The position numbers and the translations under genes are program-made. Shown here piece after piece: positions 1 to 57,814 of a DNA stretch of 57,814 nt. The notes beneath the pieces were generated by a model, which saw only the letters and a program-made list of their open reading frames with translations, was not told where the DNA came from and ran no database searches. The DNA is from Ignavibacterium sp. (lineage in GTDB: Bacteria > Zixibacteria > MSB-5A5 > GN15 > PGXB01). The stretch lies in NCBI GenBank assembly GCA_020724775.1, contig DYGG01000018.1:1-57814 (forward strand). The letters run 5' to 3'. How positions within the stretch are numbered: the stretch's first letter is position 1; the number at the start of each line of letters is the position of its first letter.

Positions 1-394
1 TTGTCAAGAAAAATCTAACAAAATAACCAAAATACTATGATAGATAGTAACAAAAAGCGGAGAAATGGGGGGGAAAATACCTCACTCTCGCCAATGCCTT
101 CGACCGACCCTGACCGGTTAGAAAGCCCCCGGCTGAGACCGGGTAGAACCAGAAAGCCGATATCGAGAGTCATCGTCAAAGGTATAATCTATCACAACGC
201 CAATTGCTCGTACCGTCAACGAACCACCGGCACGCCTCAAAAAGCCGACCCGAAAAACACCCTTTACTTGTGAATCTATTCACAATCTCCTCCAGTTCTA
301 AGAACCCCTGCATTCACCCCCAACTACCATAATTGTGAAATAAAGTACAAGCAAGCCTTGTGCAGGCTCCCCGATATTGAACTGACGGGCAGTG
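1..394. other. Gene-poor left edge, nothing supported
   Basis: This stretch lies beyond the 3' end of the first minus-strand gene. A 78-codon plus-strand reading frame at 37-273 has no ribosome binding site, no recognisable motif and a basic low-complexity composition, so I do not call it. No clear hairpin terminator for the neighbouring gene was seen. Confidence 0.5.
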
Positions 395-1657
395 CTAAAA
401 TGTGCAGGTCAGGCGGGATGATATTAGATAGAGACGGGCATCATCGGCGGCGATTTCATGCCATTCCCACTCGCCCGAAAAGAGGAGTTCTAACGAGAGC
501 GCGCGCCAGATTTTGAGGTTGCCGATAAGGCTGAGGCGGTCGTACCAAAAATTGGAATAGAATTCCGGCCGGTTGGTATAGTGCCGTTTTCCGACCTGGT
601 TTTCGAATATTAAAAAGAGGCGGTCGGCACCGTAATAATCAGCCCCGGTGGAGATGCCGGCCTCGAAAAAGTCGTCGTCAGCATAGTCCGTGCGAACAGA
701 GAAGAACTCCGATTTCGGACCGGCCGAAAGGGTCAGGGAGCCGAATTCCTTTTCCAGAACCAGTGCGGGACGAAGCCGGTAATAATCATTACTGAAATAG
801 TCCTCTATCTGAAAATTGAAATATTCGACTATTCCGGAGGGGCGCAGAAACAGGTTGGCGCCGAGCGGAATCCGGGCGTAGAAGTCGCCCGAGTAAAACA
901 GGTAATTGTCGCGGTCGTCCTCCCAGTTATATTTTTTCCATTCCAAACCGACCTGAGCCGATAAGAAGGCGCCTCCCAGGCTGCCCAGGTAACTTCCGCT
1001 CCCCCGCCAAATGAAGTAATCGAGGACCGCCGAATCGCGCACAAACCGTTTTTCCAATCCACCTGTGACAGACCAGATGTCAAAGCGACGGTTGGTGTAA
1101 CTTACGGTTATGTCACCGCCGAAGCGGGTATAGTCGTAGAGAAAGCCGCCGGTCGAATCGAACGACACTGTCTCGCCGAAGAGGCGGGTTTTGGACTCGA
1201 CCTTATCCGACCAGTTTTGGCGCCAGGCAAGGCGTCCATCGGCAACCAAGAACTCCTCCCCGGCTTCGGACGCGCCGTCGATACGGTTTTTCCGTTCGAA
1301 GTGGAAGTCAGATTCCCATCGGCTGCGGAGACCGCTGACAGTAAAATGTCCCCAGCCGAGCGCGCGATAGATATCAGGGGTCTGTTCCCAGCCGAATTCG
1401 AGGCTTTGCCGACCGGCGTTATCGGGGTGGTATTTGAGGTACAAAAGCCCTTTTTTGTCGTCGAGGTAGTCTCGTTTCAGAAGGGCGATGTTGATTGAAG
1501 AATCGGGGTCGTAGCGGGCGGAGTCGAGATAATATTCCTGGGAAATGAAGTCATAGCCGAGTCCGGCGCGGAACGTAAAATTGCCGGGGTTTTCTGCCTG
1601 GAGTTCCCCGGCAATCAAGCCTGCGACAAGGAAGATGAGTGCTGTTCTACATCTCAT
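395..1657 (-). CDS. Putative outer-membrane beta-barrel protein
   Basis: A protein of about 420 residues that I cannot assign to a named family. The N-terminus (MRCRTALIFLVAGLIAGELQA) is a typical signal peptide. The rest is rich in alternating aromatic/polar strands such as FRAGLGYDF, GSGSYLGSLGG and SLELLFSGEWEWHE, and the last residue is Phe (SSRLTCTF), the usual C-terminal signal for BAM-assembled barrels. I infer an outer-membrane barrel or capsule/wza-type surface protein. The ATG at 1657 is preferred for the signal peptide; an in-frame TTG at 1666 directly abuts the stop codon of the gene before it, so the two are almost certainly co-transcribed and may be translationally coupled. No Shine-Dalgarno sequence is visible for either start. 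Confidence 0.65.
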   Translation of the reverse strand: MRCRTALIFLVAGLIAGELQAENPGNFTFRAGLGYDFISQEYYLDSARYDPDSSINIALLKRDYLDDKKGLLYLKYHPDNAGRQSLEFGWEQTPDIYRALGWGHFTVSGLRSRWESDFHFERKNRIDGASEAGEEFLVADGRLAWRQNWSDKVESKTRLFGETVSFDSTGGFLYDYTRFGGDITVSYTNRRFDIWSVTGGLEKRFVRDSAVLDYFIWRGSGSYLGSLGGAFLSAQVGLEWKKYNWEDDRDNYLFYSGDFYARIPLGANLFLRPSGIVEYFNFQIEDYFSNDYYRLRPALVLEKEFGSLTLSAGPKSEFFSVRTDYADDDFFEAGISTGADYYGADRLFLIFENQVGKRHYTNRPEFYSNFWYDRLSLIGNLKIWRALSLELLFSGEWEWHEIAADDARLYLISSRLTCTF

Positions 1658-1666
1658 CGAAAGCAA

Positions 1667-2761
1667 TCAGATTCCAATCATCTGGCGGGCTTTCTGAAGA
1701 TTCATTTGAGCCGCCTTAAGGTTGGCGGCGCAGGCTTCCGAGTCGCCGTTGTCACAATGTCGTTCCGCCTCAGCCAGATGGCGCCTCGCTGATTCCAGCA
1801 GCCGTTGGGCGGTGCTGTTGCCGCTGTTACGGATTTCATTAGAAATACGCTCCGTCTCCTGGCGCATGTTCTGAATCATCGGTTTCAAATTCTCGCCGTC
1901 ACCGCAGGTCTGGACAATCTGGCGAATCATCTGCTGGACCGCCTTAAGGTACCCTTCCGCCTTTTCGGTCTCCCCCGCCATATGGGACTGACGGGCTTCC
2001 GCGAACTGCTCACGGGCGCGCAGCGCCAACTGCGTCATTGCCTGATTCTGGCACTGCCGGGCGATCTGCTCGGCTTGCTCCAGCCGCTGCTCGGTTTGAC
2101 GGAACTGGTTTTCGAAGCGATTTCTTTCACCGGCTCTTCCCTGCAGTCTCTCGAGAATATTCAGCAGCGTCCGTTCCGCCTGTCGTGAAAGACGAAGGGC
2201 GGGCCGGAAATTCTGGTTGCGGTAAAATTCCCAGGCGCGCAGTTGATTGTCGCGGGCGGTGTCAAAGAGAGCGGCCAGAGCCCGTCCCGGCTCATCCGGC
2301 ATCTCCTCGCGAACCCGGTTCTGCAGGTCATCAGTTTTCTCCAGTTGTCGCAGGACGAGATTCTCGTTCTCCTCTCCCTGACGGACAAAACGCTCGCCGG
2401 CCTGTCTGATAGCAGCTACCGCCTGCCAGGCGCGTTCCCGCGCTTGTACGGTCGCTTTGATACCTTCCAGATACATATGCCCCTGTCCAAAAGCACGGGC
2501 GCGAACTTGCAACTCATCGGCCGCGGTCAGGAGAATTTCCGCTTTTCCGACAGCCAGACGAACCGGCTCAAGATTGACACCGCTTTCAGCCTGTAATCTG
2601 GTCCTGGCCTCATTTACCAGGGTCTGGGCACGCCCGATAATCTCATTGGTGCGGCCATATTCAGCCTCAAAGCGGCTTTGCGCCATCTGTGCCTGAGCGC
2701 CGACCGCGAGGAAAAGGCCGAGTGTGACCAGAGCGAACTTTATCATGAGCATTCTTTTCAT
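1667..2761 (-). CDS. Secreted alpha-helical (coiled-coil) protein
   Basis: A 364-residue protein of unknown function. Residues 1-24 form a signal peptide (AVGAQA cleavage region). The remainder is almost entirely charged, Gln/Glu/Arg/Ala-rich helix with heptad-like spacing, for example RAQTLVNEARTRLQAESG and RLEQAEQIARQCQNQAM, so it should form long coiled coils in the periplasm. Internal similarity between the segments near residues 40-90, 225-275 and 310-360 suggests three diverged helical hairpin repeats. The ATG at 2761 follows a good AAGGAGA ribosome binding site. The stop is next to the start of the beta-barrel gene, so an envelope role together with that barrel is plausible. Two Cys residues near the C-terminus (CDNGDSEAC) could form a disulphide. 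Confidence 0.65.
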   Translation of the reverse strand: MKRMLMIKFALVTLGLFLAVGAQAQMAQSRFEAEYGRTNEIIGRAQTLVNEARTRLQAESGVNLEPVRLAVGKAEILLTAADELQVRARAFGQGHMYLEGIKATVQARERAWQAVAAIRQAGERFVRQGEENENLVLRQLEKTDDLQNRVREEMPDEPGRALAALFDTARDNQLRAWEFYRNQNFRPALRLSRQAERTLLNILERLQGRAGERNRFENQFRQTEQRLEQAEQIARQCQNQAMTQLALRAREQFAEARQSHMAGETEKAEGYLKAVQQMIRQIVQTCGDGENLKPMIQNMRQETERISNEIRNSGNSTAQRLLESARRHLAEAERHCDNGDSEACAANLKAAQMNLQKARQMIGI

Positions 2762-2937
2762 TTGGTCTCCTTTGTATATTCCAAAGGATTACCTGTCAAA
2801 TAATATGCCGAACTGTCGCTATTCATAATAAGTTAAATTTCAATAACTTACAATATCATTTTGCATGGGGCAGCGGCTCCCGAATGTACCGCTGGGTACA
2901 GATGGACGGCTTAGTCCAGTTTTGCGCAGAAAAAGAA

Positions 2938-4269
2938 CTACTTGATATCATGGTATTTCATTCGGGAGTATAGCCGCCTCCGGGTGATTTTCAGCAAACG
3001 GGCCGCTTCAGTTTTATTCCCCCCGGTCTTTTCCAGCGCCCTTAGAATCATCTCCTTTTCGGAGGCTTCCAGACCGCCGGCGACGGCGGCTGTGTTCTCG
3101 CTTAGGAGCGGGGCGGTCTCGGTTTCATCTTCGATACCGATATGCTCAATCTCGAGCGGCTCTCCACCGGCAAGAATCATCCCCCTCTCGAGGATATTTT
3201 TCAGTTCCCGGATATTACCGGGCCAGTGATAAGAAGTCAGCAATGAGACGACCTCGGCGGAGAGCCGGGGATGACGATACTGCCGTTTCTTGAGGAAATA
3301 CTCCGCCAAAGGAGGGATATCCTCCCGTCGCTCGGCCAGCGAAGGAATCTGAATCGGAAATACATTCAAACGGTAGTACAGGTCTTCGCGGAATTTTCCT
3401 CTGGCGATTTCCTCTTTAAGATTGCGGTTGGTGGCGGCGATGACGCGAACATTGGTGGCGACATTGTCAACCCCGCCGACCCGGACAAACTGACGCTCTT
3501 CGAGGACACGGAGGAGTTTCGCCTGCAGTCCGGGAGACATCTCGCCGATTTCATCCAGGAAAATGGTACCTCCATCAGCCAACTCGAATCGTCCTCTCTT
3601 GCGGGCGACAGCGCCGGTGAAAGCCCCTTTTTCGTGGCCGAAGAGTTCCGATTCCAGAAGGGTCTCTGCCAGAGCGGCGCAATTGACCGGAATGAACGGT
3701 TTATTCTTGCGTGGAGAGTTCTGATGTATCAGGTGCGCCGCCAGTTCCTTGCCGGTCCCTGATTTTCCGGTCAGCAGCACCGTGGTATCGGTGGCGGCCA
3801 CTTTGGAAATCAGCCCCAGCATTTCCATAGCGGCGCGGGAATGTCCTATAAACTGGTCGTAGTTGAGATTCTTGATGTCGTCGGAATAAAGAGCGGTCAG
3901 GTCAGAGAGACGTTGCCGGTCGGAGAGTTTGCGGCAGAGAAGAATCAATTCATCCATGGCAAACGGTTTGAGGATATAATCGGCGGCCCCTTTTTTCATC
4001 GCTTCCACGGCCGATTCCACAGTGCCGTAAGCGGTCATCAGAATGACCTCGGCTTCTCCCTTTTGCCGGGCTTTTTCCAGGATTTCAATTCCGCTGATTT
4101 GCGGCATTGATTGGTCGGTGATTATAATGTCGAAGGAGCGGCTTTCCATCAATTTGAGGGCTTCGGCAGGGTCGGCAACACCGGTGGCATCGAAGCCGGC
4201 CTCTTTGAGAGCGTTGCTCACCAGGAAAGTCATCTTTGGCTCATCATCGATTACCAGTATATTTGGCAT
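2938..4269 (-). CDS. NtrC-family sigma-54 response regulator
   Basis: A full-length (443 aa) sigma-54-dependent transcription activator. The receiver domain (about 1-115) has the acidic pair D8/D9, phosphoacceptor D52 (ITDQSMP), T79 and K101 (KPF). The AAA+ domain follows with Walker A at 168-175 (GKSGTGKE), the sigma-54-contacting loop GAFTGA at 215-220, Walker B (TIFLDEIGEM) near 235-244 and the RVIAATNRNL sensor region. The C-terminus (about 400-443) is a Fis-type helix-turn-helix (TGGNKTEAARLLKITRRRLY). All catalytic residues are present, so it should be a phosphorylation-dependent activator. It lies 14 nt downstream of the histidine kinase gene and is its evident partner. The target promoters are unknown; I did not find a convincing -24/-12 element in the neighbouring upstream regions. 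Confidence 0.93.
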   Translation of the reverse strand: MPNILVIDDEPKMTFLVSNALKEAGFDATGVADPAEALKLMESRSFDIIITDQSMPQISGIEILEKARQKGEAEVILMTAYGTVESAVEAMKKGAADYILKPFAMDELILLCRKLSDRQRLSDLTALYSDDIKNLNYDQFIGHSRAAMEMLGLISKVAATDTTVLLTGKSGTGKELAAHLIHQNSPRKNKPFIPVNCAALAETLLESELFGHEKGAFTGAVARKRGRFELADGGTIFLDEIGEMSPGLQAKLLRVLEERQFVRVGGVDNVATNVRVIAATNRNLKEEIARGKFREDLYYRLNVFPIQIPSLAERREDIPPLAEYFLKKRQYRHPRLSAEVVSLLTSYHWPGNIRELKNILERGMILAGGEPLEIEHIGIEDETETAPLLSENTAAVAGGLEASEKEMILRALEKTGGNKTEAARLLKITRRRLYSRMKYHDIK

Positions 4270-4283
4270 AGAAAATCCCGCGG

Positions 4284-5600
4284 TTAAACATCCTCTTTAT
4301 CAGCGGCGGGGAGTTCAACCCTGAATTCGGTCGGTCCGCCTTTTTTACTTTGTACAGAGATATCGCCGTTCATTTCAGTAACCAGTTTTTTTGACATGAA
4401 AAGCCCCAGACCGGAGCCGCTGGTTTTGGTCGTGTAGAACGGCTCAAAGATATGCCTCATAACCGAGGGCGGAACACCGGGACCGCTGTCGGTGACGACT
4501 ATATTGGTCTTGTCTCCGGCTCTCTCCGCGAGCAGGTCGATTCGAGCATCGGGCAGCCCCCGGACGGCATCGGCGGCGTTCAGAATCAGGTTGAGAAGTA
4601 CTTGACGAAGTGCCGAGGGATCGGCTTTTGCGTGAAGCCCTTTTTCAGGCAGATTGAGCCTTACCGTTATACCTTCGGATTCAAATCGTTTGGAGAACTG
4701 GTCATGCACCTGTCGGAGAAGGTCATTCAACTCTAATTTTAACGCCTGAAGGTTTCTTTTCCCGCCGGCAATTCCCAGGTAATTGGTGACAATTTTATTG
4801 AGACGGTCGGTTTCCTCGAGGATAAATTTCGCCTCGGGGAAATCACCCGTTTTCTTGAGACGTTCCGCTGAGGCGCGGATAATCATCAGAGGATTTTTTA
4901 TCTCGTGGGAAACGACGGCTACCATTCGTCCCAGGTTGGCTTGCGCCTGCGACAGAAAAAGCGCCTGCTCGGAAGAGTTTATCCGCCGTTGAATGAAAAA
5001 GAAAAAAACGCCAAAGAGGATGCCACTGCCGACAGATATGGCGCCGGAAAGATAAAGATTTCTTTTCAGACTGAGGAGGTCATCAGAATAATCGATATCG
5101 GCTTCAATGCCAAGTACGGCGGCGACCACCCCGGCGGTATCGGTAAGCCCGATAAAGGCAGATTTTAGAAGAAGGTCGCCGACACGATACCCGCCGGTCA
5201 CCACCGGCTGCCGCCCGATATAGAAGGCGGAATCGATATAGCCTCGATTCAGAGCCGCCAGATAATAGACCGTGTCGGCGTCGAACTGGGTCGTTGCAAG
5301 GTACCTGTAAACCGGGTCGATTATGAAAACCTCCGAGAGGGAGTCGGCCTCTTTTATGCTTTCGAGTATATCGAGAATCAGGTCATATCCGGCAAGATTG
5401 TTGGAGGGATACGGCTCGAACGCAAAGGGAGGGAGATGCCCTCCCCCCAGAACAGCGAGAGAGGAAAGACGCCGCGAGAGTTGCTCTTCAAAACTCCGTT
5501 CCGCCCTCTGATAGAAAAACCACCAGGAGATATTGACAAGCAGTATCACCAGGATTGTAAAGATGACTACGGCGAAATTTCGTCTGCGGCGGGGAATCAT
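4284..5600 (-). CDS. Membrane sensor histidine kinase (NtrB/ZraS-like)
   Basis: A 438-residue two-component kinase. Transmembrane helix 1 is at about 9-29 and helix 2 at about 182-203; the roughly 150 residues between them form an extracytoplasmic sensor (dCache/PAS-like by size, not recognised in detail). The HisKA segment carries phospho-acceptor H232 in VVSHEIKNPLMII. The HATPase domain has the N box (NLILNAADAV), G1 (DSGPGVP) and G2 (GSGLGLFMSKKL). It signals to the sigma-54 activator encoded 14 nt downstream. The ATG at 5600 lies only 6 nt after a strong -10 box, so the mRNA may be leaderless. The sensor's ligand is unknown; closeness to envelope-protein genes suggests an envelope or redox/metal stimulus, which is inference. 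Confidence 0.92.
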   Translation of the reverse strand: MIPRRRRNFAVVIFTILVILLVNISWWFFYQRAERSFEEQLSRRLSSLAVLGGGHLPPFAFEPYPSNNLAGYDLILDILESIKEADSLSEVFIIDPVYRYLATTQFDADTVYYLAALNRGYIDSAFYIGRQPVVTGGYRVGDLLLKSAFIGLTDTAGVVAAVLGIEADIDYSDDLLSLKRNLYLSGAISVGSGILFGVFFFFIQRRINSSEQALFLSQAQANLGRMVAVVSHEIKNPLMIIRASAERLKKTGDFPEAKFILEETDRLNKIVTNYLGIAGGKRNLQALKLELNDLLRQVHDQFSKRFESEGITVRLNLPEKGLHAKADPSALRQVLLNLILNAADAVRGLPDARIDLLAERAGDKTNIVVTDSGPGVPPSVMRHIFEPFYTTKTSGSGLGLFMSKKLVTEMNGDISVQSKKGGPTEFRVELPAADKEDV

Positions 5601-5606
5601 CCTGTT

Positions 5607-5635
5607 ATTATCAAGACCTCGCTATGGCAAGTCAA
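5607..5635 (-). promoter_or_regulatory. Sigma-70-type promoter of the two-component operon
   Basis: On the minus strand, TTGACT (5635-5630) and GATAAT (5612-5607) are separated by exactly 17 bp, a near-consensus sigma-70 promoter. The -10 box ends only 6 nt before the kinase ATG, which places the expected transcription start at or next to the start codon and leaves no room for a leader. Confidence 0.65.
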
Positions 5636-5664
5636 GGGGAAATATAGATGCCTGAACCAAGGGG

Positions 5665-7008
5665 TTATTTCAGCAAGAGCATCTTGCCGGCAGCGGCAAT
5701 TTTGTCCGAACTGAGACGATAAAAATATAGACCGCTCGCCACGACATTGCCATCGGCGTCACTGCCATCCCATTCGACCCGGTGCCGGCCTACCGTATAA
5801 ATGCCATCGACAAGAGTGCAGACCTGTCTTCCCAGCAGGTCGTATATCTGAAGTCTGAGATGGGAACGGGCGGCAACGGAAAATTCTATGATAGTTCCGC
5901 GGTTGAAAGGATTGGGATAATTCTGATGCAGTTGAAAATCACGGGGGAGAGCATCAGCCCTCCCGTGGGCGATATCGGTCGGGTCTTTCTTAAGGCAGAA
6001 AATTCCTTCCCCGCTGGTCGCAAACCAGATATTACCTCCCTTATCGACCGCCATTTCATTGACGACGACATACCAGGTATTGGGAAAGTGGTCGATATTG
6101 TAAGACTGCCAGGTATCGAAACCGTCGAACCGACTGACGGGAATTTCTGCCGGGTGATCGGCGGGGTACGGATGCGCCAGCCAGAGATAACCGGCGCTGT
6201 CGATTATAATATCATCGACCTGATTGTAAGTAATGCCGCTGTTGGCGGTGTCAAAATTCTGCCATCCTCCTTGACGGTCAAAAAGAGTCAGTCCCTGGTT
6301 GGTGCCTATCCACAGGCGCCCGGCGGCATCAAGTTCAAAACAACGAATGGTGTTATCCGGGAGATCGCTGTTGGAAGAGTCATAAGTTGTCCAACCTTCG
6401 CCCTCGCTAAAACGGCTAATCCCCTTGAACGTCCCTATCCAGACCTCGCCATAACGGTCGGCAAAGAGGCTCACAATCTGATTGCTGACCAGAGGGGAAT
6501 TGGCGGTATCGAATCGGCTCCAGATGCTGTCAGGGGAGAGCCGTCCCACCCCGCTCCCAAGCGTCCCCACCCAGATATTTCCGGCGGTGTCGAGCGTCAG
6601 CGCGGAGACATTGCGGAGATACTGCAGAGCCGTATCCAGGTCGTAGCGGGTCCATTCGGAGATGCCGTCATACCGGACCAGACCACCGGTCTGCGTTCCG
6701 AGCCAGATATTGCCGTTTAAGCCGGAGGCGATGGCGATGACTGAAGAGGTCCCCATGTCATTATTGGCGGGAAGGTAGAATTCCCAGAGGGAATCTTCAT
6801 CAAAGCGAAAAATAAGCCCAAAAGTGGGTCCCTGATAGTATGTGCCGAACCATTTGTTATTATCAAGCCCGATGGTAAGGCAATTGATAAAGTCGTTTTC
6901 CAAAATGCCGTTGTCGGCATTAAAATAGAGCCATTCCGATTCCGCCTTAAACGGCAGGAATAGAAGGAGGGTAATCATAATGGATAAAAATATAGTGGAC
7001 TGCTTCAT
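5665..7008 (-). CDS. Secreted beta-propeller with C-terminal sorting domain
   Basis: A secreted protein of about 447 residues. A signal peptide (MKQSTIFLSIMITLLLFLPF) is followed by repeated units of the two-component-regulator-propeller type (WVGTLGSGVGRL, WIGTFKGISRF, WIGTNQGLTLFD, IWFATSGEGIFCL), as in periplasmic sensor domains of hybrid kinases. It then carries a FlgD-like Ig C-terminal domain with the signature NYPNPFNRGT, LGRQVCTLVDG and YFYRLSS..., ending in LLLK, a type-IX-secretion-like sorting tail. No kinase follows, so it is a free-standing propeller. The ATG at 7008 has an excellent GGAAGGAGA site, which rules out the longer frame starting at 7032. The kinase gene begins 64 bp downstream with its own promoter. 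The ligand or partner is unknown; sugar or polymer binding is typical of related propellers. Confidence 0.85.
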   Translation of the reverse strand: MKQSTIFLSIMITLLLFLPFKAESEWLYFNADNGILENDFINCLTIGLDNNKWFGTYYQGPTFGLIFRFDEDSLWEFYLPANNDMGTSSVIAIASGLNGNIWLGTQTGGLVRYDGISEWTRYDLDTALQYLRNVSALTLDTAGNIWVGTLGSGVGRLSPDSIWSRFDTANSPLVSNQIVSLFADRYGEVWIGTFKGISRFSEGEGWTTYDSSNSDLPDNTIRCFELDAAGRLWIGTNQGLTLFDRQGGWQNFDTANSGITYNQVDDIIIDSAGYLWLAHPYPADHPAEIPVSRFDGFDTWQSYNIDHFPNTWYVVVNEMAVDKGGNIWFATSGEGIFCLKKDPTDIAHGRADALPRDFQLHQNYPNPFNRGTIIEFSVAARSHLRLQIYDLLGRQVCTLVDGIYTVGRHRVEWDGSDADGNVVASGLYFYRLSSDKIAAAGKMLLLK

Positions 7009-7217
7009 AGGTCTCCTTCCTGGCGCATACAATATAGCAGCAAATTACCGACAATTAAAGGGATTATGGAAAATATTCATCAAATTTATAGACGTTCAAC
7101 CAGGGATAGTGGTTTAACTATGGAAGTCTCATTCTAATGCCTCCTTGACAAAGAGGGCAACGAATCATAACCTTGAAAGTATAATATTTAATAGAATCTG
7201 TTAAGAAGGTGTTGTCT

Positions 7218-8153
7218 ATGAGAAAATTGCTGATTGCGTGCATTTTAGTGCTGACAATTCTGCCGGTTCGAGGTCAAACGCCGGTGGCGGATAGTCTGTC
7301 GATTTATCTCAAAGCCGGCGGGGCGGCGTTGAGTGACAATCGCATCCCCGAAGCCTATGAGAAATTTCAGCAGGCGCTTCGCCTGGACCCTAATAATGCC
7401 AACGCTCTTAAGAATATCGGGATGATACATTCGATGAAAGGGGAATTCTGGAAAGCGCTCGATTACTTCAAAAAAGCCCAACAGCAGGATACCGCCGACG
7501 CCGACATATATAACAATTTAGGGGCGGCATATCAGGCGACCGGCGACACGACTCGCTCGCTGCGGGCGTACCGTAAGGCCATGTCCCTGGCGCCGGAAAA
7601 TGTCGCTTTCGCCCGCAATCTGGCCACGACGCTGGTGTATAACAAGCGGTTTTCCGAAGCCTCATCGGTTCTGAACCTGGCTCTCAAAAAAGACAGCGCC
7701 GACCCGGAGATCCAGTACCTGATGGGAAATGTCCATATGGCAGGAAATCACTTATATGACGCCGAATCTTTCTTCGCGAGAGCCGTCAATCTCAATCCGG
7801 CCGAGCCGCGATATGTTTATAATCTGGCCGTGGTAAAAGATAAGTTGAACAAAAAAGAGGACGCTGAGGCGGCGTATAAGAGAACGATTGAACTGAATCC
7901 GCGTCATTTTGACGCCTACCAGCATTTGGGGGTGCTGTACATTCTGAGCAAGAGATATCCCGAGGCGGTAGAACAGTTTGAGCGGGCGGTCAAGATTCGT
8001 CCTGACGATATGAATGCCCGGGTAGCCCTGGGCGGGGCGTATGTCTATAATAATATGCCGGAAAAGGCGGAAGAAGTATATCAGTTTCTCCTGAAAAAAG
8101 ATTCGTCATCAGCACAACGTCTGATAAATCTCATCACACCGGACAAAGAATAG
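7218..8153 (+). CDS. Exported tetratricopeptide-repeat protein
   Basis: A 311-residue protein with an N-terminal signal peptide (MRKLLIACILVLTILPVRG) followed by about eight TPR units, for example ALKNIGMIHSMKGEFWKALDYF, AYQHLGVLYILSKRYPEAVEQF and ARVALGGAYVYNNMPEKAEE. Such proteins act as protein-protein scaffolds in the periplasm or at the inner face of the outer membrane. The ATG at 7218 is chosen because it follows AAGAAGGTG with correct spacing; an upstream in-frame GTG at 7209 lies within that ribosome binding site. A possible -10 (TATAAT, 7180-7185) lies upstream, but the nearby TTGACA (7145) is 29 bp away and is not a matching -35. The gene is divergent from the propeller gene and convergent with the next barrel gene. 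The partner proteins are unknown. Confidence 0.85.
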   Translation: MRKLLIACILVLTILPVRGQTPVADSLSIYLKAGGAALSDNRIPEAYEKFQQALRLDPNNANALKNIGMIHSMKGEFWKALDYFKKAQQQDTADADIYNNLGAAYQATGDTTRSLRAYRKAMSLAPENVAFARNLATTLVYNKRFSEASSVLNLALKKDSADPEIQYLMGNVHMAGNHLYDAESFFARAVNLNPAEPRYVYNLAVVKDKLNKKEDAEAAYKRTIELNPRHFDAYQHLGVLYILSKRYPEAVEQFERAVKIRPDDMNARVALGGAYVYNNMPEKAEEVYQFLLKKDSSSAQRLINLITPDKE

Positions 8154-8192
8154 TCTCCGAACGGAAAACTGCATCGATATCAGGCATAAAAA

Positions 8193-8217
8193 TACCCCCG
8201 ACTAAAAGCCGGGGGTA
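8193..8217 (-). terminator. Rho-independent terminator
   Basis: Perfect 8-bp inverted repeat TACCCCCG (8193-8200) / CGGGGGTA (8210-8217) with a 9-nt loop. Read on the minus strand it is followed by a T-rich tract (ATTTTTAT), so it terminates the small barrel gene that ends at 8240. It sits between convergent genes and may also slow transcription from the TPR gene. Confidence 0.8.
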
Positions 8218-8239
8218 AGAGACTTCTCTTGAGAAAGCC

Positions 8240-8833
8240 TTACGGAAGATTATAATTCAAGCCCAGAATCAGGCTGGTGTAATCGGTCACTTCACCCGGC
8301 GTATCAATCCAGTTCCAGCGGTATTCGGCGCTGAAACCGATAGGGAAGGCGGGAAGAGTAATATTGACACCGCCCGAGAGATGATACCCCAGCCGGGTCA
8401 TCGAGCCCGGTATGTTTATCCCTTCATCATCGAGAGACAGCGAAAGCGGCTTCACATAATCGTAACTGAGATTATGGCTGGAGATACCGCCTCCGAAATA
8501 GGGCGAAACCACTTTCAACTTGATAGGATAGACCAGTGATGCCCCGAAACTGAAATCCTGCATCTTGAATTCGAAAGTCTGTCCTCCGAAATCATATTCA
8601 TTTTTCTTCCAGGCATAATCGCCAAACAGAATCAGGTTGACCATTGGCAGCGATGAGAACCGTATCTGCGCTCCGAAGAGATTCATCTGGTCGGCTTTAT
8701 AGTCGCCCAGCGAAAGTCCGGCCTGGTCATAGTTGTTGACCCATCCCCCTCTGACCCCGATCGACAGCCCGGTAATAGCAAACGCCGGCGTCGCCATCAA
8801 GGTAACCGCGAGAATAATCAAGAATTTACGCAT
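8240..8833 (-). CDS. Small outer-membrane beta-barrel protein
   Basis: A 197-residue exported protein. The signal peptide MRKFLIILAVTLMATPAFA is clear, and the mature part is a run of amphipathic strands typical of 8-stranded barrels (TGLSIGVRGGW, MNLFGAQIRFSS, VNLILFGDYAWKKNEYDFGG, YFGGGISSHNLSYDY, LGYHLSGGVNI, IGFSAEYRWNW, SLILGLNYNL). It resembles OmpW/OmpA-type or porin-family small barrels, but no specific family is recognised. The start has a strong GAGGAGGAGAAA ribosome binding site. A U-tract hairpin terminator lies just past the stop. It is transcribed alone, divergently from the lipoprotein gene. Confidence 0.75.
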   Translation of the reverse strand: MRKFLIILAVTLMATPAFAITGLSIGVRGGWVNNYDQAGLSLGDYKADQMNLFGAQIRFSSLPMVNLILFGDYAWKKNEYDFGGQTFEFKMQDFSFGASLVYPIKLKVVSPYFGGGISSHNLSYDYVKPLSLSLDDEGINIPGSMTRLGYHLSGGVNITLPAFPIGFSAEYRWNWIDTPGEVTDYTSLILGLNYNLP

Positions 8834-8981
8834 TTTCTCCTCCTCTTTTCATTTAGATATCGGCAGGAGCGCGGTCTAAATTAATCTACCTCGATTCCAT
8901 TATGCCATTTACAATTTTACGATTTTGAGGCTTGTCTCGTCTATGTAATAGAGGTATCATTTAACGAAAGAGGGAGGCAAA

Positions 8982-9728
8982 ATGACAAATAAGTTGATAT
9001 TGACTATGGCGGCGGCTGTTCTTTTTTTGAGCAGTTGTGAAGAGAATATAACTTCGCTTGACAGCGCTCAGTCGCCTGTAACAGTGACAGGGACTCTGTA
9101 CGCTTGGAGATGCGGTAATCGTGATTGGTTCAACAATAACCTGCAAGCAGACAACCGCTTCTATACCAAAACAGGAGAATCGGCAGAAATCCGCTTCTTC
9201 GCGCACGGCAAGCCGACAGTATCGACTTTCACCGACCAAAACTCTCGATTTGAATTCTCGCTCGAACCAGGAATCTACAACATTGAATATCTTACCGGAT
9301 ATTCCTGGCCCCCAGATACGATTTATGGTGTTAGCATCGCATCCGACACGACCATCGTCCTCGATATGGTCTTGCGCTCGCTCGACCCTCTGTACCTCTG
9401 CTTTGAGTTCACTTACAATCAGTATCAGGACACCCTGCGGATTGATGAAGACTGGAACTGCCTCAAAAAGCTCAATCAATTTATGGGAGGAGTGCTTGAT
9501 ATACAGGGGTTCTATCCGCCGAAAGGTGCAAGAACCTGGTTCGTCCTGGAGTGGCCGAATTCAATATCAATTTATATTTACTACAGAATCCCGATTCGTA
9601 GGGATCGAATTCACTTAGGACAGGCATGGGAGCTTGCCAGTAGGTTCGTATACAGCAATATGATTGAATTTGAGCCGATCAAATCGGTGAATCCCTGCGG
9701 TAGCATGATTCCTTGCCTCGCGTTGTAA
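8982..9728 (+). CDS. Lipoprotein with carboxypeptidase-regulatory-like fold
   Basis: A 248-residue lipoprotein. The N-terminus carries a type II signal peptide with lipobox LSSC (Cys19). Residues about 30-135 look like a carboxypeptidase-regulatory/Ig-like domain: VTVTGTLYAW at the start, FTDQNSRFEFSLEPGIYNIE (a typical 'G.Y.ve' turn) and a closing DTTIVLDMVLR strand. The C-terminal roughly 110 residues (aromatic and proline rich) are not recognised. The ATG follows AGAGGGAGGCAAA, a strong ribosome binding site. Function unknown; probably anchored to the outer membrane. A decayed receiver-domain gene begins right after its stop codon. Confidence 0.7.
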   Translation: MTNKLILTMAAAVLFLSSCEENITSLDSAQSPVTVTGTLYAWRCGNRDWFNNNLQADNRFYTKTGESAEIRFFAHGKPTVSTFTDQNSRFEFSLEPGIYNIEYLTGYSWPPDTIYGVSIASDTTIVLDMVLRSLDPLYLCFEFTYNQYQDTLRIDEDWNCLKKLNQFMGGVLDIQGFYPPKGARTWFVLEWPNSISIYIYYRIPIRRDRIHLGQAWELASRFVYSNMIEFEPIKSVNPCGSMIPCLAL

Positions 9729-9730
9729 AA

Positions 9731-9937
9731 TCGGCATGCGACCGGATAACACTGGGCTATTGGACTGACAGAATAAGGTAGATAAAATTGGAGCATCCCG
9801 GGATAATCGTGCTTGCGATTTCTGGTTACGCAACTAAAGAAATCGTCAATTCCATTGCCGTAGCCGGGGCTGATGTCTTTATGCAGATGCCGGTCAAGAT
9901 TAAAGAACTGCAAGCAGTGGTGCGACGGTTTATGTAG
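9731..9937 (+). pseudogene. Remnant of a receiver-like gene
   Basis: Translation of the frame ending at the TAG at 9935-9937 gives IKLEHPGIIVLAISGYAT..., then ADVFMQMPVKIKELQ, closely matching the C-terminal half of the intact receiver-like gene at 10759-11112 (IKSEHPRIRVITICGYST, AEIFMDMPFKYKELQ). The frame is broken by a TAG at 9779-9781 where the intact paralogue has a CAG Gln codon, a one-base change. Upstream of that stop only a weak resemblance (TDRIR versus SDLIS) can be followed, and no start is available, so the 5' half is lost or unrecognisable. A strong hairpin follows 15 nt downstream, as also seen after the intact gene. Confidence 0.75.
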
Positions 9938-9952
9938 TCAACAATCATCGAC

Positions 9953-9992
9953 CCCCCCGATATTGTTCGGCTGTCTGAAAAATATCGGGGGG
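9953..9992 (+). terminator. Strong hairpin after the receiver remnant
   Basis: The arms CCCCCCGATAT (9953-9963) and ATATCGGGGGG (9982-9992) are perfectly complementary over 11 bp, followed by ATTTTC. The sequence, especially GAAAAATATCGGGGGG, is related to the two 52-bp repeats at 10627 and 11139. It may also stop transcription arriving from the minus-strand barrel gene. Confidence 0.65.
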
Positions 9993-10010
9993 ATTTTCAA
10001 AGCGTCAATT

Positions 10011-10514
10011 TTATTTGCCGCTCTTTTTTCCCAAACCGAACATATAGCCGAAGAGAATCTTGAAATCAGGAACGTCACCGATGCCGAATCGGGCGACCAG
10101 ATTGTAGAAATTTTTCTCGCCGGCCGCTATCTTAACCCCTCCCAGGAGAGTCAGCCCGATTTCGGTGTCGCTGTCGCCATTGTCGGGGTCGTAAAAGACC
10201 AGCGTCGGACCGCCGCCGACATAAAAAAGAAATTTCGCCCCGGGCGGGGAAACCAGATTGAGAGAGCCGTCAAGGTTGGCGGCAATCAGTGACAGATTAT
10301 CGCCGGTGCCGTAATCAAGACTGGGGGAAAAATCGACTCTCCCTTTCAGCGCCCCCATTATTGCCTGCCCGCCAATTACAAACTGGTCAGGATTGACGCC
10401 ATAGCCGGCCCGGATACCGATACCGCTTTTCAGGTCACGCATATCGGCCTGAGCGGGCGCTATGAAAAGAAGTATCGCCGCAGGCAGAGCAAAAAGCAGA
10501 TATAACTTTCTCAT
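10011..10514 (-). CDS. Small outer-membrane beta-barrel protein
   Basis: A 167-residue exported protein with signal peptide MRKLYLLFALPAAILLFIAPAQA. The mature chain consists of short amphipathic strands separated by turns (SGIGIRAGYGV, QFVIGGQAIMG, FLFYVGGGPTLVFYD, EIGLTLLGGVKI, YNLVARFGIG, FKILFGYMFGLG), which fits an 8-stranded outer-membrane barrel. It is similar in style and length to the protein at 8240-8833 but not obviously homologous residue by residue. The start follows GGAGGAGAAA. The gene is embedded in the pseudo-receiver locus: the receiver remnant and hairpin lie just beyond its stop, and a 52-bp repeat lies upstream of its start. Confidence 0.72.
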   Translation of the reverse strand: MRKLYLLFALPAAILLFIAPAQADMRDLKSGIGIRAGYGVNPDQFVIGGQAIMGALKGRVDFSPSLDYGTGDNLSLIAANLDGSLNLVSPPGAKFLFYVGGGPTLVFYDPDNGDSDTEIGLTLLGGVKIAAGEKNFYNLVARFGIGDVPDFKILFGYMFGLGKKSGK

Positions 10515-10626
10515 TTTCTCCTCCTGATTCTATCGGTTGGCTAATCTGTTGGAAAATATACGATTCACCGGCAATTATGGCAAGCAAGAACGGCATCGAT
10601 AACACGGAAATCAAGTGATGCAGAGG

Positions 10627-10678
10627 CCCCCGATATCTTTCACTGGGGTGAAAAACATCGGGGGGAATTGCGACCTGC
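10627..10678 (+). repeat. 52-bp nested-hairpin repeat, copy A
   Basis: Nearly identical (about 48 of 52 positions) to 11139-11190. It folds into a long hairpin: CCCCGAT pairs with ATCGGGG, and inside it TTTCAC pairs with GTGAAA around a 4-nt loop. It ends in the shared tail CGACCTGC. It lies upstream of the receiver-like gene, between that gene and the divergent barrel gene. Confidence 0.85.
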
Positions 10679-10758
10679 CATGACTGTGACAGGAATTGAC
10701 AAATCACTTTCCGCGGTAATGGTATTATTGATTACTTCAAACCGCCGATAATTGAGAT

Positions 10759-11112
10759 ATGAAAGTACTTGCCGCCGCCGATGATGTTCTAAACAGCATC
10801 TTCCATGACGTGCTTGACGAGACAGGGGTGCAGTTAACCACTATCGAACCTCATAATGAACCCGAAAATATAATCAGCGCGCTACAACAAGACATATTCG
10901 ACCTGGCAATAGTAACAAATTCAGATTTCAGTCCGTTTAAACTTTCTGATTTGATAAGCCAGATAAAATCGGAGCATCCGAGGATTAGAGTGATAACAAT
11001 TTGCGGTTATAGTACACCTGAATTGCGCGACAAAATTATGGCATCAGGTGCAGAAATATTTATGGATATGCCATTCAAGTACAAAGAACTTCAACAGTTG
11101 TTAACCGGCTAA
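10759..11112 (+). CDS. Stand-alone pseudo-receiver domain protein
   Basis: A 117-residue protein consisting of a single CheY-like fold. The acidic pair D8/D9 is present, but where the phosphoacceptor should stand (FDLAIV-D-) there is Thr (FDLAIVTNSD), and the invariant Lys of the K-P motif is Met (MDMPFKYKEL). The Ser/Thr switch region reads ITICGYST. It therefore probably cannot be phosphorylated normally and acts as a pseudo-receiver in protein contacts. No output domain is attached. The remnant at 9731-9937 shares the Met replacement (MQMPVKIKEL), so the change predates the duplication. The ribosome binding site is weak (TTGAG). TTGACA at 10696 with TATTAT at 10723 has a 21-bp spacer and is only a tentative promoter. 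The gene is bracketed by 52-bp hairpin repeats. Confidence 0.7.
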   Translation: MKVLAAADDVLNSIFHDVLDETGVQLTTIEPHNEPENIISALQQDIFDLAIVTNSDFSPFKLSDLISQIKSEHPRIRVITICGYSTPELRDKIMASGAEIFMDMPFKYKELQQLLTG

Positions 11113-11138
11113 GCCCAACATAGCCAAGTGAGTCAAAA

Positions 11139-11190
11139 CCCCCGACATCTTTCACCGGGGTGAAAAACATCGGGGGGAATATCGACCTGC
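11139..11190 (+). repeat. 52-bp nested-hairpin repeat, copy B
   Basis: Direct copy of 10627-10678 with only a few substitutions, several of which keep pairing (ACCGGGG versus ACTGGGG in the loop edge). It starts 27 nt past the stop of the pseudo-receiver gene and can act as its transcription terminator, though there is no T-run. The FAD oxidoreductase gene ends 35 nt further on from the opposite strand. Confidence 0.85.
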
Positions 11191-11224
11191 TATTCCGAAG
11201 AGATTCTCATCCTGAAAAGAGATT

Positions 11225-12652
11225 TCACTCATCAGGCGAAATATTCTGATTCATGCAAAAGAGATTCTGCGGGTCATATTTCTTTTTCGTCTTCAAAAGC
11301 CGCTCATAATTGGAGCCGAAAGCGGTTTTGACCCGGTCGCCGGTTTCTTCCTGAGTAAGGAAGTTGACATAAACCCCGCCGGATGAGAACTGCGCTGTCT
11401 CTTTGAAGAGATTGCGCGCCCAGGAAATACATTTCTCATCATCGGAGGCTTCCCGCCAGCGGCCATGAACGTTCATAACATGCACCGCATTCCGGTGCGG
11501 ATAAGCGGTAGCGCTTGGCGATATCCGGCTGGCCGCCCCCCCGAGACAGGCGCAGGCGATCTCGGTTTCCGGATGAGGAATCATCTTGGCATATTTCACC
11601 AGAACTTCTGCCAGACCATCGCTTATCTCGGCGAAATTGTGTGATTTCCAGTAGTTGCGCGCGCCGGGGGTGAGCATCGGGTCAAGAAGAGTCTGCCAGG
11701 TGCAGTACGGCTGCAGTCCAAAATGCTCTCCGAGCGGCTTGGCGAACTGACGCACCGGCTCAAACGCTTTCTGGGCGTCACTTTGGCTTCCGGGATGGAA
11801 GCAAGCGAACACCAGAATATCGGAGCCGTAATATTTCTGGTCCAGAAAAGGAAGCGGCGGGGCCTGACGCATCACAAACCAGACACTGGTGTTGTCGTCG
11901 GCTTTGGAGACAAACTGACGGTATTTTGCCATAACCGGTTTGGCATCGTCAAGCGAATAAACAACCAACCCAACATAAACTTCCGGACCTAACGGGTACA
12001 GTTTGAATTCCCAGCGGGTCACAATGCCGAAATTGCCGCTTCCGCCGCGAATTGCCCAGAAGAGGTCCGGATGGTTTTTCTCGCTGGCATGGACAAATTT
12101 GCCGTCGGCCGTAACGACATCGACGGAGACAAGATTATCGACTGTCATGCCATACTTGCGGGTGAGCCATCCAAAACCGCCTCCGAGAGTCAGTCCGGAG
12201 ACGCCGGTGGTGGAATTGATTCCCAGCGGGGTGGCAAGGCCGAAGGCTTGCGCCTCGCAGTCGAAATCGCCGAGCGTGGCGCCCGGCTCGACATGGGCGA
12301 TACGGGTATCCGGCTCAATTCGGACCGAGCGCATCAGCGACAGGTCGATCATCAGTCCCCCGTCGCAGACGGCATTGCCGGCGATGTTGTGCCCCCCGCC
12401 TTTGACGGCGACCAGAAGCGAATTTTCGCGGGCGAAATTGACGGCGGCGCGGATATCGGCGACACCGCGACAGCGGGCAATGAGGGCGGGCTTGCGGTCA
12501 ATCATGACATTCCAGATAGCCCGTGCCTCATCATAGCCGGCATCCCCTGGTTTCAGCAGTTCCCCCCGGAAGTTTTTCGCGAACTCCTCCAGCGCCGAGG
12601 GCTCGATACGAGTCTGTCTCCTGGCGGTGGAAGCGACTTCAACTTTGCTCAT
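11225..12652 (-). CDS. FAD-linked oxidoreductase, berberine-bridge type
   Basis: A 475-residue FAD-dependent oxidase/dehydrogenase of the PCMH (VAO) fold. The FAD-binding domain (about 60-240) carries AVKGGGHNIAGNAV, whose His is the usual site of covalent 8-alpha-histidyl-FAD linkage. It also has GVSGLTLGGGFGWLTRKYG and RGGSGNFGIVTRWEF. There is Ser where bicovalent family members have Cys, so flavinylation should be single. The C-terminal BBE segment is present (ERLLKTKKKYDPQNLFCMNQN). Such enzymes oxidise alcohols, sugars or amine-type secondary metabolites; the substrate cannot be read from sequence. The start at 12652 (MSKVEVAS) is chosen because it follows AGGAGT; the frame stays open to 12712. 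It is monocistronic, with no signal peptide. Confidence 0.88.
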   Translation of the reverse strand: MSKVEVASTARRQTRIEPSALEEFAKNFRGELLKPGDAGYDEARAIWNVMIDRKPALIARCRGVADIRAAVNFARENSLLVAVKGGGHNIAGNAVCDGGLMIDLSLMRSVRIEPDTRIAHVEPGATLGDFDCEAQAFGLATPLGINSTTGVSGLTLGGGFGWLTRKYGMTVDNLVSVDVVTADGKFVHASEKNHPDLFWAIRGGSGNFGIVTRWEFKLYPLGPEVYVGLVVYSLDDAKPVMAKYRQFVSKADDNTSVWFVMRQAPPLPFLDQKYYGSDILVFACFHPGSQSDAQKAFEPVRQFAKPLGEHFGLQPYCTWQTLLDPMLTPGARNYWKSHNFAEISDGLAEVLVKYAKMIPHPETEIACACLGGAASRISPSATAYPHRNAVHVMNVHGRWREASDDEKCISWARNLFKETAQFSSGGVYVNFLTQEETGDRVKTAFGSNYERLLKTKKKYDPQNLFCMNQNISPDE

Positions 12653-13059
12653 CTTTTTACTCCTGCTATCAAGATAGATTAGCGCGGTCATAGGACCGGC
12701 CCGGGCAGTCATTTCCGCAGGTTTAAGTAGTTAGATAGAACTTTTTACGCAGGCGAGGCCCTTTTCGGCGAAAATAAATGGACTAATATTATCCATGTAA
12801 AAGTGGATAAGTACGGCGGGGATGGGGGGGGCGATTAAGTTTCACAAATTGCATCACCAATGGCTTATTGGAGATGCGCCAAATGGAGATTATAGGAGAG
12901 TGGGGCTGGCGTAATCATACTGGCGGCGATTAGCGTTATGGCATACTTGAACAGATTGCGCTTGGGAGTCATATGATTATTTCAAGCAATTATTGTCTTG
13001 CGCAGGCAAGACTCATGTTTGTATAATAATATTCAGCGCAGCAGAACACTTATCAACTT
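12653..13059. other. AT-rich intergenic region upstream of the two-gene module
   Basis: About 400 bp between the divergent oxidoreductase gene and the DUF6978-like gene. Apart from the promoter/palindrome listed separately near its right end, I see a G-run around 12820-12830 and no supported coding sequence. Base composition turns visibly more AT-rich here and stays so through the following two genes. Confidence 0.5.
12995..13027 (+). promoter_or_regulatory. Promoter with embedded palindrome (possible operator)
   Basis: TATAAT at 13022-13027 is a consensus -10. With an 18-bp spacer the -35 would be TTGCGC (12998-13003). A perfect 7-bp inverted repeat, GTCTTGC (12995-13001) / GCAAGAC (13006-13012), with a 4-nt centre covers the -35 and the first half of the spacer. 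That is where a repressor dimer would block RNA polymerase. The first gene starts 32 bp after the -10. Confidence 0.5.
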
Positions 13060-13545
13060 ATGAATGTTGTACTTACAGATATGGAGATTAGTCAGTTGGT
13101 ATCGGAAAAGAAGATTCTACCGATAAACTTCAAAGAACGAGTTCGTCTCGGGAGGGCAAAGAGAGGGCATAGGGAATGTGATATAGACATTAAGGGGGAA
13201 AACGGTGGAAATTATCGCCTGATATTAAGACAGAATGTGAGAAATACACTCGATTTCTCCGTTATATTGGGATACCAGTTGCCAAATTCAAACAGACTAT
13301 TCCGACTTCGAAGATATAATGGGAAACACGGCCACACAAATTTCGTTGAGAATGACAAGTTATACGATTTTCATGTACACTACGCAACTCAGAGATATCA
13401 AGAAGTGGGCAGCGATGAAGATGCATATGCTGAAGTGTCATCATTATATTTCAATATGGAATCAGCGTTACAATTAATGATAAGGGAGTGCAATTTCATT
13501 CCATCTGCTGAGGACCATCGACAAACCAGTCTGGATCTCATATGA
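13060..13545 (+). CDS. DUF6978-like hypothetical protein
   Basis: A 161-residue cytoplasmic protein with no signal peptide or membrane segment. From memory it resembles the DUF6978 family: a basic N-terminal half (RVRLGRAKRGHRECDIDI), then short strands (YRLILRQNVRNTLDFSVILGY) and a His-rich segment with GKHGHTNFVEN and YDFHVHYATQRYQEVG. The clustered His/Asn/Tyr residues could form a metal or nuclease-like active site, but this is inference. The stop overlaps the next start by 4 nt (ATGA), so the two are co-translated. No ribosome binding site is seen before the ATG at 13060. Both genes are more AT-rich than their surroundings, consistent with horizontal acquisition. The family assignment needs a profile search. 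Confidence 0.55.
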   Translation: MNVVLTDMEISQLVSEKKILPINFKERVRLGRAKRGHRECDIDIKGENGGNYRLILRQNVRNTLDFSVILGYQLPNSNRLFRLRRYNGKHGHTNFVENDKLYDFHVHYATQRYQEVGSDEDAYAEVSSLYFNMESALQLMIRECNFIPSAEDHRQTSLDLI

Positions 13546-14312
13546 ACTTACAGTCAATAGAGAGTTCTTTTAAGGATGCAGTTTGTCGCGAAATCCAATT
13601 GCGACCTGAGGGCATCGATAGATTTGTTGTGTTTAACCCATTTACATTCTCTGACGGCGACAATTTGACAATTGTCCTCAGGAAGAACCACAATCACTGG
13701 TTATTAACGGATGAAGGTCATACCCTGATGCATCTTACATATGCAATTGATGAGAAGGCCTTAACATCTGGCACGAGAATGCAGATTATAGACAATGCCC
13801 TTTCTATATACGGAATCACCGAAAATGAAGGCGAATTGATAATTCCAATAGAGAATGATCATTTCGGGGCGGCGCTGTTCAATTTTATTCAGGGATTGAT
13901 CCGAATTACTGACGTTTCATATTTCACGCGTGAACGAGTGAAATCTACTTTCTTGGAGGATTTTCGTGGGTTTATGTCAATGGTAGTGCCCGAAAATAGA
14001 AGGACTTTTGACTGGCACGACCCAGCGCATGATAGACAGGGTAACTATTCGGTGGACTGCCGCCTAAATGGAGGCACTCGGCAGCTATTTGTCTTCGCAC
14101 TTCCGAATGACGAAAAGACACGGGACGCGACGATATCGCTTCTTCAGTTTGAAAAGTGGGGACTTATTTTCGAATCACTTGCTATTTTTGAGGATCAAGA
14201 GAATATCAATAGAAAAGTCCTCGCAAGATTCAGCGATGTAGGCGGAAAGCAGTTCTCAAGTCTATTCGGGAATCAAGATAAGATCGAGAAATTCGTCAAT
14301 TCATATTTCTGA
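13542..14312 (+). CDS. DUF1828/DUF1829 domain protein
   Basis: A 256-residue soluble protein. Residues about 28-120 match what I know of DUF1828: FTFSDGDNLTIVLRKNHNH, then WLLTDEGHTLMHLTYAID, in which a conserved TD.G.TL.HL motif follows a D-G-D strand. The C-terminal part (about 150-256, including a GGTRQLFVFALPNDEKTRDA segment) fits DUF1829. These domains occur in mobile and phage-associated contexts and have no established biochemical role. The ATG overlaps the stop of the upstream gene by 4 nt, so the pair is a tightly coupled module. With the palindrome in the promoter, this arrangement is like toxin-antitoxin or small defence operons; that comparison is inference. Confidence 0.6.
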   Translation: MNLQSIESSFKDAVCREIQLRPEGIDRFVVFNPFTFSDGDNLTIVLRKNHNHWLLTDEGHTLMHLTYAIDEKALTSGTRMQIIDNALSIYGITENEGELIIPIENDHFGAALFNFIQGLIRITDVSYFTRERVKSTFLEDFRGFMSMVVPENRRTFDWHDPAHDRQGNYSVDCRLNGGTRQLFVFALPNDEKTRDATISLLQFEKWGLIFESLAIFEDQENINRKVLARFSDVGGKQFSSLFGNQDKIEKFVNSYF

Positions 14313-14434
14313 GTCTTCTCTCTCGCGGGACCAATGGTCTTGCTCATTCTAGGAATTTACTAATGACAAAATGGGGTGAAGCCAATTTCTCCTCTCTTTT
14401 CAACAGTGATGTTTTAAACACAACATCAATAAAA

Positions 14435-14570
14435 CCGGCGGGAGGGCTCCCGCCGGCGCTTGGGGCTATGAGGCGGAATTGCTCCGCCTCTATATTGAAA
14501 TCTGTGGAACGATATGTTTCTATTTCGTCAGGTCACATTCCGCCTGACGGCGGAACAAGACCCGACGAAA
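14435..14570. repeat. Cluster of three GC-rich hairpins
   Basis: Three perfect short palindromes lie in a row: CCGGCGGGAG/CTCCCGCCGG (14435-14456), GAGGCGGA/TCCGCCTC (14470-14490) and TTCCGCC/GGCGGAA (14538-14555). The third is nested in a larger inverted repeat, TTTCGTCAGGTC (14523-14534) against GACCCGACGAAA (14559-14570), with one mismatch. The remaining sequence of the gap 14313-14635 holds no supported gene. These look like dispersed REP-type elements, and they also separate convergent transcription units. Confidence 0.7.
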
Positions 14571-14635
14571 CCTTCAAACTTTCAATAATAAGTCAAGACC
14601 CGACGGATCCTCTTAATCAAAGATAAAACCTCTGC

Positions 14636-15943
14636 CTATAGCAGATGAATCTTCTGACGCCCCGTTCGGACAGTCTTGGTGGCGTTCCTGGTGTCAAATA
14701 TTAGCCGGGCGTTGTCAACAATCCACTGATAATTGTAATCGGTGTGGTCGGTGACTATCAGCACCATATCCGCTTTCTTCAGAAGGGCCGAGGTCAGCTT
14801 GACCGAGCGCAGGTCGGTGCCGTCCCACTTAATAACCGGAGCATACGGGTCGTTATACTGCACCTTTGCCCCCTCCTCCTGCAAAAGACGAATGACATCG
14901 AGAGCCGGCGATTCCCGCAGGTCTTTGATATTTTTCTTGTAGGCGGCGCCGAGCACCAGCATACTGGCGCCTTTGAGCGCTTTTCCCCGCTCGTTCATTA
15001 TGCGGCGAATCCGGTCAATGACATACTCCGGCATATGGGAATTGATATCGCCGGCAAGTTCGATAAAGCGGGCGTAGTAATTCAGGCTTTTCAGTTTCCA
15101 GGAAAGGTAATGCGGGTCTATTGGGATACAGTGCCCGCCCAGTCCCGGTCCGGGATAAAAAGGCATAAAGCCGAACGGCTTGGTCGAGGCGGCGCCGATA
15201 ATCTCCCAGACATTCAGTTTCAGACGGTCGCACATCAGAGCCATTTCGTTGACCAGTCCGATATTGACGCTGCGGAAAGTGTTCTCCAGAAGTTTAACCA
15301 TCTCGGCCGCTTTGGTCGAGGAAACCGGATAGACGGCATTAACCGTTTTCTCGTAGAGGGTTTTCGCCAGTTTGGTGCAGGCGGGAGTGGTGCCGCCGAC
15401 CACGCGCGCCGTATTCTTAGTGTTGAATTTCGGATTTCCCGGGTCAACCCGCTCCGGCGAAAAGGCCAGGAAGAAATCTTTGCCGACTTTCAAACCGGTT
15501 TCATGCAGTATCGGAAGAATAAGGTCTTCGGTGGTGCCGGGATAGGTAGTCGATTCCAGAATAATCAGCATATCCTTGTGAAGAGCCTCCTTGACCCATT
15601 TGACGGCATCGAGAATATAACTGACATCGGGGTCTTTAGTCTTGGAAAGAGGAGTCGGCACACAGATGGAGATAGTATCAACATGCTTGAGAAGTTTGGG
15701 GTCGGCGGTGGCGACAAGTTTGCCGCTTTTCACCAGATGCGCCACTTTGCTGTCGGGGACGTCGTCGATATCCGACTTGCCGGCATTGATAAGATTGACT
15801 TTGCGCTCGGAGATATCGTAGCCGGCGACATGAAAACCGGCTTCGCCGAATTCGATTGCCAGCGGAAGGCCGACATATCCCAGCCCGATTATTCCGATTT
15901 TGGCGGAATGGTTTTCGATTTTCTTGAATAAGTTGCTGCTCAT
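14636..15943 (-). CDS. UDP-sugar 6-dehydrogenase (WbpA/WecC/TviB family)
   Basis: A 435-residue NAD-dependent nucleotide-sugar dehydrogenase that oxidises the C6 hydroxyl of a UDP-hexose or UDP-N-acetylhexosamine to a uronic acid. The N-terminal Rossmann domain has IGIIGLGYVGLPLA (17-30). The central domain has FSPERVDPGN (161-170) and LLENTFRSVNIGLVNE. The active-site Cys is C272 in GPGLGGHCIPIDPHYL. The C-terminal domain has the usual GAAYKKNIKDLRESPA motif. The FSPERVDPGN and FMPFYPGPGLGGHC features favour the UDP-GlcNAc/ManNAc (WbpA/WecC) branch over UDP-glucose dehydrogenase. It is the last gene of a minus-strand cluster with two GDP-mannose-modifying enzymes, suggesting capsule, O-antigen or exopolysaccharide synthesis. 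Confidence 0.9.
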   Translation of the reverse strand: MSSNLFKKIENHSAKIGIIGLGYVGLPLAIEFGEAGFHVAGYDISERKVNLINAGKSDIDDVPDSKVAHLVKSGKLVATADPKLLKHVDTISICVPTPLSKTKDPDVSYILDAVKWVKEALHKDMLIILESTTYPGTTEDLILPILHETGLKVGKDFFLAFSPERVDPGNPKFNTKNTARVVGGTTPACTKLAKTLYEKTVNAVYPVSSTKAAEMVKLLENTFRSVNIGLVNEMALMCDRLKLNVWEIIGAASTKPFGFMPFYPGPGLGGHCIPIDPHYLSWKLKSLNYYARFIELAGDINSHMPEYVIDRIRRIMNERGKALKGASMLVLGAAYKKNIKDLRESPALDVIRLLQEEGAKVQYNDPYAPVIKWDGTDLRSVKLTSALLKKADMVLIVTDHTDYNYQWIVDNARLIFDTRNATKTVRTGRQKIHLL

Positions 15944-15962
15944 TTTATACCTTCTTCAAATG

Positions 15963-16955
15963 CTATTTTTCGGTACGGTCTCGCCAGTACTGGAGGGTGT
16001 CGCGAAGTGTCTGTTCCAGTTTGAATTGGGGACTCCAGCCGAGTAGTTTTCTTGCCTTACCGTTATCACCTCTTAATACCGGAATATCGGATTTCCGGAG
16101 ACGTTTTTTATCGACTTTGACTTTAATTTTCTTATCGGAAAAAGAGAGTAACTTGTCCAGGAGCACCTTGATGCTGGTCGCGGCGCCTGACGAAAAATGA
16201 AAGGCCTCACCGACTCGCCCTTTGGCTGCCAGAAGATAGTAACCGCGGACGATGTCGCGGACGTCAGAGAGGTCGCGCTTTGCTGAAAGGTCGCCGACCG
16301 AAATTACCGGCTCTTTTTGACCGTTCTCGATTTCGGCAATCTGACGGCAGAAGGAGGGGACGACAAAATTATCGCTCTGGCGCGGTCCGGTGTGATTGAA
16401 GGAGCGGGCAATGACCGCCGGGACATTATGCTGGGCGAAATAATATCCGGCGAGATGCTCCATCATTACCTTGGAAATCCCATAGGGAGAAACCGGGTCG
16501 AACGGCTGAGTTTCCTTCAGCAATTTCCCCGGCGGCATAAATCTACCGTAACAATCAGCAGAACTGACCACCACTATTTTTTTCAAATCTTTCTTCAATA
16601 GGCGCGCCGCCTCAAGTATATTGAGGCTTCCAAAAAAGTTAATATGATACGTCTCCCGCTCCAATTGAATTGACCTTCCGACCGATGCCATCGCCGCCAG
16701 ATGAAAAATATAATCGGGGGCAACCTGCCGGGTGAATTTGCAGAGCGATGACGGGTCGGTTATGTCGAACTGTTCCAATGAGATACGCGATTCCACCGAG
16801 CGCAGATTGAAAACTTCTTCATTGGGGGCGAGAATGCCGTAAATCTCAAAATTTTTGCTTAATAGATACTCGGTGAGATAAGAGCCGGCAAAGCCGCCAA
16901 TGCCGGTGATGAGCGCTCTACTTTTTCTTTTCACGGAGTCTTTCCAGGTCGGCAT
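15963..16955 (-). CDS. rmd: GDP-6-deoxy-D-mannose reductase-like SDR
   Basis: A protein of about 330 residues of the extended short-chain dehydrogenase family. The NAD(P) motif is ITGIGGFAGSYLTEYLL and the catalytic YxxxK is in SPYGISKVMMEHLAGYYF; VVSSADCYG supplies the Ser. Immediate proximity to gmd and the GFAGSYL-type start fit GDP-4-keto-6-deoxymannose 4-reductase (Rmd), giving GDP-D-rhamnose; a GDP-fucose-type product is less likely because no epimerase features are seen. The start is uncertain: ATG at 16955 (TTG at 16958) overlaps the end of gmd by 38 nt, and a GTG at 16934 with GGAAAGA in front is a possible shorter start. The overlap implies translational coupling with gmd. Confidence 0.72.
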   Translation of the reverse strand: MPTWKDSVKRKSRALITGIGGFAGSYLTEYLLSKNFEIYGILAPNEEVFNLRSVESRISLEQFDITDPSSLCKFTRQVAPDYIFHLAAMASVGRSIQLERETYHINFFGSLNILEAARLLKKDLKKIVVVSSADCYGRFMPPGKLLKETQPFDPVSPYGISKVMMEHLAGYYFAQHNVPAVIARSFNHTGPRQSDNFVVPSFCRQIAEIENGQKEPVISVGDLSAKRDLSDVRDIVRGYYLLAAKGRVGEAFHFSSGAATSIKVLLDKLLSFSDKKIKVKVDKKRLRKSDIPVLRGDNGKARKLLGWSPQFKLEQTLRDTLQYWRDRTEK

Positions 16956-17883
16956 CAACCATCATCTTCACCAGCCCCTTGAAATCGACCGTTGGCTCCC
17001 ATTTAAGTTCCTTTTTGGCGAGGGAGGCATCCCCCATCAGATGGTCAACTTCTGCCGGTCGGACCAGTTTCGGGTCGGTCTTGATACAATCGTGCCAGTC
17101 GAGATTGACATGCGCAAAGGCGGTTTCGACAAATTGCTTTACCGAATGACTTTTGCCGGTGGCGATAACAAATGTGCCCGGCTTTTCCTGCTGAAGCATC
17201 AGCCACATCGCCATGACATAATCGCCGGCAAAACCCCAGTCGCGCTCGGCATCAATATTGCCAAGAAGAAGTCTGTCGGTCAGCCCAAGTTTTATACGGG
17301 CTACGCCGTCGGTGATTTTCCGGGTGACAAATTCGAGTCCGCGGCGGGGAGATTCATGGTTGAATAGAATGCCGGAACTGGCGTGAATGTTGTAACTTTC
17401 GCGATAATTGATAGTGATAAAATGGCCATAAACCTTGGCGACACCGTACGGGGAACGGGGATAGAAGGGAGTCTCTTCGGTTTGCGGCACCTGACGGACC
17501 TTGCCGAACATCTCCGAAGATGACGCCTGGTAGAATCTGATTTTCCGGTCGAGAAAGCGAATTGCTTCAAGGATCTTGGTCACCCCGAGGGCGTCAAACT
17601 CGCCGGTCAAGACCGGCTGATTCCAGGATGTCGGGACAAACGACTGCGCCGCCAGGTTGTAAATCTCATCCGGCTTTATCTCTTCGATGATATTTATGAT
17701 AGAGAGTTGGTCAAGCAGGTCGGCTTGCATCAGTTTAATCCTGGAGCGGATATGTTCGATTCGTCCGAATGTCTCGGTTGAGGCGCGGCGCACCATGCCG
17801 TAGACATCATATCCCTTATCCAAGAGAAGTTCGGCAAGATAAGAGCCATCCTGCCCGGTAATGCCGGTTATAAGGGCGCGCAT
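16918..17883 (-). CDS. gmd: GDP-mannose 4,6-dehydratase
   Basis: A 321-residue extended SDR enzyme converting GDP-D-mannose to GDP-4-keto-6-deoxy-D-mannose. Diagnostic features are ALITGITGQDGSYLAELLL at the N-terminus (NADP-binding GxxGxxG), YNLAAQSFVPTSW, the SSSEMFG motif at 121-127 and the catalytic pair Y146/K150 in PRSPYGVAK. It also has NHESPRRGLEFVTRKITDG and the DPKLVRPAEVDHLMGD region typical of GMD. Length is slightly short of the usual 340-370 residues but complete through the C-terminal DPK...LMGD segment. The start has a good CAGGAGATTAAC site. First gene of the sugar-nucleotide cluster; it overlaps the reductase that should act on its product. Confidence 0.95.
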   Translation of the reverse strand: MRALITGITGQDGSYLAELLLDKGYDVYGMVRRASTETFGRIEHIRSRIKLMQADLLDQLSIINIIEEIKPDEIYNLAAQSFVPTSWNQPVLTGEFDALGVTKILEAIRFLDRKIRFYQASSSEMFGKVRQVPQTEETPFYPRSPYGVAKVYGHFITINYRESYNIHASSGILFNHESPRRGLEFVTRKITDGVARIKLGLTDRLLLGNIDAERDWGFAGDYVMAMWLMLQQEKPGTFVIATGKSHSVKQFVETAFAHVNLDWHDCIKTDPKLVRPAEVDHLMGDASLAKKELKWEPTVDFKGLVKMMVDADLERLREKKK

Positions 17884-18231
17884 GTTAATCTCCTGTAATC
17901 AGTTTGCCGTGTATAGCATTTATACAAATCAAGGAGCAAGTGAAACAACTTTCCCAAATGTAAGGGGGAATATATATTTTTGCCTTTTGAGAAGCAAACG
18001 GGAAAAAGGGAGGGGGCATTGCTTCCTTATCGTTATGTTACCATCTTCATTCCATTGCAATATTAGCATGATTCAAACTTCAACTCAATGAGGAGCCCCC
18101 CTGGTTCCCCGTTTCAGTCGAGGCATCTGTTGCGTCACGAGGCAATCTCCCTCGAAGCCTGCGTAGAGGTTGCTCTGCCCATCATAAAGCCTTCGAGATC
18201 GCAGCGACATCAGAGACTCTTTCTGCAGTCA
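17884..18231. other. Intergenic, no gene recognised
   Basis: About 350 bp upstream of gmd and beyond the end of tsaD. It must hold the gmd promoter, but no convincing -35/-10 pair was found. The right half (18090-18230) is GC-richer and has no start codon with a ribosome binding site. No hairpin terminator with a T-run was seen for tsaD. Confidence 0.4.
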
Positions 18232-19242
18232 TCATTGGGAAGACACCAGTTTCAGGTACGGCACGGCGTTGACCGCCAAGTCTGATGCCCCCTGCATCTT
18301 ATAGCGAAAATACCCCGCGGCAGCAATCATGGCGGCATTGTCGGTGCATAGCGACGGCGGCGGGAAATAAAATTTCCCTCCGATTTCTCTCATTGCCTCC
18401 TGCATCAACTCTTTCAGCCGGGAGTTCGATGCCACTCCGCCGGACAGGGTAACCGTCTCAATATTCAGTTCCGTGGCGGCGCGGACCGCTTTATTGACGA
18501 GGACTTCAACCGCCGCTTCCTGAAACGAGGCAGCGATATCGGCTTTGTTTTTTTCCAACTCCAGCGGAGTCAGTTTCTGCATATAGAGCGCGACCGCGGT
18601 TTTCAGACCGGAGTAAGAAAAATCGAAACTTTCTTCTCTGGCAACACCGCGCGGAAAGCGAAAGAAATTTCTGTTGCCGCTTTGCGCCAGCCGGTCGATA
18701 GCGGCGCCGCCGGGGTAACCGAGGCCCATCAGTTTGGCGACTTTGTCGTACGCCTCGCCGACGGCGTCATCTTTGGTCTGGCCGAGAATACGGTAATCGC
18801 CGAAAGAATTGACCAGTACCAGCGAGGTATGCCCGCCGGAAATAATCAAAGTAAGGTGGGGAACTGGCAGGTCGTGGTGAATCAAGAAGTTGGCGGCGAT
18901 ATGCCCTTCGAGATGATTCACCGCCACAAAAGGGATATCGTTTCCGTACGCCAACCCTTTGGCGAAATTAAGACCAACCAGGAGCGCCCCGACCAATCCC
19001 GGACCGTAGGTTGCCGTCACCAGTTCGATATCAGATTCTGCGATACCGGCTTTGGCGAGGGCTTCGCGATAGACCGGGATTATAGAGCGGAGATGCTCGC
19101 GGCTTGCCAGTTCCGGCACCACCCCACCATACCCGCTGTGAATCAACTGGCTCAGGATTACATTGGAGAGAATCTCCCGACCGTCTCTCACGACCGCGGC
19201 CGAGGTTTCGTCGCAGGAGGTTTCAATTCCGAGAATAAGCAT
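18232..19242 (-). CDS. tsaD: tRNA N6-adenosine threonylcarbamoyltransferase
   Basis: A 336-residue essential enzyme that transfers the threonylcarbamoyl group to A37 of ANN-decoding tRNAs, working with TsaB/TsaE and TsaC. The N-terminus is LGIETSCDETSAAVV (ASKHA ATPase fold). The metal-binding HxxxH is H110/H114 (NHLEGHIAAN), followed by ISGGHTSLVLV and DDAVGEAYDKVAKLMGLGYP. The C-terminal ATP-binding part has SGGVASNSRLKELM and CTDNAAMIAAAG. The frame is open to 19389, but the ATG at 19242 is the family start and lies 1 nt after the stop of the YbbR-like gene, so the two are coupled. No tsaB or tsaE is visible in the window. Confidence 0.97.
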   Translation of the reverse strand: MLILGIETSCDETSAAVVRDGREILSNVILSQLIHSGYGGVVPELASREHLRSIIPVYREALAKAGIAESDIELVTATYGPGLVGALLVGLNFAKGLAYGNDIPFVAVNHLEGHIAANFLIHHDLPVPHLTLIISGGHTSLVLVNSFGDYRILGQTKDDAVGEAYDKVAKLMGLGYPGGAAIDRLAQSGNRNFFRFPRGVAREESFDFSYSGLKTAVALYMQKLTPLELEKNKADIAASFQEAAVEVLVNKAVRAATELNIETVTLSGGVASNSRLKELMQEAMREIGGKFYFPPPSLCTDNAAMIAAAGYFRYKMQGASDLAVNAVPYLKLVSSQ

Positions 19243-19243
19243 T

Positions 19244-20155
19244 CTAATGAATAATCCTGACCGAATCGGCTGACTTGTAAACCAGCGAGATGTCGGTAGG
19301 CAAGATAAACTGCAGGGGGATGGCTCCGGCGCTGTCGGCGAGAGCATAATCGGCGAAGACCGATATCCGCGAAGGAGGGAGGGCGTCAATCGAATCGGGG
19401 GCGCCGCCGGCGCGGATTTCTATCTTGTCGGGGAGGAAAAGAACCCTGCTGCCCGATGGGGCGTTGATTAAGCGTACCGGAATGTCTGAGAAGATGCGGG
19501 TCTTGATCGGAGTGACGTTGACTGTTACGATGGCGGTGTCAGGAGAGATTTTGAGACCGTAGATTCCGGGATGTTTCACCGGCACGCGAATCGTTATATT
19601 GTCGCGCACTCCTTCGAGAACTTCCTCTTTTGTTTCGAGGGAAGCCAGAAGGCTAACCAGGGTGCCGGGACCGGTCACCGTGGCATGAGCCGGGGCGATC
19701 GAATCGGAGTTACTGACGGCGTAGCCGTCGCCGGGAAGTATTACCACCCGCGATTTTATCGGCACTCGTTTTTCTAACAGACGGTCGCAGTCGATATCGG
19801 CTTCACGAGGAGAGATAACATCAAGCAGTTCCACCTTATCCCCGAAGACAAAACTGAGATTGCCGGAGGTAAGTTCTATTCGGAACCGTCCCGGCTGATT
19901 ACGGCTTAGAGAGAGTTTGAGCCCGGCTCTTTTCCAGTCGCTCTGAAGAAGTTTCTTGCCGGTGGCCGAGACAAGCACCCGTACCGAATCCGGCGGCGGC
20001 TCGCTGAGAACCAGTTTTCCCGGCAGGTCAACCGCTTTCAGAGGGAGCGTGACTTCATACTGGTATACCTTGTTAGTAGCCACATGAAACCACAAGAGCA
20101 CAGCCAGCGCCAGGGCGGCGATTTTCACCCAGAAGTTCTCGAAGACTTTGAGCAT
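19244..20155 (-). CDS. YbbR/CdaR-like membrane-anchored protein
   Basis: A 303-residue protein with the family-typical N-terminus FENFWVKIAALALAVLLWFHV: a short cytoplasmic stub and one transmembrane helix, followed by tandem extracytoplasmic YbbR domains of about 80 residues (three to four by length). YbbR proteins (CdaR) regulate the diadenylate cyclase CdaA, usually encoded just upstream with glmM downstream. Here neither is present; its neighbours are a small zinc ribbon (5 nt upstream) and tsaD (1 nt downstream). Either CdaA is encoded elsewhere or this copy has another role, such as an envelope function. The start ATG at 20155 is consistent with the anchor helix. Confidence 0.8.
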   Translation of the reverse strand: MLKVFENFWVKIAALALAVLLWFHVATNKVYQYEVTLPLKAVDLPGKLVLSEPPPDSVRVLVSATGKKLLQSDWKRAGLKLSLSRNQPGRFRIELTSGNLSFVFGDKVELLDVISPREADIDCDRLLEKRVPIKSRVVILPGDGYAVSNSDSIAPAHATVTGPGTLVSLLASLETKEEVLEGVRDNITIRVPVKHPGIYGLKISPDTAIVTVNVTPIKTRIFSDIPVRLINAPSGSRVLFLPDKIEIRAGGAPDSIDALPPSRISVFADYALADSAGAIPLQFILPTDISLVYKSADSVRIIH

Positions 20156-20160
20156 TATTC

Positions 20161-20352
20161 CTATTTGCCCGACATCTGAATCTGCTTGCCGTAACTGATT
20201 TCTCCATTATCGATTCTGATGGAGAATCCACACTCCGGATTGGAGCAGACCCAGGCTTTATATGTAATAGTGGCGCCATCGCGGCCATAATCGGACAGGG
20301 GAAGAAGATTTCCCCGGTCGCATTTCAGACAAAGCGGAAATTCCCTTTCCAT
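20161..20352 (-). CDS. Small zinc-ribbon protein
   Basis: A 63-residue protein with four Cys in a zinc-ribbon arrangement: C8 and C11 (LCLKCDRG) and C36 and C41 (WVCSNPECGF), separated by a beta-hairpin-like linker (YKAW). No catalytic domain. Such ribbons bind nucleic acid or protein partners. It is sandwiched between the FG-GAP gene (7 nt upstream) and the YbbR-like gene (5 nt downstream), so it is translated as part of the same operon. Function unknown. Confidence 0.7.
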   Translation of the reverse strand: MEREFPLCLKCDRGNLLPLSDYGRDGATITYKAWVCSNPECGFSIRIDNGEISYGKQIQMSGK

Positions 20353-20359
20353 AGATTCC

Positions 20360-21880
20360 TCAATTACTCCGGTTGTTTCTATTTTTCAATATGGTCAAAC
20401 GGTCGAGACGTCCCCCCAGATTGTGCCGCACCACCACATCCGGATAACTTCCCCGTCCCAGATTGAGGGGATAAATCGTGGAGGGGTGGTCGAGGGTGAT
20501 ATCGATATCCGGTTTGCGTGACAGGTAGTCACGCTCCTTTCCCCAGTAGAATTGAACTTTACCTCCGCCGTCACAGAAGACCAAGTCGAGCAGGCGGTCG
20601 GCGTTGAAGTCGGCTGACCAGTTGACACAAACTTCTTCGGTGGGAACGTCGTGGTCGAAATTGAATTTAAATTCGAAACTGAGACGTCGTGTCGATTCAT
20701 TTTCCGGCAGACCGTTGGTCAACGGATAGATTAAGAGATGCAGGTCGGCTTTCTTCATCAGAAGCATTTTGGTGGCGGCGATGGCGCCGATTTCAATCGC
20801 CGGTATTACCATATCGTAGCGTCCGTTGGAGCGAAAGTCGCCGAACATGAGATTACAGTGGGAATCAGACAGCGAAATCTCTCGACGGTGCAGTTTCTCC
20901 ATTCGCCCCTGGGCATCAGCGATATAAAAGCGCAATTTGGTTTCGGTCTTGGTGATACCTCCGGAAGTATGGGATACCGCCAGGTCGGGACGGCGGTCGC
21001 CGTTCATATCGAGCAGATAACTCTGAAGATAGCTGTCGGAATTGCCGGGAAAGAAATCTAATTCTACATCGGGGGTCTGGGGAAAATTTCCCGAATTGTC
21101 CTGGAAATAAGTGCAGAGTTTTCTATCCCACAGGAAGTACAGATCGGCGCGGCCGTCCAGATTACCGTCAAAGATAAATATCTGAGCCAGGCTGATACTG
21201 AAACCGGTGTTGCCGTAGCGGTTTAAATCTTTGGTATCGCGGGCGTGGTGGCGACTGACAATCGGGGTGGATAATTGATTGAGAATTTGATAAGCGCCAC
21301 GGTCGTTTTTTTCAAAGATGGCGTACCCCTTGGCGGTGGGGATAACCATTTCCAGTCCCGGTTTCTGGAGGAGGTCGACAACAAAGGGGCTGACAATAAT
21401 ACCTTCGAACATCGGAAAGGCGTACAGTGTGCTTTGCCGGATAAGCCTTTGTGGGGCGCTCCAGCCATTGCCTGAAGAAAAAGAGAAGGCTATGACACCG
21501 TCGGCGTCGGCGGCAAGAATATTCTGACTGCCGTCGCCGTCATAATCGGCGACATCAATCTGGGCGGCCGACTTCGGAAGTTCCGTCAGAAAATCAGCCT
21601 TGGCTCCGAAAGAGCCCTCCTGCCGCTGCAGATGGAGCCCGAGATAACGGTTATCGACGCCGCTTTGCGGGGAGTAGATGACGACAACATCACGGAGGCT
21701 GTCGCCGTCAAAGTCGCCAACGACAAAATTGTGAATTTTGCCTTCGACTTCAATACCGTAAATATCGAAGAAATCCTGGTCGGCGGCATGACCGCCGCGC
21801 CATGCCAGCAGCCCGGTTACAAGGCATACCAGACTGAATTTTCTTAAGAAAAATAGAATCTGCAATTCTCTCCGCCTCAC
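20360..21880 (-). CDS. Secreted FG-GAP/VCBS repeat beta-propeller protein
   Basis: A protein of about 506 residues with an N-terminal hydrophobic export signal (SLVCLVTGLLAWRGGHA) and at least five FG-GAP/VCBS-like calcium-loop repeats: DFDGDSLRDVVVIY, DYDGDGSQNILAADADG, FDGNLDGRADLYFLW, DMNGDRRPDLAVSH and DFNADRLLDLVFCD. These D-x-D/N-G-D-x-x-D loops bind Ca2+ in integrin-type seven-bladed propellers, so it should be an extracellular or periplasmic adhesion/binding protein. The start is probably GTG at 21880 (GGGTAG in front); a TTG six codons in with GGAGAG is an alternative. It lies within a run of minus-strand genes from the amidohydrolase to tsaD. Confidence 0.8.
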   Translation of the reverse strand: MRRRELQILFFLRKFSLVCLVTGLLAWRGGHAADQDFFDIYGIEVEGKIHNFVVGDFDGDSLRDVVVIYSPQSGVDNRYLGLHLQRQEGSFGAKADFLTELPKSAAQIDVADYDGDGSQNILAADADGVIAFSFSSGNGWSAPQRLIRQSTLYAFPMFEGIIVSPFVVDLLQKPGLEMVIPTAKGYAIFEKNDRGAYQILNQLSTPIVSRHHARDTKDLNRYGNTGFSISLAQIFIFDGNLDGRADLYFLWDRKLCTYFQDNSGNFPQTPDVELDFFPGNSDSYLQSYLLDMNGDRRPDLAVSHTSGGITKTETKLRFYIADAQGRMEKLHRREISLSDSHCNLMFGDFRSNGRYDMVIPAIEIGAIAATKMLLMKKADLHLLIYPLTNGLPENESTRRLSFEFKFNFDHDVPTEEVCVNWSADFNADRLLDLVFCDGGGKVQFYWGKERDYLSRKPDIDITLDHPSTIYPLNLGRGSYPDVVVRHNLGGRLDRLTILKNRNNRSN

Positions 21881-21964
21881 CTACCCATTTATTTGCCATC
21901 AAAAGATAAGACAGAAGCAAGATTTATTCAACCATATTTTGACAGGATATACAGGAATGGGATT

Positions 21965-23431
21965 TTAATGGTAGAGATTGGGATTGCGGTACCAGAAGCG
22001 GGTCAGTCCACGTTCGCTTCCCAGCCAGAGATAATCGCCGTCAAAGAGCAGTGTTTGAATATTATGAGAGAGAAGACCGTCATTGACAGTATAGAGGAAG
22101 TGGTGCGGTTTATCGCCCAGGAAGAGAAGCAACAAGCCATCCCGCACCGCCAGCGCCACCAGAGAATCGCGCGCCGCTACGGCGCGGGCGCCGCCGTAAT
22201 TGATAACTTCCTGAAAAGTCTCTACTTTAGCATCTTCCAGCCCGATCGAAATCAGGTTTTCCTCAGAGGCTACCCAGATTTTTTTCCCCGCGATTGCAAG
22301 GTCATAAATACGGGCAGATTCGGAGATTTCCGGGACTGAGAGAATTCCCAGTTTGCCGCTGGAGAGGTCGAGACGGTACAAGCCATGCTCACTGCCTATC
22401 CAGAGGGCGTTGCTCTCCCGCTCCAGGGAATAAATCGGCTCAGCGTAGAGCAAGGTGCCGAGACTCTTATCGGTCGAATCGGTGCTCATATCGAGACGAG
22501 CCAGTCCGAATTCGGTGCCGGCAAAAATGGTGTCGCCGTTGAGCCGGAGGGAATAGACCTGCAGGTCAGGAAGTCCGAATGATAAGCCAATCCGCTCTAC
22601 AATCTGGCGGCTCTTTTTGTCTATCACCAGAATTCCGTTGTCGGTTGCGGCATAAATCCTCTCTTTGCCGGCGCTGAGATCATAGACGCTTTCGGACGAG
22701 CGAATCAAACCGCCTCTTATTTCTACATGGTCGAAATCGTTCTTGCGCCAGTCAAACGAGGTTACACCGGTGCGGTAAGAATCACGGCTCTGCCCCCCTA
22801 TCCAGAGAATGCCGCTGTCGGAGCAAATGGCGGCGACGTCATTCTGAATCAAGCCATATTTGAGCAGTTGCAGAAGGTGATTGGTGTTGTCGGACCACAG
22901 GGCGCCCAGTCCCCAGGTTCCTATCCAGAGATTAGCCCAGCCGTCATCAATAATATCTGTAACCGGAAACCGTTTGCCGTCATCGTCAACGATGACCCCG
23001 CTGGGGAGATAGGTAAACCCGGGCGGAGGGAAATAACTGAAATCCGGCTGAAGATGCTTGCCGAAGGAAGATTCATTGGGGAACTGCATTATGGGACTCC
23101 AACGGTCAAAAGTGCGGTTGTATTCAAACAGGCCAAAGTCGGTGCGAACCCAGACATACTGGTCGTTTTGCGAGGCGCGCACCTCGCGGATTTCTTTTGC
23201 CGGAAGCCCATCAATGCCGGTCATCGGTTCGGCCCATTTACGGGTGGCGATTTCGTATCGGGTCACCCCGCTGGTGGTGCCGAAATAGACATAGTCATAG
23301 CCAACCGCGATTGAGGAAATATATGAGAAATTGCTGTAATGAACCACCAGATCGGAGAGAATACCGAACGGAAAGGCAGGAATGGCGAGAAGCATGAGCG
23401 AGGCGAGCAAAAGTAACAGAGTCAGGCGCAT
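21965..23431 (-). CDS. Exported WD/propeller-type sensor-like protein
   Basis: A 488-residue protein with a signal peptide (LTLLLLLASLMLLAIPAFPF) and repeated 35-45-residue units characteristic of two-component-regulator propellers: VYFGTTSGVTRYE, VWVRTDFGLFEYN, LWIGTWGLGALW, IYAATDNGILVID, IFAGTEFGLARLD, LWIGSEHGLYRLD, IWVASEENLISI and LWLGSERGLTRF. That is probably two propeller turns. No kinase, cyclase or sorting tail follows. The start (ATG 23431) is 3 nt after the amidohydrolase stop, so it is translationally coupled to it. It may gauge extracytoplasmic ligands for another protein; it is similar in design to the propeller at 5665-7008 but lacks the sorting domain. Confidence 0.8.
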   Translation of the reverse strand: MRLTLLLLLASLMLLAIPAFPFGILSDLVVHYSNFSYISSIAVGYDYVYFGTTSGVTRYEIATRKWAEPMTGIDGLPAKEIREVRASQNDQYVWVRTDFGLFEYNRTFDRWSPIMQFPNESSFGKHLQPDFSYFPPPGFTYLPSGVIVDDDGKRFPVTDIIDDGWANLWIGTWGLGALWSDNTNHLLQLLKYGLIQNDVAAICSDSGILWIGGQSRDSYRTGVTSFDWRKNDFDHVEIRGGLIRSSESVYDLSAGKERIYAATDNGILVIDKKSRQIVERIGLSFGLPDLQVYSLRLNGDTIFAGTEFGLARLDMSTDSTDKSLGTLLYAEPIYSLERESNALWIGSEHGLYRLDLSSGKLGILSVPEISESARIYDLAIAGKKIWVASEENLISIGLEDAKVETFQEVINYGGARAVAARDSLVALAVRDGLLLLFLGDKPHHFLYTVNDGLLSHNIQTLLFDGDYLWLGSERGLTRFWYRNPNLYH

Positions 23432-23434
23432 TAT

Positions 23435-24625
23435 TCATCTGCTTTCGAAATACTTAAAGACAGCCTGTGCCAGGATAGCGGTGCCATAATAGATTCCTTT
23501 TTCATCAATCATGAAATCGGCGGCATGCCACGGTTTATTGGCGCCCAGTTTGTTATTGCGAACTCCGAGACGAAACATAGCCCCGGCCGTTTTCTGAAGA
23601 TAATAGGCAAAATCTTCTCCCCCCATTACCTGCGGAACCAGGGCGATTTTTCGGTCCCCAAACAGTTCCTGATAACATTGCCGGTAGATTCGATTGACAG
23701 CGCGGTCATTGGTCAAGACCGGATAACCGGCGATGAAGTCGATATCATTTTGAGCCCCACGGGCGCAACAGATGCCATCAACCGTCCGCTTAATAAGCCC
23801 CGGGAGGCGGCGGAGACTTACCGGGGATAAGGTCCGCGCCGTTGCTCGCAAAATCACTTCATCAGCAATCACGTTGCGAGCGGTGCCGCCGGAGATTGTG
23901 CCAAAAGTGATAACGACCGGCTCAAGGGGGTCAGTTTCGCGAGAGACAATTTTTTGCATCGAATTGACCAATTCGGATGCCACGGCGATGGCGTCTATAC
24001 CGAGATGCGGACGGGCGGCATGCCCTCCCCGACCATGGATGATTATGTCAAAGTCTGTGACTGATGCCATGGTAGGACCGTCACGAAGACCTATCTCGCC
24101 GGTCGGCAGAGTGGGGTCAACATGCAGGGCAAAAATCATTTTGATGTCGGGATTTTTCAGAATGCCGGCTTTTATCATGGCGTCGGCGCCTCCGGGAGGC
24201 GTCTCTTCGGCCGGTTGAAAAATAAGTTTTACCGCCCCGGGAATTTTCGAGCGAAGTTTCTGCAGGATTATCGATGTCCCCATCAGGATGGCGGTATGAG
24301 CGTCATGTCCACAGGCATGCATCACCCCCTCATGTCGCGAGCGAAAAGGGAGCCGGGTCTTTTCGAAAATGGGAAGGGCGTCAATATCGGCCCGAATGCC
24401 GACAGCAACGCGCTGGCGGCTGTTAATGATGCCGGCGGCGCCGTTATTTAAGCCGAGAGGAAGAAACTTAATGCCGTGAGAAGAGAGTTCACTCCTGATG
24501 AATCGTGTGGTCTCGAACTCCTGGTCAGACAATTCCGGAAACTGATGAAAATGCCGCCGCCATTTGACCTGCAGGGGGTAGAGATGTTCCGCCAGAGATA
24601 AGATTTCGTTCTTAAGTTGCTTCAT
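23435..24625 (-). CDS. M20D-family amidohydrolase (N-acyl amino acid hydrolase)
   Basis: A protein of about 396 residues of the M20 metallopeptidase family, HipO/IAA-amidohydrolase branch, which cleaves N-acyl, hippuryl or N-acetyl amino acids. Metal-site motifs are MHACGHDAHTAILMG (bridging Cys/His), QPAEETPPGGADAMI (Glu pair, catalytic base) and FALHVDP, with MGGEDFAYYLQ near the C-terminus. GIRADIDALPI is the conserved first strand. The bacterial exopeptidase dimerisation lid is inserted between about 180 and 290. I choose ATG at 24625 (MKQLKNEI) because earlier in-frame starts (TTG 24673) add a non-conserved extension; neither has a clear ribosome binding site. First gene of the likely operon running to tsaD. 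Confidence 0.9.
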   Translation of the reverse strand: MKQLKNEILSLAEHLYPLQVKWRRHFHQFPELSDQEFETTRFIRSELSSHGIKFLPLGLNNGAAGIINSRQRVAVGIRADIDALPIFEKTRLPFRSRHEGVMHACGHDAHTAILMGTSIILQKLRSKIPGAVKLIFQPAEETPPGGADAMIKAGILKNPDIKMIFALHVDPTLPTGEIGLRDGPTMASVTDFDIIIHGRGGHAARPHLGIDAIAVASELVNSMQKIVSRETDPLEPVVITFGTISGGTARNVIADEVILRATARTLSPVSLRRLPGLIKRTVDGICCARGAQNDIDFIAGYPVLTNDRAVNRIYRQCYQELFGDRKIALVPQVMGGEDFAYYLQKTAGAMFRLGVRNNKLGANKPWHAADFMIDEKGIYYGTAILAQAVFKYFESR

Positions 24626-25115
24626 AATCACGGAGTTTTCCGCAAGATAATGATTCGGCGGCAGGTTCGTCAATCAAAGAGGCGAGAATATTAGAGGTCA
24701 TCATATCATTAGAGTGATACGAACTGCAGGGTCATAACGGCAGGGAATCCGTGTTCACACCGGGGTCGGGGCGAGAGCTGTTCAGGACGGTAGAAGATGA
24801 TAGAGATTAGAGGCTTAAGAACAGCACGAAATCGTCCCTGAGACTGCGGGAGGCGAAGAATCGGGCTCTGCAATCTGAGGTATAGACGGCACAAATTTTG
24901 ACGAACAATGTCCATTGAGGCACAGTTTTAGAGATAACATGCCGATAATAGATATGATTAGCGCCCTTTGTTATTGAACCGAAAGTGGCGCAAGATATCG
25001 GGGTATAATTGGTTAAGTCTTTGGCTTAAGTCGGAGTTATATCTTATTTTTGTGGTTTTTTTTATTGCCTTTTGCTTGCTATAATCTTAATATAGCCTTT
25101 TATTTAGGCAGTTAG
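24626..25115. other. Divergent intergenic region, possible -10 element
   Basis: About 490 bp between the amidohydrolase and glycosyltransferase genes. No supported gene. A TATAAT at 25080-25085 in a T-rich context lies about 30 bp before the glycosyltransferase ATG and could be its -10; the matching -35 position is only a T-run, so I rate it weakly. Short open frames such as 24709-24915 show no recognisable protein. Confidence 0.4.
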
Positions 25116-26336
25116 ATGAGAATATTACTGATAACACAGCATTTTCCGCCGGAACGAGGGGCAGTCCGACGGTTATATGAATTTGCTCTCTTTTTCAAAA
25201 ACCAGGGGCATCAGGTAACGGTCTTGACCGCCCTGCCCAATTACCCTGATGGGGTGGTTCCGCAGCAATATCGCGGGAAATTCTTTTTGCGCGAAGATAT
25301 TAACGGGTTGGATGTCTGCCGCTCTTATGTCCTTCCGGCATCGAATGCCCAGCCGAAAAAGCGGATGGTCGGTTTCCTCACCTTTCTTGCTTCTTCGGTT
25401 ATAAATAGTTTTCGGCTGAAAGGAAAATTTGACCTGGTTATCGCCTCCTCGCCGCCGGTGACCTCTTCTCTGAGCGGATATATAATCAGCCGTCTGAGCC
25501 GCACCAAACTTGTGCTGGAAATTCGGGACCTGCAGCCGGAATCCGGGGAGCAATTCGGGAATATTAATAAGTCGTTTTTCACCGAAATCATTCGCAGGGT
25601 GATGCGGTTCCTGTATAAAAAATCAGACCATGTCGTCTGCGTTACGGAAGGGATTGCCGAATGGATGGAGAAAAACGGTGTCGAGAAGGGCCGGCTGACC
25701 ACCATCAAATCCGGGGTTGGAAACGACTTTCTCAACAGCCATTCCAACGGTATCCGCAAGAAATATGGATGGGAAGACAAGTTCCTGGTGGTCTTTTCCG
25801 GGACACTGGGTTGGGTTCGACCGCTGGAATCGATAATCGAAACGGCGCGGCTTCTGGCTGACAACAAGAAATATCATTTTGTTTTTATTGGTGACGGTCA
25901 AAAGCGACGCTCGCTGGAGGTACTTGCCAATCAGTACAATCTGAAGAATATATCTTTTATCGGACTGCGGCCTCTGGAAGAGATCCCCTATTATCTGAAA
26001 GCCAGCGACCTGCTGGTGGAATGTCTGAAAGAGGTCCCGGTTGCCCGGGTGGCGCTCCCGACCAAGATTTTTGAATATATGGCGGCAGGAAAACCGATTG
26101 TCTTCGGCTCCACCGATGGTGAGACCAGCCGCTTGCTATCCGAAGCGGGTGGGGCGCTGGTATTCTCCCCCAGTAATCCGGCTCAGCTGGCGCAACTGGT
26201 GAAAGGGCTCTATGATGGCGAGATTGACGGTGCCGGACTGGGACAGAAATACCGCGAGTTTGTGAATAACTATCATACCCGCGAGCAGTGGGCGCAGAAA
26301 TATCTCGAATTGCTCGATAAAGTCGGCAATTCGTAA
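25116..26336 (+). CDS. Glycosyltransferase family 4 (WbuB-like)
   Basis: A 406-residue GT-B glycosyltransferase, GT4 family. The N-terminal domain begins with ITQHFPPERGAVRRLYEFA (acceptor-domain glycine/arginine loop) and contains TALPNYPDG and FDLVIASSPPV. The C-terminal nucleotide-sugar domain has VVFSGTLGWVRPLESIIE and VFIGDGQKRRSLE, and the conserved E-x7-E region lies in FEYMAAGKPIVFGSTDGETSRLL. The layout is close to WbuB-like transferases that add amino- or deoxy-sugars in O-antigen and exopolysaccharide synthesis. Donor and acceptor cannot be deduced. It is cytoplasmic or membrane-associated, with a weak ribosome binding site. It probably works with the sugar-nucleotide genes at 14.6-17.9 kb, although it is not in the same operon. 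Confidence 0.9.
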   Translation: MRILLITQHFPPERGAVRRLYEFALFFKNQGHQVTVLTALPNYPDGVVPQQYRGKFFLREDINGLDVCRSYVLPASNAQPKKRMVGFLTFLASSVINSFRLKGKFDLVIASSPPVTSSLSGYIISRLSRTKLVLEIRDLQPESGEQFGNINKSFFTEIIRRVMRFLYKKSDHVVCVTEGIAEWMEKNGVEKGRLTTIKSGVGNDFLNSHSNGIRKKYGWEDKFLVVFSGTLGWVRPLESIIETARLLADNKKYHFVFIGDGQKRRSLEVLANQYNLKNISFIGLRPLEEIPYYLKASDLLVECLKEVPVARVALPTKIFEYMAAGKPIVFGSTDGETSRLLSEAGGALVFSPSNPAQLAQLVKGLYDGEIDGAGLGQKYREFVNNYHTREQWAQKYLELLDKVGNS

Positions 26337-26466
26337 GTTCTATCTGTCTTAATTTAATTATCCGATTTGAAATTTTTATCTGCCAATCTTAGAACGTTGA
26401 GTCGTCTTGTACGGTACCTCCGCAGTCTTAGAGATGATGACGTAAGAGTCTTTTAAAGAATCGAAG

Positions 26467-27222
26467 ATGAAAAAGAGCCTTCCCTTCCTGCCGCATCATC
26501 GCTATGCTCTCAAACTCGCTCTTGTCTTTCTTTTTATCTGGGTAATTCTGGCAATCAATCCCAGCCATCGCCAGGATTGGGCTTTGGAAAACCTGCTGGT
26601 TCTGGTCCTTGGAATCGTTCTGGTATTGACGGCAAAATCACTGCCGCTCTCACGGCTTTCTTATACGTTCATCTTTGTTTTCCTGACTCTTCATGAAATC
26701 GGAGCGCACTATACTTATGCCGAAGTGCCGTATGACCGGTGGTTTCAAAGTCTGACCGGCAGCAGTTTCAATTCCCTGGTGGGATGGCAACGGAATAATT
26801 TCGACCGGGTTATTCATTTTTCGTACGGGCTTTTGCTGGCATATCCGATTCGGGAAGTTTTCCTCCGTATTGCCAGCGTCAGCGGATTCTGGGGATATTT
26901 TCTTCCCCTTGATTTGACCATGTCCACCTCGATGCTATTCGAACTGTTCGAATGGCTCGCGGCGGAGTTTTTTGGCGGCGACCTTGGGGTCGCTTATCTG
27001 GGGACGCAAGGGGATATCTGGGATGCTCACAAGGATATGGCATTGGCCGGGCTGGGGGCAGTGATAGCGATGACCGTGACCGCCCTTATTAATATTCGCT
27101 TGCAACGAGATTTCGCCCGCGAGTGGGCGGAATCGTTGAAAGTTAAATTGCGCCGACCGCTTGGTGAGGATGAAATCAAGAGAATGATTAAAGGACGAGA
27201 TCGGGATAAAAGTTCCAACTGA
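26467..27222 (+). CDS. YjdF-family (DUF2238) inner-membrane protein
   Basis: A 251-residue polytopic membrane protein of the YjdF/DUF2238 family. Six to seven helices are visible, starting LALVFLFIWVILAI, LLVLVLGIVLVL and LSYTFIFVFLTLHEIGAHYTY. Family-typical polar motifs follow: YDRWF, RNNFDRVIHFSYGLL, LFELFEWLAAEFFGG and AYLGTQGDIWDAHKDMALAGLGA. The conserved His, Asp and Glu residues inside membrane segments suggest a catalytic or transport function that is not known for the family. The stop is 2 bp from the stop of the convergent gene at 27225, with no terminator between them. Confidence 0.85.
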   Translation: MKKSLPFLPHHRYALKLALVFLFIWVILAINPSHRQDWALENLLVLVLGIVLVLTAKSLPLSRLSYTFIFVFLTLHEIGAHYTYAEVPYDRWFQSLTGSSFNSLVGWQRNNFDRVIHFSYGLLLAYPIREVFLRIASVSGFWGYFLPLDLTMSTSMLFELFEWLAAEFFGGDLGVAYLGTQGDIWDAHKDMALAGLGAVIAMTVTALINIRLQRDFAREWAESLKVKLRRPLGEDEIKRMIKGRDRDKSSN

Positions 27223-27224
27223 AA

Positions 27225-28349
27225 TCAGTCATCTTCAAGCGCAATTATCCTTCCTTTGAACTCTTCCGCAATTTCCGGAATATCGGCTTTCTTCCAGACA
27301 ACAGCGGTGACTTTCTCCTCAGGCAGCAGCGCCAGGTCAAAGTCACCGATATAGCGGTACTCTTCTTCCGGAAGCCAGTACCCTTCCTTGCCGACATTCT
27401 GGAAATAATCTCTGTCGGCACTCTCCAGATTACGAGACGTCGCGGCATCACCATAAAGCACCTTGCGGACGCCGACATCAAGTGCAGCCTGTTTTTCCAC
27501 AGCGACACCATATGGCTCGAACGACATCTCCTGATAGCGGGCTCGCCAGCGCATAAGCCCGATTGCTTTCAAGGGAGCCGTTCCGGTAAAAGATACGGCG
27601 CGAAGACCTTTAGGCAGATGACGAGAAGAAGCAAGAATCTTTCGCCGATTCAGGATTCTCTTCAGAGTATCAAGCGCCGAGCGGGGATAACGAGTCCTGG
27701 CATGAATGATATCCTCGTAATATTGATAACTGGTTTCATCAGGCCAGGGGGCGGATGTTCCCCGCGTCCAGTGAATGAGATTGTTGTCAAGAAGCCGGTT
27801 GACGTGGGGGCGGAGACGCGCCTGGTCAATGATAACTTTGCACTCTGATGGCCGGCTGTCATATTCTGTTTGAAAATCCCGCGCTATCGTTACCCCCGAC
27901 GTCTTCGGTTCCTCTATCAACCTCTCCAGATTTCCTCCGGGCCTGATAGCGACCGGATATATTATATCAGCCATCATGATTACGGCGAGGTCCCGCTCCT
28001 TCTGAAAGGTCGATTTCCGGGCATTCCCCCGCGGTACAGTAAGAAAATGGAAACGAATCTTGCCCGGTTCTATATGGAACTGGCGGCAGTAATAATTCTG
28101 TATCGCTTCGGGGGTATCATCTTGATTCCGAGGGACAACCAGGACGAGGCGCGCTCCGGCGCGTGATGCGAAATAGAGGGGAATTTCCCAAGCGTTCATT
28201 CCCACGGAGGCAACTATTTCAAGATTGCGCCCGATAGCATCGGCTACAGCCTCGCGGCTTCGCGAAATCCAGAGGTCATCGCCGCCGGGACGGAGCGCCT
28301 GGCGGGAATTTAAAATTGCCGCCTTTTTTGGTTCTGCTTGATTCACCAT
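27225..28349 (-). CDS. Unrecognised two-domain protein (possible SLOG-like sensor)
   Basis: A 374-residue soluble protein I do not recognise with confidence. Residues about 25-85 read like a Rossmann-type nucleotide pocket: ISRSREAVADAIGRNLEIV, then ASVGMNAWEIPLYFASRAG and LVLVVPRNQDD, reminiscent of DprA/SLOG domains. The C-terminal part (about 270-360) has FEPYGVAVEKQAALDVGVRK, VLYGDAATSR, GYWLPEEEYRYIGDFDLALL and AVVWKKADI. That Y-G-V..K...G..K-V-L-Y...E-E-Y-R pattern is seen in some proteins annotated as abortive-infection-like. A nucleotide-sensing or defence role is only inference. The ATG at 28349 lacks a strong ribosome binding site. It follows the spoIID operon after 112 bp on the same strand. 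Confidence 0.45.
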   Translation of the reverse strand: MVNQAEPKKAAILNSRQALRPGGDDLWISRSREAVADAIGRNLEIVASVGMNAWEIPLYFASRAGARLVLVVPRNQDDTPEAIQNYYCRQFHIEPGKIRFHFLTVPRGNARKSTFQKERDLAVIMMADIIYPVAIRPGGNLERLIEEPKTSGVTIARDFQTEYDSRPSECKVIIDQARLRPHVNRLLDNNLIHWTRGTSAPWPDETSYQYYEDIIHARTRYPRSALDTLKRILNRRKILASSRHLPKGLRAVSFTGTAPLKAIGLMRWRARYQEMSFEPYGVAVEKQAALDVGVRKVLYGDAATSRNLESADRDYFQNVGKEGYWLPEEEYRYIGDFDLALLPEEKVTAVVWKKADIPEIAEEFKGRIIALEDD

Positions 28350-28461
28350 TGCAAAATAACAAAGGGAGCATAAAATTTCAACCAGACTGAAAGTGAAAAG
28401 CGGATGACGTTATCTGTCGGAGATTGAGAAGTGAGACCGGGCCGGTGAGGCTAATGAAGTA

Positions 28462-29742
28462 TTAATATAATTTGACCAGTTTGGTGTGCCGGTAATAGGT
28501 CATAAGAATCTGGTCGAATTTCTTGCCGGTGCGAGCCATTCCGAGAGCCCCGCACTGGCACATTCCGACCCCGTGACCGTAACCGCCGCCTTCAAAATCA
28601 ACTCTTATCAGTTTTCCGGCGGAGTTGTACTGCGGATTTACGTCGAACCGTGCCGATTGCAGAATCATTGCCGGGTTAGAGGCCCGCTTAAAGACCCAGC
28701 GAACCTTGTCTTTGCCAAAACGATAATCGCGGCCATCAGTTTTGACCAGAATGTCATAGACTCTTCCGCCGGCGGTCCGTTCAATTACTTCTATACCGGT
28801 TATCTCTCCTATTTCAATATCTTTTCCCCTGTCGGCGGAAAGGTACTGCTCCAGTCGCATTTTCAGTTGCTCGGGAGCAAATGATTCCTGCCAGCGATAA
28901 TATTTTGACCATTTACAGGCGCCGCTGTCATTAACGGCGCGCAGGTAGGGCGCCGAAGGTTTGTCCCAGACTTCGTCGATATCGTCGGTATATCCGCCGC
29001 AGGTAGAGTGATAGTAGGCGTTTATGAGCGAGTCCTCGAATTTGATGACATACCCCCGGGTTTCTTCCACCGCCTTTGATATAAGCGGAATTTCGGCTTC
29101 CACCCCATCATAAAGTTGGTCGGCGACATCCGATTTGAGGTCATACGGCTCATTGGGATATTGCGAAAGGTACCGCAACGAATAGGTTCGTGCCGCGACT
29201 GCCTGCGCTTTGATGGCTTCAAAATCCTCTTCCGTTACCTTCCCGATTTCCGGAGGCACCACTCCTTTAAGATAATCCTCCATATACACAATATTGACCA
29301 GGCGGAGATTCATCCCGCTCGGGAAAATCCGAAACAGCCCGCGGTAGCGCCGATTATTATATTCGAGATAATTTCTTCCGCCACGGGGTGAAACCAGGAT
29401 TTCTTCAAACCGCTCTCCCAGCATTCCTTTCCTGGTGCGAACGATGAGAAGCCCCCGGTCTTGAGTAACGGTTAGCGATTGCGAAGAATAATAGACAGTA
29501 TTGCGTCCCCCGCGACGGCATTCCAGCGCGAAAGAACCGTTGCTGGCGATTTCAATTTCCTGAGCGCTGTTTTCCAGAAGGACTCTGACAAAGGGAAGCC
29601 GGACATGAATCGCTTCGGTCCCTTCTTTGAGTTGTGGCATCGCGCCGCATCCCCAGATTACCAGGGTAAGAATGGCGCCGCCCAGAACGCGCCAGAGATA
29701 TCCCGAGAGAATTCGGGTCTTTATGAAGTTCTTGGTTATCAT
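28462..29742 (-). CDS. SpoIID/LytB-domain lipoprotein
   Basis: A 426-residue protein related to the sporulation lytic transglycosylase SpoIID and amidase enhancer LytB, in a diderm, probably non-sporulating organism. A type II signal with Cys32 (LTLVIWGC) anchors it as a lipoprotein. The SpoIID core holds VVPPEIG (catalytic Glu candidate), EAIKAQAVAARTYSL, YHSTCGGYTDDIDEVW and the C-terminal GGGYGHGVGMCQCGALGMA. These enzymes cleave glycan strands after amidases remove stem peptides (denuded glycans). The gene ends the diguanylate cyclase-nagZ-anmK-spoIID operon, 19 nt after anmK, so it probably releases 1,6-anhydro-muropeptides that the two upstream enzymes then recycle. Confidence 0.92.
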   Translation of the reverse strand: MITKNFIKTRILSGYLWRVLGGAILTLVIWGCGAMPQLKEGTEAIHVRLPFVRVLLENSAQEIEIASNGSFALECRRGGRNTVYYSSQSLTVTQDRGLLIVRTRKGMLGERFEEILVSPRGGRNYLEYNNRRYRGLFRIFPSGMNLRLVNIVYMEDYLKGVVPPEIGKVTEEDFEAIKAQAVAARTYSLRYLSQYPNEPYDLKSDVADQLYDGVEAEIPLISKAVEETRGYVIKFEDSLINAYYHSTCGGYTDDIDEVWDKPSAPYLRAVNDSGACKWSKYYRWQESFAPEQLKMRLEQYLSADRGKDIEIGEITGIEVIERTAGGRVYDILVKTDGRDYRFGKDKVRWVFKRASNPAMILQSARFDVNPQYNSAGKLIRVDFEGGGYGHGVGMCQCGALGMARTGKKFDQILMTYYRHTKLVKLY

Positions 29743-29761
29743 ATCGCTGCGGACGGTAATA

Positions 29762-30943
29762 TCAGTTTATTATGATTCTTCCCGCTATCGTTTTTTTGCG
29801 GGCGCCGGTAATTTGCGGCAGACCGATGGCGACCTCTTTAATTGTCAGAGCCGCCATCAGAGCGTAACATTCCGCTTCCAGATAATCAGGCTCTACGCCC
29901 AATTTTTTAACCGATAAAGTTTCCGTCGTGAAGAGATTACTCTTGAGCCTTTCCACCAGAAATCTGTTTTTCAGTCCGCCGCCGAAAAGATAGAGACGGG
30001 GAATCCTGTAACTTTCGAGATATGTTCGCACTTCGCGGGCTACGACATAAGCGGTCAGTTCGACCAGAGTCGCCATAATATCTTGACGGCTCAGCCCCAG
30101 CGATTTTGCGTATCGAAGCGCCTTGTCGAGGAAAGCCGCTCCGAATCGCTCTCGGCCGGTGGAGTTGCCGTATTTTCCCTTGAGATAATTGTCGGATAGA
30201 AGCAGGGTTAGAAGCCGGATGGAGATTTTCCCTTTCGCCGCCATTTTTCCGTCCCGGTCATATTTTTTTCCGATAAACCGGGCGGCGGCAAGGTCGAGGA
30301 GGCTGTTGCCGGGTCCGCAGTCGCGAGCGACAGCCTGGTCGGCAGAACTACCGGCCGGAAAGAAGAAATAATTGGCGATACCGCCGATATTGACCAGAAG
30401 GCGATTCTCTCTTCTGTCGGAAAAAAGAAGGTGCATCGGGTAAACGGTGATAGGCGCCCCTTCGCCGCCAACCCCGATGTCGGCCTGACGAAAATCGGCG
30501 ATGACAGGAAGACCGCAGATAGCGGCAATAGTCTCCGGATGTCCTAATTGAAGGGTGGCGCTTTCCTTTCTGCCTTTGAGATGCAGTTTTCCCGGAAGAT
30601 GGCGGATTGTCTGTCCGTGTGAGCCTATCAAGAGCGGTGGGAGCCGACGTCGGCGGAGCGCCGCGCAGAAACGGGCGGTTTCGGTCCCGAAAAAGAAACC
30701 GAGTTTGCGGTCAAGCATGGCCAGTTTGTCAACGGAGAGCAAATGTCCCGCAATGGCCGTTTGAACTTCCCGGGAAAGCGAGGGCGGGTAAGAAACAGTC
30801 CTGCCGGAAAGAAATTTTACTTTGGATTTTCTGCCGGAGAATTCCACTGATATAGCGGCAAGGTCCAGCCCGTCGGCAGATGTCCCTGAATTAAGGCCGA
30901 CCAGAATCAGTCGCTTCCTGGAGAGAGATTGAGCGATTGCCAT
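29762..30943 (-). CDS. anmK: Anhydro-N-acetylmuramic acid kinase
   Basis: A 393-residue ASKHA-fold kinase that hydrolyses the 1,6-anhydro ring and phosphorylates anhydro-MurNAc to MurNAc-6-phosphate in cell-wall recycling. Diagnostic motifs are GLNSGTSADGLDLAAI near the N-terminus, IGSHGQTIRHLPG, LGHPETIAAICGLPVIADFR, QADIGVGGEGAPITVYP, NIGGIANYFF, RDCGPGNSLLDLA and the C-terminal LYLFGGGLKNRFLVE. All expected segments are present. It lies 6 nt after nagZ and 19 nt before spoIID. No MurNAc-6-P etherase (murQ) is in the window, so the next recycling step must be encoded elsewhere. Confidence 0.96.
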   Translation of the reverse strand: MAIAQSLSRKRLILVGLNSGTSADGLDLAAISVEFSGRKSKVKFLSGRTVSYPPSLSREVQTAIAGHLLSVDKLAMLDRKLGFFFGTETARFCAALRRRRLPPLLIGSHGQTIRHLPGKLHLKGRKESATLQLGHPETIAAICGLPVIADFRQADIGVGGEGAPITVYPMHLLFSDRRENRLLVNIGGIANYFFFPAGSSADQAVARDCGPGNSLLDLAAARFIGKKYDRDGKMAAKGKISIRLLTLLLSDNYLKGKYGNSTGRERFGAAFLDKALRYAKSLGLSRQDIMATLVELTAYVVAREVRTYLESYRIPRLYLFGGGLKNRFLVERLKSNLFTTETLSVKKLGVEPDYLEAECYALMAALTIKEVAIGLPQITGARKKTIAGRIIIN

Positions 30944-30949
30944 TATTTC

Positions 30950-31933
30950 CTATATCACCGGCGCCGCCAGTTTAGATTTGATGCCGGATATCCTATCCAG
31001 CGATGACTCCAGGCGGTTGTCATCAATTAGTCCTTTTTTGTAGGCGGCTTTAATATAATTAAGAGCGGTGCGAGCGGCACGAAAATCGCGGCCGAAGAGA
31101 AGAATATCGTGGCCGGCAAGGAAAGCCTCCAGAGCCCGCTGACCGACATCCCCAATCTCGCCGGCACCCAGCATCAGCAGGTCATCGGTAATCACGATGC
31201 CGTCAAAACCGAGCCGCTCCCTTAGAAGATTCTGGACAATTCGTTGGGATACCGTGGCAGGACGCTCATCGATGCCGGGCGTGAGAAGGTGCGTGGTCAT
31301 CACCATATCGGCCCCGGCGCCGATTCCGGCTTTGAAAGTCAGGGACTCCCGATTGAGAAAGGTTTGCTCATCGTAGTCGGCGACGGCAATCTCCTGATGA
31401 GGGTCATTGACTGCGGCGCCGAAGCCGGGAAAATGTTTCAGGCAGGAGAGAATTCCGGCGCGACTGGCAATCTTAATCGCTTTTTCTATGAAGGGAATCA
31501 CCCGCGCCGGATTGCTGCCAAAGGTGCGTCCTTCCAAACAGCGGTTTTCGGGATTAATCCGCAAGTCCGCCACCGGACCGAAGAAGAGGTTGATGCCGAG
31601 GGAATGGAGATAATAGGCGGCGCGCCCGAACTGCTCGGCAAAGAGTTCGAGATTGGCGAGCCGTCCATATTTAGCCGGAGATTCAAACTCCGCCGGCGCT
31701 CCCCGGAAGCGGCAAACCCGGCCTCCCTCCTGGTCCACGGCAATGAAGGGGATGACAGAGCCGACTGCGACGATGGACTTGACAGAACTTTCTGCCATGA
31801 TATGAGGATTGGCATTTTCCTCAAACAGTATTACTCCGCCGATATTTTGGGCGCCGATAAATTCCAGGAATTCATCGGACGGTTCGGGGGTATCATAACC
31901 GCAGATTATAATCTGTCCAATCCGCTCTATCAT
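30950..31933 (-). CDS. nagZ: Beta-N-acetylhexosaminidase, GH3
   Basis: A 327-residue glycoside hydrolase family 3 enzyme removing terminal GlcNAc from anhydro-muropeptides. Motifs: FIAVDQEGGRVCRF (64-76), FGPVADLRIN, the substrate-binding CLKHFPGF (164-171) followed by the acid/base Asp-His dyad in VNDPHQE (D177/H179), THLLTPGID and the nucleophile region IVITDDLLM (Asp 250/251). No signal peptide, so it is cytoplasmic like classic NagZ. Its start overlaps the stop of the diguanylate cyclase gene by 4 nt (ATGA), and anmK starts 6 nt past its stop, making a compact recycling operon. Confidence 0.94.
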   Translation of the reverse strand: MIERIGQIIICGYDTPEPSDEFLEFIGAQNIGGVILFEENANPHIMAESSVKSIVAVGSVIPFIAVDQEGGRVCRFRGAPAEFESPAKYGRLANLELFAEQFGRAAYYLHSLGINLFFGPVADLRINPENRCLEGRTFGSNPARVIPFIEKAIKIASRAGILSCLKHFPGFGAAVNDPHQEIAVADYDEQTFLNRESLTFKAGIGAGADMVMTTHLLTPGIDERPATVSQRIVQNLLRERLGFDGIVITDDLLMLGAGEIGDVGQRALEAFLAGHDILLFGRDFRAARTALNYIKAAYKKGLIDDNRLESSLDRISGIKSKLAAPVI

Positions 31934-33540
31934 ATGACACAGACCAGGTTTTTCCCGGCGCCTTTGGCGCGATATAGCGCCTGGTCGACCACCGAGAGGA
32001 TTTCATCGTGCGATTTACCGTTCTCCGGGAAGGAGGTGACGCCCACGGAGACGGTAACTTTCAGTTCGGGGATATTGCCGCCGCCGCCAAAAGTCGATTC
32101 TTCAATCTGCTGGCGAATCCGCTCGCCGATACGGGCAACCTCCACCTGCGGTGTCTGCGGCAGGATTATCACAAACTCTTCTCCGCCATAACGGCAAAAG
32201 ATGTCAACATCTCTGATACACTTCTTGACGACTTCGGTAATACCTTTTAATACGATATTACCGACTTCGTGTCCATAAGTATCGTTGAATTTTTTGAACC
32301 AGTCAACATCAAGCATGATAAGCGATAAAGGCAAACTGTAGCGGGCGGCGCGCCGTTGCTCTTCTTTCAGTTTATCCGCGAAATAGCGGTAGTTGTAAAT
32401 TCCGGTCAGTTCATCGGTAATGGTGAGTTCTTCCATTTTATGATGCAGCAGGGCGTTTTCGATAGCCATGGCGGCGGAACGAGCGACAACAGTCAGCAGT
32501 TTTTCGTCTTTTTGAGTGAATATTCCTGCCAGGGGCGATTCGGCAATGAGGGCGCCCACCGGTTTGCCGTGCGCCACCATCGGCGCCAGCATAACACAGC
32601 GGCTGCTGGTCTTAAGCGGCAGATAGTCGGCGCGCCCGGAGAGGTCGCTGATGGTAATGGTCTCCCCCTTCTTGACGGTCGCCTGTATCAACTCTTGGCG
32701 ATTGGTATCAACCGCCTTGAGATGGAAATTTGATTGTCCGGCAATATTGCGGCCCCGGTAGATAAAATTCCCGCCCGGTCCGATTAAAAGCACAGCGCTT
32801 GCCGGATACGCCATCAGCCCCCCGGTAATATTTATAGTCGTTTCGATGACGCCATCGACATCGAGAATCCCTGCCAGGACGCGAGAGTTCTCGTAAATCA
32901 TTTCCAGGTTTGCCTGCGATTTTTCCAGTTCCGAGGTGCGCAGATTCAGGGTGTCAAAGAGGCTTAAGAGACGTCTTTCCGAGCGGCGAATGTAGTCAGA
33001 GACAAAGGAAATAGCCAGCACCAGAAACCAGGCGAAGCCTACCCGCAGGAGCAGCGGTATTATATGGGACGGATGAATATCGGGAGTGACCAGATAAATA
33101 TATGTAATCGACACAATACCGGTCAGAATCATAGTCACCGGCAGCGTCAGCATGTAGGCGGAAAAGGCGACCGTCAGGTAATAAAGAAAATAAAAATCGG
33201 AGTAGTAACCGCCGGATAACTGAATCAGAATGGAGACAAAAATCAGGTCAAAGATGACAATGGAAAGGTACGGTTTTTTGAGGTCGTATTTTCCGTTTTT
33301 AACCAGATACCAGAAGATAAGCATCTGTGCGGCAAAAGTGACAGTTAGTATGGAAAGCAGGTAATAGTCATTCTGAGAGATTTCCTGGAAAAAGAAAATC
33401 CATCCGGTAGCGACCACAGTCAGCAGCCGTGAGATCAGGAAGATGCTGTCGACTCGCGGAAGAAGGGTTTTGCCCTTGTCCTGAAATATCTTCATAAATA
33501 TATTTATAGCAGTGCTCTGGGTCTCAGCAAAAACCGACAC
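31930..33540 (-). CDS. Membrane GAF-GGDEF diguanylate cyclase
   Basis: A 536-residue c-di-GMP synthase. Five or six membrane helices fill about residues 25-195 (for example LTVVATGWIFFF and YLTVAFSAYMLTLPVTMIL). A coiled linker, a GAF domain (about 215-360) and a C-terminal GGDEF domain follow. The active-site loop is YGGEEFVI, with TDELTGIYNYRYF and LDVDWFKKFNDTYGHEVGN for substrate and metal binding. An inhibitory I-site RxxD (RDVD) lies exactly five residues before GGEEF, so product feedback is expected. The start is a GTG at 33540 after CGAAAG. Its 4-nt overlap with nagZ ties c-di-GMP production to peptidoglycan-recycling enzymes. Confidence 0.93.
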   Translation of the reverse strand: MSVFAETQSTAINIFMKIFQDKGKTLLPRVDSIFLISRLLTVVATGWIFFFQEISQNDYYLLSILTVTFAAQMLIFWYLVKNGKYDLKKPYLSIVIFDLIFVSILIQLSGGYYSDFYFLYYLTVAFSAYMLTLPVTMILTGIVSITYIYLVTPDIHPSHIIPLLLRVGFAWFLVLAISFVSDYIRRSERRLLSLFDTLNLRTSELEKSQANLEMIYENSRVLAGILDVDGVIETTINITGGLMAYPASAVLLIGPGGNFIYRGRNIAGQSNFHLKAVDTNRQELIQATVKKGETITISDLSGRADYLPLKTSSRCVMLAPMVAHGKPVGALIAESPLAGIFTQKDEKLLTVVARSAAMAIENALLHHKMEELTITDELTGIYNYRYFADKLKEEQRRAARYSLPLSLIMLDVDWFKKFNDTYGHEVGNIVLKGITEVVKKCIRDVDIFCRYGGEEFVIILPQTPQVEVARIGERIRQQIEESTFGGGGNIPELKVTVSVGVTSFPENGKSHDEILSVVDQALYRAKGAGKNLVCVI

Positions 33541-33593
33541 CTTTCGTTATTCTATCGGCAGATTGCCGCTTTTATTTATTGATACTTAAGGGA

Positions 33594-35347
33594 TTAAGAC
33601 GAATAAGGTCGGCTGGGACGGGCTCGCAAAGAGGGTACCGCTTTCCGAATCGATTGGGTAATAACGCCGACCGACAGAAAGAGAAGAATGATATCGACGA
33701 CCGAGAGAATCAGATTCCGGTTGGGGATATAGTCGTTGAAGAGAGCATATACCAGAGAAGCGATGGTAGTTATTACCATAACAACGGCCAAAATAAGAGT
33801 GAACCAACTTTTCTTCCCGGCGAGATTGAGCCAGACGGTAACTGCTATCAAGGTTAATGCCGCCAGGAGTTGGTTGCTGGCGCCGAAAACAGGCCAGATG
33901 AGGCGGTAACCGTTGGTGACCGCCAGAAGGAACATCAGCACCACGGCGATTCCGGAATTGAACCAGTAATTTTGCAGGAGAGCCGGCGAAGTTTTGAACA
34001 CGGCGCGCCAGAGTTCCTCCAGGATATAACGGTTAAGGCGGACAGCAGCATCAAGAGTGGTGACCACGAAGCCTTCGACCATCAGGATACCGATGATGGC
34101 GCCCAGGGCAACGGTGATACCGAAGGCGTTATGCAGAAGGGCGCCGACGGCCAGTGAAAAAGCGAGAATCGGGTTGCCGGCGCCGGTGGCAGGCCAGGTA
34201 ATCTTCAGATAGTCTCACTCATGCTGAGTGATGAGGCAACCGTAATTATCACCAGCACCGCCAGAAGCGATTCCAGAAGCATGCCGCCAAATCCGATAGT
34301 GCGCGCCTGTGATTCGGCGCTTATCTGCTTGGCCGTGGTTCCCCCCGCTACCAGAGAGTGAAAACCGGAAATCGCGCCGCAGGCGATTATTATGAAGAGC
34401 ATCGGCCAGACCGGTCCCATATGGGTATTCCCCTCCTGAAGGCTCCAGGTCGGCATATGCGTTATGGCGCCTCCCATACCTGTAATTATGATTCCCAGGA
34501 GCATCGCCACAATGCCGCCATAGAGAATCTGGACATTGATAAAATCGCGAGGCTGAAGAATGGTCCAAACCGGCAAGCCGGAGGCGAAAAGAACATAGAT
34601 GGATAAAATCACCATCCATGTGAATCCGGGGAGACTCAACGGGATTTTGAAACCGACATAAATGGAGAGAGCGCATATCAAAGCGGCTAAGAGAAAGGAA
34701 AGAACGGTGTTAAGTCTCTTCTTGAAAATCAGATATCCCAAAAGAGGGGCACAGAGCGTAATGATGATTACCGAGGTTGAGGCAATTCCCCCGACTACAC
34801 CCATCAATTGCCCCTCCACCACCCTGGTTTTAAGAAGAGATTGACTGGGCGAAAGACCGAGACTTTCCACTGGCCAGACCGAGGTAAGTGATATGGCGGT
34901 CAGGGAGAGAAATGCCGATGTCACCAGGACGAGCATTATGCCGGTAAAACTGATGAACATAATAAAGCCGTAATCTCCCAGCGCTTTGCGGGCGATTTCA
35001 GCCATCGAGGAGCCGCTTTCCCGGATGGAAGCAAAGAGAGCGGCGAAGTCATGCACCGCTCCGAAGAAAATTCCCCCAATGATTATCCAGAGCCAGGCAG
35101 GCCCGACTCCATACAGAATTCCGAGCGTGGGCCCGATGATAGGCCCGGCGCCGGCTATTGCCGAATAATGATGGGCAAACAACACCGGAAGTCGCGTCGG
35201 AACATAATCGACCCCGTCATTACTTTCCACCGCCGGCGTTTTCCGGGAGGGGTCTACCCCCAGTTTCCGGGAAATCCAGTTTCCCTAACTGCGGTAAGCG
35301 ATAACCAGCAGGATAATGGACGGGATAAGCAGAATTAGAATATTCAT
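33594..35347 (-). pseudogene. cstA: Carbon-starvation/peptide transporter CstA, two lesions
   Basis: The true start is ATG at 35347 (MNILILLIPSIILLVIAYRS), followed by an in-frame TAG at 35287-35285 where CstA proteins have Tyr, then GNWISRKLGVDPSRKTP and VESNDGVDYVPTRLPVLFAH. The middle continues to 34205 (typical SAIAGAGPIIGPTLG, HDFAALFASIRESG and GGTTAKQIS). A frameshift at about 34212-34219 (sequence GAGTGAGAC on the minus strand) then leads into the rest: LKITWPATGAGNPILAF, ILMVEGFVVTTLDAA and RLNRYILEELW. Inserting one base or removing a GA dinucleotide restores the frame. The reconstructed length of about 584 residues is normal. Two independent lesions indicate a decaying gene, unless both are assembly errors. 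Intact CstA is a multi-pass peptide/pyruvate transporter. Confidence 0.85.
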
Positions 35348-35501
35348 AGCACTTTTATGTTGCCAAAACGAGGCTGATATTAAATAATATAAACGGCGGA
35401 ATCATTATGCAATACAATTCCTTAGAGATTCTATCAGAAACAGTTTCCGCCGATACACGTAATGAATATATAGCAAACCATCTGAAGAGAGTGTGAAAGG
35501 C

Positions 35502-36683
35502 ATGCGTCAGCGGTTCATAATTATTACGGTGCTGGGGGTTCTGCTAATAGCGTCGTCGGTCGCTTATCCGTCAGAATTCTTCAGCCGCAAGACCGTCACG
35601 GTGCCGCGTCAGGATGAAATTAGAGACGATATTTATATATTCGCCAACTACGGGAAAGTTAACGGCAAAATTTACGGCGACCTGACCGCTTTCTGTTATG
35701 ATATCAACAGTTCCGGAGAGATATTCGGAAATGTCAATCTCTTTGCTTACCGGGTCGGTATCCTGGGGGCGGTCGAAAAGAGCGCCCGTCTGTTTGGAAA
35801 CTATGTCAGTATTGACGGCAACATTGGGCATAATGTGGTCTGCTTCGGCAACGAAATCGGGATTGGGGAAAAAAGCATAATCGCCAGAGACCTGACCGCC
35901 GGCGGCAACAAGATTACCGTTGACGGTACGGTCAAAGGAAATGTCAAGATTGACGGCAGCAGTGTGATTATCTCCGGAAATATCGAGGGAAACGCCGATA
36001 TAACCACCGAGAATCTAATCATCATTCCTCCCGCCCAGATTTCGGGATACCTGCATTATACATCGCGAAAGGAAGCCTCAATTGAGTCCGGCGCCAATAT
36101 TCTGGGTGGCGTGGAGTGGAATCTTCCCAAGGAAAAAGACAAAGACGATGAAGAGGACCAGTTTACCGTATTCTCGCTGATACTCCGTTTTGTTCTCTTC
36201 GGAATGGCGCTGATTACCGGTCTGGTGATGATATTCCTGTTCCGCGAGCATACCCGCGAGTCGGTCCTGCAGATAGAGAAAAATTTCTGGGTGACACTGG
36301 CAATCGGCTGTCTTTCATTTATTGTCTTCACGGCCGGAGCGCTGGTCCTGATGATTCTGATTGTTTTCATTCCGATTGCGATATTCCTCATCTGTCTCGG
36401 TCTGGTGCTTTTCTATGTCGGCAAAATCTACCTTTCGATTCTTCTCGGGAGAAAATTTCTCGCCTTGCTGAGCCGTGGGAAAAGTTATGCTATCGGATGG
36501 GAATTGCTTCTGGGGTTGATAATCCTGACCCTTCTTTTCCTGGTGCCTTACCTCGGTTGTCTGGTCTATATATTTGCGTTTCTTATAGGAATTGGCGCCG
36601 CCATTGGAGGATACACCGCTTTGATGCGCAAATTCCGATCGCTTTTGTCCGGCGCATCCGGCAACTTTCCCACCGCATCGTAG
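35502..36683 (+). CDS. Bactofilin-like beta-helix membrane protein
   Basis: A protein of about 393 residues. An N-terminal signal sequence (FIIITVLGVLLIASSVAYP) precedes a repetitive beta-helical region of bactofilin/polymer-forming type in which hydrophobic residues alternate on a roughly 17-19-residue rung (GKVNGKIYGDLTAFCYD, SGEIFGNVNLFAYRVG, VDGTVKGNVKIDGSSVIIS, GNIEGNADITTENLIII). A charged linker (EKDKDDEEDQ) and four transmembrane helices follow (FVLFGMALITGLVMIFLF and others). Bactofilins are normally cytoplasmic; here the signal peptide puts the helix outside the inner membrane. The start is uncertain: ATG 35502 or an in-frame GTG at 35493. Divergent from cstA. Confidence 0.75.
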   Translation: MRQRFIIITVLGVLLIASSVAYPSEFFSRKTVTVPRQDEIRDDIYIFANYGKVNGKIYGDLTAFCYDINSSGEIFGNVNLFAYRVGILGAVEKSARLFGNYVSIDGNIGHNVVCFGNEIGIGEKSIIARDLTAGGNKITVDGTVKGNVKIDGSSVIISGNIEGNADITTENLIIIPPAQISGYLHYTSRKEASIESGANILGGVEWNLPKEKDKDDEEDQFTVFSLILRFVLFGMALITGLVMIFLFREHTRESVLQIEKNFWVTLAIGCLSFIVFTAGALVLMILIVFIPIAIFLICLGLVLFYVGKIYLSILLGRKFLALLSRGKSYAIGWELLLGLIILTLLFLVPYLGCLVYIFAFLIGIGAAIGGYTALMRKFRSLLSGASGNFPTAS

Positions 36684-36752
36684 CGCTTATCGCTGCCTGA
36701 TTTAGCCACGGTGGGGAGTTATAAATCTTCAAATTTCCCGATAATTGCTTTC

Positions 36753-36778
36753 AAAAAAAACGCCGGCTTGAGCCGGCG
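36753..36778 (-). terminator. Rho-independent terminator
   Basis: Stem CGCCGGC (36761-36767) / GCCGGCG (36772-36778) with loop TTGA, preceded on the plus strand by eight A residues (36753-36760). On the minus strand this is a GC hairpin followed by a U-run, 30 nt past the stop of the GH35-like gene. Confidence 0.9.
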
Positions 36779-36808
36779 ATCAGATTTCGATTTCGGAGAG
36801 TCTGTCCG

Positions 36809-38986
36809 TTATTTCGGCTCCAGCAGAAAGATTTTGCCGTCGGGAAAATCAAGTTTCACCGGCATTCCTTTCCGCAGTGTCTCCGAGGATAACTTCTGCG
36901 GTTGCGGATTCTCGCCGGAGAGCAGGTCAACCATCTTTATCTTGGCGGAGGCGATTCCCAGTTTCCGCAGGTCAACCCGGACAATCACTTCGCGGCTGGC
37001 GGTGTTGGCAAGAGCGGAGAGTTCCCCTGGGGGAGGGGCTACGACAAAGAGAACCACTCTCTTTTCGGCGCGCTGCACCGAGAGGTCAACCGAGGGGTCG
37101 GAGCAGTAAAGTATGGACGTGAGGTCGTTTTCCGCCAAAAGCGACTCGATAAAGCCCAGTTTGTTATGGTCACCTTCAGAGCCAATATTAAAAGAGAACA
37201 GGTAAAACGTCCCTTTGTATCGGGAGGAAGCCACACCCACATTCTTCTTGCTGGCGGTGGCAATCTTTTTTGCCTTGGAATCGGTGGTCAGGATATGCCC
37301 GTAAACGGCAGAGGTAAACTGGGTATGTTTCAGTTTAATCTGGTCCACGCCGTAATTGAGGGCGGTTTTGATTCTCATATGACGGCTCAACACCAGGCAG
37401 TCATGGAAATTCTCATCGAAACGGGGCATAAGCCCGCAGGCGATAACATTGACCCCTTTCTTTACCAATTCCACAATCGCTGTTTGCATCGCCTCCGGCA
37501 AAAATTCCGCCGTCGGAAGTATCACCAGGTCATATTTGCCGAGATGTTCCGGGTCCACCGTTTCACAGATATCATACTCCAGTTTCAGGCGCATTAAGTC
37601 ACGGCAGATACCGGCGACAGAATCGCTCAGCAGCCGCTCGATATACTCGAACTGCTGCGGACTGTCGAGCAGGCGAATCCACTGGTAGAAGCGGTTCCCG
37701 ACCACGCAGATTTTTCGGGAGTTATCGAGTTCATTAATTTTGGCGCTCAGAATGGAGGCATTGAATTGACGGATGACTTCGTAACCGCTGGAGATGGTGC
37801 CGTCCTTGGCAAGCGGCGCGCCATACCAGTGGTCGCGGTCGACAAACATATAATGATTGAATCCCTTGAAGCCGGAGACCAGGCCGGCCACGAGATAGAA
37901 TTTGCGGAGACCATCGGGATAATGACGCGGCGCCGCCTGCAGTTCTTTCTCCGTCGCCGGAGCGCCGGAGATATATGATAACGCCCAGGCGAACTGGTAC
38001 TCCCCTTTCAGATAACGACCCTTCTGGACCAGGTCGAAATAACTTCCCTCGGGCAAAACATTAACACCGAGCATCGGCTCATATTCCTTGGAAGCAAGGT
38101 TAAAGGCCGGCAGAATGTCGCCCGGGCGGAAATAAAGCGAACGGAAAAAGAGAGGCGATACGGTGTAGGATTTGAAAATCTCCTGCAATGTGGCGAGGTA
38201 GGTCTTAAGAATATATTCCCGGAAACGGAACCAGTCAAAAACCTTGGGAAGTTCTTTCGTATCGAGACGGGAAAAGTTGCGGGGCGGTTCCACTTTGTCG
38301 AAACTCTCCGCTTTCTCCTTATATAACTGATTCAATTTCTTGATATCTTCATAACGGGAAGCCAGAAACCCGGGGTAATGTTTGGCAAGCATATCGGGAT
38401 TGAAATCGGCCGAACCGGGGTCGAGATACCGTCCAAAAGAGGTCTCGTAATCGAGTTCAACCATGAAAACCGGTCCCCGGGGATGAATATAATTCCTGGT
38501 AGTCTCCACCAGCGTCTTGAAATAGTTGCGGAGGTAATGCTGAAAGGTAGTATGCAGATAACTGGGCAGGAAACCGCCGGAAACGCCGGCATCGTCATTC
38601 AGCCGCAACTCTTGTCCTTTGGCATCGCGAGCATAAATCTTGAAATCATTAAAAAGAAATTGAGGCAACCCGCCATTGGGCCACTGCCCGCCGATTATAG
38701 GTCCCGGACGAAGAATGACTTTAAAACCAAATTCCCGCGCCAGTTCCAGAAAGACAATCAGGTCCTTGCGGGGGTCACTGAATCCGGAGAAATCAATATG
38801 TTTGTTGGCATCCTGATGAAGATTCCAGGGGACTGCCGAAGAGATAATCCTGAAACCGGCCCTCTTAATTCTCTCGAAGCAGATCGACCAATATTTCTTA
38901 TCCACCCGAAAATAGTGCATTTCCACTGAGAATGGGTAATAAGTCTCTTTACCTATGACGAACTTGTTATCTGTGACTCCTAACAT
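36809..38986 (-). CDS. GH35-like glycosidase (beta-galactosidase family)
   Basis: A 725-residue protein with the GH35 TIM-barrel signature at its N-terminus: EMHYFRVDKKYWSICFERIK, RAGFRIISSAVPWNLH, IDFSGF and VILRPGPIIGGQWPNGGLPQ. A GH42-like trimerisation/beta-sandwich part follows. The acid/base segment, normally MVQ.ENEYG, reads FMVELDYETSFG, so the Glu is kept but the Asn before it is Tyr; activity or specificity may be altered. No signal peptide, so it should be cytoplasmic, unusual for an enzyme digesting polymers. Start ATG 38986 with a modest AAGG site; a U-tract terminator follows. Possible substrates are beta-galactosides or other beta-linked glycans. It is monocistronic. Confidence 0.75.
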   Translation of the reverse strand: MLGVTDNKFVIGKETYYPFSVEMHYFRVDKKYWSICFERIKRAGFRIISSAVPWNLHQDANKHIDFSGFSDPRKDLIVFLELAREFGFKVILRPGPIIGGQWPNGGLPQFLFNDFKIYARDAKGQELRLNDDAGVSGGFLPSYLHTTFQHYLRNYFKTLVETTRNYIHPRGPVFMVELDYETSFGRYLDPGSADFNPDMLAKHYPGFLASRYEDIKKLNQLYKEKAESFDKVEPPRNFSRLDTKELPKVFDWFRFREYILKTYLATLQEIFKSYTVSPLFFRSLYFRPGDILPAFNLASKEYEPMLGVNVLPEGSYFDLVQKGRYLKGEYQFAWALSYISGAPATEKELQAAPRHYPDGLRKFYLVAGLVSGFKGFNHYMFVDRDHWYGAPLAKDGTISSGYEVIRQFNASILSAKINELDNSRKICVVGNRFYQWIRLLDSPQQFEYIERLLSDSVAGICRDLMRLKLEYDICETVDPEHLGKYDLVILPTAEFLPEAMQTAIVELVKKGVNVIACGLMPRFDENFHDCLVLSRHMRIKTALNYGVDQIKLKHTQFTSAVYGHILTTDSKAKKIATASKKNVGVASSRYKGTFYLFSFNIGSEGDHNKLGFIESLLAENDLTSILYCSDPSVDLSVQRAEKRVVLFVVAPPPGELSALANTASREVIVRVDLRKLGIASAKIKMVDLLSGENPQPQKLSSETLRKGMPVKLDFPDGKIFLLEPK

Positions 38987-39345
38987 ATAAGACCTTATCT
39001 TTCAACGGGTTACATGAAAAGATATTCCATTGAACAAAAGGAATCTTAAGTAAAATGGAGGAATAAGTCAATAAGATTTCTCGAGGAGGTCTATATTCAA
39101 ACCGGGCGGTAGAAATCTAAAATCTGTAAGTTGTTAGTTTATAAAGGATTACACTCCGTCAGAATTGCAAAAATATCAACAACATTTCCACAATATTGTT
39201 GTCAACTCGTAACCAATTGATTAATAGGCAATTATAACGATAAATCTGAGAATTTTAGATTCTAATTGTATTCTATTGTGAAACAATAAGATAAATAAAA
39301 AAGCCCTCAGTTTTGCCGAGGGCTTTTAAATTCGCTTGCGACCGA
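38987..39345. other. AT-rich intergenic region
   Basis: Very AT-rich, about 360 bp, between the GH35-like gene start and the next gene's stop. It must contain the GH35 promoter, but no pair of boxes is convincing. No gene-like frame. The terminator of the downstream gene (39301-39325) is listed separately. Confidence 0.5.
39301..39325 (-). terminator. Rho-independent terminator
   Basis: Perfect 8-bp stem AAGCCCTC (39301-39308) / GAGGGCTT (39318-39325). On the minus strand it is followed by a U-rich tract (TTTTTTATTTAT). It lies 21 nt past the stop of the secreted protein gene; the plus-strand side also has TTTT, so it can work both ways. Confidence 0.9.
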
Positions 39346-40311
39346 TTATTTCAGGAGCATCAATTTCTTGGTGCTTTGGAATTTCTCTGCTTCGATTCTG
39401 TAGAAGTAGATACCGGTGGCAACCACTGAGCCGTTGTCGGAAGTTCCATCCCAGGTAACCTGGTAGAATCCGGCGGGAAGTTCTTTGTCCACCAGAGTGG
39501 CAATCCGCTGACCGAGGATATTGAAAATGCTCAGATTGGTCATCGAGGCTTTGGGAAGGGCAAATTCAATCACGGTGCTGGGGTTGAACGGGTTGGGATG
39601 GTTCTGTTCCAGAGCGTACTTAATAGGCAACAATTCCGAACTCTGCTGTCTTACATCGAGAGCCGGGTCTTTCACTTCAAAACAGACCGCCCCATTACCG
39701 CTTTCAAAATCGGAAGGAATATCGGCACCCTGGTCATCGCCGAAAGCCCAGTCGAAGGAAGGATCGCCAGTATTTATCGTGTCGATGCAGAAAGTTCCAG
39801 GGGCATCAATCTGATAATGAATTTCATAGAAAGCGGTAGCGCCGAGATTCGGCGGGAAGCCAGTGGTGGTAGCGAAGGCATGTCCTAAATAATCAGGAAG
39901 AGTGCCGTCAAAGTTGTCAACCTGAAAGGCAGAGGGCCAGTCAGAGGGGCTTCCGAACACGCCCCAGTAGGTGGCGTCGTTAAATCCGTTTTTGAGTGCA
40001 ACGTTATTATATGGCGCCGGAAGGACTGCACGACCGGTGCCGGTTGGGGCATCAACTTTGGTAACGGCGGTAATGTCGGGCGAGGTGAATTCCAGCCTGA
40101 AACTCCCGCCCAGCATGGAATCAGTAGCAGGGGCAGTATAATCCCAGATGATTTCAACGTAAAACGGCTGACCCAGAGGGATTTTCATAACTCCGTTGTC
40201 GTCCCAGAGCTGCGGAATGTTGATTGTCATATTAAAGTTCGACTGGGCGAAGACAGACGAGGCGGTAAGAAGGAAAAGGGCTAAAAACCCTACCAACAAA
40301 CTTCTTCTCAT
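39346..40311 (-). CDS. Secreted cohesin-like protein with sorting domain
   Basis: A 321-residue exported protein. After the signal peptide (LLVGFLALFLLTASSVFAQ) comes a beta-sandwich of about 180 residues whose start (IPLGQPFYVEIIWDY), MLGGSFRLEFTSPDI strand and late FYEIHYQIDAPGTFCIDTI strand resemble cohesin-type domains. The C-terminal 95 residues are a FlgD-like sorting domain (NHPNPFNPSTVIEFALP, NILGQRIATLVDKELPAG, TGIYFYRIEAEKF, ending KLMLLK), typical of type-IX-like surface delivery. ATG 40311 follows AGGAG with 6-nt spacing, so an in-frame TTG two codons earlier is not needed. It probably attaches to the cell surface, where its sandwich could hold dockerin proteins encoded next door. 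The cohesin assignment is tentative. Confidence 0.72.
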   Translation of the reverse strand: MRRSLLVGFLALFLLTASSVFAQSNFNMTINIPQLWDDNGVMKIPLGQPFYVEIIWDYTAPATDSMLGGSFRLEFTSPDITAVTKVDAPTGTGRAVLPAPYNNVALKNGFNDATYWGVFGSPSDWPSAFQVDNFDGTLPDYLGHAFATTTGFPPNLGATAFYEIHYQIDAPGTFCIDTINTGDPSFDWAFGDDQGADIPSDFESGNGAVCFEVKDPALDVRQQSSELLPIKYALEQNHPNPFNPSTVIEFALPKASMTNLSIFNILGQRIATLVDKELPAGFYQVTWDGTSDNGSVVATGIYFYRIEAEKFQSTKKLMLLK

Positions 40312-40580
40312 TTCCAACTCCTATTTTTTATTTTTCCATTTTCGAAAAGAAAGTTGCCAGTTCAATGAGCCCAAACAGCCCGTGGAACCGACAGTCTTAT
40401 ATTCAAAACCACTTTAACAATTAGCTATAATCTCCTTTTCACCTCCCTCTTGTTAAATAAGTCCTTCCTCCCTGTCGGACTCATACTCATAGGGACTCCT
40501 CAGGATGCCATTATAAAACCTGCCGCAATATTAGTCAACTAAAAAACCTCTAAATTCTCCCGGTCTTTTTCCTTCGCAGA

Positions 40581-42977
40581 TCATAGCGGTGGCGGCGGGC
40601 CATCCTTGAACAGATAACTAATCAGATAGGTGGCATCAAGTATGTTTATACCGCCGCTGCCGTTGGCATCACCGGCATAAGCATCAGGAGCCGGTCCACC
40701 CTTGTACAGGAAACTGATAATATAGGTGGCGTCAAGGATGTTTATAACGCCGTTAGTGTTGGCGTCACCGCGCAGGTAATTAGCGATTATTATCTTCCCC
40801 CGTTTGAATGCCGGAGTGTAGGAATTGACTATGGAATAAAGTTGTACATGCGAGGTCGAAATTTCGGTGGTGTCTATCGTGATTACCTGCGGGCTGGGAA
40901 CAGATGACGCGGCAATGACATAGATGTTCAGAATGGCGCCGGTGCCGGGGTCGAGATAGTTAGAGCCGCTGGTGGTATTGGAGGTGAGCCGGAACCGAAA
41001 GCGGAGATTGGTCGGGTCGTAAGTCAGGGGGTTGACTTCCTGAAAATAAGAAGTCCGCAGACCGGTGACGGAGAAAGGATTGCTTACCCAGAGGTCAAGG
41101 TAGGTGGCATCGCTGAATTCTATCGGCAGCATCATCTGCTTAATCTGGAAGAAATTGGTCAGCCGTATCGGCACCTCTATGGTATCGCCGGGACGGGCGA
41201 CGATAGAGTCGATTTTCAGGGTATCCTGAATAACCATCACCAATCGCGGATAGGTTCTGGTGTGGGTTCCTTTCGGGACGGTGCCAGTCATGGATACATT
41301 ATACAAACCCCACTGAGTATAGGTATGGCTCGGATTCTGGTCTGTAGAAGAGCCGCCGTCACCGAAGTCCCAGAGCCAGGAAGGGGCGGTAACGGGGGAT
41401 ATATCGGTGAAGTTAACAGTCAATGGCGCCAGCCCGACAAGAACCGGTCCAGCGGTAAAATTCATATTTGGCAGGCTGGTCAAGGACGAGCAGACATTGA
41501 TTCTTCCCGAGCCGAGTTGTCCCGGATAGAAAGGATTATAGACATCAATATCGTCGGCATGATTCATGATAATAGTATCAATCTGCTCTTTGCGGAGATT
41601 CGGCATATGTGACTTGATGAGCGCGGCCAGGCCTGCCACATGTGGAGCCGCCATCGAAGTGCCGTCAAGATAGGCATAAACGGCGGAGCCATGATTGGAA
41701 TAGGTGTTGTAGATGCTTACACCGGGCGCGGAGACATCAATCCAAGCGCCATAGTTGGAAAAGGAGGCTTTGGCATCACCGGAAGAGGTCGCGGCGACAG
41801 AGAGCGAAACGGGATAACCGTTATAACTGTAATAATCAAGAAAATCGGACTGGCTGTTGTCATCGTTGCCGGCGGCGTGCGTTATGACGACGCCGGAGTC
41901 GTTGGCGCGGTTGCAGGCGGTCCGCATAGCCGGAGTGTCGGCAGCGCCCCAACTGGCATTGATGACACAGGCGCCCATTCGGGCGGCATAGTCGATGGCG
42001 GTGGCGCAGTTGGCGGTATTGACATAACCGGTCTCATATCCGCCGTTGGGATTAACCCCGGAACCGCCGACCCGAAGGCACATAATCCTGGCGCCGGCAT
42101 AAGTCCCCAGTCCTCCCCCCCAGCCGCCGGCTAAGCCGGCGACTCCGGTGGAATTATTGGTCGTGGCGCCCGCAATACCGGCACAGTGGGTACCGTGGCC
42201 GTTGTAGTCGGTCGGGTTATTATCGGGTGTCCCGCAATCTTCGCCGGTCCAGCAGGTGACCCCGCTAAAACCGCTAAAGAAATCATAGCCAATCAGGTCA
42301 TCGATGACACCGTTACCATCATCGTCAATCGCATTGATATCTTCGGAATCAAAAACCACCATATCGCCATCAATATCCTCTCCGGGATTGACCCAGATTT
42401 TATCTTTCAAGTCGGGATGCGTGAAAAGCACGCCGCTGTCGATGATGGCAATTTTGGCGGTATCGGTGCTTTTCTGGATATCCCATCCGGCCGGCGACAT
42501 CGTTTTCGGCGGCGCCCACTGCATACCATAATACTGGTCATTAGGCACAGCCCGCACCGGAATCGCCCAGACAGGAGAAACGGTCTTAATATTGGGATTC
42601 TGCCGCAACTCGCTTATTATAGAATTGATATCCGCGGCTTCGTCAAAAAAGAGTTCAAAGAATTTGGACATATCATCGTCGCCGTAGAGGGCATCAGCCC
42701 CCTGCCGCCAGGGGAACATGGCGATCGCTTCCCGAACCTGATATTTGCTGAAGACTTGGTCGAGCGACGGGACTCCGAGACTGAGTGTCCCGAACCCTTT
42801 TGCCATTGTCTTCGTATTGACATTTTTTTCAAATTGAACTTCCAGCCGACCCGGCATCAAAATCGGCTTATTATCACCCTGCAGGTCATAGGTTCTTCCC
42901 TGCGCGGGCGAGATTGTGAGCAGCAGCGCCAACAAAAGGAAAGTAATAACCCCGGGAAATCCATACCGGTGGTTCAT
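40581..42977 (-). CDS. Subtilisin-like protease with PKD, cohesin-like and dockerin domains
   Basis: A secreted 798-residue S8 serine protease. A signal peptide ([17 protein letters not shown]) and a propeptide-like region precede the catalytic domain with triad D180 ([15 protein letters not shown]), H261 ([11 protein letters not shown]) and S441 ([17 protein letters not shown]). It is followed by a PKD domain (about 505-580, [11 protein letters not shown]), a cohesin-like sandwich (about 587-735, beginning [15 protein letters not shown]) and a C-terminal two-repeat dockerin ([18 protein letters not shown] and [18 protein letters not shown]). ATG 42977 has AGAGAGG at good spacing; an upstream frame extension to 43040 is not used. 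Carrying both a cohesin-like and a dockerin domain, it could link into an extracellular complex. Confidence 0.9.
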
Positions 42978-43291
42978 AGTTGCCTCTCTTTGCAAATTAA
43001 TAAAATATCTCTTATCGCAAGTCATCATATCGCAAATCAAATGTTTTCAATGTCATAGAATAGAACCGCCTCTAACTCTCATCGGTTCGCTCAATTATTA
43101 ATTTTCATAACTTTGTTATCGGTCAAAATCACAGCATTTCCATGGCGGCGGTGTGAGGTACTGTCTCCCCCCGGTAAACTTGCCCCTTTTTTAGCCCTAG
43201 TTTCAATCTCATTAATACAGGAATCCCGCCTTGCGGCGGGATTCCTGATTGAAGCATCACTGACTTCCGTAGTCAGCGAGTTTTCTGACAA
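42978..43291. other. Intergenic region with hairpin element
   Basis: About 310 bp. Contains the 13-bp hairpin listed at 43218-43247 and AT-rich sequence (42990-43110) that probably holds the protease promoter; no -35/-10 pair stands out. No gene recognised. Confidence 0.5.
43218..43247 (-). terminator. Hairpin, probable terminator or dispersed repeat
   Basis: CAGGAATCCCGCC (43218-43230) and GGCGGGATTCCTG (43235-43247) form a perfect 13-bp stem with a 4-nt loop, 45 nt beyond the stop of the minus-strand dockerin gene. There is no long U-run, and the GGCGGGATTCC core resembles the hairpins near 14470, so it may be a mobile hairpin repeat serving as a terminator. Confidence 0.6.
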
Positions 43292-46200
43292 TTACGGTCC
43301 GCAAACCGGAGCCGGTCCGCCCTTGAAGCGGTAAGCAATGATAAATGTAGCATCAAGAATGTTGATGGTACCGTTACCATTGGCGTCAGCCTCCTGCAAG
43401 CATCCCGGAGCCGGGCCACCCTTGAAGCGATAAGCAATGATGTAAGTCGCGTCAAGAATGTTCACGGTGCCGTTGTTGTTGGCATCGCCAGGCAGGTTGC
43501 AGCAGTTGCCGCTGATGGTAATCTGAATGGTCTCTTCATCCCATCCTTTGCCATCAGTGACATAGAAGGTGACATTGTAGGTTCCGACAACCGGGGTCGG
43601 CCAGTTGAAAGTCCTGGTGCCAGCCGTAAAGGTAGCGCCGGCAGGAACGCCCAACGCCGAGTAGGTCAGAACGTCATTCTCAATATCGGTGGCCGGACCA
43701 ATCGTAAAGTTCAGAGCCGCGGTGGTAGTCCCGCTCTTGTTGCCGATAGCCGGCAGAACCGGCGGCCAGTTGATATACTTGGGAGCCGGGAAGGAAATGG
43801 CATGGCCCGCGAAGTTGAAGATGCTCGGACGAGCCGCAATCCAGGCTTTCGCTTTATCAATGGTCGCCTGCAGACCGGCGGCGCCGCCGTTATACTCGGT
43901 CGCCAAGATCTTGACAAATACCAGAGTATCGTTCGCGCCCAGGTCTCTCTGCGGGGTATAGAGGGCACACATATTCAGGTCAACATAGACAGACTCGGGG
44001 TCTGCTATGTTCGGAGTCCAGTTCTCATAGCCGGAGAAAGTCCGCAGTTTGTTGTACAGAATACCGGGCTTGAAGGAACCGGTTCCATCCTGCCAGTACG
44101 GGTTGTGGCCCGTGAAGATACCACGAACGTTGTCGAAATCATCGCCAACGCCGGTGTAAGGCTTCTTGTAACCGTCAACATAAGCGAAACCGCCCATACG
44201 CATATCCTGGTCAACGCAGTTGTTGGTCAGAAGAGCCTGCGCCGTGTCGTCATGGACTTCTTCGCCGAAGCAGTACATCAACTGACGGCTGAAGTCGAAA
44301 CCGGAACTGTTGTCAACAGCAGTATCAGAGGGGACATCCCAGTCCATCATCTCACCGACCATAACGCCGGTGATGGTGGCGCCGGTACGGTTGAAGTAAC
44401 GGACCGCCTGAATGATGAAGGACGCGGAATCGGCATGTTTGGATGCCCAGTACTGCGACTGCGCACCAATAGCGGAATCCTTGGAATAGTAGGTTCCGGT
44501 ATAACCCCAGGAATAATCCGGATAGGTCGTGGAATCGACCACAATCACGGTCTCCACCGGACGCCATCCGTCGCCACCGAGCCAGTCGGCATCCCACATG
44601 TAGGAATTAAGGACAGTATCGGTGCCTTTCAGGCGAATAATATACGGGGAGGCATCATAGAGATAAATCTTGGCGTTGGCATTGGCGCCGGTGATGTTGT
44701 TGGAGGTGTCGCAATCATTGAAGAAGTTCATGCACCAGCCATCTTCACCGCCGCGGCCCATGTTACCGGCATTGTTGAAATAGACTCTCTTATTGGCGGT
44801 GCGAATCTCCGCCCATTTCGGACGGGAGAGTTCGGAAGCGACAATAAGATGAATCCGCATCGTGTCGGGGCTGCCGAAGAAGTTACCGGCAAAGATGAGC
44901 AAGCCTTCAAAAGCATGCGGGCCGGTATTGATGGCGCCACCCTTGTTCAACTGCACCGTCATATTATGGAAGTTATTCGGGAGCAGGTGAGAAACGGTGG
45001 TCGGAGTGTTGGTCACGCCAAGCCAGTCGAAATTGGTCCCGGTCAGTTTCACCGCCGTGACGCTGGAGATGGTCATGGAGGCGTTACCGACGTTCTCAAC
45101 CTTCACGACGGTGTCTTTCTGGACACCAGGGAGAGTAAAGGTCGGGTCGTCAACATCGCTGGGCGAAAGAGCCAAAACCGGGTTCGGAACCGGGTTCACG
45201 CAGGGGACTCGGAACCAGCGCATCGGGTTTACAGTCCAGACTCCGGCATCCTGCACGGCACCGCCAGGATATCTGTCATTAACATAGAAGACATCCATAT
45301 ACTTATTGCCGGCATAGGAGCCAGAGGGGTCAACGATGGTCACACCGGTAAAGTTGCCGGTGGTTGTCATACCGAAGCGGGAAATCGAGGGCCACATATC
45401 AGACTCGCAACGAGGAGCCAATCCAATGGTGTCGCAACGAGGAGTATAGGTATTGGTCAGGTTGCGGGCGATATCCCAGTTCAAACCGCTGTTGTCGGAA
45501 ACGGAAATATAAAGTTCGCCGTTTGCCGTTCCGCTGGAGTTATTAGCCGTCCAGTTGGAAATATGGCAGTCGTCATCGATGCCGTTTCTAATGTCATTGA
45601 ACTGGACAAACATGGCATAAAACTTACCATCGCACTCCGACAACTGCATCTTCACGATCGACATTTCATTCCAGGCGCCGCCGTAGCAGCCGTCTTCCGG
45701 AAGATCCCAGTTGGCATCCTTAACGGTACTGATAAGGTTCGGATACTGCTCGGTCCAGTGGAAGAGACGGCAGCCGAAGAAATGCTGGAAGAGGCCATTG
45801 GCCGCTTCACGGGCATTCCAGATGACATGGAGATAATTGTCGGTGCCCATGAGAGCGGAGACGTCCGTGTGCGCCAGCCAGCCGGTGGTAGTAGTATCAA
45901 ACTTGGATATGTTGATAGTATTTCCCCAAGTGGCACCGGCGTCGTTGGAAATCTTGCAGAAGACGTCGTTGGCTCTCTGTCCCATATCGCGCCAGAGAGT
46001 GTCGCCGGGAACTATCGGATAGCCGCCAAACCAGACGAGAGCAACCTTTCCGGTGGTCCGGGAAGCGGTCACCGTCTGGGCGATATCCTGAACACCGCCG
46101 ATGAAGAGCGGCGGATAGTCCCATTCGCCGGCTTCGAAACTGCCAACGCGACGGAAATACATGATATTCTGCACGGCGCCCGCGGCGTCTTTTGACTGCT

Positions 46201-46954
46201 GGGCGAAAACGTGCGTAATAGTGTCATTGTTATAAATCTGGAACTCAATATAGGGCCAGATATACTCGTAATCGCCCATGGCGTCGAATACATACTGAGC
46301 CACTGAGTCCGGAACGCGATAGCGATAAGCGCCGAAGAAGCAGGAGGCGATGTCATAGTCGAACCAGACCGTCGCCTGGAACGGCGGAGTCTCGCCCTGG
46401 TCATGGTGATTACCGATAACCGCCCGGCCATCCGGTGCTACATCAAGACAGTAATAACCGGAATAGTTGTTACCGGAACCGAGACGGGGGTGCACATCGC
46501 AACCGCCGCCTGCTGAGGCGCCGAAATGGATAAATGTTCCCGGAGTCTGGGTACCGTCCCAAACTTCATATCCACCGCCGCGGTCGCCACCAATTATCGT
46601 ATTGACCTGTTTCATCCAGAGGAAGTGAACCATCTGGGGACCGCGCCAGTCAACGTGACGGCCCATACGACCATTATGCTGATAGTCATAGGTCGTGGTG
46701 CCGATCTGGAGACCGGGAGAGGCTGACGGAATCTGGTCAAAACCGAGAGACTGTCCCACGTCTTTGGTAACGGTCGCGCCAAAGACACGCTCGCCACCGA
46801 CCAGTGCGGCCGGCGGGACTTTGTCTATCGGCTTAACGTTCAAATGACGGAGATATTCTCTTTCAGCTCTCTTATCGGCGGCGAAGGATGAACCGGCCAG
46901 AAAAGCAACAATTAACAAGGAGATAAGAAAGATCGCCGATAATTTCCTTGTCAT
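43292..46954 (-). CDS. Large secreted dockerin protein
   Basis: A 1220-residue exported protein. ATG 46954 follows AAAGGAGCACAG and starts a signal peptide (IFLISLLIVAFLAGSSFAA). The N-terminal roughly 560 residues contain sialidase/BNR-like propeller strands (VWDGTQTPGTFIHFGASAGG, KISNDAGATWGNTINISKF, ISVSDNSGLNWDIARNL). A choice-of-anchor/ASPM-type Ig segment follows (TLPGVQKDTVVKVENVG), then a roughly 380-residue unrecognised region, one putative-Ig (He_PIG-like) domain (LPAIGNKSGTTTAALNFTIG) and a C-terminal two-repeat dockerin ([37 protein letters not shown]). No catalytic residues are recognised. Probably a structural or binding component of the extracellular complex. Confidence 0.85.
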   Translation of the reverse strand: MTRKLSAIFLISLLIVAFLAGSSFAADKRAEREYLRHLNVKPIDKVPPAALVGGERVFGATVTKDVGQSLGFDQIPSASPGLQIGTTTYDYQHNGRMGRHVDWRGPQMVHFLWMKQVNTIIGGDRGGGYEVWDGTQTPGTFIHFGASAGGGCDVHPRLGSGNNYSGYYCLDVAPDGRAVIGNHHDQGETPPFQATVWFDYDIASCFFGAYRYRVPDSVAQYVFDAMGDYEYIWPYIEFQIYNNDTITHVFAQQSKDAAGAVQNIMYFRRVGSFEAGEWDYPPLFIGGVQDIAQTVTASRTTGKVALVWFGGYPIVPGDTLWRDMGQRANDVFCKISNDAGATWGNTINISKFDTTTTGWLAHTDVSALMGTDNYLHVIWNAREAANGLFQHFFGCRLFHWTEQYPNLISTVKDANWDLPEDGCYGGAWNEMSIVKMQLSECDGKFYAMFVQFNDIRNGIDDDCHISNWTANNSSGTANGELYISVSDNSGLNWDIARNLTNTYTPRCDTIGLAPRCESDMWPSISRFGMTTTGNFTGVTIVDPSGSYAGNKYMDVFYVNDRYPGGAVQDAGVWTVNPMRWFRVPCVNPVPNPVLALSPSDVDDPTFTLPGVQKDTVVKVENVGNASMTISSVTAVKLTGTNFDWLGVTNTPTTVSHLLPNNFHNMTVQLNKGGAINTGPHAFEGLLIFAGNFFGSPDTMRIHLIVASELSRPKWAEIRTANKRVYFNNAGNMGRGGEDGWCMNFFNDCDTSNNITGANANAKIYLYDASPYIIRLKGTDTVLNSYMWDADWLGGDGWRPVETVIVVDSTTYPDYSWGYTGTYYSKDSAIGAQSQYWASKHADSASFIIQAVRYFNRTGATITGVMVGEMMDWDVPSDTAVDNSSGFDFSRQLMYCFGEEVHDDTAQALLTNNCVDQDMRMGGFAYVDGYKKPYTGVGDDFDNVRGIFTGHNPYWQDGTGSFKPGILYNKLRTFSGYENWTPNIADPESVYVDLNMCALYTPQRDLGANDTLVFVKILATEYNGGAAGLQATIDKAKAWIAARPSIFNFAGHAISFPAPKYINWPPVLPAIGNKSGTTTAALNFTIGPATDIENDVLTYSALGVPAGATFTAGTRTFNWPTPVVGTYNVTFYVTDGKGWDEETIQITISGNCCNLPGDANNNGTVNILDATYIIAYRFKGGPAPGCLQEADANGNGTINILDATFIIAYRFKGGPAPVCGP

Positions 46955-47056
46955 TTCTGTGCTCCTTTCAAAAAGATTAAAAGTTCCCAACTTATTCCCT
47001 AAATCTATTCCCATGGTCGATTTTGAACAAATTTAGGTCTTTTCAAAAAAGTCATT

Positions 47057-47097
47057 CAGTTTCGTCGACTCGAAACTGCCAGACAATGTTGCGTCTG
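47057..47097 (-). promoter_or_regulatory. Twin hairpins in a long 5' leader
   Basis: On the minus strand, a stem CAGAC/GTCTG (47097-47080) is followed directly by a perfect 8-bp stem CAGTTTCG/CGAAACTG (47078-47057), and 10 nt later by a TTTTTT run (about 47050-47045). This lies about 100 nt upstream of the ATG of the dockerin gene. The second hairpin plus U-run looks like an attenuator or the terminator of a short leader RNA. No known riboswitch class was recognised. Confidence 0.4.
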
Positions 47098-47476
47098 TCA
47101 CCTCCCTTCCAAACACCTTATCACGGTCATAGGCATAAGGGACAAAAGTTTGAAACTACAAACGACCTATTCGTTTACAATTCGAGGCGTTATTCACGCC
47201 GATGCTGAAGTAATTTAGTCAATGGTATTACTACACAAGCGAAAGCCAAAGATTCGGCTTTGAAACATCCTACCCAACAAAGCAATTGCCGAACTTATTC
47301 AGCAAGCGAGTTAAAGAAGTAAGACCTTTGGAAGGTCAAATTTTCCCTATTATCCAAAAACTCAGTAGCGTCTTAATAATAAAAATCAAGAGGCGGTTTG
47401 TCAAGCCTTTTTGGCGGTTGCGCAGAAAAAAATTCTGAATGGAAGTTGCGAGATTGCAGCAGGTTATAAAAAAAGA

Positions 47477-47494
47477 GCCTCGCCGGAGCGAGGC
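47477..47494 (-). terminator. Rho-independent terminator
   Basis: Stem GCCTCGC (47477-47483) / GCGAGGC (47488-47494), loop CGGA; on the minus strand it is followed by CTCTTTTTTTATAA. It is 23 nt past the stop of the 1936-residue gene and closes the surface-protein operon. Confidence 0.9.
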
Positions 47495-47516
47495 CCTTTA
47501 TCACCGAGAGATATGG

Positions 47517-50500
47517 TTATCTTTCAGGCGGGGGTGGACCCTGCTTGTAGAAGTAATTCAGAAGATAAGTAGGGTCGCGGATGTCGATATTGCCGTCAAA
47601 GTTGATATCGGCCGCTTCAATTGATGCCGGGGGACGGCCTCCCTTGTACAAGTAGTTGAACAGAAACACCATATCGGAGAGGTCGAGGAGATTGTCCGAA
47701 TTGGCGTCGCCCCGCAAAAATTCCACGACAGTGTAGGTAGTGATGGTCGTGTCGGCCAGTCCCAGCGGGTCGGTGACGATAAAGGTCACCTGATAACTGT
47801 TGCCGACTTCAGACGGCGGCGCCACAATCTGGTACGTTGCCGACCCGTTGCCGGAATCAGTGAAGGTGGCAAAGGAGAGAATCGGGCTGGCAGTTATTAC
47901 TAACGTACTTAGGTCAGGGTCAACCGCCCGCAGAAGCGAGGAATGGAACTGGTTGACAATAACCGGTTGAGTGCTGGGAGGGACAGTAGTAAAATATGGG
48001 GTCTGGTTGCCGGCCTCTATAACGGTAATATTAACCAGTTCGGTATCGGCTCTGGAGCCGTCGCTGGCAACAAATCCGACTTGATATACCCCGGCCTGAG
48101 CAAAACTCGGCGTGAAATTGAAGGTCTTGACATCAGGCGCCGCGCCAGAGAAAGTGGCATTAGCCGGCAGATTGTAAGCCGAGAGGGTTGGACGGGTGCC
48201 GTCACCGTCCGAGGCGCTCACGATAAAGGTGAGGTTATTTCCTTCAATTACGGAGCGGTCCCCGATAGGAATGATGACCGGAGGCTGGTTGCCATTATAA
48301 ACTAAGAACTGAGTTGGCGGAGTAACTGCCAGAGAATATTCGACGGCAGTTGGGAACCTTGAATCCCAGACTATCCACTGAACATTATAGAAATTGGGAT
48401 TGAGATTACCCTGAGTATAATCTGGAATGAATCGGCAAGTAAACCATAAGGTATCGGCAGTAGTGTAACTGCTGGTATCCATATTAGGTACCAGTTGATA
48501 AGTGGGAGTGTTCAAACGCACAAGTGGAGTTGTTCTGTCGGGGTCAACAGCAATAAATCTGAATATCAGAGTATCCCCTTCTATTCCTGAGAGGTCGTTA
48601 CCTGCAACAGTCCTAAATATTGGCGCCAGATTAGTATCCCTCACCACAATATTGACGAAGTGTGAATCGTAGAGAGCAGGATTAATGGCGTCACGGGCAA
48701 AGAAGAGAACCTGATAGTTTCCAGCGTCGAAATTGTCAGTCTGCCAACTGAATACCCCCGAGCCGTTGTTGTTGTCGGTGAAAGTGGCGCCGGTGGGAAG
48801 ACCGGTGGCGCTGAGGTCAGGGGTATCGAGGTCCGGGTCGGTGGCATTGATGGTAAAGGTCAAGAGTCGCATCTCGGTGGTAGCGGTATCAGTAAATGCA
48901 GTCGTGATAACCGGCGGCTGATTGCCGGCTTCTTCCACAATCAGAGTCACGTTAATCGAATCGAGATAGACGCCGTCAGAGGCGATAATCAGGACAATAT
49001 ATGTTCCAGCCTGGACAAAGGAGGGGTTGAAAGTCAAGGTACCGGTGCCATCGCCGTTGTCGGCAAAGGTGGCGTTGGTCGGGAGGTCCTGCGCGGATAA
49101 GGTAATACCGATCTGGTCCGGGTCGCTGGCGGTCACGGTGGTTACCAGAGTCTGCCCTTCGGTTACAGTCTGGGGCGGAACCGGGTCAATAACCGGCGGC
49201 TGATTGCCGGCGTCGGCAACCTGTATGATTACCGGCTGGCTACGGGTGGCATCAATACCGTCATAGGCTTCAAACCTGACCTGGTGTAACCCGGCCTGGA
49301 CGTAGTTGGGCATGAAGGTAAAGAGACCGCTGCCGTTGCCGCTGTCCACGAAACTGGAGTTGGGCGGCGCGACCACAGTTCTGAGGATGACCGGTTGCCC
49401 ATCCGGGTCAGCCGCCCGAATGAGCATTTCGAGAGTGTCCCCTTCGACCGTGATGCCGTATTGCGGGAGCAGGGTAAAGACCGGGGAAATATTCTGCGCT
49501 ACGACGGTAATCGGGACATCGCGGAATCCGGCCAGCGGAGGAACGCCCTGGTCGGTGGCGATGAAGCGGACGGTGTAAGCGCCGGGCTGGGTGTTGTCCG
49601 GAGTGAAAGAGAAAGTGCCGGTGCTGTTGCCGTTATCGACAAAGGAGGCATTTGCCGGAAGCCCTGTGGCCGACATAAAGATGCGTGCGTTCGGGTTGGG
49701 GGCGGTCAAATCACGCGCCACCACCGTAAAGGTAAGGGTTCGTCCGACGCGGATGCCGAAAGGTCCTACGGAATCTATGGCCGGGGGCTGGTTGACTTCG
49801 ATAATGGTCAGGGTCATGGTGTCGGACGCGGTCAGGCGCGGGAGTCCGTTGTCGCTGGCAAAGAACCTGATATCGTGAATGCCGGCATCAAAGAAATCAG
49901 AGACAAAGGTGAAGACGGCGACGCCGTTGCCGCTATCGACAAAGTTGTAACCGGTCAACGAGGTGGAGACGCTGAACGAAATAGGGGTTGCCTCCGGGTC
50001 GGTGGCAGTGACGACTACTTCAAAGGTATTCCCTTCGTAGATGGAAGTATTGCTGACCGGACTTATGGTCGGCGGCTGGTTCCCCGGTTCCGTAACGGTA
50101 ATGGTCACCTGCTCGGAGTCAGCCAAGGTGCCATCAGATGCTATGAAGAGGACCAGATAGATACCGGCCTGAGTGAAATCGGGGCTGAAATTAAAGGTGC
50201 CGGTGCCATTGAGATTGTCGATGAAAGTGGCGTTGAGCGGCAGATTTTCGGCGGTCAGAGCCGGCGTGGTGCCGTCGAGGTCGGAAGCGTTGACGCCAAA
50301 ACTGAGCACGGCTCCTTCAGCAATCGTGCGCGGTCCGATAGCGGCAAGAACCGGCGGCTGGTTGCCGGCATCTGTCACGGTAATCGTAACCAGTTCGGAG
50401 TCGGAGTCGATGCCGTCGGAGGCATAAAAATTGATGTTGTAGATGCCGCTCTGGGTGAAAGTCGGCGTCCAGTTGAAAGTGCCGGTGCCGTTCCCGTTAT

Positions 50501-53327
50501 TGGTAAAAGTGGCGCCGGTCGGGAGTGCCGATGTGGTCAATAGAGGAATGACGTTATCGGCATCAGTAGCCGTGACCACAAAATTAAGGTTGAGATTTTC
50601 GGTGGTGGAGCGAGGTCCAATGGTCGCCAGCACCGGCGGCTGGTTGATATTGACCACAGTTATAGAGACGAGCTCGGAATCTACAAGGATTCCGTCAAAT
50701 GCCTTGAAAGTAACAAGGTAAACTCCGGCCTGGGTGTAATCGGGATTGAAGTTGAAGAGACCGGTGCCGTCGAGATTATCGGTAAAGGTGGCATTGGGCG
50801 GCGTGCCGGTAGCAGAGAGAGTCGGAACGGGGCCGTCCAGGTCAAAGCCGGAAATAGTGAAATTCAGATTAGCCGCTTCATTGACTGTCTGAGGTCCGAT
50901 AGGATTAAGCACCGGAGCCTGATTGCCGGATTCATTGACGGTAATTGAAACGATTTCGGAATCTATTTCGACGCCGTCAGAGGCATAGAAAGTTACGGTG
51001 TATAAACCGGACTGGGTGAAATCAGGAGTCCAGTCAAAAGTTCCAGTGCCGTTGCCGTTATCGACAAAGGTAGCACCGGTCGGCAGGGCGGAAGTAGATA
51101 GCACCGGGATGGTGATATCGGGGTCAGTGGCGCTGACTGCGAAATTGAGATTGGCTCCTTCGGTAGTGGAGCGCGGCCCGATTGCCGCCAGCACCGGTGG
51201 ACGGTTGACATTGGTCACAGTTATACTGACAATTTCGGAATCAGCCAGGGCGCCATCGGAGGCGATGAAGGTTACCTGATAGATTCCGGCCTGAGTGAAA
51301 TCGGGATTGAAGTTGAAAGTGCCGGTGCCGTTGCCGTTATCAGTGAAAGTGGCATTGGCCGGGGTATTGACAGCCGAGAGCGCCGGGACAGTCAGGTCGG
51401 CGTCGGTAGCGCTGATATTGAAATTCAGATTCGCACCTTCGGCAACAGTCCGGGGACCGATAGCCGCCAGCACCGGGGCCTGATTGCCGGCATCATTGAC
51501 CGTTATGGTCACCCGTTCCGAATCAGTATCGACTCCGTCGGAGGCGTAGAAGGTAATATTGTAAATACCGCTCTGGGTGAAATCGGGGGTCCAGTTGAAC
51601 GTTCCGGTGCCGGTGCCGTTGTCGGTGAAGGTGGCTCCGGTCGGCAGCGGTGTCGAAGTGGTCAGCGTCGGCGTAACGCCATCGGCATCGGTGGCGGAGA
51701 CATTGAAATTGAGATTGGTATTCTCATTGACCAGCCGCGATCCGATAGCCGCCAGCACCGGCGGCTGATTGACATTATTGACGGTGATGACCACCTGCTC
51801 GGAATCGGTATCGACTCCATCCGAGGCATAGAAAGTGACATTATATGTGTTGGCTTGAGTGAAGGTCGGAGTCCAGTTGAATGTACCGCTGTTGTTGCCG
51901 TTATCGGTGAAAGTAGCGCCTGTCGGCAGCGGACTGGATGTCGTAAGAGTGAGAGCAACGCCGTCGGCGTCGGTAGCAGTCACAGTGAAATTCAGATTGA
52001 CGCCTTCGTTGACCGAGCGGGGACCGATAGTCGCCATTACCGGCAGTTGATTGACGTTGTTAACGGTAATAACCACCTGCTCGGAGTCGGTATCGATACC
52101 ATCGGTGGCGTAGAAGGTGATATTGTAAATTGCCGCCTGCGTGAATGTCGGTGTCCAGTTGAAAGTGCCGGTGTTGTTGCCGTTGTCGGTGAAGGCGGCG
52201 CCGGCGGGACGGGCGGAAGTGGAGAGTGTCAAAGTGGTGCCGTCGGCATCGGTAGCGGTCACAGTGAAACTCAGATTGACGCCTTCATTGACCGAGCGGG
52301 GACCGATAGTCGCCAGCACCGGGGCGGCATTAGCGATATAAGTGAACGCCCCGACCAGCGCATTGGAAGCCAGAGCGGAGGCGGTATTGGTGACGGTCAC
52401 GTTGACGGTGCCGGTTCCGGCCGGGGTGGTTGCTGTCAGACGGTACGGGGAAACATAGGTTCCGGCGACAGGAGTGCTGCCGAAGGTTACTGTGGTTCCG
52501 CCCGGGTCAAACCCGGAACCGTTTATGGTGACAAGCGTGCCGCCGGTGTTGACACCGGAGGTCGGATTGATTGATGCCAGGGTCGGCGCCAGGACATTGG
52601 TGGCACTCACTGTCAGGATTGACGAATGCGGTCCCAGAATCCCGGAGCCATTCTGGGCGATAATGAGATATTCGTATGACGATACGCCGTCACTGGTGGC
52701 ATCGACAAAGAAACTGTCGATAACGCCAGGATTCGCCAGTGAGCCGGTCGGGTCATCGATTCTGAAAAAAGACCCGCCCGAGGTTGCAATCCTTCGGTAG
52801 ATGTGATAGGTCAGTCCGGCGACCCTATTCCAGCGCAAAAGTATTCGTGAACTGGAAAGGGCGAAGCCGTTCAGTCCGCCGGGGGCGGCGGGCCATGACA
52901 CCGGCGCCAGAACTATATCTTCCTGCTGGAAAGAATTGTTGGGAATGGTCTTGGACAACACAAACCCTTCGCCGTTGGCGATATTATAGAAATGGTAATC
53001 GTACGGGTTTCCGGGCGCTTCGGTCAGATAATTCTGAAAATCATCAAACCAGAATCCGGCGTCGTATCCGGCGCCGGTGCTGGTTTCGACGCGCAGTTCT
53101 TCATCGGTATTATCCAGATATCCGTAGAAACTGATCTCGCCGTTGGCGGGAGTACTGGCATTGGAATTAGTAACCGTGCCGAAGATAGATCCCTGAGCAA
53201 AAGCGGATGTAGCGCTCAGCATTATTCCTGCCGCCAGTAAGGCCGTGACTAACGGCCATTTTATATGGCGTTTATTCCTACGCACTTTGCAACCTCCGTC
53301 TATATCAATATTTCTTTTTGTCGTCAT
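47517..53327 (-). CDS. Giant secreted Ig/cadherin-like repeat protein with dockerin
   Basis: A 1936-residue exported protein. Signal region about 24-45 (PLVTALLAAGIMLSATSAFA), with a long basic n-region before it. Next come a fibronectin-III-like segment, an IPT/TIG domain (INPTSGVNTGGTLVTINGSG) and 16 tandem putative-Ig (He_PIG/cadherin-like) repeats of about 90-95 residues, each beginning like NQPPVLAAIGPRSVNEG and containing GTFNWTPDFTQ and YNITFYASDG. It ends in a dockerin (RGDANSDNLLDLSDMVFLF, ADINFDGNIDIRDPTYLL). Such rods extend from the surface or bridge cells. Start ATG at 53327 with GGAAGGAAC. The stop of the upstream giant gene is only 15 nt away, so they are co-transcribed; a terminator follows. 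Confidence 0.92.
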   Translation of the reverse strand: MTTKRNIDIDGGCKVRRNKRHIKWPLVTALLAAGIMLSATSAFAQGSIFGTVTNSNASTPANGEISFYGYLDNTDEELRVETSTGAGYDAGFWFDDFQNYLTEAPGNPYDYHFYNIANGEGFVLSKTIPNNSFQQEDIVLAPVSWPAAPGGLNGFALSSSRILLRWNRVAGLTYHIYRRIATSGGSFFRIDDPTGSLANPGVIDSFFVDATSDGVSSYEYLIIAQNGSGILGPHSSILTVSATNVLAPTLASINPTSGVNTGGTLVTINGSGFDPGGTTVTFGSTPVAGTYVSPYRLTATTPAGTGTVNVTVTNTASALASNALVGAFTYIANAAPVLATIGPRSVNEGVNLSFTVTATDADGTTLTLSTSARPAGAAFTDNGNNTGTFNWTPTFTQAAIYNITFYATDGIDTDSEQVVITVNNVNQLPVMATIGPRSVNEGVNLNFTVTATDADGVALTLTTSSPLPTGATFTDNGNNSGTFNWTPTFTQANTYNVTFYASDGVDTDSEQVVITVNNVNQPPVLAAIGSRLVNENTNLNFNVSATDADGVTPTLTTSTPLPTGATFTDNGTGTGTFNWTPDFTQSGIYNITFYASDGVDTDSERVTITVNDAGNQAPVLAAIGPRTVAEGANLNFNISATDADLTVPALSAVNTPANATFTDNGNGTGTFNFNPDFTQAGIYQVTFIASDGALADSEIVSITVTNVNRPPVLAAIGPRSTTEGANLNFAVSATDPDITIPVLSTSALPTGATFVDNGNGTGTFDWTPDFTQSGLYTVTFYASDGVEIDSEIVSITVNESGNQAPVLNPIGPQTVNEAANLNFTISGFDLDGPVPTLSATGTPPNATFTDNLDGTGLFNFNPDYTQAGVYLVTFKAFDGILVDSELVSITVVNINQPPVLATIGPRSTTENLNLNFVVTATDADNVIPLLTTSALPTGATFTNNGNGTGTFNWTPTFTQSGIYNINFYASDGIDSDSELVTITVTDAGNQPPVLAAIGPRTIAEGAVLSFGVNASDLDGTTPALTAENLPLNATFIDNLNGTGTFNFSPDFTQAGIYLVLFIASDGTLADSEQVTITVTEPGNQPPTISPVSNTSIYEGNTFEVVVTATDPEATPISFSVSTSLTGYNFVDSGNGVAVFTFVSDFFDAGIHDIRFFASDNGLPRLTASDTMTLTIIEVNQPPAIDSVGPFGIRVGRTLTFTVVARDLTAPNPNARIFMSATGLPANASFVDNGNSTGTFSFTPDNTQPGAYTVRFIATDQGVPPLAGFRDVPITVVAQNISPVFTLLPQYGITVEGDTLEMLIRAADPDGQPVILRTVVAPPNSSFVDSGNGSGLFTFMPNYVQAGLHQVRFEAYDGIDATRSQPVIIQVADAGNQPPVIDPVPPQTVTEGQTLVTTVTASDPDQIGITLSAQDLPTNATFADNGDGTGTLTFNPSFVQAGTYIVLIIASDGVYLDSINVTLIVEEAGNQPPVITTAFTDTATTEMRLLTFTINATDPDLDTPDLSATGLPTGATFTDNNNGSGVFSWQTDNFDAGNYQVLFFARDAINPALYDSHFVNIVVRDTNLAPIFRTVAGNDLSGIEGDTLIFRFIAVDPDRTTPLVRLNTPTYQLVPNMDTSSYTTADTLWFTCRFIPDYTQGNLNPNFYNVQWIVWDSRFPTAVEYSLAVTPPTQFLVYNGNQPPVIIPIGDRSVIEGNNLTFIVSASDGDGTRPTLSAYNLPANATFSGAAPDVKTFNFTPSFAQAGVYQVGFVASDGSRADTELVNITVIEAGNQTPYFTTVPPSTQPVIVNQFHSSLLRAVDPDLSTLVITASPILSFATFTDSGNGSATYQIVAPPSEVGNSYQVTFIVTDPLGLADTTITTYTVVEFLRGDANSDNLLDLSDMVFLFNYLYKGGRPPASIEAADINFDGNIDIRDPTYLLNYFYKQGPPPPER
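47960..52340 (-). repeat. 16 coding tandem repeats (Ig/cadherin-like)
   Basis: DNA-level tandem repetition of roughly 280 bp caused by the 16 domain repeats of the 1936-residue protein. Repeats 1-8, the amino-terminal ones at the high-coordinate end, are most alike (GPRSVNEG-type openings), and repeats 9-16 diverge. This suggests recent expansion of the N-terminal half. Boundaries are approximate. Confidence 0.85.
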
Positions 53328-53342
53328 AATACCGTTCCTTCC

Positions 53343-56300
53343 TTACGGCGCCGGAAATACGGCGCTCGCGGCCGCATTTGCCTGGTACGGTTTTCCCGCC
53401 TTGACCGCAAAGTTAATTCCGAATCCCGCCGCAAAGCGAGACTCATAACTCTGCGAGGTGGCTATAAATCTATTGAGAGTATTGAAACTTCCGGGTAGAT
53501 TGTTGAGAACATCCTGCGCCACCAGGAAATTAGTTTCCCTTTCGAAGGGTATCACGATGAAACTATAGTCGGTGGTGGCGGTGGTCACCAGGTTGTAACT
53601 TATCGTACCGGGCGCAGGGATATTGCCGGCAACCGAGAATATCGTCTGGGAGCGGGCATTGACCTGATAAACACCCCCCGGCACAACGGCGAAATTGACG
53701 CCGAATCCGGCCGCAAAGCGGGATTCATAACTCTGTGACAGGGGACGATAGTTGTTGACGGTATTGACATTGGCAACGCCGATGGCGTTTATCAATCCGA
53801 CCGCATCGGTTATGCCGGTGTTTTCAAAGGGAACGCAAATCAGGTTGAAGTCGGTTGTCGGCGTGATAAGAATCGGGTAATCGTATTCGCCGACACGGTT
53901 CGATGCCGCCGAGCGGTTGCCGAATATATCAACGGCGACAACGGTATAGAAATATTGATTCAGGGTATCCCCTACAACATTGGCGCCACCGAGATTGTTG
54001 TCGGTAAAGGTGAAGGTCAGGTCGTTAGTGAAACCGATGGAATCAAGGCTTGTCGGCGTGAAATATGCCCGGGTATTCCGGTGAATAACATAGCGGTCGA
54101 TATCGGTAGGGAAACCGCCGATATCGGTTGTGACAGGCGACCAGGCAAGGATAATGTTGTCGGCAACGATGTCAATCTGCAGGTCGGCAATTGCCTGCGG
54201 CGCGTCACGATTTATTACATTTATGACGACCGTGTCAGGATTCGAGAAGAGGAAATTGTCGTCAACAATCAATTCAAATTCATAATCACCGGGGCTGACG
54301 GGGTCAAATATCGGCTGGGCGACCGAAGAACTGGAGAGGGTGACCAAAGGTCCGGAAATCTGCACCCAGTCATAATTAATCGGGTCGTTATCCGGGTCGG
54401 AGGAAGTGGTGCCATCGAGAGTCACGGTATTGCCGAGGACTATCCCGTTCTGGTCAGGGCCGGCGTTGGCGACCGGAGCGCGGTTGGTCGGAGTAACGGT
54501 TATCTGAACCACCTCACTGTCGGCAAGAGCGCCGTCGGAGGTGATAAAGGTCACATTATAGATGCCCGCCTGGGTGAAATCTGGCGCAAAGCTGAAGGAG
54601 CCGGTTCTATTCAGATTGTCGGTATAAGTGGCGTTCGCCGGCAGATTGAGCGCGGTCATAGCCAGCGGGTCACCATCGACATCAGAGGCGGTAACCGTGA
54701 AATTGAGTATCGCTCCCTCGGCGACCGTTCTCGGACCTATCGCCGCCAGGACGGGAGCGTCATTGACCGCCGTAACGGTAAATGTTGCGGCATCTTCATC
54801 AAACAGCAATCCCGGGTCGGTAGCGCGGAAAGTGATAGTCTCGGAGCCGTTCCAGTCAGGGTTGGGAATCGATATCGTTGCCACGCGGGCGGGGCCGATA
54901 ATGACCGTCAGTTGCGATTGACCTGAAGCGCTCCAGGTCATTTCGGCGTCACTGTTATCGACATCACTCACATAACTGTCGAGATTTATTGTTACAAACG
55001 TCCCGCCTTCCGCAATAGTCTGGTCAGGAATGTTAGTTACTACCGGTGGGTCATTGTCGGCCGAAATGGCAAAAGTAGCCGGGTCGCTGTCGGAGAGCAG
55101 ACCGGGGTCAGTAGCGATGAAAGTTATAGTCTCCGAGCCGTTCCAGTTGGCATTGGGGGTAGTGATGGTGGCGATTCGGTTAATATCTATGGTGACGGTC
55201 AATTCGATATTGCCGGTATAGGTCCAGGTCATTTCGGCGTCACTGTTGTCGACATCTGAAACATAGTTATTCAGGTCGATGGAGGCGAAGGTCCCTCCTT
55301 CGGCAACTGACTGATTGGGAATATCTGTCACCACCGGGGCGTCATTGACAGCGGTCACCGTAAATACGGCTGGGTCACTGTCGGAAAGCAAGCCGGGGTC
55401 AGTGGCGGTAAAGGTGACAGTCTCGCTGCCAAACCAATCGGGATGAGGAATCGTTATCGTCGCCACGCGGCTGGTGATATTGATAATCAACTGGGTATTG
55501 CCGGAGTATGTCCAGGTCATTTGGTTGTCGAGATTGTCAACGTCGGTGACATAATCATCCAGGTTAATGAGGACAAAGGAGGAGCCTTCATTAACGGTCT
55601 GGTTGGGTATATCCAGCACCACCGGCGCGTCATTAACCGGTGTTACCGTGAATGTCGCCGGGTCGGTATCGAAGAGGAAGTTCGGGTCGGTGGCACGGAA
55701 GGTAATCGTTTCGGAGCCGTTCCAGTCAGGGTTCGGGGTGCTGATGGTAGCGACACGATTTACATCTATGGTTACAATCAGCTGACTGTTGCCGCTGAAG
55801 GTCCAGATTATCTCGGAATCGAGATTGTCGATATCATCAACATAGTCATCAAGATTTATAGCCGCGAAAGCGCCGCCTTCGGCAATCGTCTGATTGGGGA
55901 TATCGGCCACAACCGGAGCATCATTGGCCGGATTTACCGTAAAGACAGCGGCATCCGAAGAGGAGAGCAGTCCCGGGTCGGTCGCCGTGAAGGTGATAGT
56001 CTCGGAACCGTTCCAGTCGGGAGAAGGAATGCCGATAGACGCCACACGGTTACCGTCGATGGAGACGGTCAATTCCACATTGCCGCTGTACGACCAGTTG
56101 ATATCGGCATCAGAATTATCCACATCGGTCACATAGTCATCGAGGTTGATGGTCGAAAAGGCGCCGCCCTCAGTAATAGTCTGATTGGTGATATTAGAGA
56201 CCACCGGCGCATCATTGACAGGTGTTACCGTGAAAGTTGCCGGGTCGCTGTCGGAGAGCAAGCCCGGGTCGGTCGCCGTGAACGTTATAGTCTCAGAACC

Positions 56301-57812
56301 GTTCCAATCGGCATTGGGGACAGTAATGGTGGCGACACGACCGGCGCTTATCGAGACGGTAAGAGCGGTATTGCCGCCGTAAGTCCAACTTATCTGGGAA
56401 TCGGAATTGTCAATATCCGATACATAATCATCAAGGTTAATGGTTACAAAGGAGGACCCCTCGGCAATAGTCTGGTCCGGAATATCGGTGACCACCGGCG
56501 CGTCATTCACCCCGGTAACGGTGAAGGTAGCGGCATCGGAACTGAACAGCAGCCCGGGGTCGCTCGCTCGGAAGGTGATAGTTTCAGAGCCGTTCCAATC
56601 GGGCAACGGAGTTGTTATGGTAGCAACGCGGGCGGCGTTGATGGTTACTGACAGTTGCGCATTGCCGCTATATGTCCAGACCATCTCGGCATCGAGATTG
56701 TCAACATCGCTGACATAATCATCCAAATTAATAGTGGCAAAACTGCTTCCTTCCGCAATGGTCTGGTCCGGGATATCAGCCACGACCGGAGCGTCGTTGA
56801 CAGCAGTGACGGTAAAGGTTGCCGGGTCAGAATCAGACAGAAGGCCCGGGTCAGTCGCCGTGAACGTGATAGTTTCGGAACCGTTCCAGTTGGCATCGGG
56901 GATAGATATAGTCGCCACGCGAGACGCGTTAATGGTGACAGTCAGAGCGGCCTGTCCGGTAGCGCTCCAGCCGATTTCGGAATCGGCATTGTCTATATCA
57001 GTTACAAAGTTATCGAGATTTATAGTCAGGAACGTCGCCCCTTCGGCAATAGTCTGATTCGGGATATCCGCCACCACCGGCGCATCATTGACCGGTGTGA
57101 CCGTAAAAGTCGCGGCATCAGAATTCGCAAGCAGACCGGGGTCGGTAGCCGTGAAGGTTATGGTCTCAGAACCGTTCCAGTCGGCGTTAGGTGTTGTGAG
57201 TGTCGCCACCCGGTTGGCATCAATATTGACAATTAAATTGGTATTGCTGCTGTATGTCCAGGTTATTTCGTTATCGGCATGGTCGAGGTCGGCAACGAAA
57301 TCATCGAGATTGATGGTGGCGAAACTGCCTCCCTCAGCAATACTCTGGTCCGGAATGTCGGAAACCACCGGCGGGTCATTAACACTGGAGACACTGAATG
57401 TTGCCGGGTCGGAATCGGAGAGAAGACCCGGGTCGGTAGCGGTGAAAGTTATAGTCTCGGAACCGTTCCAGGTAGGTGAGGGGGTGCTAATTGTGGCTAT
57501 TCTATTTAGGTCAATCGATACGGTCAATTCGACATTGCCGCTGAAGGTCCAATTAATTTGATTGTCGGCATTGTCGACGTCCGTTACGAAGTTATCCAGA
57601 TTTATAGTCGCAAAACTCCCGCCTTCCGGAACAGACTGGTTGGGAATATCCGCCACCACCGGCGCGTCATTGACGGCGGTGACCGTAAAGGTCGCGGCAT
57701 TCTCGGAGAAGAGCAAGCCGGGGTCGGTCGCCCGGAAAGTAATCGTCTCGGAGCCGTTCCAATCCGGATTAGGGATATTTATGGTGGCAACCCGGGAGGC
57801 ATTTATGGACAC
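53343..57812 (-). CDS. Giant tandem-repeat surface protein, 5' end beyond window
   Basis: At least 1489 residues; the N-terminus lies off the right edge. It begins with eleven copies of a WNGSETITFTATDPGLL motif with a 97-residue period; each unit also holds VNDAPVVADIPNQTIAEGS, FATINLDDYVSDVDN and a RVATITTP strand (cadherin/tandem-95-like, Ca2+-type D-x-D-N). Then come one He_PIG-like domain (LAAIGPRTVAEG) that matches those of the next gene, a PKD/REJ-like domain (NAGPDQNGIVLGNTVTLDG) and a fibronectin-III-like domain. A C-terminal pair of similar modules follows, each with SQSYESRFAAGFG.NFAV and ending ...NA..AVFPAP. No dockerin or FlgD tail. Probably a long adhesive or structural rod. 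The downstream 1936-residue gene begins 15 nt after its stop. Confidence 0.9.
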   Translation of the reverse strand: MSINASRVATINIPNPDWNGSETITFRATDPGLLFSENAATFTVTAVNDAPVVADIPNQSVPEGGSFATINLDNFVTDVDNADNQINWTFSGNVELTVSIDLNRIATISTPSPTWNGSETITFTATDPGLLSDSDPATFSVSSVNDPPVVSDIPDQSIAEGGSFATINLDDFVADLDHADNEITWTYSSNTNLIVNIDANRVATLTTPNADWNGSETITFTATDPGLLANSDAATFTVTPVNDAPVVADIPNQTIAEGATFLTINLDNFVTDIDNADSEIGWSATGQAALTVTINASRVATISIPDANWNGSETITFTATDPGLLSDSDPATFTVTAVNDAPVVADIPDQTIAEGSSFATINLDDYVSDVDNLDAEMVWTYSGNAQLSVTINAARVATITTPLPDWNGSETITFRASDPGLLFSSDAATFTVTGVNDAPVVTDIPDQTIAEGSSFVTINLDDYVSDIDNSDSQISWTYGGNTALTVSISAGRVATITVPNADWNGSETITFTATDPGLLSDSDPATFTVTPVNDAPVVSNITNQTITEGGAFSTINLDDYVTDVDNSDADINWSYSGNVELTVSIDGNRVASIGIPSPDWNGSETITFTATDPGLLSSSDAAVFTVNPANDAPVVADIPNQTIAEGGAFAAINLDDYVDDIDNLDSEIIWTFSGNSQLIVTIDVNRVATISTPNPDWNGSETITFRATDPNFLFDTDPATFTVTPVNDAPVVLDIPNQTVNEGSSFVLINLDDYVTDVDNLDNQMTWTYSGNTQLIINITSRVATITIPHPDWFGSETVTFTATDPGLLSDSDPAVFTVTAVNDAPVVTDIPNQSVAEGGTFASIDLNNYVSDVDNSDAEMTWTYTGNIELTVTIDINRIATITTPNANWNGSETITFIATDPGLLSDSDPATFAISADNDPPVVTNIPDQTIAEGGTFVTINLDSYVSDVDNSDAEMTWSASGQSQLTVIIGPARVATISIPNPDWNGSETITFRATDPGLLFDEDAATFTVTAVNDAPVLAAIGPRTVAEGAILNFTVTASDVDGDPLAMTALNLPANATYTDNLNRTGSFSFAPDFTQAGIYNVTFITSDGALADSEVVQITVTPTNRAPVANAGPDQNGIVLGNTVTLDGTTSSDPDNDPINYDWVQISGPLVTLSSSSVAQPIFDPVSPGDYEFELIVDDNFLFSNPDTVVINVINRDAPQAIADLQIDIVADNIILAWSPVTTDIGGFPTDIDRYVIHRNTRAYFTPTSLDSIGFTNDLTFTFTDNNLGGANVVGDTLNQYFYTVVAVDIFGNRSAASNRVGEYDYPILITPTTDFNLICVPFENTGITDAVGLINAIGVANVNTVNNYRPLSQSYESRFAAGFGVNFAVVPGGVYQVNARSQTIFSVAGNIPAPGTISYNLVTTATTDYSFIVIPFERETNFLVAQDVLNNLPGSFNTLNRFIATSQSYESRFAAGFGINFAVKAGKPYQANAAASAVFPAP

Positions 57813-57814
57813 CG
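54760..57814 (-). repeat. 291-bp coding tandem repeats
   Basis: Eleven successive copies of a 291-bp (97-codon) unit seen by the recurring GAACCGTTCCA / GAGCCGTTCCA sequence (for example near 57750, 57461 and 57171). The array continues past the right edge, so the total copy number is unknown. Long high-identity units make this a likely site of copy-number variation and assembly error. Confidence 0.88.

What the first reader, a model, noticed from the sequence alone, without database searches (positions are those of the whole stretch)
12995..14312. AT-rich two-gene module with operator-like promoter: candidate TA or defence system
Two small soluble genes overlap by ATGA, are compositionally distinct from both flanks, match (from memory) DUF6978 and DUF1828/DUF1829 families without known function, and sit between REP-like hairpins and an unrelated metabolic gene. 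Their promoter contains a perfect palindrome. Compact size, coupling, composition and autoregulation-type control together fit a toxin-antitoxin or anti-phage pair.
Basis: inference. Interest (0 to 1): 0.65.

Follow-up and report, generated by a model that had tools for sequence, protein, structure and literature searches.

The report
Mobile two-gene defence-linked toxin-like cassette
A recently inserted pair of small genes belongs to a travelling cassette that, in bacteria and archaea of 27 phyla, repeatedly sits inside virus-defence operons and whose first gene was never found without the second, so it is probably an anti-virus toxin and its keeper, although no activity has been tested.

Summary
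Genes A (13060-13545, 161 aa) and B (13542-14312, 256 aa) overlap by ATGA. They lie in a ~1.6-kb AT-rich insertion (about 12834-14428) that a same-genus genome lacks. B is DUF1828. A is a diverged DUF6978: the window copy scores nothing, but 25 of 55 relatives do. PADLOC lists DUF6978+DUF1828 as an untested phage-defence candidate (PDC-M24), so the basic pairing is known.

New here:
1. The subfamily spans 27 phyla, including archaea. A lies directly upstream of B in 70 of 80 genome loci fetched with B.
2. In at least 30 of 80 loci it sits inside methylation-based defence operons: brxC-A-B-pglX, hmaA-A-B-hmaB, hsdS-A-B-hsdR, res-A-B-mod.
3. In separate searches of 85 Poribacteria genomes, all 30 full-length A have B beside them; 16-18 of 47 full-length B lack an intact A.
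4. A has a confident predicted fold without a PDB match and invariant R/H/N/T/Q residues. B weakly resembles a chaperone fold plus a PD-(D/E)XK-like domain.

Best reading: A is a toxic effector held by B, an abortive-infection module like TA pairs or PrrC. The "operator palindrome" is not supported. No toxicity or phage protection has been shown.

The parts
12834..14428 (.). Inserted segment (~1.6 kb) holding the module; edges approximate to a few bases
   Evidence: Absent from same-genus genome G077, where the same flanking genes are ~390 nt apart
13060..13545 (+). Gene A, 161 aa, diverged DUF6978 (PDC-M24A-like); proposed toxic effector
   Evidence: ORF; phrog_27326 6.4e-23; family link to PF22398; AF2 pLDDT 92
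13312..13401 (+). Codons of A residues 85-114, the conserved cluster R85, H90, H92, N94, H105, H107, T110, Q114
   Evidence: R85, H92, N94, H105, H107, T110, Q114 invariant and H90 98% in 56 homologues
13542..14312 (+). Gene B, 256 aa, DUF1828 (PDC-M24B-like); proposed keeper/antitoxin and sensor
   Evidence: PF08861 3.4e-26; PDC-M24B 3.3e-20; phrog_5059 5.8e-31
13542..13545 (+). ATGA overlap of A stop and B start (translational coupling)
   Evidence: Sequence; spacing -4 to +3 nt in 48 of 66 relatives
13638..13907 (+). DUF1828 domain of B (residues 33-122); weak resemblance to a secretion-chaperone fold
   Evidence: Pfam; Foldseek InvB prob 0.97-0.98, E 0.010-0.016
13992..14309 (+). C-terminal half of B (residues 151-256); weak resemblance to PD-(D/E)XK fold, probably without activity
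   Evidence: Foldseek E 0.01-0.5 only; D172 97% conserved, (D/E)-X-K not kept in wider relatives
12995..13012 (.). Inverted repeat GTCTTGC-GCAG-GCAAGAC, the claimed operator; probably chance
   Evidence: 4-7% in shuffles; 52 of 56 relatives have none
13022..13027 (+). Plausible -10 box TATAAT; -35 (TTGCGC, 12998-13003) is weak
   Evidence: Sequence; not reported by the consensus scan

Best explanation
A-B is a horizontally moving toxin-antitoxin-like abortive-infection cassette. SHOWN here: two coupled genes that travel and diverge together, an insertion between two ordinary genes in this genome, repeated recruitment of the family into methylation-based defence operons and temperate phages, and A never found without B. 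INFERRED: A is the effector, an enzyme (perhaps a nuclease) acting through its invariant Arg/His/Asn/Thr/Gln cluster. B binds A and keeps it inactive. Infection disturbs this (loss of B, or B's C-terminal domain sensing nucleic acid or a blocked partner system) and frees A, which stops the cell. Inside R-M or BREX operons the cassette would be a back-up device like PrrC. In this window it stands alone, so B alone must restrain A.
For: A is adjacent to B in 70 of 80 loci found with B alone, over 27 phyla; A and B distances correlate, Mantel r 0.86. Empty site in a sister genome. Embedded between genes of BREX (8 loci), Hma (7), type I R-M (11) and type III R-M (4), recruited repeatedly. Temperate phages carry it behind cI. 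All 30 full-length A have B; of 47 full-length B, 29 have full A, 11 none, 7 a fragment, 2 of those at contig ends; the same tendency in Acidobacteriota. The one A beside a frameshifted B has itself lost its second HxH motif. Invariant polar cluster in A. DUF1829, which follows DUF1828 in canonical B, is part of the partner protein of the HipA-like kinase in the phage-protecting pair HipAD (PMC13092281).
Against: No toxicity, neutralisation or phage protection measured. No known toxin fold matched by A. The gene order toxin-first is the rarer one in TA operons (own knowledge). B without A is common in R-M operons, so B may have a role of its own. No conserved operator. The genome counts come from related genomes, so they are not independent.
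Confidence: 0.5

Rival explanations
1. A-B is an accessory regulator or recruitment module of methylation-based defence (for example balancing modification and restriction, or recognising unmodified DNA) and is not toxic itself.
For: Same-strand position inside operons that all contain a DNA methyltransferase; B's weak PD-(D/E)XK resemblance suggests nucleic-acid contact; B kept without A in R-M operons.
Against: About half of the loci, this window included, show no defence neighbour; the window's genome has no type I methylase. Phage lysogeny regions carry the pair without R-M genes in view. It does not explain why A needs B but not the reverse.
Confidence: 0.2
2. B is the effector (a PD-(D/E)XK-like nuclease) and A its regulator or immunity protein, in the usual antitoxin-first order.
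For: Weak fold resemblance of B's C-terminal half to Can2, VC1899, SfsA, RecU, Hjc, HincII; in one relative this half is replaced by an HSDR_N domain; within the subfamily D172...D190-x-K/R192 could be a degenerate signature.
Against: The signature is lost in canonical and phage relatives. Intact B survives without A in 11 to 16 loci of one phylum while A is never alone, the opposite of what a toxic B predicts.
Confidence: 0.12
3. A phage-borne superinfection-exclusion or immunity pair left behind as a cellular remnant, with no present function in this genome.
For: Relatives sit next to cI in Pseudomonas phages and near integrase and superinfection-exclusion genes in Lj965, and in Staphylococcus, Streptococcus and haloarchaeal viruses.
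Against: No other phage gene or integrase in the insertion; both frames intact with conserved residues kept; insertion into cellular defence operons is frequent.
Confidence: 0.1

Closest known systems
PADLOC PDC-M24 (PDC-M24A = DUF6978, PDC-M24B = DUF1828), a phage-defence candidate
   Same: Same two families in the same order and spacing; B matches PDC-M24B at 3.3e-20
   Different: The window's A does not reach PDC-M24A and B has no detectable DUF1829; a diverged subfamily with its own invariant residues. PDC-M24 is untested and no paper on it was found
HipAD / DS-6 (HipA-like kinase + DUF3037-DUF1829 protein; PMC13092281)
   Same: Two-gene phage-defence pair whose second protein carries DUF1829, the usual neighbour domain of DUF1828
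   Different: The effector is a kinase, A is not; DUF1829 is not detected in the window's B
PrrC anticodon nuclease in type I R-M operons (PMC2610378)
   Same: A suspected toxic device placed inside an R-M operon
   Different: PrrC is an ABC-type anticodon nuclease silenced by the R-M enzyme itself; A-B is unrelated in sequence, has its own partner B, occurs in four kinds of system and also alone
Type II toxin-antitoxin systems
   Same: Compact coupled pair, mobility, one-way dependence of A on B
   Different: No known toxin fold, no recognised DNA-binding antitoxin domain, no conserved operator, toxicity untested

Membership tests
PADLOC PDC-M24 / DUF6978+DUF1828 pair | Second gene matches DUF1828 / PDC-M24B | tested here: met
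   PF08861 3.4e-26 (cut-off 22 bits, score 91.8); PDC-M24B 3.3e-20
PADLOC PDC-M24 / DUF6978+DUF1828 pair | First gene matches DUF6978 / PDC-M24A | tested here: inconclusive
   Window copy: no hit; 25 of 56 subfamily members hit PF22398 at E<=0.01, best 1.6e-9; profile comparison with two canonical members was too thin to decide
PADLOC PDC-M24 / DUF6978+DUF1828 pair | The two genes adjacent, same strand | tested here: met
   ATGA overlap; 70 of 80 relatives
Toxin-antitoxin system | Two small genes in one operon | tested here: met
Toxin-antitoxin system | Toxin gene not kept without the antitoxin gene | tested here: met
   30 of 30 full-length A with B; 11 full-length B without A; relatedness of genomes not corrected
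Toxin-antitoxin system | One product toxic, the other neutralises it | not testable with these tools
   Needs expression experiments
Toxin-antitoxin system | Autoregulation at an operator palindrome | tested here: not met
   Repeat at chance level and absent in 52 of 56 relatives; a frequent, not obligatory, feature
Anti-phage defence system | Association with other defence genes | tested here: met
   At least 30 of 80 relatives inside defence operons; not in this window
Anti-phage defence system | Protects against phage | not testable with these tools
   Needs plating assays
PD-(D/E)XK nuclease superfamily (B, C-terminal half) | Fold and conserved D...(D/E)-X-K | tested here: inconclusive
   Foldseek E 0.01-0.5; D172 kept, (D/E)-X-K not kept in the wider family
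HipAD | HipA-like kinase partner and DUF3037-DUF1829 protein | tested here: not met
   No kinase, DUF3037 or DUF1829 match in A or B

The most novel reading that the evidence does not exclude
A-B is a portable 'guard' that plugs into four unrelated methylation-based immune systems (BREX, Hma, type I and type III R-M) at the same kind of slot, monitors them, and arrests or kills the cell through a new enzyme fold (A) when a phage disables them; solitary copies work as stand-alone abortive infection.
Probability: 0.25. Interest if true: 0.82.

Novelty: new variant of a known kind. Interest (0 to 1): 0.58.

Why it matters
DUF6978/DUF1828 is listed only as an untested defence candidate and almost nothing is published on either family. 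Two facts make its role directly testable: A was found only with B, and the same cassette is spliced into BREX, Hma, type I and type III operons in many phyla. If A is toxic and B its keeper, this would be a widespread effector with a new fold and a general add-on to methylation-based immunity, comparable to PrrC but not tied to one system.

Tried and rejected
- A-B gene fusions: open frames near 430 aa looked like fusions, but searches show separate ORFs (stops are read through); the L045 'fusion' is likewise an artefact.
- Operator palindrome: chance-level and not conserved.
- Hairpin as part of the module: it is also in the empty-site genome.
- Sequence search of the PDB: A nothing; B only E 0.012 to a CRISPR-associated protein, not used.
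- BFVD fold search of A: one uncharacterised phage protein, TM 0.55, E 0.015.
- Plasmids: no relatives by tblastn.
- Viral-contig scans with canonical DUF6978 and DUF1828 proteins found nothing; hhalign with two canonical DUF6978 sequences was too thin.
- Housekeeping role: against it, B is in only 4 of 132 genomes of the phylum and absent from a sister genome.
- The impression that A is broken more often, in loci fetched with B as bait, was rechecked with separate A and B searches of the same genomes.

Full report
WHAT IS THERE. The window carries two overlapping genes on the + strand: A (13060-13545, 161 aa) and B (13542-14312, 256 aa), joined by ATGA. The stretch has 39-44% GC, the flanking genes about 50-60%. 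The neighbours are ordinary minus-strand genes, a berberine-type FAD oxidase and a UDP-glucose/GDP-mannose dehydrogenase. B is single-copy in the genome.

IT IS AN INSERTION. A same-genus genome (G077) has the same two flanking genes, 93% and 97% identical, in the same order but only about 390 nt apart. Aligned, the flanks match up to about 12833 and again from about 14429. The ~1.6 kb with A and B is absent and about 20 unrelated bases stand in its place. The strong hairpin at 14435-14456 is in both genomes and so belongs to the flank. No integrase, transposase or convincing flanking direct repeat was seen, so the route of entry is unknown, and loss in G077 instead of gain here is not strictly excluded; composition and rarity (B in 4 of 132 genomes of the phylum) favour gain.

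WHAT THE PROTEINS ARE. B is a DUF1828 protein (PF08861, 3.4e-26) and matches PADLOC's PDC-M24B (3.3e-20). A hits no Pfam, NCBIfam or PADLOC model, only phrog_27326 (6.4e-23). Relatives bridge the gap: 25 of 56 members of the A alignment reach DUF6978 at E<=0.01, and a Pseudomonas phage A reaches both PF22398 and PDC-M24A. 'PDC' means phage-defence candidate (PMC11514479). No paper on PDC-M24 was found and almost none on the DUFs.

THE PAIR IS A CONSERVED UNIT. A scan of 84,980 species genomes with B alone returned 80 loci in 27 named phyla, including Methanobacteriota and Woesearchaeota, at 45-62% identity. Seventy have A directly upstream, with spacing of -4 to +3 nt in 48 of 66 measurable cases. 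A and B distances correlate (Mantel r 0.86). Scanning viral contigs with A returned two loci, both with B. Three Pseudomonas aeruginosa phages carry A-B just downstream of cI (seen in L002 and L003; matches). Lactobacillus prophage Lj965 carries the canonical pair between its repressor region and superinfection-exclusion/integrase genes. Staphylococcus and Streptococcus phages and a haloarchaeal virus carry DUF1828 relatives.

IT IS SPLICED INTO DEFENCE OPERONS. Recurrent neighbours of the 80 loci are mostly defence genes. Eight loci have A-B in BREX operons, typically BrxC-A-B-PglX (one with only an A remnant). Seven read HmaA-A-B-HmaB or similar. Eleven lie in type I R-M operons, HsdM-HsdS-(A)-B-(AAA or Schlafen-like)-HsdR-YgjP. 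Four read Res-(A)-B-Mod; a few more are looser. L041 lies beside MADS-like genes. This is at least 30 of 80, a lower bound because many contigs end near the genes. I assigned the systems from PADLOC and Pfam hits of representatives and from sequence clusters, not by scanning every gene, and I ran no genome-wide background control. All four systems use DNA methyltransferases. On the B tree the system labels need about 21 changes; well-supported branches alone force at least three changes for type I R-M and two each for BREX and Hma, so recruitment happened repeatedly. The window copy is solitary and its genome has no PF02384 methylase, the type I kind.

ONE-WAY DEPENDENCE. Loci fetched with B favour intact B, so I searched the same 85 Poribacteria-phylum genomes separately with the A and B profiles. 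All 30 full-length A genes have B beside them (one of these B keeps only its N-terminal half, joined to an HSDR_N domain). Of 47 full-length B genes, 29 have a full-length A, 11 have none and 7 have only a fragment, 2 of those at contig ends. In the one locus where A stands beside a frameshifted B, that A has lost its second HxH motif. In 396 Acidobacteriota genomes every A again has B beside it (in one case split into two frames), while several B have no detectable A, though some of those A may be too diverged to detect. This is the pattern a toxin (A) and its keeper (B) would leave. Genomes within a phylum are related, so the sign-test values (0.0004-0.004) are indicative only.

STRUCTURE. 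A folds confidently (pLDDT 92, pTM 0.86): an N-terminal helix, long antiparallel strands and a C-terminal helix. Foldseek finds no PDB match (best TM about 0.27). R57, R85, H92, N94, H105, H107, T110 and Q114 are invariant in 56 proteins whose relatives are 36-52% identical to the window's A, which looks like an active site; the chemistry is unknown. B (pLDDT 89.8, pTM 0.54) gives weak matches only: to the secretion chaperone InvB, and to PD-(D/E)XK enzymes; which half matches which is my reading of the domain lengths. The (D/E)-X-K signature is not conserved across the wider family. I read B as a partner-binding domain plus a nucleic-acid-related domain, with low confidence.

OPERATOR CLAIM. 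The inverted repeat at 12995-13012 has 7-bp arms around a non-palindromic GCAG. Shuffled sequence gives one as good in 4-7% of cases and 52 of 56 relatives have none. A -10 box TATAAT (13022-13027) is plausible, the -35 weak, and the consensus scan does not list it. Autoregulation is not supported.

HOW IT PROBABLY WORKS. Most likely A is a toxic effector restrained by B and released during infection, giving abortive infection. In R-M operons it sits where PrrC, which is silenced by a linked type I enzyme (PMC2610378), sits in its own operon (the exact prrC position is from my own knowledge). DUF1829, which follows DUF1828 in canonical B proteins, is part of the partner protein of the HipA-like kinase in the phage-protecting pair HipAD (PMC13092281). 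Shown: the unit, its mobility, its defence context, the one-way dependence. Inferred: toxicity, neutralisation, trigger, target.

NOVELTY. The DUF6978-DUF1828 pairing is a listed candidate. The diverged subfamily, its repeated embedding in four methylation-based systems and the A-needs-B pattern were not found in the literature held. I rate it a new variant of a known kind.

Noticed in passing
genome G000, contigs C72, C4, C54, C66, C55, C79, C49, C75, C17 and others: The window's own 3.1-Mb genome has 17 matches over the cut-off to the DNA methylase family PF01555 on more than ten contigs but none to PF02384; an unusually large set of N6/N4 methyltransferases.
   Followed up: no
L122 579-1535 (- strand), genome G216: A B protein whose N-terminal DUF1828 half is joined to an HSDR_N (type I restriction) domain in place of the usual C-terminal half.
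   Followed up: partly
L007 / L010 (genome G045, same order as the window's): A relative of the window's organism carries the canonical DUF6978 + DUF1828-DUF1829 pair between housekeeping genes, so both subtypes circulate in this group.
   Followed up: partly
L053, L054, L057, L088-L091, L094, L095: The slot between hsdS (or brxC) and the next core gene also holds Schlafen AlbA_2 and OLD/AAA-type proteins, as if it were a general accessory slot.
   Followed up: partly
window 40581-53327 (- strand): Large surface or secreted proteins with bacterial Ig, PKD and subtilase domains ending in dockerin type I domains.
   Followed up: no
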